Shown: one piece after another, positions 1-64,000 of the stretch
Numbering within the stretch: the first letter of the stretch is position 1
Layout of the letters: every line of letters begins with the position of its first letter
From: Polytrichum commune
Taxonomy: Eukaryota; Streptophyta; Polytrichopsida; Polytrichales; Polytrichaceae
NCBI GenBank assembly: GCA_950295325.1
Contig: OX485804.1
Coordinates: 4,712,001-4,776,000, forward strand
Length of the DNA stretch: 64,000 nucleotides
Reading direction: 5' to 3'
Notes under the pieces: model-generated
What the model saw: the letters and a program-made list of their open reading frames with translations, nothing else
What the model was told of the DNA's origin: nothing
Databases searched by the model: none
Program-made: the position numbers and the translations under genes

Positions 1-1554
1 GACATAACCGTTGCACAACATATTAGAGAAAGTATAGTTGAAGGGCTTTTTGAGGGAACGCAACATATTGATAGACATATAAGGTAAGCACTAGGGGAAG
101 AGGGGGGTGACTCCTTGGGGAGGGTTGTATATCACGTGTGACTGAGGGGTATTATTGTAGGGGGTATTTTGAGGGCCTGGAGTAATTAAATGGACCATTG
201 TATTACCTAATTATCTAATTCGTGGTGTTTTAAGGGCCCATATAATTATATGCAATTTGTAGAAGGGGTGTATTTTTTTAGCCCCTTAATTTATTATAGA
301 ATAGTGAAATCTAAAGATGAAAGACAAAGATATTCCTAACAATTTGAGTGCCAAAAGTAAGACTAAGTTATCAAGTAATGATACCATGAAACATATGAGT
401 TCCAAATGGTAGTTTCTTTTGTATTGACGACCTAAAATCCTAAACTTCAATATCGTAGGTTTCAAAAATGTTGCCATCACACGCTCAATGGCACAAACAA
501 CACACAAATGCTCCATTATCAACATGAAGATGATTTATCCCACATGGTCAATAATACAGTCTAACCCCCATTCATACAGTACTTGATACTATGACTCCTT
601 AATTACATGACACATATCCCGTCGATCAAACTTTCTAGTGTTAATTTGCTCTTAATATGACATTTTTAGGTACGATTCGTCATATAATAGAGGTCAATAA
701 TACATGCATGTGGTGGGATCCACAATAGGATCTACACCTGGATTAAGAAGTATATGGTGAATTCATCAATGGGTTTGCTTAAGTCAACTCAAGTTAATTG
801 TTTTAAACCTTAACATTATTGAACCATGTGGGTCGCTTTCATGACCCTAGAATATGTTAATTATATTGCATGAATCCCCAAACAAAGTGGGAATATTCAT
901 TAAATATTCACACATTCAAGCTAAAATTGGAAAATTGGGTGGGGTTATTCCCAACACTATGCGCAACAATCACTATTCATCCCAGTATTATTCCCTATAA
1001 TTACCATTCATAGAGCACTATCATTGAAATTACCAACATGATTCACAGTATTCTTACTATTCATATTGGCACTATTCATTATTCGTACTAGTGTTAGTTT
1101 CTTCCTAATCTTTAAGTTTCTTCCCATGAAGGTAAGATAGTGGAGGCCCATGTCAGATGCTAAATATAGAATGGAACACAACTAGGTAGATGAATAATGT
1201 TATGACAGACATTGCACTTTTAAGTCTTTGGATTTGGGTGGAGATTGAAGGGTTTAGGGATTGTTGGATGTGCAGAGTAGTATTCTAAAGTTATTGATTT
1301 CTTACTTGATTTGAAATTTGCCTTCACACTTGAATCTCACGTCTCTTTAGATTGGAAATTTTAGTCCTTGCCGACTTATACTCCTAGATTTGCCCATGCC
1401 ACTCTTCAATGTCTTGGCTCCAGAGGTGACAGTAGTCTTGAGTGGTGGATGTTGTTCATTTTATTTATAATTTCAACATTTTTGGTGTTGATGACCAAGT
1501 TTGCACACAAAACAACTTTGCAAACCATTCAGTAAGCAATGGCCTCCTCCGCAC
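1..1554. other. intergenic, no gene seen
   Basis: AT-rich sequence in which all reading frames are short and interrupted. A 79-codon minus-strand frame at 286-525 resembles no known family. I see no RNA gene, terminal repeat or tandem array. Confidence 0.6.
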
Positions 1555-2440
1555 TAGTTATGACACCGGAAGATGTTTACAATATAGATGAACTAGTTTA
1601 TTTATCGTGCCCAACCAAATAAGACACTAAACGCAAGGAAAAGTTTGTGGGTGCAAATTTCAAAATGACCGTTTCACTCTTGCTCTTGTTGTAAACACAA
1701 CATGCACTGACAAGTTGAAACAATGATTATTTACAAATCTCTACAACCCAATATGCTTTGGAAGGTGGTTGCCAAACAATTATGTGTAGTGGTTTGCAAA
1801 TCAAATGGTTTGAATGACATCAAATGTATTTGAGAGTTGGATGATGAGCCTCAATGTACATTCCAAATCTCAAAAACGGAAGGCACTTTTAATTATGGAC
1901 AATTATGCTACTCATTCCCTTAAGCATGTTCATAGGGGTAAATCATTTGACTTCCAACCTTGTGTGGTACAACCCTTGTATCACAACCCTTGGATCATGA
2001 ATTGATTGCTTCATTCAAACTTAAGTAAAAGAAAAAGTTTTGGGAATGGGTTCTCTCTTAGTTTGATTCTTCTACTACTCACCATGACTTGAGGAAATTA
2101 GTGCCTAATGTAAGGCAAGCTATTATGTGGTAATTTCAAGTGTGGAGAGGGATGAATCCCCATATCATACGAAACAAATTGGAGGATGTCCAAAATTTGA
2201 CTTGTTGACTACATGTTCGATTTTGCCATGGATGATGAATGTGAGAAATCGAGAATGAAAGAAGTAGCACTTGAATTGGCAAGTCTCATTTCCTCTTTGA
2301 ATCTTGGAAGTGAAGAAATGCTTATAGAAGAATATGTGCAATTGGCAGGAGAGGGAATTGTTGATGCATAGTTTAGCATGGTTGAGTTGGGTGGATTTGG
2401 CATGGGGTAGAGACATCCATTAGGGTTTAGATTTGAGTGA
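1555..2440 (+). pseudogene. decayed pogo/Tigger-type (DDE_1) transposase
   Basis: Fragments in shifting plus-strand frames line up in the order expected for a CENP-B/Tigger transposase. They are a DVYNIDE-like piece (about 1570-1595), LPNNY followed by an in-frame stop (about 1770), then MTSNVFESWMMSL (1814 on), RKALLIMDNYATHS (about 1880-1917, carrying the second catalytic Asp of the DDE triad in this family) and a piece resembling the NCWRK region (about 2168-2190). A C-terminal ELASLISSLNLG-like stretch follows at about 2273. The longest open piece is 63 codons (1814-2005). At least three stops and several frameshifts interrupt the gene, so no active enzyme can be made. The N-terminal HTH domain and the terminal repeats were not found. 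The family call rests on motif order and spacing, not on an alignment. Confidence 0.7.
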
Positions 2441-3300
2441 AGAGCCAATGGAGGGGAATGATGTGGATGACCACCCAACACCAATAGTTAAGCTTCCTCA
2501 AGCTCGTGCGTATGCCCAACTACTATCAAATTTTGCAATGCAGCATCCTTTGGAGTTTTTAGTTGTAAATGTGATGAACATGCAATCTTTTTATGAATAA
2601 AGTGAACAATATGTAAATTTCCAACATTAAGAAACATCATCAAAAGACAATAAATTCTTACTTTCATAGTGTGTGATATGGTGAAGATATCATCATGAGA
2701 CTATATATAAATATAATTCAACTCCATCGTGTGAAGTTGTGAGCATATTTCTTTAATAAATAAAGTGTTTCTCCATATTTATACATCTTCATTGTGTATA
2801 CAAAATGACATATTACACGAAACAAGCCATTTTCTCAAAAAACCTCAACAGTACGACATTTGAGGCTAAATTGTCAAATTCAACATAAGATAATATTTGA
2901 ACAATAAGACACTTTCTTGTGCGACCAAACATGTCATATTTAAGGGGGAGAACACTATCCAAAGAAACCAAATCAGATATGTTATATAGAACTTCATATT
3001 GGTTGTAATCCAATATGACATATTTTATCTATCATATATTACCTCTAAAAATCTCACAAAAATTGATACAAATAATACCGGGGAGGTAAGAGGAGTTGGA
3101 TGGAGAATATTGCACAACACGGTAGGGAAAGGATGGGGAATGCATTATACCAACGGGTATATTATAAGTAAAGAAGAAGAAGAAGAAGAAGACTCGATAT
3201 CCAGTAGAGTCGTAAATAAACAAATAAGTCCGAGACTGGTAGTCGGTGTCAACAGGATAAGGTAGTAATAAGGGGGTACCTGGCCTTGAAAGGGAATACT
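2441..3300. other. intergenic, (GAA)n microsatellite
   Basis: No coding signal. A GAA run lies at about 3171-3191. The short plus-strand frame across 2999-3265 has no recognisable domain and includes the microsatellite, so I do not call it. Confidence 0.5.
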
Positions 3301-3301
3301 A

Positions 3302-3830
3302 TGGAGCCATTTACATCATGGACCATGAAATCGTCCCTTGATCTAAAACATGTGATCGGCCATTGAACTCGTCCTAGGACCACACCAGTTTACATCAAGA
3401 AGAAGAAAAAATATAAGAGTGACTGTGGAACTTAAGGTTTTTACAAGGCCTATTTTCAGCCCTACATTATCTATTGTTATGGTCCAACGGGTTTTGCGGT
3501 GGGAGAGGCAAAAGAGGTTCTCTAGCTACAAATGTCAGGGAATCATGACAAAGAAATGTCTTCTTCTTCTTCTTCTTCTTGAGAAGGGGAGGATGTCAAA
3601 CATGAAGAAAATGCTCAAAACTGCCCTTTATGGACATATATTTAAAAAAATCAACACATCCCACTTTTGGTTGCATGATCACTTCTCTTGGTCCACATTT
3701 GGTTTACACTTAGTTAGGGGCCCCCAAGGCTTTAAAAATCGGACGATGGAAGCGTGACCATGAGTGTGACCATGGAAAAATGCCCTTTGACATGGGACAA
3801 CTCCATGGGCCATGATGTAAACAGCCCCTA
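3302..3830. mobile_element. possible non-autonomous TIR element
   Basis: The left end reads GGAGCCATTTACATCATGG and the right end, reverse-complemented, reads GGGGCTGTTTACATCATGG, so imperfect inverted repeats of about 35 bp bracket 0.5 kb. The GGGGC/TTTACA ends resemble those of the elements near 9.4 kb, 14.5 kb and 54.2 kb. The interior has a (CTT)n run at 3558-3580 and no transposase. Target duplications are not clear, so the superfamily is open; a hAT-like origin is only a guess. Confidence 0.45.
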
Positions 3831-3989
3831 AGAAATGAGCAAGGAAGGTCCTCCTATTTGTAGAAGAGATGAGTTGAACTAAAGAACATGGAAAAGCATG
3901 TATCAGCGGTAGGATAAAGGAGAGGTACTGAAGGAGGTGCAATAAGTCTAATAAATGGCTCAATGCACGACCCATTTACACAATTGATG

Positions 3990-4140
3990 AGCCCCTTGTG
4001 CTCCAAAGAGATTGGACTACATGCTCGAAATATGAGAGCCGTTCTAAACTCAACAGTGATTAAAAAAAAAAATAGTAATGGGGGGAACCTATATAACCCT
4101 TTGATACACACGAGAGCCTTCGCTTCGATAATGAATAAGA
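3990..4140 (+). repeat. dispersed repeat family R1, copy 1
   Basis: Contains AGAGATTGGACTACATGCTCG, interrupted sequence, then an AACCTATATAACC and ACGAGAGCCTTCGCTTCGAT-like tail. The same ordered blocks recur at about 6715, 7480, 7850, 17380, 25670, 31255 and 37005 in both orientations. It encodes nothing recognisable. Confidence 0.55.
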
Positions 4141-4711
4141 TGTTCATATGAGTTCAGAAAATTGTACGGAAAGTGGCTATGTCCTTCATTTGGAAAAAAA
4201 AATTACCCATCTTGTACTAATCACATGTTTCATATCCTAGGAGAAGTGGGCTAGTCATGAAAAATGGTAACCATTTAAGGCTCATGTACCTTAGATCAAA
4301 CCTTCAGATTGGCACATGGATTCGCAATCTGGTGGCAGGTCATGTATCACATATATTCTACGTCCATGTTACGGACAGATTTGTGAGCAATTTCACTTCA
4401 CAAATTGAGACACACTTTGCATGCTCCAAGGGCCTGCCAAGTGATTCGGTTTCCCGAAATGGTTGTAAGAATCCAAAGCCTTGACTCATTGGACCCTCAC
4501 AAAAGGTGCATTGGAGATAAGCGAATCAAGCCTACACTAATAGCCCACTACAATGGGGTAGTGTTTACAATGGTTACCGAGGGGGAGGGTGATTGGGGTG
4601 AGGAATTTTTGCATAGAAGCTTACCTCTCATTCATCCAACATAAAAGCTCTGGAAAATACGAAGTCCAGAGGTTATTCTGTAAATTCATATGACATCGAA
4701 AGTAGTTTTAC

Positions 4712-4869
4712 ATAACACTATTCAAATCCATAACAATGTTTTATGGGACTCACAATAGTCCTTGCAATATTCTTGAAATACTCCTCACATTCAGTTTGAA
4801 TGTGGAGAATATTCCAGGGAATATTGTCATTCCCTCAAAACATTGTTATGGATATGAATAGTGTTATAT
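4712..4869. mobile_element. palindromic hairpin MITE
   Basis: The two halves are near-perfect reverse complements: ATAACACTATTCAAATCCAT at the left matches ATGGATATGAATAGTGTTAT at the right. The inner arms around CTCACATTCAGTTTGAATGTGGAG close the palindrome. Length is about 158 bp with no coding capacity. A second full copy lies at 12,569-12,729 and a half copy at about 5437-5516, which marks a mobile foldback family. Confidence 0.75.
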
Positions 4870-6351
4870 AAAGACCATAATTAAGTTAAGTACAAGTCAT
4901 TTGAGATGAATTGGCCACAAACTAACCCCTTTTTGGGGGGGCAAAAAAATAGGTTACTATCGTAAATCCGGAGTTTTTATTTTTAGCTAGATTAACCCCT
5001 AAATTGGGGTCAAAGGTCTTTGAATCGTTCCAATGACCTTCAATTGGGATGAATCAACAACCAACCTATTGAGGTCCAATTTTTACTATTACCCCTTCAA
5101 TAGGTGTTAGGAAACCAAACTGCATGTAAGGGGTGAAGTTATCATGTTGGATGACTGAGAGATAGGTACACCCATATATGATAGTTCCCTCTCTCCAAGG
5201 TGAACCAATTGGGGGGGGGGGGGGGGGGAGAGAGTGAAACGCTAACTATTGGTGTAGAGACTAGATTGTTACTTTTTAGTAAATGTTACGCCCATGTTGA
5301 GATTAAAAATCCCGAGTTAGTCCAGTAAGATAAAGTCAGACGAATCACCATTCAACCTAGTATAGGATGCAAGTTTCTATTGCTCCCCCTTAGTATGTAT
5401 CATGAAACAAACTCCATCTACAACATGCACGAAACCATACCATTATTCAGATTCATAACAATGTTATGGGGAATGTCAATATTCCACAGAACATTCCCGA
5501 ATATTCTCCACACGAGCTTCGTAATTTCCATCCTAGCTAATTCTATCAAATCTCATTGACTCATCACGCACACTTGTTGAATCGGTTCAATACCTTACTA
5601 CATCACAAGATGTACGTTTGAATACAAAACTTAAGTGCCCTTGGGTTCTGAAGCTTGTCCCTTGAGGGTCTTGCTTTCTATATAATTCCAGGGAATGGTT
5701 GTTTATGTTTTGAAAATATTAAATTTGAGTAATTGCCGGTAGGCTACCAAAGCTCAGGGAAAATTAACCCATCATTCATAAATGCACAATCTTGTAAATC
5801 TCACCTACAAACGTCAATTCGAACCCCTATATGCATGATAGTAGTAACCACAGGGCTTCGCAACTATAGTACCTATCCAAATTGGGATGATAGTCATCCA
5901 TCCTGAGAGCATGATCATGGCTCTTTATCATACATCCCCGTGCATAATTAGTGTTCTCAAACTGGAATATCATCCGTCCCCCAACCTAACCTAAGCTTGG
6001 CAGCTCCTTAAGTGAATTTAGACTTATACGAAGCCCACACAAGGGCCAACCACTAGTCCTAGGCAGCAGGAGGAACCCTTCTTGATAAGGAAAGTGCATT
6101 CCTTTACGAAATTTACTGCTATCAGTAAGGATTTTTTGTGCTATTCATAGTAGACCTCGTTGGATGTAAAATAATGTAGTGTATATAAGATAAAGAATTC
6201 ATATCAAGATGAAAACTCTCTCACTACTGTGGGCATGGTATTGAATGATCTAAACTTAATACATAGTGTATGTATTTCATAATCTTATAAGTACTTATTG
6301 TACCTCCCAACTCAATTAGTTTGAATTAACGCTTGGAGTTGCGAAGTGCTA

Positions 6352-6356
<5 letters not shown>
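4870..6356. other. intergenic, poly-G tract and half hairpin MITE
   Basis: No gene seen. A poly-G run lies at about 5212-5228. At about 5437-5516 there is one arm of the hairpin MITE (ATTCATAACAATGTTATGGG and following), without its partner arm. Confidence 0.5.

Positions 6357-6412
<56 letters not shown>
6357..6412. repeat. (CT)n microsatellite
   Basis: About 28 uninterrupted CT dinucleotides. Confidence 0.97.
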
Positions 6413-6714
6413 AGTTTCTATAAGTACAACATACATATGTTCTACAAAATTCGTCAAACATAACGAGCTTTGATATATATTTTCATACCTTTTGTTAGAA
6501 GCTACAGCCTTGTGTAACTTTGAGGTTGCTTAATCCACATTAATTACAATAGAGAGTGTAGCGATTTTTGAAGCAACGTTGCATCGTATAAAACATCTTC
6601 TACATTGCAAGAGGAAGAGATCAATGAGGTAGGGGCGTTAAGACATGTGACGCCTTATGTGATATTCTTCTTAATCATACACCTACATTTCAATGATGCA
6701 TTCCAAGGCTCGTG

Positions 6715-6860
6715 GTTAAAGAATGGGCACCCAAATGACACATGTTATAATGGGATTGGACCATATGCTCAAAATGTATACACCATTCTAGAATCAATAG
6801 TGAAGACAATTAGGAGGGTTTATATGACCCACTTCGCACACTTATCACTCTTGCATCTCA
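6715..6860 (+). repeat. dispersed repeat family R1, copy 2
   Basis: Carries the family blocks in order: GGGCACCCAAATGACACATG, GGGATTGGACCATATGCTCA, AATTAGGAGGGTTTATATGA. It has diverged from the copies at 4.0, 25.7 and 31.3 kb. Confidence 0.5.
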
Positions 6861-6999
6861 ACCTCGTGATGGCAATCTTCGCGATTCATAGTTGATGAGG
6901 CAATTCCCAAGATGTTGTAAGGGGTCAACTGTTTATATGTGGAGCCACATGCTACCTTACACATTTGTGTACCTTCGAAAACTATGCATTGTAAGAAGA

Positions 7000-7200
7000 G
7001 CAATTAAATGTGACGAGGATGAAGAGTATTGCATAACCTTGTTGAAAGATGAAATGATGTCATTCATGGATGGCAATGGATGGATGGATGGATGGATGAG
7101 ACATGATGTCGGTTGTGTCCCATTACCAACATTGGCCGTTAGAGGTGACAATCAAAAGGGCTTATATGATCACTTGGGGTTATGGTTTTCGCACCTCAAA
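7000..7200. repeat. local duplication with GGAT microsatellite, copy 1
   Basis: The blocks GACGAGGATGAAGAGTATTG, a (GGAT)n run at 7077-7098 and GGTTGTGTCCCATTACCA recur in order about 1.1 kb downstream at 8080-8290. The short open frames here are not supported as genes. Confidence 0.5.
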
Positions 7201-7479
7201 CTCCAATCATGAAACTTGCATTGGCAATCTTTGTGATTCGTGATTGTCGATTGGACGTGGCATTTCCCAAGGTTGATCCAACGGTCAAATGTGTTCGTGG
7301 GCTTGGAAGTGCTTTCGATAAGATAAACGGGTCTTAAATGGTTACTTTTGTATTTGGCTCGTTTCTCCTAGGATATGGAACACAAAATTAGTGCATGATG
7401 GTTAGCAAATCCAAGTTGAGGAGGACATAGTCACCTGCCTCATGATTTACAGAGCTTATAAGAATATTGAAGTGAGTAT

Positions 7480-8045
7480 TCCTATGCTCGTTAAATGATC
7501 ATGTAGGTATTCCCCAATTATGTCGACTATTGAACCTAGAAGCATTATCAAGTCCTAAACACAAAATCCTATTTCTTTTGAAAACGTGTATTTTTTATAT
7601 CCATTCTTGGAGCCACATCAGCCCACATACCACTCATAAATAGGTGGTCTGCTAGTAAAACTAACCAAATAGGTGATGTCGACATATTCGCATAGGCGTT
7701 GCAAGGTAGATGTGTGTTATTTGGGTACTTTCCATTCTGCGCCCACTTCTCATAGGATATGAAACATGCAATTAGTGTATGATTATCAGCAATCCAATTC
7801 GCGCCCGTCGCCATTTACCTCATAGTTTTTGGAACTCATGTAAATATCATGTTCATTATCAAACTGAAGACTTCCATACTCATTAAACAGTCATACAAAG
7901 TCCCCCAAAGTATGTCAACTATCGACCTAAAACGATTACAATAATTTGAGCATGTAATTCAATCTCTTTTAAACACATGTCTTTTTGGTGTCCGTTCTAA
8001 ATCCCACATGCACCACTTCAACATAGGTGTCCATGTTAATGCTAG
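7480..8045 (-). repeat. dispersed repeat family R1, two tandem copies
   Basis: Two diverged minus-oriented copies lie head to tail, at about 7480-7625 and 7850-8045. Each has a TTAAA(T/C)(A/G)(A/G)TCAT(G/A) block, a TATGTC(G/A)ACTAT block, the TCTTTT(G/A)AA(A/C)AC(G/A) block and a TCC(A/G)TTCT end. The spacing is about 370-385 bp. Confidence 0.5.
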
Positions 8046-8079
8046 GTTGGATTTCAAAAGGCACGTCTACCTCAAGAGC

Positions 8080-8290
8080 AAATTGATTACGATGAGGATG
8101 AAGAATCGTACAGTACCCAACTTGAGGGATGAAAGGACGGCACACCTTGGGACGAATACTTGATGGATGGATGGATGGACGGACGGACGGACGGATGTAT
8201 GAGAAATGATGCCAGGTAGGTACACCTATAGGTGTGTCCCTTCACCAGAAAACTGGGCCGTCAGAAGTGAAGTTTCGGTGAGCTGCCCAT
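8080..8290. repeat. local duplication with GGAT/GGAC tetranucleotide, copy 2
   Basis: Partner of the 7.0-7.2 kb copy. The tetranucleotide run at about 8162-8196 switches from GGAT units to GGAC units, suggesting one point change that was then amplified by slippage. Confidence 0.55.
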
Positions 8291-8811
8291 CACTCAAATT
8301 CACGTGACACATGTACGAAACTTTCTCCCCATCTGCCAACGGCGGGCCCCGAGCGACCGGGGTGGGACCCACGACGTCCGTGATCCGGGGGTGCTAGCTT
8401 TAGTGTAATAATGGGGGATGGGGCCCGCCGCCTCCATTTTGTGGGGCATGGCAGATTCTCCCAAAGGGGTGTCATCCGTGCGAGAGGTTGTATGATAATG
8501 AAGGAGGTGAGGAGTTGAAACGGTCCAAAAAGCCAGTCTGTGGGATGTATCAATTTGTTAATAAAATAAAGGCCGGCGGAGTCCCGGAGGCCATGGCACC
8601 ATGAGAAGAAGAATGGGTCAATTAAGAAGTCGACAAGGCGGCGTAGTAGTAAGGGACGGTTTGGACTACGGTGAGTGAGTGAAGAAGTGCACTAGTCAAG
8701 AGTTTTAGGGGGACTGGAACGATATGATTGGCTGACGAAATGGACGCTTCACTTGCCAGGGTTTCCACTGTGGTTTAGATATCTCTGGCGGAGAGCTTGT
8801 GAGCCTGCGTG

Positions 8812-9143
8812 GAAAACTGATAGGGGTTGTCAACGTGACAACACTTTTTGCCAGTGGTGTTCTCCAGAAGGTCGAGTTTCTTGGGCAACTTCAAACCCTC
8901 GGACAAGCAACTTGACCTCCGGAGAATTCCGACTTGAGGGGCATTTTTTTTTTATATAACTATGGCCAAGATTTCTCCGATGGAGAACTTTCAAGCATGT
9001 GTGAAAAAACTGATATGAGTTGCCAACGTGACGACACTTTTTGCTAGTGGAGTTCTCCGGAAGGTCGAGTTTCTTGGGCGACCTCAAACCCTCGGACAAG
9101 AAACTTGACCACCGGAGAGTTCTGACTTGAGGGGCATTTTTTT
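8812..9143. repeat. tandem duplication, period about 193 bp
   Basis: Two copies share AAGGTCGAGTTTCTTGGGC, TCAAACCCTCGGACAAG and GACTTGAGGGGCATTTTTTT, each followed by a poly-T run; the second starts near 9005. Identity looks high apart from scattered substitutions. Confidence 0.75.
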
Positions 9144-9192
9144 CTTCTTAAAATGTTTTCCCATCTTGTCTGCCATACCAATCGTTGCCTCA

Positions 9193-9428
9193 AATAATCT
9201 TGTCTTGGCTCGAAACTCTTGACTGACCGGTGCACTTCTTTTACTGTAGTCTAAACCGGCCCTCACTTAGGGGCACTTCACGCATGAGCCAAGGGCCGTG
9301 ACCATGTAAAAATAATCTTGTCTTGGCTCGAAACTCTTGACTGACCGGTGCACTTCTTTCACCGTAGTCTAAACCGGCCCTCACTTAGGGCCACTTCACG
9401 CATGAGCCAAGGGCCGTGACCATGTAAT
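9193..9428. repeat. tandem duplication, period 118 bp
   Basis: Two nearly identical copies (9193-9310 and 9311-9428) run from AATAATCTTGTCTTGGCTCG to GGGCCGTGACCATGTAA. Only a few bases differ, so the event looks recent. Confidence 0.85.
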
Positions 9429-9706
9429 TATGAGGCCCTTGATTCTCATCAACACGGCATACCGTTGACATGGTCTAGCGGAATTTGCATTAGGCCTATC
9501 TCTTGGAGGTGGACCTGACGCAAATTCTAATAGACCATGAAACGTTGTTTATTATTTGCCATGAAGGAATCCATATTGTAGACTTTTCATCCCTTTAGCC
9601 TTCACCTTCTAGTGTGAAGTGAATGAATATGGTCTTGATCTTTTCAACTAATGAGAAATCTTGGAATGCAATGGTCATGGGCCTTCAGTCTTGTGTGTGA
9701 AGTGGC
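9384..9706 (+). mobile_element. non-autonomous TIR element, family T1
   Basis: The left end TTAGGGCCACTTCACGCATG pairs with the right end, whose reverse complement is TAAGGGCCACTTCACACACA. Interior blocks (GGAGGTGGACCTGACGCAAA, TAGACCATGAAACGTTG, TTGCCATGAAGGA) recur in reverse complement inside the element at 54.2-54.7 kb, so these are two copies of one family. There is no coding capacity and no clear target duplication. The left end overlaps the 118-bp tandem duplication, which has copied part of it. Confidence 0.6.
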
Positions 9707-11496
9707 CCTTACATCACCCATGTGCCGTCCATAACTCTAGCTTTGCATGAAAGGGAATTGTTGCATTATGAAAGTACCTAGATCTCATTCATCCATGTTA
9801 GAAACCCATCACCTATAGTAGGTTTGTGATATTTCTCATAGATCATAGAAGGTTATGATGTATGTAACATACCTATAAGAATAGCATTGTAAGGTCAAAT
9901 TGATATATATTTTATTATTATTATTATTATAATACACTTTTGAAATTGAAGAAGATTTTTTTAGAAAGGAGATCAAATGTGACAATACTATTTGGTGCCC
10001 AAGGAATGACTTGGTTTTCAATGCTATGAAGTGGTTGATTGAGAAAGTCCATTCGGCTCGGGGGGGGTAGTCATTGGTTGGAGTAGCAATATACGTGCGA
10101 ACAAATGATAGGGTATTTAAAAAACATGGGAGCAAAAATTTATAATTGGGCTTAAGAGTAATATAGGGTATCAAAAATGGCACTGGACATCTTTAAAGTA
10201 CTATAAGGTATGGAATAATAGGTAATTTGAAATTATAAGTAATGCAAGCCATTTTTCTATTAACCCAAAGTAGAAATTTACATAATGATAGCATGTGAAA
10301 AAAGGAAGAGAATTGAAAGTAATACCCCCCTATAAAATAGTGGTTGTTCGCACCTATATCCTTAACTTTTTAACACACTGCCCCCCCCCCCCCCCCCGAG
10401 CCATTCGGTTGTTTGGGATTCTCTCCTTAACTATGTGGTAGGTTTGAATGGCAAAGGATGCTTAAGGACTCAAAAATGATGCTTTTTATGTTGCTTACCA
10501 AGATATTCTTGATGAGTTCAACTTGATTTGGTGTGCTATAGTTCATTGCGTCTAGAAGCTCATCAAATGAGCTCAAAAGTGGATTCCCACCATGGGAACC
10601 ATCTTTGAGCTCACTTGAACTCCTTACATTCAAAACAATTTTTCCATATTTGAATTATGTTATGTAAGCAATAGTGTGATTTTCTTTCAACACTACTTTT
10701 ATGCATGTATCGACATAGTTGACCTCACTAGAAGCCCCCCGATTGGGGAACATAGAGTGATTTTGTCGAGTTGTCCCAAAAATCACAATCACTTTCTCCC
10801 ACCTTTGTGTGAAAGTATTAAACTATGAGATGGCCACGTGATCCTTGTCGTGTGCAACATGTGCTTTTGAAGTACTTGCCTTAGAACAAAGAGATTTTCT
10901 TCAACAATGTCCAATTTGCATAGAAAAGCTTGTGAAAAAATAAAAATGCAATTTGATAGGAGATTATGATAAAGATTTTCACATTGTGGGGCACCTCATC
11001 ATTTAATGTTTATTTTATTTCACATGAAAAATACTTGAATGGCTGAATTGTTTTGAGGTTCAAGTCAACTACATGGCCTTAACATTTTGGTCAAATTTGT
11101 CATTTTGCTTATTGGGCTGGTAAAATTTACAGAGCTCGATGGGAGTAGATAAGCTTATGATAGAGGAGCTTTCAAGGTCATTTTGGGGAGGCCAACTGTA
11201 GGCTTTTAGGAGTTAATTTTGTGAAATAAAGTGGCTTAATCAAATAATTGTCATGGTTGCGTGGGCTTCCACCATCAATATTGTGTTGCCACCACTCCTT
11301 GCACAACATTTTGCCAACACTTTGAAAGTGAATAACATTTCTAAAAACCTCGAGACTGATTGTCACGTCTTGATGTTGCCATTGCTAGATGCAGACATTG
11401 TGTTTAGGATGAAGTAAGCCCACATTAATATGTGAGACATAGTGTCTTGCACACTACATTGATTTCTCGATTTTGGAGAATATTCATGGAGGCGCA
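9707..11496. other. intergenic, homopolymer and trinucleotide runs
   Basis: A TTA/ATT trinucleotide run at about 9911-9931 and a poly-C run at about 10,381-10,397. The open frames at 9836-10,183 and 10,427-10,633 (minus) match no family known to me. Confidence 0.5.
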
Positions 11497-12185
11497 TTTT
11501 TCATTGGGAACCTAATTGACATGCGTGTTCACTATGAAATTGAACCCCCTATATCTGAGAAGTTTATAGAGAACGACAACAAACGTATTGGTACTAACGG
11601 CGGGCTAGAAAATAGAGTCATGTATGTAGGCCAAGCTTTTTCATTTTATGTGGTAATTGCCTCCACTACATATACAAAGTATAAATTGCGAATTTAACAA
11701 ACCTTAATTACATATAAAATCCACTTTCACTTTCCAATGAGAAAGTCATTAAACATAATTTCATTCATGGCATGTGAGTCAATGATTGCACGAAATAAAT
11801 AAAGACAAGAACAAATTAACTTAGCCACTATATGGAGAGCAAAACTCAAGGGAGTCCATGAGTGCTCCAAAAGCCTTTAATTTGTAAAAACCTAGAACCC
11901 ACATGCAAACCCTAACAAGAATGGACATGGTAGTCATTGAGTGATCCCATATGACAACAATAAACGAAAAGGTGAATTGGATGAAATCAACACATTTATT
12001 GTCGATTTGTTTTCTCTAAACCTTAGAACTCCCTTTTGTACATCTACCTCTACTTCAGAATTCTTGATGGCCTTTTTTGAATGTGCATACTAGAGAATAA
12101 TAACATGTCTCCCTTATGTATAGTATGTACGCTAATGGTCCAATAATACCCCATCTTACACTCACGTTAGTTTATGCATGATAGA
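11497..12185 (+). repeat. 0.7-kb direct repeat, copy 1 (LTR-like)
   Basis: About 690 bp shared with 13,508-14,195. Ordered matching blocks include TTCATTGGGAAC, TGCCTCCACTA(C/T)A(C/T)ATACAAA, ATATAAAATCCACTTTCACTT, AACTCAAGGGAG and CTCCCTTATGTATA(G/C)TATGTACG. The spacing and length would fit an old LTR pair around a 1.3-kb interior, but I see no clear TG...CA ends, primer-binding site or coding domains. Confidence 0.6.
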
Positions 12186-12568
12186 TAACACATGCGGACC
12201 AAGACTTTATGTAAATTATGGTCCACCGGAGGACATGGCCATTGTTCACGAATTGCCTTGGTTTGAGGACCTTATCGCGCGTAAAGGCTAGGATCAGAGT
12301 TCAACCATAGGATGCATGTCAAAATCTATGGCTCATATGTCGTTATGTTTGAGCCACCCCCCCCCCCCTCATTATACATGATAGGAAATTATGGCGTGTA
12401 AGGTGCTCACTCATAACAACAACAAAAATGAGCCATGACTTTATGTGGTACGAAGAGTTCGCCCCTCAAAAGAATATTATGTTGTTCCACTATAAAATAA
12501 AGATTGAAATAAATAAGTTCACATGCAAGAGAAACAAGAGTTTAACCTGACACCTCAGTCTTACTAGC
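12186..12568. other. interior between direct repeats, poly-C tract
   Basis: Non-coding. A poly-C run lies at about 12,357-12,368. No retroelement domain can be seen in any frame. Confidence 0.4.
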
Positions 12569-12729
12569 CATAACATTATTCGAATCCATAACATGTGGGA
12601 CTGACAGTTTTCCATAGAATATTCCCGGATGTTTCCCACATTCAGATTGAATGTGGGAAACATCCAAGAATATTCTATGAAATATTGTCAGTCCCACATA
12701 ACATTGTTATGGATCTAAATAATGTTATG
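12569..12729. mobile_element. palindromic hairpin MITE, second copy
   Basis: Arms CATAACATTATTCGAATCCA and TGGATCTAAATAATGTTATG pair across a 161-bp palindrome with the inner pair TTTCCCACATTCAGATTGAA / TTGAATGTGGGAAA. It belongs to the same family as the copy at 4.7 kb and lies inside the 11.5-14.2 kb direct-repeat structure, so it probably inserted there later. Confidence 0.75.
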
Positions 12730-13507
12730 GCACACAGACGTAACACATAACAACATAGTTGTCAACCACATTTGTTGATGCGGACCTTCTAAAAATATCG
12801 AACAACACTTGCAATCAATTGCAGATCCCGCCCCCCCCCCCCCCCCTCAATTTTTCTTAATGCAAATATCCCCCACTCAAAATGAAAGAGGACTTGTATG
12901 TATGCAAGGTAGTAAAGATAACTGCCAATGAGCGTAATTGTTGTATATATATAGATAAATAGATAGATAGATATATCTGACCCACCACTTGTTGCTTTGA
13001 GTTCACTTAACTTACATGTTATTCCTGTCCACATGCAGGGCAATAGCTTTGAAGTAAGTGCTATTCTTTGTCAACCTCCACATGGTGAGGGCTCGCAAAG
13101 GATCATCCTCGACGATTTTTGAAGTCACGTAAGTTAGAGTCTGGGCATTGTCCAATGCTCGTGTGTGAGAGTTCATCAAAAGGGCCCCTCGAGCCGATAC
13201 TATGGATTCCGAGAGGCGAGACAATGCTAGCCCAACAGCTGGCATGAATGAAGGATGCTTCACCTTGATCATGGTCGTGAGCTCGTATGTGAACCCAGGG
13301 TTGGTTTATTGAGCAGGGCTATGAGACAAATGCTATTGTCTCATGTTGGAGGTGGTCCGTTTTGGGATATGGATTGTTTAACCCCTGAGGGCCGCGAGGT
13401 TTGTATGGCGTTACTGTACGTAACCAGTTGGGCAACTTCCTCTTTTGGTCCTTTGATCCAAGGTTGTCACAATAGATGTGACAATCTACCCCCGGGGGTG
13501 GACTCTT
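12730..13507. other. interior between direct repeats, poly-C and ATAG runs
   Basis: A poly-C run lies at about 12,830-12,846 and an ATAG run at about 12,950-12,975. A minus-strand frame of 86 codons at 13,012-13,272 and a plus-strand frame at 13,255-13,542 have coding-like composition but no recognisable domain. Confidence 0.4.
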
Positions 13508-14195
13508 CATTGGGAACTTATATGATTTGCATGGGTCACTAAGATATTAAACCCCCTTATATACAAGAAGTTTAAAAAGAAAAACATGTGAATATGTTCT
13601 AATTGAATGCTAGAAAATGAACTCATGTATTTACACTGAGCTTTTTGTTGTGATGTGACAAATGCCTCCACTATACATACAAAATATAAACTCAAAATTA
13701 AATAGGCCTTTATTGCATATAAAATCCACTTTCACTTTTGATGAGAAAGTCATTGAACGTTTTTTCGTCCATAGCATGTAACTCAATGATTGCATCAAAC
13801 AAATATACACAAGAGCATAATATCTTAGCCACAATACAAAGGGAAAAACTCAAGGGAGCTCATGAGCGCTCCAAGGGTTTCTGGTTTATAGAACCTAGAA
13901 CTCAAATGCAAACCCCAACAAGATTGAACAAGGTAGTCATTGAGGACTATCACCATGTGACAAGAATGAATGAAAACATGAATTGGATGAAACTAACACA
14001 TTTATTATGAAATTTTTCTCTAAACCTTAGGGCCCCCTTCGAGTACATTTTCCTTTCACTTCAAAACACTTAACAACCTTTCTAAATGTACACACTAGAG
14101 AGGGGGGGGGGGGAATACCTCTCCCTTATGTATACTATGTACGTTAATGTTTCAAATATTACCCCTTCTTACACTCAAGTTATTTTATACATTGT
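13508..14195 (+). repeat. 0.7-kb direct repeat, copy 2 (LTR-like)
   Basis: Partner of 11,497-12,185 with the same block order and many small indels. It contains a poly-G run at about 14,102-14,113 that copy 1 lacks. Confidence 0.6.
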
Positions 14196-14514
14196 ATGAA
14201 GAGTCCACCCCCTGAGCAATCCTTATTGCCCTCATCCGTCATATTTACTATGAAGAGACATGTTTGGGGGATGAACATAAATATGTCACTTGACTTACCA
14301 AGTCAAGGAAATTATCAACTAACATGGAAGAAATTTTTGATTAATTTTCCCTTCTATTTGAAGGGTTTTAAACCCCCCCTCCCCCTTCCTCTTTTTTTGA
14401 CATGATGACCCATATCATGACAACACGACTTTGATCATGGCAATCGACGGCCGAGAATGAGGGCGAGAAGGGCGAGGATCATGCTCCGGGGATGTCATCC
14501 TCTTCCCATAGAAT

Positions 14515-15001
14515 TAGCCGCTTCACACTATGGCCAAAGGTCAAGAGGCTGTTGATTTCCACTGATTATATTGCAAGAAACCAAGAATTCCGCCTCTCAA
14601 CCCTTCACACTAGAGGCCAAAGTCCAAAGGCCGTCGCAATTTTAAATGCCTACTTATTGACCAAGGCGACGGACTCTTGAAGGAAGTTCGGGTCAGACGG
14701 GAATGGAAACCCAACCTATGGTCGAGAGGCCATCGATTTTTTTTCATAAAAAAATCAAAGCTTGACAAGATCTTGGCCGTTAGATTGAAGGGTTTGTTTT
14801 GGACAAGGAATAAAGTGGGATGCTCCTTCTTTCTTTGGACTTTGGGCTTGGCCTTTGGAGGCTTCACATTGTGCTCGGCCAAAGGCTCCAATTCCTATAT
14901 GTTATTGGCTATTTTCAGCCCATTTCTTTGGACTCCCAACAAAGTTTGGCCATTCAATCCCACGGCCTCTCGACTTGGACGGCCATAGTGTGAAGCGGCC
15001 C
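14515..15001. mobile_element. TIR element with GCCGCTTCACAC ends
   Basis: The left end AGCCGCTTCACACTATGGCC is matched by the right end, whose reverse complement is GGCCGCTTCACACTATGGCC. The match extends weakly into an AAGAGGC/GAGAGGC block. Length is about 0.49 kb. An internal CTTCACACTAGAGGCC block near 14,601 is a partial extra end. The interior encodes no transposase; open frames on both strands here are the product of few stops only. The ends resemble family T1. Confidence 0.6.
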
Positions 15002-15582
15002 TTGTAACCGTATACGACAATGCTACCTCCCATGGTCGAGTGGTTGTTGATTTGAAGAATGGTAAGGTAGTTGGTATGCCCTTTCTTTGTAGTCCTTTGC
15101 TTTGTCTACCACAAGCCTAATGCAAACTCACAGTGGCACTCTTGAACGTGGGCTCCATTTAAAATGGAATTTTGTGATCTCCATAAACAGCCCATGGTAA
15201 CATTCACAGTTAATTGTTTGCTCATTCACAGTTAGATTCATGAGCAAACATGAGATGCACCTAGGAGCATGCAACTAGGTGTGTATAAGCACAGTCATCT
15301 ATAAACTTAGTTGCCCCGGTATTGAATCCTATCAATTACATCATGGCCTAAACATACGTAGTGAGCGTTTAAACTCAGAACTCATGACTTTTGGACCAAA
15401 AATTTGTAAACTGCAAGTCTGCATAAACATCATACACACTTAGTTTGGTTTTTCTCCTAAAATTCAGTTCTACTTAGAATGTTAGTCCTTGATTTGGGTT
15501 GATGAGATTATGAGAGCTCATAGTATTTGTGCAACATGTAGACGCTGATGTTTGATTGAGAAGGGCGACCAAATGAGTATTA

Positions 15583-16174
15583 GTTGCACACATTTGTGTG
15601 TCACTCACCTGTGTGCACCAAGGCTTTAAAAACACGGTCTAAAGTATATGAGCCTATTGTATACATGTTCATTGAAACGAACCAACATGGGCCATTGTAT
15701 TTTGGGACCATTTCCATATATCCAATTGATGATGTCTCATGTGCAAAGTTTCAAACACAAGACTTGCTTGCTTAGATGTGGTACAAGTATTATTACCTCG
15801 TACACCATTTGACACTTGAGGATGCACACAAAATGGTTATTCTAAAACCATGGAAATATGGAAATGAACCTTTGTTTGTTGCACACATTTGTTGTCACTC
15901 ACCTGTGTGCACCAAGGCTTTGAAAACACGGTCTAAAGTATATGAGCCTATTGTATACATGTTCATTGAAACGAACCAACATGGGCCATTGTATTTTGGG
16001 ACCATTTCCATATATCCAATTTGATGATGTCTCATGTGCAAAGTTTCAAACACAAGACTTGCTTGTTTGGATGTGGTACAAGTACTATTACCTCGCACAC
16101 CATTTGACACCTGAGCATGCACACAAAATGGTTATTCTAAAACCATGGAAATAAGGAAATGAACCTTTAGGAAT
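15583..16174 (+). repeat. tandem duplication, period 296 bp
   Basis: Two nearly identical units (15,583-15,878 and 15,879-16,174) run from GTTGCACACATTTG to the AAATGAACC tail. Differences are a few substitutions and single-base indels. The 63- to 82-codon frames in each unit simply repeat one another and match nothing known. Confidence 0.9.
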
Positions 16175-17176
16175 CATGGATTTGTATTTTTGACTGAGGT
16201 GGGAGCACCTCAACCAAGACAACCCCTCAAAACCATGATCTAGAATACACTAGCAACCGAAGTGAGCGGGACCCATTGTTGTGATTTTTTGCAACAACTT
16301 GCATATGGATACTTCCATTAGCAATATGTAGTGCTCTAATTATCAGGTAATAGGGTGGATTTTATGACAAGTAGGGGTGAGAACACAATTTTCACTCTAA
16401 AACTTTGTATTTACTTCAATAGGGGTGGGGGGACTTGCAGTACACTAGGTCTAATTTTTTTCTACCTGGGAAAATTTCATACGGCTACTATATGTATGCC
16501 AATACCTTAACTTCTTAGTTTAAGGTGTTGCTACGTTACGTATCCTAGCATCATACGAACTTTGATCACAAATTCCTCATTGGCCAAATGTTACATGTTA
16601 AATTCTTCTTGACAAGTGCATAGTTGATTCTTGAGAATAATGTTAGGCATTCAAGACACCTAGATTGGACCTCTCCATGCAAAAAAAAAATGTATTTGAG
16701 GTACATATTTCCATTTTTAGATACTTATCTTTAAAAGTGACCATTTTCTTCAATTGCACACTTGGAATCGTTTAAATACTCATATCTCATTTAAGGGTTA
16801 ATGTCAAATATGCAACATGAGTGCCCTTGTGTGCAAATATATAAATAATATTTTGATCATCAATGTCACAAATGATTTATTCTAATTTAATCCTTGATAT
16901 AATAAAAAGTCTAAAAATAAGATTGTAAACCCAAAAATATGTAAAATATGATTTATGAACTTGGTGAGGCTCGTATAAATTATGTATATGGACATATGTG
17001 TGGGACCTTGCGTCCTTTTAAGGGTTATAGACAATTGGCATGGGGCTGAGGTTGTTTAAGTACAGTTGTGTTGTTTTCAAATATTCTAAGGACGTTTTCG
17101 TGATGTTCTCCCTAGGTATTCTCAACTATACTCCATTAGAAGAGATCACATACTTGAGTTTTAAGAACATAGATTT
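16175..17176. other. intergenic, nothing seen
   Basis: AT-rich with a short poly-A run at about 16,681. No gene, terminal repeat or RNA signal. Confidence 0.5.
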
Positions 17177-17485
17177 AAGGTATGTGAGTGTTATTTGGTT
17201 TGCTTTTCATGTTCTCCAACTTCTACCGATGAGATTTACATAACAAAACTCGTGTTGCATTAGCAAATCTATCATGAAACATATGCAAAAACCGAATTGA
17301 AAATCAGACCTCCCCTGTTTTAGTTATGGTTATCGGAAGTGCATGTTTGTTGATTTCTTAATTAAATGCAAAGGTCTTCCCATTTGTGTCCATTATCGAG
17401 TGGAGAGTAGTTATTAGTATTTGAAGACATAGTCCAATCTCTTTTAAACATGTGTTTTTATGATGTTTGTTCTTTGATCCTCACC
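17177..17485 (-). repeat. dispersed repeat R1, long copy (inverted partner of 25.7 kb)
   Basis: Matches the reverse complement of about 25,670-25,968 over roughly 300 bp. Shared blocks are GGTATGTG(A/G)GTGTTATTT, TTAGCAAATCTA, AATTGAAAATCAGACCT, GAAGTGCATGTTTGT and TAGTCCAATCTCTTTTAAACAT. This is the longest version of family R1 in the window. Confidence 0.7.
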
Positions 17486-18053
17486 GAACAACATATGGCA
17501 GTCATAAAGGTCGGGATGCAATGGGATCCATTTTATATAGTACACTAAGAACATCACCACACATTGTTACACCAAACACAAATGCAAAGTGGCGTTAAAT
17601 CGGGTAACTCACTATATGCCCAACGCATTACATTGTTACTATATGCCCAACGCGTTACATTGTTACTCATTATATGGGTAATGCATTCGTTATATTTTTC
17701 ACGTTAAGTTGTGGGTCATTTGATTAGAACTAATGTTTTACAATACAGAAGGCTCTATATGAAAGAGTTAAAGCTAAAATTCTATTTAGTCAAAAATTGT
17801 GAGATACTAATAGTTGATTTCCTTATTGAGGAGTTGAACTTCTCTCCTCTATAAATTGTATATTCGAAGGGGCAGAAGAGTTTAGAGGGAAAAGAGCACC
17901 TCTACATTGATGATAATGAGAACATGCAGGCTCCTGCTTTGTTGGAATTCACCTCTAATTTGTTCAAATGCGTCCCTAATGGAGACATGTGGTCTTGCTA
18001 AAAAGTACATTTCCCAAAAGATAATGGAGTAAATGTTCAGCCAGATTCGTTAT

Positions 18054-18475
18054 GAACCACGGTTTTCAATTGACTTATGATAATAACAAAGGGTTTGGTC
18101 ACTGGTGAATGTTGTCAACAAGTCACGATTTTTGAAAGAGAGCTTGCTCGGAGGATCTCTGAAGATTATTATGGTCCTTCATCTCCACCTGATGCCCATA
18201 TGTGGTTGTCATAAGGCTCCAATCACTCAGCATCGCCCAATACAGTTTTCTTGTATGATATTGAAGTGCATGTTTTGCAAGATTCTTTTTGAACCACGGT
18301 TCTCATTTGAATATGATGATAACAACTGGTGAATGTGTCCAACAAGTCACATTTTATTTAGAAAGAGAGCTTGCTTGAAGGGTGTCTAGAGATTAGAATG
18401 GTCCATCTTCATCTCAACCTGGTGTCCATATAGTTGTCATAGGGCTCAATAGCCCAATTACTTGCGAATCACTGA
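18054..18475 (+). repeat. tandem duplication, period about 237 bp
   Basis: Units starting GAACCACGGTT at 18,054 and 18,291 share AACAAGTCAC, AAAGAGAGCTTGCT and CATCT(C)CA(C/T)C(T)..GTCATA blocks, with indels. A 75-codon frame (18,105-18,332) spans the junction and matches no family. Confidence 0.6.
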
Positions 18476-20110
18476 GCAATCACCTTAGTACAGTACAGCA
18501 GTTCCCTTGTGGACACCACCATCACTGCACAGACAATCGCCAAAACTTGGTGAAATATTTTTTTAGGGCATCTTTCAGTTTGTTTACACATAGATGCAAC
18601 CAAGAACTTTTGTGAAAGTTCAAACGTTTATTTGTACCTGATCCATTTAGAACTTTATCATTCACTATCCACCTCAGTTACTCCATAGTGCAGATGCATA
18701 ATAAAGTGCAATCTAAGTTCCTAGGTACTATCATCCCATATTATTAGGACTTGGGTGGTTCTTGAAACAGCTAACACCAGGCAATCCATTTATTGGCCAC
18801 AATGCTTGATGTATACAAATAATAGTTGGAGTTGTTGATATATGTGCAGATAATATAGCACAGATGCTGGGAATGGGTGGTTGTAAGTGCCATCCAACTC
18901 TTCAAGAAGTAAAATCATTTTCCCAATTTGCTGCAATAAAACCCCATGTTCAACTTTAAAGTACTAAATTCACTGCACCGAGATGTATGAGAGTAGCCAA
19001 AGAGATCTCTCTTTTGTGTTGACCTGAAATTGTGGCATACTAGGTGCTTCTTCAATTGGGTTTAAAATAACCCTACGTTGGCACCTCTAAAGCCCAAAAT
19101 GCCCTTGAACTCAATTGCAATCCACCAATGAAGGTATTTAATAGAATTTCAATGTGTTATTTTGTAGATCATGGTTGACCTCACAAGAGGAAGTAGTTAC
19201 ACAAGTCTAACCACCTTCCACAAAAAAACAAGAAACGATTTCATTTAAAGATCAACATCAAGTGGATCGCTGTTGTACAATTCTATATCCTTTATCCATT
19301 GTTACAGTTCATATTGTACAGGATATCCTTTTGCATTAAGAGTCACCTTTACTGCAACAAGGGATACCATGGTGATATGTCTCCCTTTTGTGTTCCAAAG
19401 TCTAATATGCAGCAGCTCCTAATGAAATGTCCCACAGCCTTTAAAATCAAAACTGATTGTTACCATCACAACCTGTTATACCTAGGAATGTCATGATGAA
19501 TTGGAAGTATGAATTATAGGATGAGGGAAAGACAGATGACTAACTTGGATTGCGCCTGGCTACAATGTCCTGTCGAGAGGTGGACACGAAATATAAGTAC
19601 AAAATTACTACAGCCTCTTGGAGGAAGAATCCTCCATGAATAAGCACCATGAGCCTCTCAATCTTGGCGGACTCTGTTATCACGTTGAATAGCTGAATCC
19701 TTTTTGTCACCCCTATTCTTTATATCCTCAACGTTGGTCAAGGTTGCTCATAATTACATCCCAATAAATTCGCTAAGCATCTATCCTCCACACCCCAAGA
19801 AGCCAGTAACCCCTGACCACCAAGAAAAAATTGGGTACCATCAGTGAACCCTGAACTAAAAGAACTCCCAGTCAAGTTAGCTTGAAACAGGTATGGAATT
19901 CCAGTTAAAGATGGAAGTTGGCTGCTACAGAGTCAGTCGTGCATTTTGTAGACTGCTCTATGTGCATGCAGAATTAAACATTCCACACAAAATAATGGAA
20001 GACAAACCTGGGAGTGACGGGCTTGCTCCAGTCTGAGCCTCCAGTAACACAACACCATTGAGTCCGGTCTAAAGACTCTTATTCACAAACTACAAAATAG
20101 ACTGTCCACA
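18476..20110. other. intergenic, 3' flank of SPT2
   Basis: No coding domain seen. The part nearest 20,110 probably holds the SPT2 3' untranslated region; its poly(A) site cannot be placed. Confidence 0.4.
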
Positions 20111-21961
20111 TTATTTCATCTTCTGTCTTTTCAACTTTCGCATTCGCTCCTCCTTCTCCTCCCGCTCTATTGCTTCCTGTTCCCTCTCATCCTCCTCTCT
20201 AGCCAGCTTTGCACTCCGCCGCTCTTCTGCTTGTATGTGCCGGAAACTGGTCTCCATGTTCTTGTCATCTTCATCATCAATGTCCTTGTACTTGTTTGGA
20301 TTATATCGAAACAACTTCTGGATGATGCTTGAGATCCCTCCTCTATTCATGCCCCCATCATCACTCTCAGACTCCATATCAGAGTCCGAATAAGCTTTCC
20401 TCTTGCTCTCCTTGGCTGGTGCTGACCTATTCCTATTAACAGGCTCATCATTCACTTTTCTTTTCAATCCAACACTTTGCGAGACCCTCGGACCCACTGA
20501 TTGTGAGACCCTTGGGCCTGCTGATTGTGATGAGACCCTTGGGGCTGATGATTGTGATGCTCGAGGTCCTCCAGAAACAAGGTTCTTCATAGTATTCCTC
20601 TCATCTTCACTATCAGAGTCAGATTGATACCTCGATCTGTCTACTTTGCTCCCATTGTTTAACTTAGCAGTTACTGTTGGCTTTCTAGAAGGCTCCCCAA
20701 CCATTTTGCGCTTCTGCTCACTTATGTACATTGACTGCGAAACCCTATGCTCTGTGCTTGACTTCTGCACTACTCTATCTCGAGAACCCACATTTGCAGA
20801 TACAGAATGTGAAGCCCGTTGTACAGAAGATTGTGAAACCCTACTGTTTATAGATGAGGGTTTCATTTTCTCTCTTGACATGGGTCTCTCGTGATTTGTT
20901 GGATTTTTATTTGTGACTGACTTGGGCCTTTCCTGGCTTGGTCTCTTGTCCCTATCACTCTTGAGAGGCAATCTTGACACTGGTTCTCTTGAAGACGAAC
21001 TAGGATGAGTACCATTTTTACTTACAGAAGATGGTCGCGATGAGGATAAACTCCTCTCCTTCTCTGGCCTTCTTTGAGAGTCTTGCCTTGAAGAATCCTT
21101 GGTATATTTCTCCCTCTCTGCTGCTGCAGAAGGCCTGCTTATTATACCAGGTTTGCGCGAACCATTTGCAGACAATCCCTTGTCAGAAGACGACCGCACG
21201 ACCCCATTGCTTGCTTGCTTCGGTCTCTGTGTCTGCGAACTATGAGGCTTCTGTTTGGTAGGCTCCCTCTCTGAATAATCCCTGGAGTCGGCTACATGCT
21301 TCTTGGGCTCCTGCCTAGAATCTCTTCCTCCTCCAGCTGCACCCTTGCTCGGTTCTTCTGAAAACAGAAAAGAGTAGTCTCTATTGTCTTTCAGCTTCTG
21401 AGCTTTAACTGTTACTGGATTCTGTGGTCTTGAAACCACTTTACTCCCTGACCCAGAACTAGGTCTGGAAGATTGCTTTGCGTTTTGGTTGTTGTCACCC
21501 TTCTTACTCTCTGATGCTTTCGGTCTCGGCTTCTCTGCCTCAGCTTGCCTGGCAGCCCGGGCACTAATTTCCCGTGCACGCTGCTCATCCAACACACGCT
21601 TCGCCACAACTTTCTCAACCTTACCAAAGAACGAACCAAATTTCTGGTCTTGAGATGACACCCGCTTATTTCCAAACGAGACTTGATTCTTGTCATTCTC
21701 CCTGTGGTGGCTATCCCGATGCTCATCTGGAGGAGAACTATCAACATAATGCTTCTTCTGCTTCTCAGCTCGCTGTTTCTCCAGAGCCTTGAGACGGAGT
21801 AGTCGATCCCTTGCCTCCTGGTTCATCTTGTCCGAAACCCGATCCTCACTGGCCCTGGGTTGCCTGCTTTTCTGGCTCTCTTTCTGCCGGTCCCCATCCT
21901 GCAGAAAAGAGAAGTCCCTGCTCTTCTGGAGCTTCTCCGCCTTATCATCTCGCCAGGACAT
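20111..21961 (-). CDS. SPT2 homolog, histone chaperone / chromatin protein
   Basis: A 616-residue uninterrupted frame. The C-terminal 90 residues or so form the SPT2 domain: an acidic Ser/Asp/Glu stretch (about 525-537), a SSIIQKLFRYNPNKY-like segment with an acidic run (about 544-565), then a highly charged helix ending in MRKLKRQKMK. In yeast and animals this domain binds histones H3-H4, and the protein acts in the nucleus during transcription elongation and histone recycling. The remainder is Ser/Lys/Arg-rich and looks disordered. Two related short motifs, SRDFSFLQ (14-21) and NRDYSFLF (193-200), and a VSQSVGPR-type repeat (about 475-500) can be seen. The start MSWRDDKAEK is the first Met in the frame and begins directly with the conserved-looking motif. 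The coding part has no intron. Function is inferred from the family. Confidence 0.85.
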   Translation of the reverse strand: MSWRDDKAEKLQKSRDFSFLQDGDRQKESQKSRQPRASEDRVSDKMNQEARDRLLRLKALEKQRAEKQKKHYVDSSPPDEHRDSHHRENDKNQVSFGNKRVSSQDQKFGSFFGKVEKVVAKRVLDEQRAREISARAARQAEAEKPRPKASESKKGDNNQNAKQSSRPSSGSGSKVVSRPQNPVTVKAQKLKDNRDYSFLFSEEPSKGAAGGGRDSRQEPKKHVADSRDYSEREPTKQKPHSSQTQRPKQASNGVVRSSSDKGLSANGSRKPGIISRPSAAAEREKYTKDSSRQDSQRRPEKERSLSSSRPSSVSKNGTHPSSSSREPVSRLPLKSDRDKRPSQERPKSVTNKNPTNHERPMSREKMKPSSINSRVSQSSVQRASHSVSANVGSRDRVVQKSSTEHRVSQSMYISEQKRKMVGEPSRKPTVTAKLNNGSKVDRSRYQSDSDSEDERNTMKNLVSGGPRASQSSAPRVSSQSAGPRVSQSVGPRVSQSVGLKRKVNDEPVNRNRSAPAKESKRKAYSDSDMESESDDGGMNRGGISSIIQKLFRYNPNKYKDIDDEDDKNMETSFRHIQAEERRSAKLAREEDEREQEAIEREEKEERMRKLKRQKMK

Positions 21962-22800
21962 GGTTGCAGGAGGCTTGCTCTACCACTGCTATTAAATAAG
22001 AAAAATTCAGAGCCAAATTAACAAACACGCGAAACAAAGAGACATTCTTCACAACGCGAGCTTGGAGATATGAAACAGAACGACAGCGTGTGATATAATA
22101 AAATACCATAGCTTGATGCCTGGTAACATCATCACCGATGTTGCCATGGGAGAGAAAGAAAGAGAGAGCAATCCAACGAAATAAATTCCAAAAACAATCG
22201 CTTTCCTCTCAAATGGCAAACCCACCTGCTCAATGGTCCCGCAAAACATCCGCCACACCACCACACATAAGTAACTTGATAAAACTCATGATGCTTCTTC
22301 AGATCAGCACCAAGTTATACTCCTATGAAAACATCTGCTCAGAGAGGATCCCCAGCACATCTGCACCATCGCCACAACACACACATACGTGCCTTAACCA
22401 CAACTGCGCAAATACTTCCTTCTAACCAAAAGCCATCTTCAACCACAATTCTTCTGCCTAACACAACCATAACAACGAACCTTTCCACTACAAATCCAAC
22501 AAGATCCCTCAACACATGACAAAAGCCAAGACTGTTTCTACGAGATATGGACGAGGCAAACCCTAATCCTCCTCCCCTACCTCAAAGAAGTGGTTCCGAG
22601 TGATCTCGCAACCAAATGAGACGATAGGAACGTCGTTGGAGAGGCGAGGAGCGGATTAGAAGTACCTCGTGTGTGGCCACGACGGGATTTGGTGCAAAGG
22701 GATGTGCGAGAGAGAGCTAGGGTTTCGCAGAGTGTGCAACGGAGGAAGGAAGACTCGAGAGGAACACCAATAGGCTTCTCTTCGAAGCCATCCTGTTCAA
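21962..22800 (-). promoter_or_regulatory. likely SPT2 5' leader with an intron
   Basis: On the minus strand, AAACCCTAGCTCTCTCTC lies at about 22,708-22,728. This AAACCCTA telo-box type motif is common near plant transcription starts. A CACGAG/GTACTT donor lies near 22,664. A TTTAATAG or ATAGCAG acceptor lies about 20 bases before the ATG at 21,961. A leader intron of about 680 bp is therefore likely. No transcript data support it, so the limits are estimates. Confidence 0.45.
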
Positions 22801-25669
22801 AGTGAGAGCTAATCTAGAACGCTCTAACGGGCGGCCTCGTTCACACCGCGGAAAAAGCTAGAAGGTTTACAGCTCTCAAGTAATGTACCTGCCCGGATTG
22901 GAATGGGGATGTGGCCAATGAATGAATGAGATGAAAATTCATTTTAAACTCCGGGAAGCCAAAAGGCTAATGGGACTAAAAAGATATATCATGATGGTTT
23001 GAGACCATGTAGGCCGCTCGCCCATCAGATTCTAGTGGGAATAAGGACAAACTCATTCAAATGAATTTAGTGGGATAGGGTTTGTATTTGCCAACTAGCT
23101 ATTTTCATCTTCTCAAATATGGGTTCACTTATTAACCTCCTCCTTTAGATTAAAACATCCTCCTCCTCCTCCTAAAACTAGTCTTCAATCCTTCGGTGAG
23201 TGACACTTGTAGGTTAAAAGATGATTTTAGTGGGCGCATGAAAGTCTAGCAGCCCGTGTCCATGGCCCTTCATATTCTAGTAGGCCACTAGAATGCGGTT
23301 GGTTGGTGGCTTTGTGCTTATCTACATGCGAACACTTCCAACCCACTAATGTCTAGAATCTAGTGGGCAAGCGGCCTACATGGAAACTCACCCTAATTCC
23401 CTTGGAGTGGTGGAATGCAACAACTTCCGTGAGATAGAGGCTAATCTCAACTTGATGATCCAATTGAAGGAAAGACTCAAGGCTCCCTACTATTATATTC
23501 TTGGTCAATGATGAAAACTTATCTCTAATGGGGTTATATAGGGGACACTACAACACAAAGTCTACCTCGTTTTCAACTGTATTATAGGAGCAAGAGAGGC
23601 ATAATCTATTATCTCTAGAGATAGGGATAGTCAAACATCAAAGGGTTTTCAATGGCAAGTCTATGATTTGAGGTGCATTAAGCAACAAATGATCTTGTGT
23701 TGCGGTGGTGTCGATGGTTGCTTCAAGTACGATTCACATTCGTATTTGAGTAAATCCTCGAGGTGGAGGGAGGTATTCTAGTTTCTTCCCTAAGAGATGG
23801 AAAGTGTTCCACTCTTTACCAAGAAAAGCCTCCTTGATATCATCAAATATAATTTTTGATGGTGTTCAGTTGTCACATGTTTCCAAATGAGATAGCCCAT
23901 ATGTCAAATGTTTTAGGTAACCATAAACAAAAATCAAATCATTGTAATATATTAATTTATGATTTATGATTTTTATTGTGTAGTATGTATTGCTTTGAAC
24001 TTGGATATTAAGACCATATGTAAGTTGTTTATATAAAATACTTCCATGTATAATTTGGGGGGAGGGAAGGATTGTTGCTTACATGCTCACTTTGAAGGAT
24101 CATGATCATAATAATAGTAAAATAGGATGTTTTGTGATATTACCTTGTATGAACTCAAATGAAATGAGTTAGGGTGAAATGGTTATTTAAAATTGTTGGG
24201 GTTCCAAGTCAAATTAAACATATCAAAGGCCATTCAAGATCGAGACATTCCCCCAACTCTCTCTAACTCATCCTTGACATTATATGAGTCGACGACCAAT
24301 AATGGAGTTTTTTACACATGAGATGGTGCGGGACTCTCGTAAGATTGCAAAAGTGGTGTAATGAGCAATTGCTATAAGTGGGGGATGAAATTAACTGAGC
24401 AGCATGTTACAAGCTTGTGTAATGTTTGTCAATTCAATAATCGACCTTCCTCAAACAATGGACTACAAACTTTACATGTGATTTCAACCAACTCATTGTA
24501 TGTGACATCATTGATAGAAGGCATGTCATTAGTAGCAAGCACCACATGCAAAAATCAAAGACTATCAAAGTATTTAATGAGCTCAAAAACATTAAATAGG
24601 TGATGCCTCACATGCAATCGCATGGAATGGGATAATGCTGGTGCTTGAGAGTTATTATTTGGGTCACTCACCATCAAGTCTACCGTTGGGCCTTTTCCTC
24701 TAAAACGATTGGTTTTTGGTTTTTGAATATTAATTAATTTGTGAAATAGAGCATAAAAACATGTCAACCAAACCCTTACAATAGATGCCATTATAAACAT
24801 CCATAGAAAATTTCAATGGTTAAATTTGATTCATTTCAAAATAATAATAATAATGATGATTATAATACATATATACATCAATCCCATTAATGAAACCACC
24901 ATTACAACAAAATTCAATATAAAATTTCATTGGTTTTGATTTTGCTCTTAGTTAGGACAATAAGTAATTGGAAATATATTTAAAAATTGTATGACCGATA
25001 CATAGGCTTCAATATAGGGTAAGTAAAACTTCAATATAGTACCTCAAGTCTCTAATGATAATTATAGGTTCATCAAACTTCAAAAAGAACAAACACAAAT
25101 CACAAGCGGTTTCCATCATGTTTACTATTCACCTTCAAACTTATTTGAGCATTGTGAATCTTGAATGATACCAAAATACGAATGGTTTTCAATGTATTCA
25201 CTATCCACCTTTGAACTTATTTGATCGTTCCAAATCCTTGATGGTAGTACCAATTGAAACATGAGTTGAGTAAATTATGATGCCGCTATGAGTGCAAAGG
25301 CATGGAAATTTCATACCAAATACCATGATTGGATTTGGCTTGTCTTGCTATTGTACATTCAAGTCCAATTAGACATGTATGGCTAGAGGGAATCACTGCA
25401 TATGGGCATACTTATGATTTGCCCAACAAATTAATTAATTAGTGAGTAGGTCAAAGGTTAATTTTAAAGACAATTTTGATGTCATAATTAGTTTCAAAGA
25501 CCCCAAACTATTATATTAACCCATCTAAAATAGAACAACCACAAACCTAGTATAGAGGCATGTTCACAATAAAGATAATGATAGATAATGTAGATGGGTC
25601 TTGAGTGGCTCATTTTCTTAATTGGACCCCTCTATTTGATCGATGGTTCAATGAACATCAATGAGCAAA
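22801..25669. other. intergenic between SPT2 and the FCP1-like gene
   Basis: AT-rich, with an ATA/ATG trinucleotide run at about 24,840-24,862. Short frames at 24,361-24,603 and 24,555-24,800 are unsupported. Nothing else seen. Confidence 0.5.
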
Positions 25670-25968
25670 CATCATAAAGACGCATGTTTAAAAGAGATTG
25701 GACTACGTCTTCAAATATTCATAATTACTCCACACTCAATCATGAACACAATTGGGAGGACTTATGTATCCAGTTAAGAAATCGACAAACATGCACTTCT
25801 GATAACCATAAATAAATCAAGAAAGGTCTGATTTTCAATCCGGTTTTTGTAGATGTTTCATTGTAGATTTGCTAATACAACACCAATTTTGTTGTGTAAA
25901 TGTAATCTGTAGAAGTCCGAGAACATGAAAAACGAATTAAATAACACCCACATACCTTATGCTCATAT
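25670..25968 (+). repeat. dispersed repeat R1, long copy (inverted partner of 17.2 kb)
   Basis: Reverse complement of 17,177-17,485 with moderate divergence. It contains TTTAAAAGAGATTGGACTAC, AAATCGACAAACATGCACTT, GAAAGGTCTGATTTTCAATC and GTAGATTTGCTAAT. Confidence 0.7.
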
Positions 25969-26099
25969 TCAACAATTCCCGCTTGACAGCAGGTCTATGC
26001 CCTAATTCATTCTCCATGTCAATGTTCAAGATGCTCCAATCACAAGTTGCCACATGGCATCTGATGTGGCAAAAACAGCATGAAACGCACCCGATATGA

Positions 26100-28106
26100 C
26101 GCACGCCAGGTAAAAAAGTTGCGGTGATCGGTCTTCCAAGTTCCCACTCTCCAGCTAAAGGAAGGCCTACCACCGCGGCTGCTCTACTACCGTGCCTGGC
26201 TCTCGCTCCTAAGGGTTGCTACTTCAAACCCTCGCATACGGACAGGACCGATCGCTCCCCATCTCGCGCGCTTTCGTCTACGTCGAAGTCAGTAAGGTAT
26301 GCTTTCTGCCATCGCCGTTGCTGTGTGGATTCTCACATACTCATCGTCATCCTCTTCTGTGCATTTGCATTGTTTCTTTTCTCATTTTAATGCCGCAGGC
26401 AGGAAATGAGACTAAGTAGGGTTTGAACTCCTTCTCTGTTTCTCTTCTCTTCGTATCTCTCTTTTCAAAGTCTTGGTTTCATCTTTTCCCGAAGCTTCGT
26501 TAGAGTCTGGCCATCTCGAGTGAATGCACCGCGGATTATTTGTACGGCAGAGTGATGGGGAGCACTTGTTTCGTGGCAGGTTAGGTAGTGCTTAAACGGG
26601 AAATGATTAGGGTTTGAAGTGCCTCTTTCTCTTTGTCGTTGTCTTCAATTGTATTCGGCTTAATCTTATTCAGAGGTTTGCTAGGGTAATACATGTCGTT
26701 TGAGTTCTGCGTGTGTTGTGTTAGAGCAAAGTTCTCATGTCTTCATCAAGTTCATTCATAGAAGTGAGGCTTAGGGTTTATCCTGTTCATCTGAAAAAGA
26801 GGTTCTGTGTTCTGTAGATTTCTCAATTTCCTAAGACTTAAATTATTGTTTCAAGTGACATTATAATGCACATCCCGACACTAACAACCTTATAAGTGGC
26901 ATTTGAAGTTGTATTTAAGGTGCACAAAGGGAATTGTTCGACTGCAATTTAGATGCTTTTTCTTTGTGGTCGTCATTCGGTTCATCGTTTCTAGAGTTTT
27001 GCTAGGGTAGTACATGTGGTTTGAGTTCTGTACGTCTTGTTTGAAAGAAAAGTTCTCCTGTGGAATCTGTCAAGTGCATGCATAAAAGCGGGGCTTAGGG
27101 TTCGTCCTGTTTATGTAAATGAGATTGACGTGTAGGAGTTCTGTGTCCAGTAAAACAATTATCTCGTCCTTGTAATTTTCTTAATTATCTAAGAGTTAGA
27201 ATGAATGTTTTCAAGTGACATTTCAGTGCACATCCCAGCACTACATGTCAACAAATGGCATCGAAAGTCACACTTAATGTGTACAGAGTAAATCGAGCCA
27301 CTGCAGTTTAGATGCTTGACACTCATGGTGACATTTACTTGGAAGTGAAGCATTGTGGCTGTACATCCCATCAGCTCATGGTAGATGTTAGGTTGACTTT
27401 CCCAATATCAGGTGTGAATGGAGTGTTCTAATTACTCAGGGCTAGGATGATAGTCACGTTGGTGGTACTGCAGTTTTGTAGTTGGAAGTTCTTCCTATAG
27501 AGTTTCCTGCCTTTTTTGACAGTGTGAGCTATGGGAGGAGAATGTTGCATGGTGTATTTTTAGAACCCTGTTTATTGCACTGTTCTGTTTGATATTTTTT
27601 GTACCTGTTTTGAATGGGGTGATTGTTTCTACTTCAAGAAAGCAAGCTCTTGAGGGATAATGCTGGTAGCTCCAGTAATCTCATTTTTGAATGACGTGTA
27701 TTATAATACACTTGAATTATCAAATGTCTGCTTTTACAAAGGGTATTGAGCAAGTGAAATTGCAACTGGGGTGAGACTGGGGTATGCAATAAGGTTAGAT
27801 TCAGAATACAATCTGCAATAGAAAGAAGTGCCAAAGACTGCTATTGGAAATTTCATAGTGATGTGGAAATTTCATAGTTTTTCTGGGTACAGTTTTTTGA
27901 GTTTGTCCTGTTATTAGGAAGGTTCTTTGGTGCAGAGGGTTTCGAAGAACTTCACTCCACTTTTGACATGTTAGTACTGAATTGTTTATGATGCTGTTGC
28001 AGATGATCGTTGACCAGGTTTCTCAGTGAAGCAGCAGTTGGTTTTGTTGTGGCTTTCTATCTCTTTGGCCACCTTCCAGTTGTAATAGCAGCAGGTAAGT
28101 ATCTGC
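26100..28106 (+). promoter_or_regulatory. likely promoter, 5' leader and leader intron of the FCP1-like gene
   Basis: A GC-richer stretch at about 26,100-26,295 ends in AAG/GTATGC, a good plant donor. CTGTTGCAG/ATGATC at about 28,002 is a good acceptor 105 bases before the ATG. The 1.7-kb span between them has stops in all frames. Within it, two diverged tandem units of about 320-360 bp share TTGCTAGGGTA(A/G)TACATGT, GGCTTAGGGTT and TCAAGTGACATT..(A/C)..GCACATCCC. The transcription start is not known. Confidence 0.5.
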
Positions 28107-29945
28107 ATGATGAAGGCAGTTGTGGCAGCACCAGCTGCCAAGAAGCTACTGGTGCTGGATGTGAATGGGTTGCTTGTGGCCACATATCACCACAAGCATG
28201 GTAAGCTGCCAGCTGGACCCCATCATGCAATGTTGGGAAACTTTTATGTTTACAAGCGCCCTCTTTGTGAAGAATTTCTAAAATTCTGTTTTGAGAATTT
28301 TGTTGTTGGGATTTGGAGCTCTGCAAGAGAACACAATGTGAATCTCTTTGTGGATTTTATATTCAAGGACCTCAAGCCAGCTCTTGCTTTCTCTTGGCAC
28401 CAGCAACATTGCACAACTACCAAAGTGAAGCATCCTGACAATGAGCGTAAACCAATTTTTTTGAAGGAGCTTTCAAAACTTTGGGCCAACTTGGACCCAG
28501 AGCAGTTTGGTCCATCCAATTCCTTGTTGGTGGATGATTCACCATACAAGGCGCTGAAGAATCCACCTAACACAGCTATTTTCCCTCGGTCTTATACAGC
28601 AGATGAAGCAGATGACAATTTTCTTGGGGTTCTTCAAAAGTACCTTGAGGGACTTCGAGACTCACTAGATGTGCAGAAGTATGTGAGTGAGAATCCTATA
28701 GGAGAGCCCAGCATCACATCTGAGAGTCCTTTATGGAGCATTTTCTCTTCAATTGTGGGTGGTGATTCCCCAACGACTCAGGTTGTCCAGGCTATCGAAG
28801 ATGCAAAAGGATATGTTCAGGAAGTTCAAGAGGATGTTAAGCAACGTTTTGGGAAAACTACAGAATACAGAGATGTGGAGCATGCAGGAAAAAGAGGACA
28901 CTTTTCACCTACATTATATTGTGAACACTCAAAGCGGAGTAGAGTTCAGGGTTTACCAGAGACAGCTGATCTGACGTTGGAGCATGAAGGAAATACCTTT
29001 TCTGATCAGTTGCAAGATGACGATCAGTCAAAAAACGGATATCACTCGTGGGGACACAGGGGATGGATACGAGAAAGAGAAAGAGGAAGAGAAAGAGAAA
29101 GGTCAAGATCGCCACAGAGGCACCAGGATTACAGGGACAGGATTGATGGAGATTGTGACAGGTACATTCCTGAGTTTGTGGTTGCTCCTTCCAGCAGCTA
29201 CTCGTGGGAATGCAATTTAAGCAGGAATGGTTCATCTAGAGGAAGTTATCACAGGCGTGGGACTTCATCAGAGGCCACAAGAAACCGAAATCCTTTTGTG
29301 GGAGAACAATACAGAGATCAGAAGGGGTATGGGGCTCAGGGGGAAAGGCAGTTCGAACCCACTAGATTCAATGATAGGGACTTGCAACCTCATATTCTGC
29401 CCTTAACAGGACAACCTATATATGGAATCGCATCACAACCCAAATCACATATAGGGCATTCGGGACAGACAGAACAAGCTTATTCTTGTCACCCTAGATA
29501 TCAGGGGGAGAGGCAGTTCAATGATGGGTCTTCTGGGACGAGACCAGACTATGATAGGAGGTGGCAAGGTCCTGCATATTCTAGTCACAATAGATATCAG
29601 GGGGAGAGGCAGTTCAATGATGGGTCTTCTGGGACGAGACCAGACTATGATAGGAGGTGGCAAGAACCTGCATTCTCTGGTCACAATAGATATCAGGGGG
29701 AGAGGCAGTTCAACAATGGGTCTTCTGGGACGAGACCAGACTATGATAGGAGGTGGCAAGAACCTGCATTCTCTGGTCACAATAGATATGAGGGGGAGAG
29801 GCAGTTCAACGATGGGTCTTCTTGGACAAGACCAGACTACGATATGAGGTGGCAAGAACCTGCATATTCTGGCAAAAGGACAGTTTATGATCCAAGATGG
29901 AATAGACGTCCCGTGAGTGAGTATGTAGCTCCTCTCCATACATGA
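28107..29945 (+). CDS. FCP1/NIF-like HAD phosphatase-domain protein with C-terminal repeats
   Basis: A 612-residue frame. Residues 12-190 form an FCP1 homology (NIF, HAD-superfamily) domain. The motif I region reads LVLDVNGLLV, so the nucleophile Asp18 is present but the second Asp of DxDx(T/V) is Asn20. WSSA follows at 70-73, and LVDDSPYKAL at 141-150 is the C-terminal Asp-Asp motif. The DxNG form is usual for one plant clade of this family and makes phosphatase activity uncertain. Residues about 315-335 are an Arg/Glu then RSRSP-type run, as in splicing-related proteins. Residues about 464-590 are a tandem 32-residue repeat (see 29,496). Initiation at Met1 or Met2 cannot be distinguished. 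Location is probably nuclear, judging by the RS/RE content (inference). Confidence 0.8.
   Translation: MMKAVVAAPAAKKLLVLDVNGLLVATYHHKHGKLPAGPHHAMLGNFYVYKRPLCEEFLKFCFENFVVGIWSSAREHNVNLFVDFIFKDLKPALAFSWHQQHCTTTKVKHPDNERKPIFLKELSKLWANLDPEQFGPSNSLLVDDSPYKALKNPPNTAIFPRSYTADEADDNFLGVLQKYLEGLRDSLDVQKYVSENPIGEPSITSESPLWSIFSSIVGGDSPTTQVVQAIEDAKGYVQEVQEDVKQRFGKTTEYRDVEHAGKRGHFSPTLYCEHSKRSRVQGLPETADLTLEHEGNTFSDQLQDDDQSKNGYHSWGHRGWIRERERGRERERSRSPQRHQDYRDRIDGDCDRYIPEFVVAPSSSYSWECNLSRNGSSRGSYHRRGTSSEATRNRNPFVGEQYRDQKGYGAQGERQFEPTRFNDRDLQPHILPLTGQPIYGIASQPKSHIGHSGQTEQAYSCHPRYQGERQFNDGSSGTRPDYDRRWQGPAYSSHNRYQGERQFNDGSSGTRPDYDRRWQEPAFSGHNRYQGERQFNNGSSGTRPDYDRRWQEPAFSGHNRYEGERQFNDGSSWTRPDYDMRWQEPAYSGKRTVYDPRWNRRPVSEYVAPLHT
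29496..29879 (+). repeat. 96-bp in-frame tandem repeat in the FCP1-like gene
   Basis: Four units begin with AGATATCAGGGGGAGAGGCA-like sequence at 29,496, 29,592, 29,688 and 29,784, a period of exactly 96 bp (32 codons). The encoded unit is rich in Arg, Gln, Gly, Tyr and Asp, with RYQGERQFNDGSSGTRPDYD as its core. The last unit shows the most changes. A shorter QGERQF block upstream (residues about 411-416) may be the ancestral unit. The long antisense frame here is only a by-product of the 3-base periodicity. Confidence 0.92.
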
Positions 29946-31254
29946 ATATAGTGACAGATGGTCTACAGCTCCCTGGATTGATTATGGGAGGATGTGCCAT
30001 CCTGCTGAGGGGAACATGAATGTGGGTTATCTTGGTAACAATTGACATCTCAACTGGGATACCTCAATTCAATGCCGTCATACATCTTACCTATTAAATG
30101 CAAGGGGTTTTCACTATTCACAGCAAATGTTGACAGCCTCTATTGGAATGACTACATTCTTTCTGGAACTAGGTGGCGATAGTTTAGAATGAATTACACT
30201 AGCATTTCTCTGATCTGTGGACTTTAATTCAACATTTTTGTTCATTGTTGGCTGCAATTGGGTTGCTTCCTTTTGGAGTTGAGAGAGCTGGAAATATTCT
30301 TTGGCCATTTTACTTCTGAAGCCAATTGGTGCTTTGTAGGGACTTCCTCTGTAGAACCTTAGGTCCTTCTAAGCTTTGTAGTCGAGAACTTGGTCATATT
30401 GTGGCTACAACAATGACATACAGTGTCCTGTCTGCATTGTTGATTGATTGCATTTGAGAGCAAGCTTCTGGATTATGTTGATTCAATTTTAAATGCTTTT
30501 GGGGCATTCACCTCTGAGTGTTGGGGATTTGTATTGAGAAATGTGAAATATTAAATCGCCCCATCAGCTTCTTATTTTTTTGCTAATGAACCATTGTATA
30601 TTTGCTAACACCATGTTGTACCCAGTATTTCAGTAACCATTTTTTTTGCTGATACAGGAGTGAAGTCTGAAATTCTGAGTTGCTAGGATGCAGGAAACTC
30701 TTTGGGCTATAGATAGTATTGCATTGTGACTACCACCCAAGCACCTACCTGCCATTTCCAAGGACCAATGAGGGGCACATAAAATGGATAGTTCGAACCT
30801 GGTTTTGAATGGTTCAGTTTCATCATCTTAGGATCTGTATGTGCTTTCCAGGTGTGAAGATCAGGTGGCAGAAAAGGAATTCCAGCGAAGAAAAGGACGC
30901 AGGAAGTTTTCTCTCAGCTTTTACTTTTTTGTGGCAAACATTTTGTAACCTTTGTGAATCATCATGACAGGTTCCCAATTTCCTAGTATGAAGTGGTTGC
31001 AGGCAATCTGAGTCATCAAATCCCACCTCCACTGCAAGGCACACTATCGACTTGAAGGACTGCTCATGCGCTTGTAGGAATATGGACGGATGAGTAACAA
31101 AAGGTCCTACTTTTCAGTCCTGTGTTTCACTATCTTTCTATCACTTGCTTGTGCTTGCCTTTGTTGCAATGCATCCGACTTGTAAGGTAACATACCGTAT
31201 TTGGTTACTTAAAAAATAAATCAAACACCTATAATTGAGTGGTATGTGGTTTGG
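29946..31254 (+). other. 3' flank of the FCP1-like gene
   Basis: No coding domain. Probably includes the 3' untranslated region, with T-rich stretches at about 30,570-30,650. Nothing else recognised. Confidence 0.4.
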
Positions 31255-31400
31255 TGTGGCTCCAGGGATGGGCACCAAAAAGACATATGTCCAAGAGAGA
31301 GTGGACAATGTGCTCGAATGTGAACATAATTAGAGGACTTATATAACCATTTGATTAGCACAGGAATCTTCACTTTGATCACGAGAATCAAAGCTGGCTT
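31255..31400 (+). repeat. dispersed repeat R1, copy at 31.3 kb
   Basis: Contains GGCACCAAAAAGACATATGT, GAGTGGACAATGTGCTCGAA, AATTAGAGGACTTATATAAC and CAGGAATCTTCACTTTGATC, in the same order as the copies at 4.0, 6.7 and 25.7 kb. Confidence 0.6.
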
Positions 31401-32212
31401 GGAAGATTAGCTTTCACTAAAAGAAGGTTGGCCCCATTGATCGGTACAAGTATCTGGTATCTAGTATGGTCCTGGCCAAAAATTGTCACTTCCCCTATCA
31501 TGAGGCCTATGTAGTGTTCAATATTGAAGTCTTCAACACCTGTCAAATGCCATTTTATTTATTTATTTGTTATTTAAATTTTTTTTGGACACTTCACAAA
31601 AATGTGCTCTGCAAAGTTTCCACTAATATTAGTGAAGGCCTCTTCAAAAATTGCCTATCACAAAATACAATGGCTGCAATTTTCAAAATAAAGCATAGTT
31701 GGACTTCTATCTTGGCACTTTGGTAAACACTTCCAAATTACAATAACTCTTGCACTTTTGACTCTGCAACTTCAACTTGGCATTGATTGCAACTTTAGCT
31801 TGGCAAGCATAGCTATATGTGAATGTAGATTTTCCAAACAGAGGTGGGTGAAGAGTGATCACAAAAGTCAATTGAAACTTGAAACATTGGATGCATTGAT
31901 GTGAGTGTCTTTATGCAATCTTCCGATGGAAAATATGGATTGGGAGTACTTGTGATGGTTGTAGTTTACTTTCTTTGGCCCTATTTTGTCATGTGATAGC
32001 ATGAGAACTTCAAGACCAAAGTATGGTGAATGCTAAACCTCCCCTATGAACTTTTAGGGAGAGGTGGATTAAACCTAATCAAGTGTCATGAAGCCTAAAC
32101 AAATGTAATTAAGTACATCATTTCTCATATCATGATTAATTCAAGTAAGCACATTTTATAATTAATTAAGCATAGGTACCTTGCAGACCTTGGACAACTA
32201 ATTCAACTATTA
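31401..32212. other. intergenic, nothing seen
   Basis: AT-rich with no supported frame. The 86-codon plus frame at 31,466-31,726 has no known match. Confidence 0.45.
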
Positions 32213-32623
32213 CTCACTCCGTTTCAAAATAAAAGTTATGTTTGGACATGAACTGCGTTATGTAATAATAGTTACATTTGGTGAAATTTCTCTCAAACTT
32301 CGCCAAACAAACTGGAATGTTGCCAGAAACAATGTAAATGTTGTTGTTGATGAACTACCAAGTTAAACAATAATCTACACTTGTTTAACAATTGATATTT
32401 GGACTCGACGGCGTCAATGCACATCAACGTAGTTTTATGTCTAAGATCAATCAGTGTCAATCGTCAATGGAAATGAACGGGTTCTACTATGGACACCCCT
32501 AGCTTGCCGGAAAGCACTTAGTGAGAGCTATGCAATGCATGCAGTTTTGTGCTAAAAGTGTGAAAAATGACCTTAAGCCCACGGATTTTCTAAAATGTAA
32601 CTTTTATTTTGAAATGGAAGGAG
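32213..32623. mobile_element. Stowaway-like Tc1/mariner MITE
   Basis: The left end CTCACTCCGTTTCAAAATAA and the reverse complement of the right end, CTCCTTCCATTTCAAAATAA, both continue AAGTTA, giving a TIR of about 27 bp. The element is flanked on both sides by TA (32,211-32,212 and 32,624-32,625), the target duplication of Tc1/mariner elements. CTC(C/A)(C/T)TCCGTTTCAAAATAA is the known plant Stowaway end. The 411-bp length and lack of coding capacity also fit. Confidence 0.85.
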
Positions 32624-35600
32624 TAGTTGCCTTTCGTAACTATAGTTGTTTGTGATTTGACCTGCCAAAAAATGTAGTTAATTATAGTTATATCTAGTTA
32701 ACTAAAGTTGAGCGCAACATGCGGTGTAGTATCATGACAATTTAGAGCATCTATATCTTTTCCTTTTCTTTTATTCAAAAATTAAAATTTGGGACTTGAT
32801 TCCCATTTGTGACTCGGACTCAATCAACACTCAATGAGCAGGACCTCATTATCTATAAGTAACTTAGAGTATAATGGGTTCATTTGCCGCAAGGAACAAT
32901 AATAATGGGTATGACTTAGAGTATAATGGGTTCTATTCCTTCTTGGGATGGGCCGGCATGGGTGATAAGCATTCATTCTTACATAAGGTCTCTTAAAAAA
33001 GTTATTGTAGTATATTTCATTTCATTTTTTAAGATAAATGAAAAAACTTGCTTGCTGGCTCCTTATAAATTTCGGGACTCTTAAGTTATAGCTATCTAAA
33101 TTTTTCTAGTTAACTGTAGTTGTTTTTGAATTTAGTCTTAAATTTTTTTAGTTAACTATAGTCGTTCCCTAATATGTATTGTAAAAATTCTAATTAACTA
33201 TAGTTATTTTGACAGTTGTCTAAGCTTTGGTACTTTGGTAAGCATAATTTCTGATTTAATTGGGCTTAGTTAATATTACATAGGTTCATTAGTCTTCATT
33301 AGGCTTAATACGCTTAATTACAAATATTCACAATTAATTAATTTGAATGTGTAAGAATACTTGTGAAGGTAGAAGGCATTAACCTAAATTTTATAAAATA
33401 AGCATACTAAAAATAAAACGCTAAATTTTAGTTTCATTTTTAGAATGACAAAGACCCTTTCAAATGGTAAGTCATACATTTTATGACCTCAATGCTAATG
33501 AGGATTTTGTAATATTTTTGACTTCCAAGTTAATTACATGCCTTATTGATGGTTTCACTTTGAAAATAAAATCCCAATGAATTGCTTATTCATTAAATGG
33601 AAGTGAACACACACACACACACATATATGTTTTGGGACCTTGAAAATGAAGTGCACTCAATATGAGTTATATGGACAAGCATCCTTCAAGAATGCAAGGG
33701 CAATTATTATTCTTATTCTTATTATTTAAAATTTTTGTTATCCTGAAGTCGAGCAGGGCAGACAATAATCTTTAGTCATGATCTAATTTTTTTTGCTTGT
33801 TTTGGGGGGGTTGCCTATGGGTGCTGGATTGTAGGCCTATCCACCTCCCATAAAAGTTCATAGGGGGAGGTTAAGTGTCCACCCCAAAGTACATCAGGAA
33901 AGGATTTGTAGAAGACAATCTCTCATACACAACCTTTCCACTAGAATCAATAAATCGCCTATCTCCACTCCACACATTGCACCAATAAGAGCGATGATTA
34001 TGAAGGTTATACTCCACTCTTTAACTATGCAATTACAGTAGTTGTGTGTAAACGAAAAAGTCCCTGTTTCTGTGGTTTAAGATGGACCCAAACCCCAACT
34101 CAATCCTTGTGGTGGTTGTATGTACATGCCCCTTTGAGACCCCCATTGGATTCAGCTTGATTGGAGCAACATATTCAGATCCTCAAATAAATATTTGAGC
34201 ATATTTCTTGTAATTTACCAAGACCCACATAACAAACAAAGAGGCCCATTGATAACTGTGTTATCTAAGTGTGGCATTAAAATTGACATGCCATGTTATA
34301 GAGTAGAGTGGCGTCCATGCCACTTGTCATGTGATGCCAGGTGTCCTATCCATCCCACCTACTCTGCTTGCCACCTTGGCAGTGACAACAAGATCATTTA
34401 ACTTAGGGCCATGCCACACGACCGGCAGAAAGAACAAACAGGGAGCTGCAATTGGCCAAAACGAACCCCTAATTACCACACAAGAGGACGTTTGAGGGGA
34501 GGCAACATGATGTGGCGAGGAATCTTTGTGAAGCGAACTACCAGGCGAGGTGCACTGGAAACCCAGGGATTATGGGAGAAGCAACCCTGGGCCCACAGTC
34601 TTGGACCTTTTCCTGTAGGTCCAGCTGCCCTCATAGAACCGAGCCCTGATTGCTGGTTGTCAAAAATAAAAGCAGCTCAGGAGGTGTTGCTCGAACCCAA
34701 TGGCAGGAATCAGAGTGTGGTGACTCAAGATAGAATTCGGTGACATGGCTCTATGAGCCTACCTGCTTTCATAGCTTGTACCAGCAAAGTACCTGCCGGC
34801 CGTCTGGCATGCCTCTTACATGAGTCGATGATGGCTCATTGGATTTGCACCACATACAATTAGATGTACTAGAGTGTAACGCAATCAATGGGGAGAAACC
34901 GACTGCTAGTTACAGATGAACCGGTTGAGTTTGAGAAATAGGTGAATGAAACTCATCCCCGCTCTGTGTAGGACATCCTCCCTCCACCGGTGAGGGTGGT
35001 GAAGCAGATCCTTTGTCGCAGCCCACAAGCCACGGCTTCGTCGCCCTCCAACAAGCAATTTTCGAATTGTGTTGCTCCACTTATTGCAGCAACTACAATG
35101 TTGGAGGAATTTTCACTTGCAAACAACACTGGGAGGGAGTAAGTGAAGAAGACGGTGGGGAGGCGGAGGCGGGCGAAGCAAGGCGTGTCCTGTCCGCTTG
35201 GCTGAGAAGCCAGGGCGACGCCAGTGAGAACGCGCTCCCGTTGACCAACCGCGGGGGGACCACCTGAACCTCTGCCAGGCGGATGGCGAAGCGCTCCAAC
35301 GCCATGTGCGCGCGACCATGTCGGGTTGAAGTTCAAGGCTTTGGGAGCATTACCGATCATTGTAGACGAATCTATGGAACATACTTCAAATCAATGAAGG
35401 AGGCCGAAAGATCACAACATGTAACCTAGCTATGGGACTTGGAAACACTAGGATTGCGACCAATCATGCCCAGAAATCTCCCGGGACACTGGTGTAATTG
35501 CACATCATCAGCTACCCATGGTCAAATGAAGTAGCTTTGGCCAAGGTTCCTGAACCATGGGTGGCATGGGCATCATCATGGCTTTTGGCAATCATTTATA

Positions 35601-37152
35601 CGTTTGGCGAGCCCTTATTTCGTCTCAGGGAGACCAGAACCCCATATAGAAGTCGACCCTTACGATCCTGGGGTGCAATGCAAATGACGTCTTTCTCTTC
35701 CTTCTTTCGCTACGTATTAGCAATCAAGCTTTCTCAAGCCCCCATTACACTAACTTGTGTAGTGCTTGAGTTGAGAGCTCTAAGAAAGCAACCTTCTCAG
35801 TTGCCTCTTACGCGTGCTTGTTCACTCGAATCCATCTTGCACATGGTCTCTTGACTTGAGACCTTGAGGCTTTTATGCGGACTTAATATGAGACACCGTT
35901 TACGTGGTGCGTTGATGGATCCTATGACAACAACAAGCTCTTGGTAAGTTCTGACAAGCACTGGATCAAAATCCTAAGCTACCTCCTTTAAGGATTGCCG
36001 AGAACTCGAGCTCTTGTTTTGTGGCCCACAAGCCGATGGACTTTCAAGCAGTTTTTTAGCTTGTTATGAATGCTCCATCACATTGACTTGTCGTAATATG
36101 CTTCTTCGTTTACTATTATTCTCACCTCGATCTCTCACTTTGAGCATGACCGCGTTACACTTGCTCAAACTGTTTTGAAGATTGATCAAGCTCTCAATAG
36201 TTCAATGAGCTTTGGATGAAAGCTTGTCAACTCCAAGTATCGAACTCCTAAACTTGCAAGTTCAAGCTCTCAACTCGAGCACTACTGTAGTGTATTAAGG
36301 GGGCCTTAAAAACTGCCGATAACTGTGCAACGTATGCATATAGAGATTCCACACTTGCATATGTTGTGTGACATTCGACATATAGAGCAGCCCACAGTGA
36401 TTGCTTAGACATATTACTTACACAACTCAGCTTCATGGCGATGCAAGATGGTGCTGGGACCAACTTGTCTGTGATATCAAATCGGGAAGTGAGATTGTGG
36501 AATGAAATTTGCCGTTGCCGAGAAATGTACACCATCCTGCAGCGAGCGGGTGAGTAATTGAGACAGGTGGTTTTGAATGTCAAGATTTGCGGAGTCCGTT
36601 GTCTCCTTTGATTCATATGGTTTTAAGCTGAGATTTCCACCAACTTGCCCTCATTGGAGGTTTCTTGTTGATTATGGCATTCATGTGAGGGTTAAGTTCC
36701 AGCTGCAAGTGTTGCATAATCTTTTCAAGTGCACAGCCAGAATACAAGACAACGCTTCTGAACTTGATTAATCAGGTGCAAGGTTGTGCAGCGAGGAATT
36801 GTTTGACGGATTGGACTAGTTGTCATATCATGTAAGAAAGGCTGATGGGCGGTGGGAGGAATTATACAGACGAGAATTGCCAATGCGGAGGCTGCACAAC
36901 AAATTTCCAGGTGAATTTCATCCCCGAACCCTTACCCTTACTTAAAACCCTAAACCCTAAACCTCAAGGTTCCTCAGTGAGTTTCATCATCTCCACTTAG
37001 TAGAATTTAAGACCTAGTCCAATCTCTTTTAAACACGTGTCTTCATAAATCCAACTTCGAAAAAGAATTCAAAATCTTCTCAAAGTTTTGTTGTCTTGAA
37101 ATAGAGGAAAACAATTTCATTTCCTAATATTATTTCTAGACACAAGTGTTGG
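32624..37152. other. intergenic between the MITE and the CACTA element
   Basis: Contains a (CA)n run at about 33,607-33,623, an R1 fragment at about 37,015-37,050 (TAGTCCAATCTCTTTTAAACAC) and two to three plant-telomere-like CCCTAAA units at about 36,946-36,962. A GC-richer patch at about 34,950-35,350 has overlapping open frames of 84-135 codons on both strands. None carries a recognisable domain and I cannot choose a strand. Confidence 0.45.
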
Positions 37153-37537
37153 AAGCACTACAACAAAACACGTCTTTTATTCCCGCACCCACTTCACTGC
37201 ATGTCTTTTATTACCATAAACAGTAAACGGTTGAAATTGTTGAAATCCACCTTTACTGTCCTTATGTCTGAGTTTATTTCAGGGTGTCATGGTAGTCATG
37301 TTGGACAAGAATGTGCTTGGGAACGAACTTGAGAACGTGTTCGGGAACGTCAGAGAACATTCATTACTACGGATAGTAAAGTGGTCGATTTGACCGTGTC
37401 ACTTCAAAATGTAATGTGTTTTTGGGTTTTCTATAGAATGCTCACAAAAGAACGGCCCATTTATTTTTGCTAACATATAATGAAATATACATATTCGACC
37501 ACAATATGAGATTACCCCATACTCAAGATATTATAAT

Positions 37538-38426
37538 TTAATCTAGAGGAGCATGACCATCTTCTTCAAGTGCAGCTTCATCCTCGTCTTCAGAAGACGG
37601 TTCATGGTCGTTTGTGTTCAAAGCTGCGAGCACCTCATCACTGCTTAGAGCCACAACCTCATCTAATATTGGGTCAGTTGGGATTGCATCATTCTCTAAT
37701 GATGTTGGTTTCAATCCACAATGGTCTCCCATATTGCCTAAAGATAGGCATCCTATGTCTGGTATAGAATCTTTTGTAGAAATGACTCTTGCTCCCCTTG
37801 GCTCTTTTCGTAGAACCACCTTCCATCCATGATTGTTCAAATCGTCCGCAAAGAATACCTGCTCGACGTGTAGTGGAAATGCAAAAGATTCGGCTGATAG
37901 TGGCACTAATCTATCAAAATTCACTAGGCTAAAGCCATAATCGTCTCGCTTCATGGTAGCATTATGCCCAACCATGTTTGCCATCACCCAATTGCAATAC
38001 AACACAACCAGTTCATACCTACTATAGTCCACGGCCAATATTTCTTCCACCCATCCCACATACTCCAAGTTTGCCGCCTTCAAGCCCCTGTCATGTACAC
38101 TGGACCGGCAATGTTGGGAGAATGTGGCGGCCACGCCAAAATCAACCGTGATCAAAGTTCCTTCCGCACTACGCACGCGGATATGATTTCCGAAGGCATA
38201 CATGGAGCGGTATGATGTTGCTTGGCTGGAGGGTGGAAGAGACAATACCAACACATCTTCTTCAATCGCCTCTCCCGCCTCTTTGGCGCGAGAAACAACC
38301 GATTTGAACCACTTGGGGAACCCTTCATCTCGAATGTCTTCAGGATAAACAATCCGGCCATTTTGTTTTCTCCTCCGATATTCTGCACGTTCCAGTTTGC
38401 GTTGTGCCATACTTGCAGTGTGACGC
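37538..38426 (-). CDS. CACTA transposase, exon 5 (DUF4216)
   Basis: Terminal exon, entered at a TTATTGTACAG acceptor just above 38,426. Its first base completes the Glu codon begun in exon 4. The exon then runs open to a stop at 37,538. It carries the DUF4216 domain found after DUF4218 in plant CACTA transposases: a YVGWVEEILAVDY-like segment, VLYCNWV, the DDYGFSLVNFDRL block and VEQVFFADDLNNHGWKVV, followed by an acidic tail. The role of DUF4216 is not established. The reading frame is intact here. Confidence 0.85.
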
Positions 38427-38805
38427 CTGTACAATAAAACATTTCTGTGATGCCTTACATGTTTGCGAAAAACACTAACTCAGTGCGTACATAAGGGGCT
38501 TGTACAGTTACTACGTAGAGTTATGATTCTCATTCGTTATTGCCAGAGAATACTAGAGGCAGTAATGTTTTGTAATATAACTTTGTCATGTTACTGCATA
38601 GAGTTTAAAATTTAACTATTGTGATATGACCTGTACAGTTACTACGTACAGTTATGGATATACTGAGTTTTTAATCGAGATTACTAGAGGCAGTGATCTT
38701 CTTGTAAGTTGACTTTGTGTAGTGAGGTGCAAATGTTTGTAAGTGCAAGAATTTCACAATTGCATACTGATGCCTGTAAAATAAAACAATTTGTTCGTGT
38801 CTTAC
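38427..38805 (-). repeat. transposase intron 4 with a 131-bp duplication
   Basis: GTAAGA donor at 38,805 and TACAG acceptor at 38,427. Two units spaced by about 131 bp contain GTACAGTTACTACGTA and ACTAGAGGCAGT. Similar TACTACGTACAGTTA and ACTAGTGGCAGTGA blocks occur near the other end of the element (about 46,055 and 46,473). Confidence 0.6.
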
Positions 38806-39704
38806 TCTCTCCACGGCTCTAAGGGAGCCACATTATTGACCACAAATTCGTGTATCCAGTCGCGTATCTTTGGTATTAGTATCCTTGGTCGCCCAACACC
38901 TTCGAGGATTTCGTCGTTCATTGTAAGGTCCTCCTTATCGTCCCATACCCTGCGACTTGTAACGGTATATGATTGCATGTACTCTGTGCAAAAGCCAAGC
39001 GCTTCATCTATGGCGTATCCTTCAGCCATACTAGCTTCGGGTCTTGCGCGATTCCGAACGTAGCCCTTCAATGTTTTCAGATACCTTTCCATAGGATACA
39101 TCCAACGGACATGTACTGGCCCACAAATATCTAGTTCCTCCACCAAGTGCACTAAAAGGTGCGTCATGACGTCGAAAAATGCCGGTGGAAACTCTTTTTC
39201 GATCATGCACAATGTGATGGCCGTATCCTCTCGCAGGTCGCTCATTTCTGATGGGTTGATGGTTTTGGTGCACAATCGTTTGAATATCCGGCTCAATCTT
39301 ATTATACATATACGAACCTCCTTTCTCATGATCGTGCGTACACAGAGAGGCAAGACTTGCTGCATAAGGACATGATAATCATGCGATTTCAATCCTTTCA
39401 GACTTCCATCCACGTGGACTTTTTTTTTCAATTGGCCAACATAGTGAGTAGGAGTTTTCAGTTGCCGCACAACATCCACAAATACCTCATTTTCTTTCTT
39501 TGTGAGCACATACGGGGCTTGCGGCAATGTCAAGCTTCCTTGTTTTTTCCCCGGTATGGGCCACAAATGCGGCCTTATGTTGGCTTCTTTCAAGTCCATG
39601 CGAACCTTTAGTGTATCCTTCTCTCCAAATAGGAATTTCATGAGACTCTCTGTTATGTTTTTCTCGCAATGCATTACATCCAGCGTGTTGCGTATAAGAA
39701 GGCC
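38806..39704 (-). CDS. CACTA transposase, exon 4 (end of TNP2 core, DUF4218)
   Basis: The acceptor GTGAAACAG/GGC lies at 39,704 and the donor GA/GTAAGA at 38,806, giving an 899-bp exon with phase 0 in and phase 2 out. It opens with LLIRNTLDVMHCEKN, the conserved TNP2 segment with an acidic residue of the catalytic core, directly continuing the PYWK that ends exon 3. DUF4218 follows, with KSHDYHVLMQQVLPL, the FPPAFFDVMTHLLVHL block and the GPVHVRWMYPMERYLKTLKG block. The frame is intact. Confidence 0.88.
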
Positions 39705-40589
39705 CTGTTTCACAAAAAAATTACTGGTTAAGTGGATTGCATTCTGTTCCATACCATATAACTGAATCATAGTAAGTGCAACAACAATTGTTGCACTATA
39801 TGACTATACCACTACTTAGTTCAGTAATAGAGTATGAACATGACTACAACTAGTCATGTTCATTCACTTGTTATAGATATGTATTACTTCCCATATTCTA
39901 TTACTTCCTATAGGACATGACTTAAACCACTACTTAGTTAAGTAATGGGGTAAGGAGTATGAACATGACTACAACTAGTCATGTTCAATTACTTCAATTA
40001 GTCATGTTCATTCACTTGTTATAGACATGTATTACTTCCCATAGTCTATTACTTCCCATAGGACATGACTTAAACCACTACTTAGTTAAGTAATGGGGTA
40101 AGGAGTATGAACATGATTACAACTAGTCATGTTCAATTACTTCAATTAGTCATGTTCATTCACTTGTTATAGACATATATTACTTCCCATAGTCTATTAC
40201 TTCCCATAGGACATGACTTAAACCACTACTTAGTTAAGTAATGGGGTAAGGAGTATGAACATGACTACAACTAGTCATGTTCAATTACTTCAATTAGTCA
40301 TGTTCATTCACTTGTTATAGACATGTATTACTTCCCATAGTCTATTACTTCCCATAGGACATGACTTAAACCATTACTTAGTTAAGTAATGGGGTAAGGA
40401 GTATGAACATGACTACAACTAGTCATGTTCATTCACTTATAATAGACATGTAATACTTCCTATAGTTCCGGTGTACATTTACTTCGACTTTAATACAATC
40501 AAATTACCGACTTCGTAAACTTCTGATGTTCAAATAAAACCCATAACATATGCTCATTAATTCGGGTAAAACGAGTTTTCGGTATGCAC
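39705..40589 (-). repeat. transposase intron 3 with a 148-bp tandem array
   Basis: The intron is bounded by GTGCAT (donor) and GTGAAACAG (acceptor). The block GGACATGACTTAAACCA starts at 39,913, 40,061, 40,209 and 40,357, a period of exactly 148 bp. With a shorter first unit lacking about 24 bp, the array covers about 39,806-40,450 (some 4.4 copies). Each unit includes ACTAGTCATGTTCA twice in complete units. Later copies are almost identical, so the array expanded recently. Confidence 0.92.
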
Positions 40590-42182
40590 CTTCCAATATG
40601 GTAACGCATAAAGTGCGTTCTTCCTCTTCACTCCATGCTCGTGGATTGGATCCAATTTGTCTCCTTCCTTATTGGCCGGCGACTCTAGCAACCAATCTTC
40701 TCTTTATTTAGCAAACCGCAAAATATCGCGTGACAACAATGTCTGCGGGGGATCTCGGCGTTCCTCTCCTCCATCAAAACTACTTTTTAATCGTCTGTAA
40801 GGATGGTTCATTGTCAAATAACGACGATGACTGAGATAAACATTTTTGCCCAATGACTTGGACCTCCTCGTTGCCACATTTGGCCCACACGGAGGACAAC
40901 CCCGGTACCCCTTCGTGACTTGCCCGGCAAGCAATCCATATGCCGGGAAGTCATGAATGCTCCACATAAGAATCGCCCGGAGCTTAAAATTTGGGTTCGT
41001 ATTGTATGTATCCTCTACACTTTCATAGGCCTTTTCCAAAATGGATCCGTCCTTTGCAATCACCCCTTCCCACAATCTTTGTAGTTCCTCCACCAATGGT
41101 GCTAAGTACACATGTATGTTTTCCTCTTTCACGGATTCTTTGCCGGGAATGATTAGGGATAGCATCACAAAAAACCGCTTGGTGACCAACCAAGGTGGCA
41201 AGTTGTAGTTTAGCAATACAACTGGCCATGTAGAGTGACTTAGAGATTGGTTAGAGAAAGGGTTGACACCATCCAACGCTAGTGCCAAACGTAGATTCCG
41301 GGGCTCCTTCGCAAACTCCGGCCACCTTGCGTCCACGTGTTTCCATGCCTTTGAGTCCACAATCGATCTTATGGTGGAATCCTTGCTTTTCCCCTCAATA
41401 TGCCACGTCATAAGCTCGGCTAGTCGTTTGCAACGGTACATTCGGAGCAACCGAGGTATAAGGGGGAAGTGTCGCAACACTTTCACTGGAATGCTATCAG
41501 AATTCGGAACATACCGAGATTCCTTGCATTCCGGACACACTTTTTCGTCCTTGAGCTCGTTCCTAAATAAGCAATGGCCATTCTTGCACGCATGGATAGT
41601 ATTGTAGCTCAAACCCAACTTCTTCACCAATCTTTTGGCCTCGTAGTGTGATTGAGGACAAGTGTTTTCTCTTGGGAGTAGATCATGTTTTAGCAGTTTC
41701 AACAACTCGTCGACACATGCGTTGGAAACTCCAAAAATGGTGCATACATTCAGGATCATGAGAACTGCTTGTAACCGGTTGGTAGGGCTGTTCTTGAATA
41801 GTGGGGTGTTCGCTTCTTTCAATAAGTTCTCCGTGTTGTCGGCAATGTCGTCATTGACCTCATCACCTACATGGGGATGTGTATTGGCCAATTCATCCAA
41901 ATCTTCGTGAGTTCCCTGAAGTTCTTCCTCAATTCCCTCTTCATTTGGAGTGGTATTTGTATATCCGGGCAAACCATCAAACCTCTCGAAACATTCGTGG
42001 ACCATCCGGATTACCTCCACTTCCTCGTTATTATCCCGCAACACTTCTGCATTTTCGTGTGCAACAATGTCTTCGGCTACTCCTATTTCCATATCATTAT
42101 TTCCTTGTGCCATCATGTACCTCCCTCCTTGGGTCGCCATACATATGTCTTTTTGGGCAATATAAATGTCATTGTTGACCTC
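40590..42182 (-). pseudogene. CACTA transposase, exon 3 (TNP2 / Transposase_21 catalytic core) with a premature stop
   Basis: The exon starts after a pyrimidine-rich CACATGCAG acceptor, phase 0, and ends PYWK/GTGCAT. It carries hallmarks of the TNP2 family: HYEAKRLVKKLGL, HACKNGHCLF, the VCPECKESRY zinc knuckle, LRHFPLIPRLLRMYRCKRLAE, LALDGVNPFSNQ with the first catalytic Asp, STWPVVLLNYNLPPW, the HDFPAYGLLAGQVTKGYRG segment with the second Asp, and a CPPC pair. An acidic leader of about 115 residues precedes the core. A single TAA at 40,704-40,706 interrupts the frame; the same frame then stays open for 38 codons to the donor. Read-through is not expected, so the copy is probably disabled. 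An ATG at 42,197 just upstream could start a separate gene instead. Confidence 0.9.
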
Positions 42183-42668
42183 CTGCATGTGCACCATGAA
42201 GAAGAAAACAATACATATTCTCTTAGTAACCTTATGTATTTACAAACATTTGAGAATCTATAATTGATGACCATCCCAAAGGGAAAAAACAATCTTCTGT
42301 ACAAGCACGGTAAATTGGACAGGACCTGTAGCATTCCTGGAGTGTAAGTAGATCATTACTATATACAGTAATAGTAGGGTTGTGGCAGCTTAAAAGCTAT
42401 GCACCATTACTATGCACTACACCTATGCATCATTACTATTAACAATAACACGTTACTATGAACTATTACTAGTAACAGTAGCACATTACTATGAAGCATT
42501 ACTATGCAGTATTACTATGAAAAGTAGCACATTACTATACACAGTTGAGATTAATATATGACACCCCATCACAACTCTTAGCTGCTCCAAGTACAAGACA
42601 TAGTGGTGAAATTGCTGATGCATTAAATTCGAAAAATGTCTCAACAAAATCGCGGGAATTTAATTCAC
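42183..42668 (-). other. intron or promoter between the SET exon and TNP2 exon, CATTACTAT repeats
   Basis: At about 42,350-42,545 many copies of (C)A(T/C)TACTAT and AGTAGCACATTACTAT-type words are clustered. The SET frame ends with a TAA at 42,660-42,662. A possible but weak donor (TCC/GTGAAT at 42,668) would splice in phase to exon 3. If it is not used, this stretch is the 3' end of one gene and the 5' region of the next. Confidence 0.5.
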
Positions 42669-43256
42669 GGAGTAATGCGCATACAGCTCTTCTCCTGCCT
42701 CTATATCCCTTGCTGCAATTGTCATAACAAAACCCCACTCGTTCTCCTTCCAAGGTTTGGGAAGCATACTATACTCCCACACTACATTGCCAATTTCCTC
42801 TCGACCTATGGAGCTGTTGATAAATCCAGCAACATTGCCCTTCTCCACACTCCCGTCTATGTAAATATCTTCCTCAGCTTTAAGGACATAACTCTTGAAT
42901 CTTGGCACAAGACTTTTCATTTTTCTATATTCTGACTTGCTATATTGGGGACCTACAAATGGCAAGAGAATATCTCCTTCTTTTGCGGAATCCATGGCAA
43001 ACAAACCCCAGCCCATAAATGAAAATTTTGAAATTTTCACCACCCAGTGTCTTTGGTGAAAACTGAAAGTGGTGAACTTCGGTATGGGCCCATTGCACCA
43101 TTGCCCATCGAAAGCTCCACGCCTCCAATTCATCAATTTCAGCTCCTCCTTAGTGTAATTTCTCTTTTGGGGGACATGTTTTGGGGTTGTGGACTCTTTA
43201 AAAAACAATTGAATGGCCACCTTGGCCGCGGCCTCAACAAAGGGTCGTCTTTGTGC
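42660..43256 (-). CDS. SET-domain (lysine methyltransferase-like) exon inside the CACTA element
   Basis: Acceptor TTCGTGTAG/GCACAA at 43,256, phase 0; 198 codons then TAA. SET motifs appear in order: FMGWGLFA (GxG loop of the cofactor pocket), SYVLKAEEDIYIDG, GNVAGFINSS (the RFINHS-like pseudoknot strand, Asn kept but NH changed to NS), NVVWEY, then ARDIEAGEELYAHY with the closing Tyr. A basic N-terminal part (about 55 residues) precedes it. There are no pre-SET or post-SET cysteine clusters. SET proteins usually methylate lysines of histones or other proteins with S-adenosylmethionine; activity here is unproven. An intron of 89 bp joins it in frame to the zinc-finger exon. Codon use and frame are intact, which suggests selection or recent origin. 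GTG at 43,220 is a Val codon, not a start. Confidence 0.8.
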   Translation of the reverse strand, partial: AQRRPFVEAAAKVAIQLFFKESTTPKHVPQKRNYTKEELKLMNWRRGAFDGQWCNGPIPKFTTFSFHQRHWVVKISKFSFMGWGLFAMDSAKEGDILLPFVGPQYSKSEYRKMKSLVPRFKSYVLKAEEDIYIDGSVEKGNVAGFINSSIGREEIGNVVWEYSMLPKPWKENEWGFVMTIAARDIEAGEELYAHYSVN

Positions 43257-43345
43257 CTACACGAAGGGAATCAATGTTACGTCATAATTCAATTGCCTCG
43301 TTTACAATACAATATAATTCGAAAATGACTATATATTTTACTCAC

Positions 43346-43543
43346 CAATATGGATTTCGTAAATGCGGAGTCACGTTTGTATCGACGAAGATGTTTTCGT
43401 ATGGTTGCTCTTGACAATACCTTCCCCCCTGCACACATACTACAAGGGCAACGATACTTTACCAATCTTTTTTTGTCCGCTTCTTTTTCTTCCAAATCCC
43501 ATAGCTCCAAGTCCAACATTGCGCGCCTCGATGTTGCATCCAT
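43346..43543 (-). CDS. CACTA exon 1, transposase-associated zinc-finger-like domain
   Basis: Starts MDATSRRAML at 43,543. It includes RCPCSMCAGGKVLSRATIRK followed by HLRRYKRD, the CPCxxC...HL pattern of the transposase-associated domain that normally lies N-terminal to TNP2 in plant CACTA proteins. It ends after 66 codons at a strong donor (ATATTG/GTGAGT), phase 0. Both the SET exon (43,256) and the TNP2 exon (42,182) begin in phase 0, so either can follow in frame. This domain probably binds DNA or mediates contacts; no experiment is implied. Confidence 0.75.
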
Positions 43544-44600
43544 TTTGATTCTGCATCAAAGTAAATGAATTATAGTAGAAAGAATGTGACCTTCAATTAG
43601 CGGGTTAAAGATGTTGGCACAATTCAAAAATCAAATTCACCTGCAACATCCTTTGCACCACATTTGTTGTAATTGGTCTGGAAATCTTAAATTATGGGTT
43701 CCTTTAACTTAAAGTTCACGTTTTTACTTCATGTAGTAAATGACATTACTTCACATTGTCACATTACTATGACATTACTTCATGGAGTAAATAACATTAC
43801 TTCACATAGTGACATTACTTCACAGTTGAAAGGGCAATTATAGAACATGTGAATCCTAAATCAACACATTAAATCTTATTATATTTAGTGTACATTGCAT
43901 TCTAGCCATCAACGTGGAATTGTAGTCGCACATTCTATTTCAGTACAAATGTTATTTCATGTTCGTATAGAGGACTTCATGACCTTTCCGTGGACAACAA
44001 GAACACGGATTTTGATGGACAAATGTATTTTTGAAAGCAAAAAACCGAGACTATGTTTGAAAATTTCCCAAAAAAAAAATGAAAGGTTTCAGATTCCAGC
44101 GAACAACGTAGAATTGCGGTCGCACATTCTCTTTCAGTACAAATACTATTTCATATCCATATAGAGGACTTCATTACCTATCCGTGGACGCCAAGAACAT
44201 AATTTTTGAACTTCATACGAATTTCTAAGAGCCAAAAAACCGGTACTATGTCTTAAAATTTCCAAAAAAAGTGAAAATGGCCAAGTTCCACACTTTTGCA
44301 TTCAATTAAAAAATATCACTGTAACTTGAAATTTAAAATATAATCAACATCAATGAACAGTAGACGACATTCTATGATATATTATGGTTTTAAATTTATC
44401 AATGTATGGTCCATGTTATGTGTCGGGTTCAAATAAAAAAATTGTATCAAAAATGGCTCATAAACAATGTAGAAAACGGGAAAACGGAAGAGGGGACCCA
44501 GGACGAAGCGTATTCGACTCAGCGAAGGACAGAAACTGACGCTGGAGGCCGGTGCACTGTTACCTAAAGGTAGCATTTTTATTGTGATCTATGTTTATGC
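43544..44600. other. bidirectional intergenic region of the CACTA element
   Basis: Lies between the divergent genes. About 43,905-44,285 is a tandem duplication of period 194 bp (AACGTGGAATTG / AACGTAGAATTG, TCGCACATTCT, TTTCAGTACAAAT, ATAGAGGACTTCAT). At 43,735-43,820 there are several ACATTACTTCA words. Likely holds the promoters of both genes. Confidence 0.55.
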
Positions 44601-44812
44601 AGCTAGTAAAGTCTAACAACTGCAGTGAGTAAAGCCTAACTGCACCTAGTAAAGTCTAACAATTGCACCTAGTAAAGTCTAACACCTGCAGCTAGTAAAG
44701 TCTAACTGCAACTAGTAAAGTCTAGCTGCAACTAGTAAAGTCTTGCTGCAACTAGTAAAGTCTAACTGGAACTAGAGAACCCTTACATAACTATAGCTAG
44801 TAAAGTCTAAAT
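44601..44812. repeat. short tandem array CTAGTAAAGTCTAAC
   Basis: About nine copies of CTAGTAAAGTCTAAC spaced 20-23 bp, separated by TGCA(A/C)-type linkers, with a few point changes. In CACTA elements such arrays of short motifs are binding sites for the element's TNPA-type protein. This one is close to the DUF8039 gene rather than at the extreme ends. Confidence 0.85.
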
Positions 44813-45101
44813 GTATCCAGTATGAGATAATGCTCATTTTAACTGTCTCTATTTACTACCAGCACTCAATGAGGCTTACTACCATAAGTCAGATGAAAGC
44901 CAATTCATGTGAACTCATTTTCCATTGAACGATCTGTGAATGTAATGCAATTGTGAACTTTACCCGGACATTACTGAAACTCAACGGGTTCATTTGTCTA
45001 ACTCTCCACTCTCCCGGACCATATTGCACATTGCAGAGAAATCCAGGGGCAGCCCATTAAAAAAGGGCTCGAAGAAAACGGACAAAGAAGGAGAGAAAGA
45101 A

Positions 45102-45598
45102 ATGGCGGATAAGCGTAGGGGAGACAAACCTCCCCTTGGCACGAAGGCTCCAAAGAAGACCCACCCTATTCATGATTTGGTGAGCATTCGGTCCAACTAC
45201 TTAAGACTAGTAGCTAAGTGCAAGTAAGCACATTAATTCAAGTTTATACTACATTATGGATTTAAGAAGCAATTTGTTTATTTAATTTGGCTGAAATAAT
45301 CGTGGCATTTGTGCAGACTAAGGGGGACGAGGTTTACTTGTGTGGGTATGATTTGGAGGAGTCGAAGGCGAAGTTCGTTGGGAAGGGTGTTATTCAGCAT
45401 ATAGCAGGTGGGATGTTGCACGGGAAGGTGATTGGCAATGACTATGTATCATTGGCCATCACGGAGTCACTTGAAGACGACTATCCTTTGCTTGAACCTC
45501 TCAGTGGAGACGACCCTCCAGTGACTACTATTGGCAAAGCGAAGGGCCATTACATTCTTTGGTCAAGCGAATGTGTAAAGCCATGTGCGGCTACGTGA
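45102..45598 (+). CDS. DUF8039-like second protein of the CACTA element (two exons)
   Basis: Exon 1 from ATG 45,102 (MADKRRGDKPP...) to 45,179, intron 45,180-45,316 (TTG/GTGAGC to TTTGTGCAG), exon 2 45,317-45,598. Both boundaries are phase 0. Exon 2 gives DEVYLCGYDLEESKAKFVGK, then HIAGGMLHGKVIGNDYVSLA and ending in a KAKGHYILWSSECVKP block. This pattern is that of DUF8039 in plant CACTA/Ptta-type second proteins: substrate-like Cys, G.G, LHG, V.V, then A.G..I.W. The protein is short (about 120 residues) and basic at its N terminus. An in-frame ATG at 44,994 could extend it, and upstream exons are possible. It may play the TNPA-like role of binding element repeats (inference). It is divergent from the transposase, unlike En/Spm. 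Confidence 0.65.
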
Positions 45599-46763
45599 GT
45601 GTGGAGTGGATTTGTAGACCTAGGTTGATTTGCAGACATTTGGAGTTCAGTGTTTAATATTGTTAGAACCAAATTGTGAAACATTCATGACACAATATTG
45701 GATAAATATGATTTGGTTTTTAGCAATGGCTACATTTGGTAATGGCTACATTTGGCAATGGCAACATTTGGTACATGTCACAAATTTATGACTATGTTGA
45801 GTTAGCCCCATGTTACTAGTTGCTGTAAATGCGCACAGTTGCATCCTAATCACGGCACTTAGCGCAGTTGATATTCACTGTAGTACCAGTAATATACATT
45901 AAAGACATGTAAAAACCACATAACCTCACAACGAACACAAAATACTAGAGTTTGTTGTCTACATTACGTTACATAGTAATATAGATATCACGACTTTAAG
46001 TAACAAATATATGCCATCTAAATATGTATTCACTCTTGGTAGTCACAGACACTTACTACGTACAGTTACACAGACACTTGGCAAGGACATGAATACTTCA
46101 CTGGTAGTAATACACAAAAAAGACATCCGTGAACCACATGACCTAACAACGTAGGCCATAGACCACTGCTTGAGGTAAACATCACTCCAGCCAGTGAAGT
46201 TCACATGACGACGTGGAGTAAGAAATTATGCAGTTGTTGTATGTATTTACTACCAAAAGTCAAAGATGCTAACTACGCAACGTTATTCACTACCCACTTG
46301 GTTGTCTGCGATTACTGGAATAAGTAATGTGTGAAAATTAATTCAATTAATCTTAGCCACGTGGTTACATATTTGTTTCAACCACGTTGTTATGGTTCAC
46401 TAGTAATTTGGAATGTATGTATACGTATTTTACTTTGTATTACTCTGTGTAGTGAAGTAAAAAAACCCGACTATGACTAGTGGCAGTGACATTATATCTC
46501 TTCGATGAGTTATATTGACGTGTGTCGTATCTTACTTATATTGCCAAAACATAGTGAAATAGGACATGACTCTATGAAGTAAAGCACGCGGAGCTAGTCC
46601 AACTTCACTGCCATTGGGAACGTATCCATTGGGAACATCCTGTCCGATATTCCTTTACTGCTTGTCCGGAGCGACTGGTCGTTTTCCACGTTAGTAAAGT
46701 CTGGATTTTTTCACTCGTAGGAGTTAAAAAACCCAGTTGTAAAAGACGTGTTTTGTAGTAGTG
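45599..46763. other. right subterminal region of the CACTA element
   Basis: Non-coding, with scattered TTACTAC, TACGTACAGTTAC and TTCACTACC words on both strands. The terminal 24 bp form the right inverted repeat, ending CACTAC on the minus strand. Confidence 0.7.
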
Positions 46764-46766
46764 AAG

Positions 46767-47457
46767 TGGCAACTCTGGAAAATTCCTTAAAAAAACTTAA
46801 GTTGGTCCCCACTTTTGGTGACTTCAAAATCAACTCTATTGAGAGATATAAGTTTCAAATAGTCACTGTAGAGGACTTGACTTAAATTTGAAATTTAAGG
46901 TTGGCTACAGTGGAGTTGCATGGAAGATGAAATTTAATGTGTAATTAGTGGTTTGATGAAAGAGAATCTTAGGAAATTTCCCCATTGGGACACAAGTGAA
47001 AGTTCCATGTGGTGTATATGCTATGTCAAAATTCATCAAGGACTCTAACATAAAGCACTTTGTGTCAAATGGAATTTCCAAATCGACTCTTTTTGTGCAG
47101 TATTAGGATAGTAGTATTGTCCCCATATTGTCACAACATAAGAGCTTGTCAAACTTGTCCTTCGTGTCCTTTTGTTTCAACATCTCTATGAATGCAAAGG
47201 GTCCACTACGTGCTCATGCACATGGCACTAGGCAATTTGGGAGTTTTGGAGACGACAAACCGTAGCTGAAACCCAAAAATTCCTTAAAACTTATTGTTCT
47301 CACATCCCTATACATGAGTGCCATGTGGGAGGGATATTGTTGAGTGGTGTGGGTGTGAAGTTAGGGTTCCATACCGACTTGAAAACTCCAAAACTCTGCA
47401 AACTTATGCAAGCAATTCCCTAAGCTTATCGGTAACATCTCCTTCATACTGAACGCC
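46767..47457. other. flank of the CACTA element, nothing certain
   Basis: No intact gene. Composition is coding-like in places and may continue the decayed gene that follows. Confidence 0.35.
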
Positions 47458-48690
47458 ATGGTAATGAAGTCAAGTGCACACTTTCAAAAATTCAAGGAGG
47501 TGACATCATGGTACAAAGGGAAATCTTCCAATCTGGATGTTAGGGCTTTTGTCACGGTGGTTGGGCCACCAACTGCCAATGTGGATGACTTCCAGCTCCA
47601 GCTTGAGAAGGAGAAGGAGAAGTTAAGTTGGTCCATCATAGACATCAAAGAACATGGGGATGACATACCCATCTAGAAAATGCTGAAGAAAGAGAAAATT
47701 GATTTCAAAATGCCAAAAAAAAAAACTTTTGCGCAGTGCTTGGGAACAATCATTTTCATTCTTGGGGTTTTCCAAGGCCAGGTTAGCTCGTGTCCCAACA
47801 AAATGACTCCAGGTGGTCTTTAATTCCCCCCAAGGTTGTACGACGCCTAGAAAAAACACGGTTGATCAAACACTTGCATTACTGGGTGCTTTTGGTGTTG
47901 TATGACGATGAATGCAAAGATTCGGCATTGGACAAGTTGCAACCACGTGAAATCGTTGAGAAGCTTGGAAAGGTTTGGCACCTAACCTAGTGGATTTGGT
48001 TGACAAAGTAGACCAGAATGTTTGAGCACTTGTGTTTCAAACTAAATCTTTTATGAAGGTTGTGCATTACATTGCAGAATTAGTTGATTAGAGGATGGAC
48101 AAGGAATATGTTTGGAATTTTGATTGAGTCCAAAGTACACCAGTTATTGCAACAAGGAGCAATCATTTTGTCTGAGCCCATCCAGATGATGCTCGAGCTG
48201 TGCCAAAACAAATTAGGTGCGGCTTCTCTCCGTCCTCATTTTTACATATGCAAATAGCTTGCTTCTTCCTTGGCCGACCTTCTCCTTATTGAGTTAGGAA
48301 AAAGGAGAAGGTGGTCACAAGCAATAACCAACTTATCATGGTAAAAGCCTTTTGATGCTACTATGGATGAAATTCTAACCACCAAACACTAGATGAAAGT
48401 CACCTAAATTTGAAAATTGCTCTCTTTGGCCAAACTATGGCCAAAAAAATGACTTACAGGAGAATTCAAAAGTAATGCTTGGGATCTCATCTTTGTTGAT
48501 GTATCTTATGATGAAAAGTTTGTTAAGCCAAAGTCAAGAAGGGGCTCTTCAATTATCGCACACTATGATGCATTGTTTCAATTGATAAAAGATGATAAAT
48601 ATGAAGAGATGTCAAGATCAGAGTTGTCTGGGGAGCTTGCATCCATTATAATTTTCAAGCTATTTTTGTGGGAAGCGTGGAGGTAATTAG
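47458..48690 (+). pseudogene. decayed protein-coding tract, family unknown
   Basis: A chain of plus-strand pieces in changing frames: a 72-codon frame with AFVTVVGPPTANVDDFQLQL (47,458-47,676), a 66-codon frame (47,790-47,990), a piece reading YVWNFD, stop, VQSTPVIATRSNHFV (about 48,107-48,165), and an open stretch DLIFVDVSYDEKFVKPKSRR through YDALFQLIKDDKYEE (about 48,483-48,690). Stops and frameshifts separate them. The amino-acid composition is that of a real globular protein, but I do not recognise the family. It may be an old gene copy or a transposon-borne frame. Confidence 0.45.
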
Positions 48691-50929
48691 AACTAAGGCA
48701 TTACCATGTATTTTCTAGTCTATTGACACAACAAACATGAGATGCTCAGATGTACCCCATTTCACTACTTTGCTTCTCTACTTTGCTATTGTTCCTCTTT
48801 GTGGTATATTAAAACATTCTTATTGGAGTAGCAATACCTATTGTTAGGAAGTGACGTCAATGTCGTCCAACATTCATAGGTCCAGTACTCAAATTTTCTT
48901 CAGTACAATGTTGTTTGATCAATTCTAATATGTAAGCTCGTCTTAGGATTGTACTAAAATTCCTATGGATGTAGGTTTTGTAGCATGTTATGTTTAGAAA
49001 ATAAGTTTTGGACACACACTTATTTGGTTTTCTTTGAAGTGGTGATATAGGAGGTTGGTCCATGTGGTGATTTGATTGATGATGACATTTCGACAACTAT
49101 ACATAATGCTACAGGGCCCAAGAATGTCTCTGTACTAGAGGTATGAATCATAATGACATTCATTTTCAAATGTTTACATGAGGCAATTTGCATGTAGTGT
49201 ACTTAGAAATGGAGAAGTGATTGTGCTGGGATGCTTGCCTTAGCAATTCGTATTGTAAGAGATAAGATGTTTCCTCCTACAAGCACTTCGGGTTTTCAGT
49301 CTTTAGGCATATCACAAATTATGTTAGGTTAGACCTTTGGCAATCAAGGATCCACAAATTGGTTTACTACACATGTTTAAAACATACTACTATGAAGCTT
49401 GTCCATTTTTGCTTGATTTTTTGGGTCTCAAATAAAAGGTTTTTGAGCAGTACAAACTGCATTTTTTCAATTTTGTGCCCAAGCGCCCTTTGAGTTACTT
49501 GTCCGCTGGCAAATTGCACGTTCACTAGAGCCCAATTTCTACTGCGCTTGATTTACATGTGATGAGCTTGTAAAGGTGCAATAGGCCCCCATTCTTTGTG
49601 TTATGCAATACTATTTGTTATTTTTCATCTGTTCTTTTCTTATTCTTATTTCTACCTTCTTTACACTTGCACCGAAGTCACTATTGTAGTGGTTCTTAAG
49701 TTGTTTGCACCTATTTTAGTTTAGGCCTGATGGAATTGCTCATTTCTTGCATGTGGGAAATACTGTGTTTTGTGTTGCAATCACTTGTTAGATTTCACAA
49801 AGGTGGTTGCAACATGAGTTGCAACAATTACCGCAATTGTGAAGCGTGTCGAGAAAGTGGTTGCAAGATTTTAGCAAAAAGGTTTAACTCCTATATAAAC
49901 CATGATTGCCATCTGATCCAAATGGAGCTATCAACATTCATTGACCTTTTGTGTGCTCTAGTGAGTGCTATTATTTTTATACGATTATTGTGGTTATTGT
50001 TTGATGATTGAAATTTCTATGATCTATGAACTTGATTTGACTGCGAGATGCGTCGCGTTTGTATAATGGTCAATGCTAGTTAGGGCCATCATTTACCTTC
50101 AAGTGCAAAGTGTCTTGTATATGTAGTTGCAAATAGTGTTTCACAGCTTCTGTACTGAGAGTTTTTTCAGAGTCATATATGTAGGTATCATGTCATACAA
50201 CAATGTGCATCAAGAGGATCGTTTGTTGCTTTCTATTGCACATGGACTACATCAACACATCTCATCCTAACTTTGTAGGAGGGGGCAAAGCAATGGAGGT
50301 TGCTTTGAACTCACAGTGGGGTCGCAAAACAATATTTCACAAGGTTGCACCTTTCTACCAATCTACAATATTAAAAGTTCTCATGGACCTAGATGTTGAG
50401 ATCATATTTTCACAACTCTCTACATAATATATGCCTAGGACCATTTGTTATTTTTTTCTTGGTAAAATCATCTACCACTTGCAAGATCTCTTCCTTGCCT
50501 ATTTGTGCTATGGTTGGTTGACTGATGAATTTGAGAGTCCCCATCTCAATCGGGATGTCCATGGCATAGAAAAAGAAACACATTTGTTCATTTAAAAGTG
50601 GTAACGGATTGGAAGCAAGTGACTATCTGAACAATAAAAATTAGCAAGTGTTGTTCAAGAACAAATGAGTGTAGATGGTGAATATAAACCGTCTAATATA
50701 GTTTGAATGTGGTGGATGTCTTAGTTAGTAGAAATGTTATTACATCCTTGCAATCAAAACAACACCCAACACCCACCATAAACCCAACAACACTGACTCA
50801 CTACATACCAAACATCCACCCATAAACACCCATTAGTCACCCAACACCCACAGGCACCTCCCAATACCCACCCAGCCCCCACCCAATAGCAAACCACAAC
50901 TTCTGCACATGCAGTGAAGCTCATTGTGG
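48691..50929. other. intergenic, CACCCA-rich patch
   Basis: No supported gene. At about 50,760-50,890 a strand-biased stretch of CACCCA/CACCCAT words occurs (C and A make up most bases). The short frames at 49,730-50,011 and 50,203-50,427 match nothing known. Confidence 0.45.
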
Positions 50930-52999
50930 CCCAACTTTAGGTCATTCTCCGGAAACTACAAATCAGGTAGAGCTTGACAGTACAGTATGCGCAGAGGAAC
51001 TGAGTGTTCTAGGAGCCTTAGAGACGAACATACGCTGTAATTTGCAAACTGCAGTGGGCGTGGACGATAGTCTGCCTTACGTCAGTAAGGTGCTTTGTGA
51101 TGTGAATGAGAAAGTAACAAATATATATGGCAATGTTTCAAACTGCTTCTTTGAAACATTCTCCACATCCAGGTATGCAGGTTGCTGCCGAGTCACAAGA
51201 CAACTCTGTCATTCTGCTTCTAGTTTTTGCTTGTTGACCTTGCTTCTGACAGCTTAAGTTTCTCATACTACAGTCTAACCTTGATAATATCACACCATCC
51301 GTTTCACCATAAAGTGTGATATAAACAAGGTGTGACATATTTGATAATGTCACATTTTGAAGATTTGTGCATAATGTGATATTATCAAAAAAAAAAAGGT
51401 AGAAAATCAAAATGAAATTACAATGTAAAAAAAAAAAAAAAAAAACACAAGACTTCAATGTTTTTGAATGTAAAATATAATTCAAAATTGTGAATAACAA
51501 CATTAGCACATCACAATGTGTCATTGAGATCAGCCAATCACTAGCTTCCAATGTAGCAACAACAACAAAAACAACAACACAACGAAGAACACCTGCACTG
51601 CATGAAGAAACACAAGCCTATGATAGAAAGTGTGCATTTAAATTCCAAATGAACAATGGTTCATTATATACAAGTGAGCTCGACCATGAGCTTGACTAAC
51701 CTACCTAGGAGACTATTTCTACTTATGAGCTTGACTAACCTACCTAGAAGATTGTTTCTACTTATGAGCTTGACTAACTAATCTAGAAGATTGTTCCTAA
51801 TTGAATGCCCACTTAGGATGAGCGGCTAACACTTATGATCTTACTAGATTCTCCTATGCGACTATTGACTATAGAAACAGTGAAGACCGTGCCACATATC
51901 TTGAGATTTCTACATTGCAAACCAATTGAACTAATTTAGCTTAAGTCGACACTACTCTGTACCAGCTCAGCTAAACCGTAGAACTTAACATCCCAAATTA
52001 CTTCACACAAGCTGAAACCCTCAAAGACACATAGGTGAACACATGTGACGGAAGGTGGGGTGCATAGAGGCCAAGAAGTCTTGGCAGTGTTGTCCAAGAC
52101 AACACCTTTGAGTGCCGTGTATAGACAGCACCGTTCAGGGTTGGTGCACAGAGGCGGCTCATGACCCTTTCAATAACATTGCATTTGTCACAGGGGTGGC
52201 TCATGACCCTTTTGGCTACTACAATATGTCCATCCAACCATCACATACAATCCATCCATATTTGATATTATCACATTTACACTACGGATTTTGGAAAAAA
52301 ATAGTGACATTAACAAGGGTGATAGGGATAATAACGAGGGAGTTTTACACTAAGAAAATCGGTTTCAAACTTTTAGGTGACAGTATCAAGGTGTCCCATT
52401 AACAAGGGTGACATTATCAAGGTTAGACTGTAGAACCAATTACAATGTCATCTATATTTTAGTCTGATAGGAGATATCTATGTTATTAAAGTCACGAGCT
52501 TTTTAATTGCAGTTGATCTCTTCAGATGAAATGGAAGCCAGTTTTGTGTGTTTTAAAATTCCACTAGATTGCTGCTTCCTAGGCATACTACAGCTGGCAA
52601 GTTATATCAGAATTGTGATGCAAATGAAGTCAAGTTCCATCTTTTGATAATTCCTGTGTCGCTTAGGCGCAATGATGTTTCTTCTCTTGTCAAAGCAGCA
52701 TGCCACAAACTTCCTTGTGGAACACACATTCAATTATGGACAGTGATGATGAAAAAGAAACTGGGGCTGAGGGATTCACTACTGGAACTGTACTCAACGA
52801 TTCAATACAAAGGGCTGGATCTGGAGCGGTTCATGAATTGCCACTAGAAGTTGCAACTGAAGGGGATGATAATGGAGTTTTGAATGACGAAGGTGCAGTT
52901 ATCAGCAAACTTAAAGCCCGCAAAAAAGAGAGGAAACGGAATGTATCTCGCATTGTGGAGAATATGCCAACTGACGCTTGTATGCTCAAATACAACTGA
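50930..52999 (+). pseudogene. probable N-terminal exons of the broken TGS1 gene
   Basis: Two open plus-strand pieces. The first (about 50,960-51,173) reads ELSVLGALETN... and ends at TCCAG/GTATGC. The second (ATG 52,736 to stop 52,999) is acidic (MDSDDEKETGAEG) and then basic (KLKARKKERKRNVSRIVEN). Acidic then Lys/Arg-rich sequence is what precedes the methyltransferase domain in TGS1 proteins. The downstream plus-strand C-terminal TGS1 exon supports the link. Neither piece has a specific TGS1 motif, so this part of the call is inference. The pogo-like element at 51,271-52,430 lies between them. Confidence 0.35.
51271..52430. mobile_element. non-autonomous pogo/Tigger-like element
   Basis: The left end CAGTCTAACCTTGATAAT matches the reverse complement of the right end exactly over these 18 bases, and a few bases beyond with one change. 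Both ends are flanked by TA (51,269-51,270 and 52,431-52,432), the target duplication of Tc1/mariner-pogo elements. CAGT...AACCT is also typical of pogo-type ends. The 1160-bp interior encodes no transposase. It has A-rich runs (about 51,392 and 51,427-51,445) and a 40-bp unit repeated about three times (ATGAGCTTGACTAACCTACC, 51,685-51,800). Confidence 0.88.
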
Positions 53000-53658
53000 C
53001 GCTTGTATTCCCTAGTGCTTTTCCATGAGTCTTACTACCTGCTTGCTTGGAAGATTGATGCAGAAGGCCTATTCCGGTTGATGGTTTCTTAATCACTCAT
53101 TCTTTAAATGTCTGATTTTCCTGTAGAGGCAGTGCAATTAGGAGTGGCCAGGTTTGCTACCTTGCAATTCCCATTGATTTCCTCCCAATCTTTCTTCCTT
53201 CATCAAAAGTGAACATTTTTTCCATTTCTACAGTCTCATCATGCTTAAAAAAAATGAAGAATCTCTGGCAGCGTGAACGGAGATCTAGGAAGCAAAAAGC
53301 TTGTGCTCTTACTTTCAGTTTGAGTGCTATAGGCTGGAAGTCAGCCTTCAGAACAAAGTGATTGCAACCGTGACTGCAGAACGCTGCAAGATTTTCAGCC
53401 AATTAACTCCCACCATGCAGCCATCACAAGTGGTGATGGCTGACTAATCTCAGCAACAGTGCTCAACTCATATGGAAGACTACCCTTCGTTTCCCATGAC
53501 CAGTACTTCTGTTGTTCTGTTAATTAGATGCACTTGGAGGCTGAAAGTTCAAGCAGAGCGATTATGAGCTGCAAATGGCAGGGACATAAATATAACATTT
53601 GGATAAAACCTGTTGTGGTTACTGCAATAATTGAAGGAAGAGGGAATGAAGTTCGTAC

Positions 53659-53751
53659 CCTCAGAAGGCTGAAGCGTGGAATGCAAATCATATTTTTCTA
53701 CACTAGTGTACTCGGCCCACCCCAAGGTGGGGAAAGGAAGACCCCATCAAC
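53659..53751 (-). pseudogene. TGS1 exon with VFLSPPWGGP motif, frameshifted
   Basis: After a TTGACAG acceptor at 53,751 the minus strand reads VDGVFLSPPWGGP, the catalytic motif IV of trimethylguanosine synthase (SPPWGGP). Right after it, the frame is lost by one base: continuing in the shifted frame gives EYTSVEKYDLHSTLQPSEG, as expected for plant TGS1, whereas the original frame hits TAG after a few codons. A single-base deletion near 53,713 explains it. Confidence 0.85.
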
Positions 53752-53967
53752 CTGTCAATCAGATACTTTAATCATCTATGAGACGCATCAGACATGATTA
53801 TATTTGTACAACAACTTAACAACAGAAGGAACCTGAAAGTGCGAGATTCAATGTTCCAAGAATATACTCCTCACAGAATAATAGTTGACAGTAATTTGAA
53901 AAGCGTAAAGCAACAACAGTGGAAGGCGTACAAAATAATAGAGATAAATCTGAGATATTCTTGTTAC

Positions 53968-54103
53968 CTCCAACAAAGGTGCAACTTTGAAGAAATCACC
54001 CACAATGAGCTCAATGTAATCTGCTACGCCATAGATAGCTGCATTGTGTTGTGTGCACTCAATTTTCACGGGGTCGATATTTATGGCTATGACATGTTCG
54101 CCC
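53968..54103 (-). pseudogene. TGS1 exon with SAM-binding motif
   Basis: The acceptor GAAATGCAG lies at 54,103 and the donor GAG/GTAACA at 53,968. It reads EHVIAINIDPVKIECTQHNA, then YGVADYIELIVGDFF, the segment after motif I in TGS1. The usual IDIDP is INIDP here. Joining to the preceding exon by the visible splice sites is out of phase by one base, a further sign of decay. Confidence 0.85.
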
Positions 54104-54210
54104 CTGCATTTCCAGTTCCAGATTTAATATTCAAACTTTCTCGTTTATCTACGATCCAGATGTTGTATTGAAAGCAACACACTAACAGCAGCCAAGATGC
54201 TGAAGAACTT

Positions 54211-54718
54211 AAGGGCAGTTTACACTCTTAAGAACTTAAGACCTTGAGGGCCCATGACCATTGGAATCTAAAGTCTTTTCTTGGTGGGAAATGCTGAGAC
54301 TTTCCCCCTTCACTTTACAATAGAGCTTGAGGGCCTAAGGACCAAGGAATTATGAATGGATGAAGAATCCTACTGGGAGTCCTACATGGCATGCAATAAT
54401 TAATGTTTCACGGTCTACCATATTTTGCGTCAAGCCCTCGAAGAGGTGGGTCTAACACAAAACCGGGAGACCATGACACCTCAAAATCTCACAACCCTTG
54501 ATTTCTTATGACTTGTTGTGTAAAAGGGCCACCATGAATAGGATGATAATGACATAGCGTTCGGTCGCACATGTCTTTTACACTCCAGTTGAAGGTCCAT
54601 GACCACACAAAATTCAATTTTCATCGTGCCGCTTTCATTGAATGAGTTTCAAGTGCCCGAACAACTTCATGGTCACAGACTCACAGCCCTTGGCCATTGT
54701 AAAGTGGCCCTTTAGGTA
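54211..54718 (-). mobile_element. TIR element, family T1, in a TGS1 intron
   Basis: The left end AAGGGCAGTTTACACT and the reverse complement of the right end, AAAGGGCCACTTTACAATGG, form imperfect inverted repeats. Interior blocks match the element at 9.4-9.7 kb in reverse complement (TTTCACGGTCTACCATATTT, TTGCGTCAAGCCCTCGAAGA). No coding capacity and no clear target duplication. Confidence 0.6.
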
Positions 54719-54761
54719 TAAACAAGAAAGAGCAGGTTACTAAGGAGAAAGAGGAGAGCTA

Positions 54762-55127
<366 letters not shown>

Positions 55128-55377
55128 CTGAAAATTAATACAAAAATCACAGAAATGGTAATCAGGTTTATGTTAAACTGGCTCTTTGGAATTTCTACCA
55201 TCCTTGAAAGGGTCTCCCAGTATTTTTAAGCAACTTTACCATCTCATAAATTTATCAATACGCCAAGGAGCCCTACTGAAAACAACCATTGAAGAAGACC
55301 TGGAAAAGCACTTGGATTACACAATGTAAACTACTTAAAATTTTACTCTTATGTAGAATTTGTGTTCTATGTAACAG

Positions 55378-55543
55378 GTGTAAGCTCTTTCAAACTGCAC
55401 AAGCAATAGCTCCAAATGTGGTCTTGTTCCTGCCCCGCAATGTGGGCCTCGGTCAGCTGGCTGAGTTGTCATGGCTTGCGACTCCGCCACTTCCTTGTGA
55501 GATAGGAATGCCGAGTTTGCAATCGGGAACGAATAAATGTTAA
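55378..55543 (+). pseudogene. C-terminal TGS1 exon on the opposite strand
   Basis: Acceptor TATGTAACAG at 55,377. The plus strand reads KLFQTAQAIAPNVVLFLPRN, then QLAELSWLATPPLPCE, the C-terminal part of the TGS1 methyltransferase domain that should follow the SPPWGGP exon. It lies on the plus strand while the three motif exons are on the minus strand. After PCE the sequence no longer resembles TGS1 and stops at 55,543. Confidence 0.88.
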
Positions 55544-58399
55544 TGTAGTATTTTGTTGTCACACAAATTCACAGGCATTATTGAAATATCACATTAATGT
55601 GTAGCCTGATCTTTAAGTTCATCTTGTAGACTTTGTTGATCTTTGACATTGGTAGTCATATTTCAATGCACTGCAACGTATTAACAGACTCTGATTGTCA
55701 TGTTTCATATCTCAAGTGGAGAGGAACTATATGAACCAGAAGCTGAAGACAATCACAGCATATTATAGTGATATTGCTTGTACAGACAGTTCGTGATTGA
55801 GGCACGGACCTCAGGAGCCATTTTCTTGTTCGCAGTTTCCAAGGTTGGAAGGTAATGCATGGGATTTAGTGGATCTTTTTTGGTGATGATAATGTCTCTG
55901 CCATGTGATCAGGACTTCACTATGTCACTGACAAGTACTATGTATATGTCGCACGATGATGTGGATGTTGTACATATTCAAGGGGTCCAACAATTTCAGG
56001 GTTTTGCCGTTTTACAAGTCTAGGTTCAGCCACATTGATCCACCCACACATAAACACCCTCCCATAAAGTGTGTTCAAATTGGTGTTGTTCACTGTCTTT
56101 ACAGAGTTTAGGTTTCTTGAGTGTTCACTTGGAATAAAAATTGTACATTATTATTGATTGCAAGTGATTTCATACTTTTATCTTCAAAATGCAAACTCAT
56201 ATAATCTGTTCAAAATTGCAACGCAGGATCCTTTTGGGGACAAACATGGATGTTGCACTGTCTTTAAACAGGTTAGGTTTCTTGGTTCCCCACTATGGAT
56301 TTAAAATTTTGCACTATTATTGATCATAAGGGATTTCATACTCCAACTTCTCAGAATTGCAAACTAATATCATCTATCTAAACTGGATAGCAGGATCCTT
56401 CTTGGGACAAACATGGATGTTTTAGAGACTTGTACAAAGACACAAGGAGCATCCTGTTGTGTAGATATGAATCAAAGATTGGACAGAAGAGTGCCTATGT
56501 ACCAGAATACATGAAATGCTTTGCTGCAGGGAAGAGCTGCACAGGAGGGAGAATGAGATAATAATTCTTGGTGCTGCTTCAACGTGAGGTTCAAGAGCAA
56601 GCTGTCACTAGAGCGTGCATGAGGGGGCATGTTGCGAGCATTGTATTTTTACCTTTACAATGCTCATATTTTGTAAGGTGTTCGTGAATAGAGGGCATTC
56701 CTTCGTCAATCTTCAAATTGACTAGTTCTCATGTGAGGTTTTGCAAGAGGCCCTTGCAAATGTACCATTTTCAGTCAGGAGGGCTTGGCGGAGGGTAAGA
56801 CATAATCTCTGAGTTGTTATCCTTGCCATTCCTCGGAGTAAAATAAAATCAAAATGTCCAAGTCTTTGTTGGTAGGCACAATTGTTCTCATGGCTTTGTC
56901 TCATGATGTTTTTGAAGGACAGAGTGATCAAAAGGAAGGAGAATATGCATGAATTGCGCATTAGAAGCCTATGCATCATTATTGTTGTATTTCCATTACT
57001 CGATGCTACGTAATCAGCTCATTGTTGTTTGTTGGCCCAATGTAAAAACTACTGAAGTAAAGTCAATACTCTTTTAAATGGTGCTATGATTGAGCACTCA
57101 AAGTAATGAATGATCTCCTGATATCCAAGAGATTAGAATTCCATTGTCTTTGAAGAACTTGCCCTACTAATCTTACTCGAGCCTTCTAGTGTGTGATATA
57201 AATGCTTTTAACAGCCCTAATTTTTGCCATTGGTGTGGCCCACAAGAATCATGAATTCGCAAGGCTCCAAGAAGTTCATGGAGCAATTTCTTACGGAAGT
57301 AACTCGGTGACGTACCTTGTAGAGTGAGGTGGTGAGTATTGTTCAAAATATGGCGGAATCTATGGAAAATAGAGGGAAGGTCAAGTTCCTGATAGTACTA
57401 GTACAAAGTGCCCTTCATAGAGTTAGTGATAGGATTGCACCATGCCAAGAAAAGAGACTCCCCTCACAAGACGAACCGCCTGCCACTAAGGTAGAGGGTG
57501 CTAAAATCAACACCCCATCCAAAACCAACACCTATAAACGTCTCCCAATTGCCAACACTCTACGACCTTGAACCGTATCCGGCGATGTAGGAGTGTCTGG
57601 GCCCACGGAGTGACGGTTTTAGGTGCCATTAGTGGTGCCACCTCATAGCGGCCTCCACTACCTTCATGCAGGGTAGGTAACGGGTTCCACTCTATCTCGG
57701 GTTGGTTCAAGGTGGGATTAGGGTGGCTTGTCAATGCCTATTCTAGCCATTCTATTCACAACGCCAAGGAGGTAGGCCCACAAAGCACAAAAGGGTAATT
57801 TCCCAAAATGCAAGGGGGTTGGTTCCCGGGATGCAAGGTGATGGTTTTGCAAGCGAACCGGGTGGGATCATGAAGGTAGCCGTGTGGCTTTGCGTACAAT
57901 TACTACTTGGGCTTTGATATAGTTTGGGTCTAGTACCCAACTATGTTGTGTTGGTTCTAGGCAATGAAGATGGGGGTCCTCATTATATGTGAAGTTGCCA
58001 TACACGGGGCCTATGGATTGGTTTAAAGAAGCTAATAGTTTTGACTTTGAATAGTCATCAAATATTCAATTGAGATTGAAAATATTTTTTCTTTCTTGAT
58101 ACCTATGTTTAGCCCAAAGGCTAATATGAATACATGTCTTATATATCAACCACATAGCCATATGTATGTGCAATAGCTTAAAGTGTTGGTTTAAGCACCC
58201 TCTACCTTATATAAGGGTGTGGGTCTCTTTTCCGAATTCTTTTCACTTGACCTCTTCAAGGGAGCCTGTCACCTCCACAACATTTTCCACTTCCATTGGG
58301 TTGTTAGCAAACTGCGAATGAGACGACAATTGAGGGGCATAACAAGTGACAAACAAGGAGGTGATTGAGGTGTGAACCCAATGCCCATAATGGGATGTA
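55544..58399. other. intergenic with a 165-bp tandem duplication
   Basis: At about 56,108-56,438, two diverged units of period 165 bp share TTAGGTTTCTTG, ATTATTGAT, GTGATTTCATACT or GGGATTTCATACT and GCAGGATCCTT(T/C)T(T/G)GGG(G)ACAAACATGGATG. The frames at 56,722-56,979 and 57,329-57,571 show no known domain. Confidence 0.55.
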
Positions 58400-60068
58400 C
58401 TTTTGTACGCCACTTGTATGGCTACATGTATGGTTGGAGGTTCATGTAGATTGATAAGAAGTTTCCTTTCATACCAAGGGTATGCTGAGGTTCTTGTCGA
58501 TCTACACAAATCTCTTGCCACCCTCGATGCTAAGGGCAAGTTCCTATTGATCTACATGAACCTCCAACCACCTTGGTGTAAAGGGGAAGCTCCTATTGAT
58601 TTATAAGAATTTACTTCACACTATCTGTAAATGAGAACTTACTGTTGATCTACATGAATTTACTTCAGCCTACCTGTAAATGCGAACTTCATGCATGTTG
58701 ACCTACAAGATGTCACAGTATGCGGCATTGGCAGCCACACCTTATCCGTGGGGTTTCATCCATTAAGATTTGGATGGATGAATCTTAGGAGTTGGAGAGG
58801 TGGTCCTTAGTGAGCAACCTCCTCCTTGGCTTGGCATTCTTGCCAAGATAAGCCTTGTGAGTGAGTGTGTGGAGAGAGCTTGTGTGAGGTGAAGATTGCA
58901 TGTTTTTGCAATAAATCTTGAGTTCTTCTCCCCTTACTTACACTCTTGAATTCTCCCGTGATGGAGTGAGAGATAACTTGACTCATTGTGTGCATTTGAA
59001 GAGAGAATTAGAGCTCTTGCTAGCGTTTGACTCTCTTCCTTCTCTATGAAGGTGTGTTGTGTATGTATGCCTTTGCTATGTTTTAGTATTATTTGTTAGT
59101 GGTGGTTGGTACTCGAGCTACAGTGACACACGTTCACTATTTACACGACAAAAAATTCACTTCACAATACTTGTAAATAAAGTTTTTTGTTGATATACAA
59201 GAACCCCCCTTTGCACCATGGTTGGATAGAGGTTTTTTTTTTACCTACATGAGGTCACCCTTGTGCCATGGATGGACAAACATGAATTAGCTCTTAATTG
59301 AAGTGAAGGGCATTGAAAGGTGCAAGGCCATGTTGCTCTATAAGACATTGTCCTCCAACTTGAAGTATACCTTTGAACACAACACTCAAATAAAATCCGG
59401 TGTTTGTTTATGACGCGCTATGTGAACAAAGGTGTTCCATACATGCATTCATGTAAAGGAAGCTTAGGACAAGTTGGATGTGGAAGTTCCTCCAAATCAA
59501 CATGAACTTATAGCTCTTTCTTGAGGTGGCACCCTCTTGAAGTGAAATTTGGAGGGCATACATATATATTGTTTGTTTTTTAATTAAATATTATGTGGGT
59601 CATTGAGTGATTATATAGGTCCCATCCCCTCAACACTTTGCTACTAAGTATGAGCCCAAAATGGTTGCTCATATTTGTTTTATGTTTAGAATTTATTTAG
59701 AATTGCATTTGGAGTGTTATTAAAACAATCAAAAGTATAAAAAGAATGAGGCTTGGTGTGGTTTATGTTTTAGGCCTTAAGCCTATTTTGTGTGGTTAAT
59801 TAGAAGCTTAATGACATTAGGAAGTGTTGTGGTTGAGTGAGTAGTGTTTGGTGAAGCAAGGAGAAGATCCTTGGATTTAAATGTTTGAATTAGAACATGC
59901 TCTTGTTGGTTTAGAGGGTGAGGGTTTAGTGGATAGGATAAGGTCCTACTAAGTAGGAGAAGGTTAAGGGGCTTGTGGTCTTGGATGCCCTCTCCTCCTC
60001 CTCATCTCTTCTCTTCATCTTCTCTTAAATTCCTCACTCCTCTCTCACTATTCTCTCTCTCTCTTGTG
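58400..60068. other. intergenic with degenerate repeats
   Basis: About 58,430-58,710 repeats TTGATCTACA(T/C)(G/A)A and TTACTTCA-type phrases at irregular 60- to 70-bp spacing, with related words near 59,155-59,270. No gene is recognised. Confidence 0.4.
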
Positions 60069-60238
60069 GTGTGTGTGGGTGTGTGTGTGAGAGTGTGTGT
60101 GTGGTGTAGTGTGTTAGAGAATAGATTTGATTAGGGGGAAGTTAGAGGATAGATTTGATTAGGGGAACTTAGAGAATAGATTGTATTAGGGGTAGTTTAG
60201 AAGAGAGATTTGATTAGGAGGAGCCTAGAAAATCATAT
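60069..60238. repeat. GT-rich run followed by a 28-bp tandem repeat
   Basis: A GTGTGTG-rich stretch at 60,065-60,112 is followed by about four diverged copies of AATAGATTTGATTAGGGG(G)AA(C/G)TTAGAG, period about 28-30 bp. Confidence 0.75.
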
Positions 60239-60240
60239 TA

Positions 60241-60580
60241 TTAAGGTTGCACGGCTTACGGGGCAGATGCAGCTACTGTTTTGAGGCTGCTGGTTACGGG
60301 TTAAGGTTGCAAGGTTACTGGGCAGTTGCAGCTACTGTTTTGAGGCAGCTGGTTACAGGTTAAGGTTGCAAGGCTTACTGGGCAGCTGCATGCTACTGTT
60401 TTAAGGTTGCAAGGTTACTGGGCAGCCACAGTCTACTGTCTTAAGGTTGCAAGGCTTACTGGGCAGCTGCAGCTATTGTTTTAAGGTTGCAAGGTTATTG
60501 GGCAGCTGCATGCTACTGTTCTAAGGTTGCAAGGTTACTGGGCAGCTGCAGCTACTGTTTTGAGGCTGCTGGTTAATATG
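60241..60580. repeat. minisatellite with alternating 60-bp and 40-bp units
   Basis: AAGGTTGCA recurs at 60,243, 60,303, 60,362, 60,403, 60,443, 60,483 and 60,523. The first two intervals are about 60 bp because of an extra GAGGC(T/A)GCTGGTTAC(G/A)GG block; the rest are 40-41 bp. The core is AAGGTTGCAAGG(CT)TACTGGGCAG plus CTGCAGCTACTGTT. Confidence 0.93.
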
Positions 60581-61249
60581 TTGAGGCGGCCGGCACTTGT
60601 AAGGTGACTTAGTAGGGCAGCTTCAAGGCTTAATGCTAGGCCTTAGTGACTTGGGTAGATGATTAAGGGGGAACCTTATTGACAATAAGGGGAAAAACCG
60701 TAGTGCTATATAGGACTAAATGATAGTTAGTTGATTGGATTGTTACTTAATGTTACTTTAGATAATTAGGTCATTAGCAAGATAGTAGAACACGAGGTGA
60801 GGATTGTGATAATAGAGAAGAGCGTTTGTCAACGCTTGTAATATTATCGTGGAATGGATTGGTGTGCAATAATTAATGAGGAAATGTGATGGATTTTTAC
60901 GAATTGGAAAGAGGGAGTTATGTAAACATGAATGTGATCCCCATTCCCTCACCCGGACTAGAACGCTTAAGGGTGGGCAGTTTGGCCTCACACTAACCCT
61001 AGTTGACCTTTCTTCGCTATGGAGATTATTTGTCAAAGTATGCATGGAGATATTGCCAATATTTGCTAAAGATGGAATGTTTGTGTATAGCAATATTACA
61101 CATGGATTCAAGTGCAGAAATGACCTTGTCAATGAGTTTCTATTAAATTATGTGTCCAAACTTTTTATTTTATTTTCTACATGTTGACAATGTTGTTAAT
61201 AAGATATGATCTATTTGTTTTGTACAAATCATCCATCTTCGAAATTGTC
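60581..61249. other. intergenic, nothing certain
   Basis: Frames of 103-124 codons overlap on opposite strands at 60,758-61,187. Neither has a recognisable domain. Confidence 0.4.
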
Positions 61250-61990
61250 TTCATTGAAGACGAAGAATATGGGGACATCAAAGAAATTGATGCAAATTGT
61301 AGTGGTCTTCATTAGGATGATTAATTGAACGTTCTCTTGTTGCTCGTCAATGAATATGGGGTCAAAGTAGGTGGAGGTATTTGTAGAAACTCCAATCCAA
61401 TTGATTGCAATGATAAACACGCACTTGGAGATGATGACATAGAAGTTCTTATTATGGACCCTGTGGAGGGGATGATGGATGTGCATGCAATTTTCTTTCT
61501 AAGACGTTTGCCCACATCCCGTGCTTTTCATGATGGATACAATCTCTTCCAGCATCAATTGGACAATGTCATTAGGTTTAATGAGCAAACTAGGTTGCAA
61601 ACGCAATGACAAAATGAAGCAAAACAAAAATACCAAACTACCATAATATTCATGCAACGCCATATGCCCCCAAAGAAATCACGTGTTTGGGACCCCGATT
61701 ATGTTCACCAACTCTCCACCATCGATTGTTGCAAATTGAGAGTGTGTAAAATATTTGACTAGGAAAGAGGTACTTGCGTTGTGCTCCAAGTTGTATGGTT
61801 GCACTCCTAGTATGAGATATAGCAAACGCATTCATGTTCATGGTGAAATCCACGGAGGACCTGGGGAAGGGAGAAAAGTTGTCACTTTGTGTGGCGTGAC
61901 ATATGCCTCCGTGCATGGCGTGAAATTCTTGCAGTGTCTTGTAGAGCTCAATTACCTCCATTTGTTCCTAGGGTTGACCGTATTGTAATG
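61250..61990 (+). other. coding-like tract, unrecognised
   Basis: Plus-strand frames at 61,325-61,609 (95 codons, including VGGGICRNSNPIDCNDKHAL) and 61,755-61,988 (77 codons). They are separated by stops. The composition is protein-like, but no family is evident. It could be a decayed transposon frame. Confidence 0.3.
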
Positions 61991-62955
61991 ATTTAGAGCG
62001 TCATCCAAATTATGATGACTAAACTACCTAACCTCCTTGTCGTTTGTTGTTTTCTATCTTGGTTATTTTCCTTGTTGTGTTGATAGGTGTCTTCGTTCTT
62101 CTTTTAAAAGCCCTTCCACCTTGTATCCATCATGATGGATTTTACAGTATAACTTAAAAGTCTTCTTTTGCTGATGATATCTCTTCAAGTAGTATTGTTC
62201 AAACAACTATTGCTTCTAATTTATCAACTTGTTTGTTGTAACTTTTTTCTTGTGCTGAACTTCTTCATGTGCCACAGTTCTCTCTTTAAGCTCAAGTGTT
62301 ACGTCCTATCTTTGATCTAGATCTTCTTATTTTTTCTTCCTGTGTCGTAGTGTTATAACTTCCTCATGTGCCGCCATTATCTTTTTTATAGCTCAAGTGG
62401 TCCTTCTAAGTGTTGTTCTAGATCTTGTCAACTCCTCCTCGTATGTTATAGTGCCGCAAAATCTTCATGTGTTGCAGTTGTCTCCTCTTCTTCTCAAGTT
62501 GCTAATTAACTTTTCTTCAAGGGTTGAAGTACCTTAAGTAGCCAAGTAACCCACGTAACAAGTAACACTATATTCGGTATTTGGAGACTTTTTGTTGATT
62601 ATGAGACTATATAAGGATGCACATTTCAAAATTGGACCAGTAATGACGACTAAAAATCCCATATGTATAATGGTATGCTACTATTATTATACATAAAGGC
62701 ATGGAAGTGAACAAAAATGTGAGGCATACATGAGAATAGTTGCGTATGAAATGACAACTCGTTATGAATGGAAAGGAAGATGCGAAGAATGAATGGAAGT
62801 TGAATGAATTAATTGGGATTGAAATACAATTATAATGGAAATACCATCAATGTCTTGAGTAACTTTGAATAGCATAGAAAGTAAGCACTTAAATATGTTC
62901 TACACCTAAGCCCATTTAGGGAGTCCGTCCCACTAGTACGCTTCTAGACGTCACA
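61991..62955. other. intergenic with pyrimidine-rich degenerate repeats
   Basis: At about 62,160-62,530, phrases such as CTTCATGTG(C/T)(C/T)(A/G)CAGTT, GCTCAAGTG and GATCT(A/T)GATCTT recur at roughly 110- to 130-bp spacing. No gene is seen. Confidence 0.4.
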
Positions 62956-63904
62956 CTAGTGCGACCCACTATTTTTTTTTGCGGCTAAGTCCTTTTTTTT
63001 GGCGGCCTCCATGGCTCTAAAAATCTCAGGCCCACGACTATATCCTTGTGTGTTGCCTGGATAGGAATATGTGTCGTTCTTGCATGTTTCAGGACGCGCT
63101 CCCGAATTGTAAGAGGTGGTATTATAAGTAGAATGCGAGGGTGTTTGCGAAAAGGAACGTCTTGCGCTTCTCCGGAGGGCCAGACAACGATCGGACTCGG
63201 AAGATGCGGCCTTGAGGGCGTGCCTATCCAAGGAGGACGTGGAGGAGGGCCGGGCACCAAGCGAGCGGGTAGCCATCTGCGAAACAACGTCATAGGAAGA
63301 TAAGAATAGGAATGGAGTGGGGAAAATAATGAGGGCGGTTTGGGATGGGCGCTCGTAAAGAGAACGGCACGCAAACGGAAGACAAGGGAAGCAAAAGCGG
63401 GAAAGGGGTTTAGGGTTGAGGAGGGCACCTTGGCTTTGGGGACGTCCATGTGGGGAACGGTGGGAACGAGGGGGGCGTCGACGGGAGCATCCGGAGCCGA
63501 TGGAACTATTGTATTGGTGAGTGGCGGGGGGGAGTCAAGGCGTGGAGGGCTCACGATGGCGGAGGACGTTGCGGGGGGAGGAACGGAGTCGGCGGGGGAG
63601 GTGTGGCAACGGGGGCCTTCCATGCGGAGACGCCGGCTCGGCCCGCGACGAGCGACGGCGTCGTCCTTAGAGGGCGAGAGGTGCCCCAAACGAACGAGCG
63701 TCCGTTTCTCCTTGGAGAGGGGGGAGGGCGACGGGGCGTAGGCGCGGGCGACAAGTGCGGGGGGCGGGCTGTTGACGACGCCGTCGTCGATGCCGATGTC
63801 GCGGGAGTAATCCACGGCCGAGGCCGCGTCCACCGCCGAGAACTGGTAGAGGGATGGCCCCGGGGGGGGGACTTAGAAATTTTTATCCAGGATGGTGTGA
63901 CCAA
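62956..63904 (-). CDS. possible 5' end of a gene, GC-rich, unrecognised
   Basis: Base composition changes sharply to GC-rich with many CpG, unlike the rest of the window. The minus strand has a 282-codon frame from ATG 63,833 (MDAASAVDYSRDIGIDDG) that is Pro/Ser/Ala-rich. A second frame from 63,276 (MATRSLGARPSS) follows an acceptor-like CGTTGTTTCGCAG and ends at 62,956. Splicing an upstream part to this second exon is plausible, but the donor (AAG/GTGCCC near 63,430) is weak. No domain is recognised. Open frames on the opposite strand exist because of the GC bias. It could be a gene end or a GC-rich repeat. Confidence 0.3.
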
Positions 63905-64000
63905 AGATATGGTGTGTTTAATTCTTATGAGCTAAAATTTTGAAATTTTTTAGAGATAATATAGGGCGGATAAAATATGAGAATTTGCATTATAACTAAT

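Follow-up and report, generated by a model that had tools for sequence, protein, structure and literature searches.

A recurrent SET-domain exon between the TA and tnp2 exons of a CACTA transposon family in Polytrichum commune

Why does an open frame for a SET methyltransferase-like domain lie between two exons of a transposase gene? The question is raised by a window of 64,000 nucleotides of the Polytrichum commune genome (contig OX485804.1, positions 4,712,001 to 4,776,000). Here the original prediction had placed an intact 198-codon SET frame, on the same strand as the transposase exons around it, inside an element bounded by matching terminal inverted repeats (TIRs) and a target duplication. 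This description is borne out by our analysis (Table 1). The frame is uninterrupted over its 198 aa and the stop codon that follows. In the HMM search that had been proposed as a check, it matches PF00856 at 41.3 bits (cut-off 22.4; E 2.2e-10) over profile positions 1–104 of 105. A Transpos_assoc-like (TA) exon lies on one side of it and a tnp2 exon on the other, all on the minus strand, and the element is flanked by the same trinucleotide at both ends.

The element carries the features of CACTA transposons. CACT(A)-type TIRs and a 3-bp target site duplication (TSD) are present both here and in a second element, L003, for which both ends were found with ATG on each side. Moreover, a tnp2-type transposase is encoded (PF02992, E 1.3e-70, in the minus-strand frame 40704–42239), together with DUF4218 and DUF4216. 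The region of the TA exon is covered by a Transpos_assoc match (PF13963, 43289–43555, minus strand, E 8e-4) whose 20 bits fall under the Pfam cut-off of 27.7. Both element ends recur in the genome: the 200-bp end on the transposase 3′ side and the 300-bp other end each returned at least 40 scored matches (40 scored of 120 candidates in either case). The second-gene frame at 45266–45598 returned at least 150 (150 scored of 278 candidates).

Table 1. Features of the CACTA element; positions are those of the 64,000-nucleotide window.
Feature	Position	Strand	Basis and remarks
CACTA element	37156-46763		9,608 bp; 24-nt TIRs; TSD AAG
TSD AAG	37153-37155 and 46764-46766	none	Read from flank letters
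TIR, transposase 3′ side	37156-37179	none	24 nt; 96% complementary to 46740-46763
Frame with DUF4216	37538-38479	-	Pfam, E 7e-8
Frame with DUF4218	38802-39803	-	Pfam, E 1.1e-38
tnp2 exon (Transposase_21)	40704-42182	-	Predicted start 42182 after phase-0 CAG acceptor; 3′ limit is the open-frame end, not a mapped donor
SET exon, 198 aa plus own stop	42660-43256	-	Pfam PF00856, genome copies, codon models
Predicted intron, GTGAGT...GTGTAG	43257-43345	-	Donor and acceptor read from sequence
TA exon, Transpos_assoc-like, CPCxxC	43346-43543	-	Proposed shared N-terminus; 66 aa from first Met; ends SIL/GTGAGT, phase 0
Second, divergent gene, two frames	44946-45598	+	No Pfam match
TIR, other end	46740-46763	none	Pairs with 37156-37179
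Non-coding DNA rich in TAGTAA/TTACTA and AGTAAT	within 37156-46763	none	Motif counts against shuffles

L003 measures about 18.5 kb end to end against about 9.6 kb for the window copy, which may have lost several kb around its second gene (43556–46763). The elements also look mosaic when 5′ ends, SET identity and the second gene are compared. The window 5′ end (46464–46763) is 99–100% identical to 5′ ends lying 9–23 kb from three copies of SET group A2 (L017, L019 and L020; groups are defined below), whose SET proteins are just 77–78% identical to that of the window. L002 has a SET protein 98% identical to that of the window, yet its second gene, upstream of SET, is divergent, at a 52% match. 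Tandem repeats occur between the DUF4218 and tnp2 frames (39843–40438, four 148-bp copies with internal inverted repeats) and at 29481–29872, where four 96-bp repeats fall within a 618-aa frame (28089–29945) that is probably a host gene.

The SET exon across the genome

PF00856 matches number 119 in the 408-Mb genome, and frames of 196–203 aa account for about half. With the window SET protein as query we recovered at least 150 scored matches (207 candidates), which merge into 137 places, some of them decayed or weak; 41 SET loci were fetched and 60 could be paired with a scored tnp2 row. By identity to the window protein the SET copies were divided into groups A1 (90–100%), A2 (76–83%), B (mostly 53–59%) and C (roughly 42–54%). 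Comparison was made with 85 tnp2 rows (84 scored among 739 candidates), so that all counts are lower bounds. A SET match lies upstream in 61 of the 85; the nearest one is on the same strand in all 61 cases and within 2 kb in 60. The hit order TA, SET, tnp2 is found in 38 of the 41 fetched loci; the exceptions are L018, where TA gave no hit, L016, where tnp2 gave none, and L041, whose stretch has hits to neither. Thus SET is a recurrent exon in this CACTA family and not a one-off capture. One-off or recent gene capture was rejected on this same-strand recurrence and on the signs of purifying selection described below.

The expectation that other copies of the family would carry the exon is therefore upheld for these rows, but it does not extend to every relative, since related clades lack SET and some copies appear to be deletion derivatives. 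The six SET copies of at least 90% identity (the window, L002–L005 and L016) each have a full-length 3′ element end downstream, 0.7 to 18 kb off. Sixteen such full-length ends of at least 91% identity are found among the matches listed, and the remaining ten have no SET within 25 kb among those matches; these ten look like deletion derivatives.

At the level of groups the SET tree and the tnp2 tree are congruent, although the deep placement of B and C2 is weak. Within A2 there is a conflict over L022, which groups with L017/L020 in the SET tree (95) and with L007/L012 in the tnp2 tree (78), possibly through exchange between elements. In the tnp2 tree, the SET-less loci L042–L045 are nested among SET-bearing ones, adjoining C2 (95 and 100; trees unrooted), and a search of the fetched stretches of these four loci for a SET remnant returned none (E above 3). 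Such nesting suggests loss of SET, and with the long-branched L047 taken as outgroup, loss would be simpler than repeated gain. Given these remnant-free examples and the 24 of 85 tnp2 rows with no SET match within 12 kb upstream, SET is not required in every lineage.

A far more divergent CACTA lineage, L041/L047, shows the same predicted order of TA, SET and tnp2, with a TA-like exon (E 0.0014, under the cut-off), a SET frame of 326 aa and tnp2-type frames. Two of its SET-bearing copies, at C3:52944831-52945808 and C5:1795593-1796570, are identical across all 326 residues, suggesting that this lineage has recently moved or duplicated.

Predicted products and selection

The predicted exon borders are widely shared. 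In 38 of the 41 fetched loci the first aligned SET residue comes immediately after AG; L032 reads TAT there, L040 has its TAG five codons further upstream and L041 is not alignable at this point. Similarly, a phase-0 GT donor, mostly SIL/GTRAGT, closes the TA exon in 38 of the 39 SET-bearing loci where TA was hit (L024 is without the GT), and GT stands at the same place in 3/3 SET-less loci with a TA hit. Before tnp2, a phase-0 AG was seen by eye in most A, B and C1 copies and in SET-less relatives; this acceptor was not placed in C2 and is altered in L013. Intact SET frames have stop positions within a few codons of one another. Moreover, between the window and four A2 copies identity is 85–89% in TA, 63–70% in the intron, 80–83% in SET, 45–50% after the SET stop and 77–78% in tnp2. 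The drop past the stop is what a coding exon terminated by a stop codon of its own would show.

The idea that SET is built into the transposase gene thus needs to be divided. SET is indeed a recurrent exon of that gene, but its own stop places it outside a single transposase polypeptide unless further splicing occurs, and a separate TA-SET protein is likelier than a transposase with a SET insert. As the predicted splice sites of TA, SET and tnp2 are all in phase 0, TA could join either SET or tnp2 in frame. Together with the SET stop, this makes it probable that the gene has two products, a TA-tnp2 transposase and a TA-SET protein sharing the transposase N-terminus.

Further splicing would require a donor near the end of the SET frame, and in groups A and C1 a GT is found there which could permit a single TA-SET-tnp2 protein, that is, a transposase with a methyltransferase domain. 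In group A the site is HYS/GTGAAT, which forms a weak donor in phase 0, while the corresponding region of C1 reads GTAAA. However, in group B Leu replaces the Val there, L037 reads CTC/CTAAAC-like sequence without GT, and the frames of groups A, B, C1 and L037 all reach a stop shortly after the donor-like site. We regard such a fusion as improbable.

The SET frame is open in 45 of 68 full-length rows (first 81 of the 150 match rows), and two further full-length rows lower down are interrupted. In codon models (IQ-TREE) omega for SET is 0.32 in group A (19 copies), 0.47 in B (7) and 0.55 in C (6), and omega = 1, tested with a grid search for kappa, is rejected (p 3e-14, 0.0045 and 0.0046 respectively). 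For all 33 copies omega is 0.27, a rough value because dS between groups is saturated. L010 and L041 were left out of these tests, as were frames no longer than 140 aa (L013, L016, L018, L024, L038 and L039), and L037 entered the overall omega only. In group A, tnp2 has a codon-model omega of 0.41 (18 copies, stops set to gaps) against the 0.32 of SET; summed over pairs from 11 matched loci, dN/dS comes to 0.227 in SET and 0.212 in tnp2. The check for dN/dS below 1 set out in the original prediction thus came out in its favour, and the SET exon appears, from these substitution patterns, to be kept by selection.

Capture of gene pieces is possible in CACTA elements, as PMC13317346 indicates, and SET might be such a piece of a host gene, hitch-hiking without function. 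The omega of 0.55 in group C would accord with this, as would the 2 of 14 usable C pairs with pairwise omega of 1 or more, but neutral drift of young copies after insertion would also raise omega in B and C. Open frames are weak evidence in young copies, since 1,134 of 2,000 simulated SET frames stay open after 12 random substitutions; after 100, however, just 54 of 2,000 do. Omega is below 1 in three groups, the splice sites are conserved and the exon occurs in deeply divergent lineages, all of which argues against a passenger. We consider this explanation very improbable.

Putative function of TA-SET

All 20 aligned family members match PF00856 at E of 0.01 or less. The profile built from the 20 matches chains of MLL1 (KMT2A/HRX), EZH2, ASH1L and SET1 type (best E 4e-6), with MLL1 at the top, at scores too close to indicate mark specificity. 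A weak Ntox17 match in 2/20 members and one to LegAS4/AnkI, at 27.8 bits where the cut-off is 550, were both taken as cross-matches. An AlphaFold2 model of the SET exon alone was unusable, with a mean pLDDT of 34.

Both glycines of GWG (G82 and G84), the Asn of NHS (N147) and the Tyr of the GEEL segment (Y195) are invariant in the 20 sequences. In the profile match, Y195 falls opposite the second Tyr of the MLL1 motif YDY, a position that we take to be the C-terminal catalytic tyrosine of SET domains. The canonical motif of SET domains is N-H-x-C. Of the features that mark the SET family, G-x-G and the C-terminal Tyr are present here and N-H-x-C is absent, as the His of the NHS motif is replaced in 35/35 aligned rows (groups A, B, C and L041) by Ser, or by Asn in L037. 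This replacement makes catalysis uncertain, and methyltransferase activity of TA-SET is best called plausible.

TA-SET could instead be inactive as an enzyme and regulate transposition as a DNA- or transposase-binding partner or competitor, with the SET fold as a binding module. The replacement of the His throughout the 35 aligned rows would fit, and a TA exon common to the transposase would suit a competitor. The invariant GWG glycines, Asn and Tyr, the last in register with the MLL1 tyrosine, point the other way, and a whole SET domain kept merely for competition would be less expected. On balance we think this unlikely, though it is the alternative to which we give most weight.

Non-coding DNA of these elements is dense in short motifs. 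In the window element, TAGTAA/TTACTA occurs 34 times in 4,258 nt of non-coding DNA, where 500 Markov shuffles gave a mean of 5.6 and a maximum of 13; outside the element the window has 23 in 54,392 nt. An array of a 20-bp unit (consensus TGCAACTAGTAAAGTCTAAC) at 44598–44775, upstream of the second gene, contributes to this enrichment. The motif differs by group: per kb of non-coding and coding DNA respectively, AGTAAT reaches 5.7 and 0.7 in A, AGTCAT 10.3 and 1.0 in B, and AGTCAA 5.8 and 0.1 in C1, for motifs that were picked by excess after the counts were seen and in copies that are related, not independent, within a group. TAGTCA, the motif of C2, is likewise rarer in exons than in non-coding DNA, and in SET-less elements (3 loci) it stands at 3.2 non-coding against 0.7 coding per kb. 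Because SET-less relatives are also enriched, candidates for the motif-binding protein are the shared TA module, the transposase and the second-gene product, and TA-SET could gain its targeting from any of these.

Taken together, we propose that the SET exon is of old standing in a group of plant CACTA (EnSpm) elements and is maintained there by selection, and that one gene with one N-terminus would give rise to two proteins. TA-tnp2 would be the transposase. TA-SET, of about 264 aa in the window copy, would be a putative lysine methyltransferase, brought by the TA module, or by proteins bound by TA, to the motif arrays that the element carries in its non-coding DNA, where its substrate would be a histone or other chromatin protein. 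The most likely outcome would be that the element stays expressed or accessible for transposition, an effect comparable to VANC anti-silencing. We put the probability of an old selected exon, two proteins and a self-targeted chromatin methyltransferase, taken as a whole, at roughly 0.5. More tentatively, the choice of second exon may decide whether the product is a transposase or a chromatin writer, directed at the element itself, which opens or protects its chromatin. This system would predate the split of several deep CACTA lineages, with motifs and proteins co-evolving by subfamily.

Self-limitation is known in transposons. The same enzyme might accordingly repress the element, or copies that compete with it, through the mark it writes, and so curb damage or copy number; the presence of EZH2 among the profile matches would be in keeping with this. 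The top match is MLL1, although the closeness of the scores applies here too, and selection among copies should favour self-promotion over restraint. A repressive role seems to us unlikely, a little more so than an inactive, binding one.

Few transposons encode their own chromatin-modifying enzymes. If our preferred reading holds, a selection-kept SET exon in a large plant CACTA family would make it possible to test directly whether DNA transposons can escape silencing by writing histone marks on themselves, and TA-SET would be a possible natural sequence-directed methyltransferase.

Comparison with known systems

The original prediction knew of no described CACTA family with a SET exon in its transposase gene, and our literature searches, which covered open-licence PMC papers, likewise showed no plant CACTA/EnSpm family with SET among the papers listed. 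The element shares with plant CACTA/EnSpm transposons its CACT TIRs, 3-bp TSD, tnp2, DUF4218, DUF4216, Transpos_assoc-like N-terminus and second gene; it differs from them in having, between TA and tnp2, an additional conserved exon that encodes SET and carries its own stop. SET and transposase are also combined in SETMAR, but that primate gene is a fusion of a host gene with a single mariner copy and not a mobile family.

SET genes occur in Harbinger (HarbingerS) and MuDR elements of Phytophthora, according to PMC12730594, which cites Kojima and Jurka 2014. These too are DNA transposons encoding a SET histone-methyltransferase-like protein, but they belong to other superfamilies in an oomycete host, and we liken them by that description and not by SET sequence. 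A DNA transposon with SET is thus a known kind, and its plant CACTA form with a SET exon appears to be new. In Kaonashi (KIU) of MULEs, a captured enzyme domain is similarly conserved in a transposon gene; there, as described in PMC13317346, the domain is a Ulp1 protease in another superfamily.

A functional likeness is suggested by the VANC proteins of Arabidopsis VANDAL elements (PMC5735166). VANC21 binds short-motif arrays in VANDAL21 non-coding DNA. In both systems an element-encoded factor is thought to act on element chromatin, and dense short non-coding motifs differ between related elements. VANC, however, comes from MULE elements and has demonstrated anti-silencing activity; for the CACTA family with SET that activity is putative, and we liken the two systems by motif pattern.
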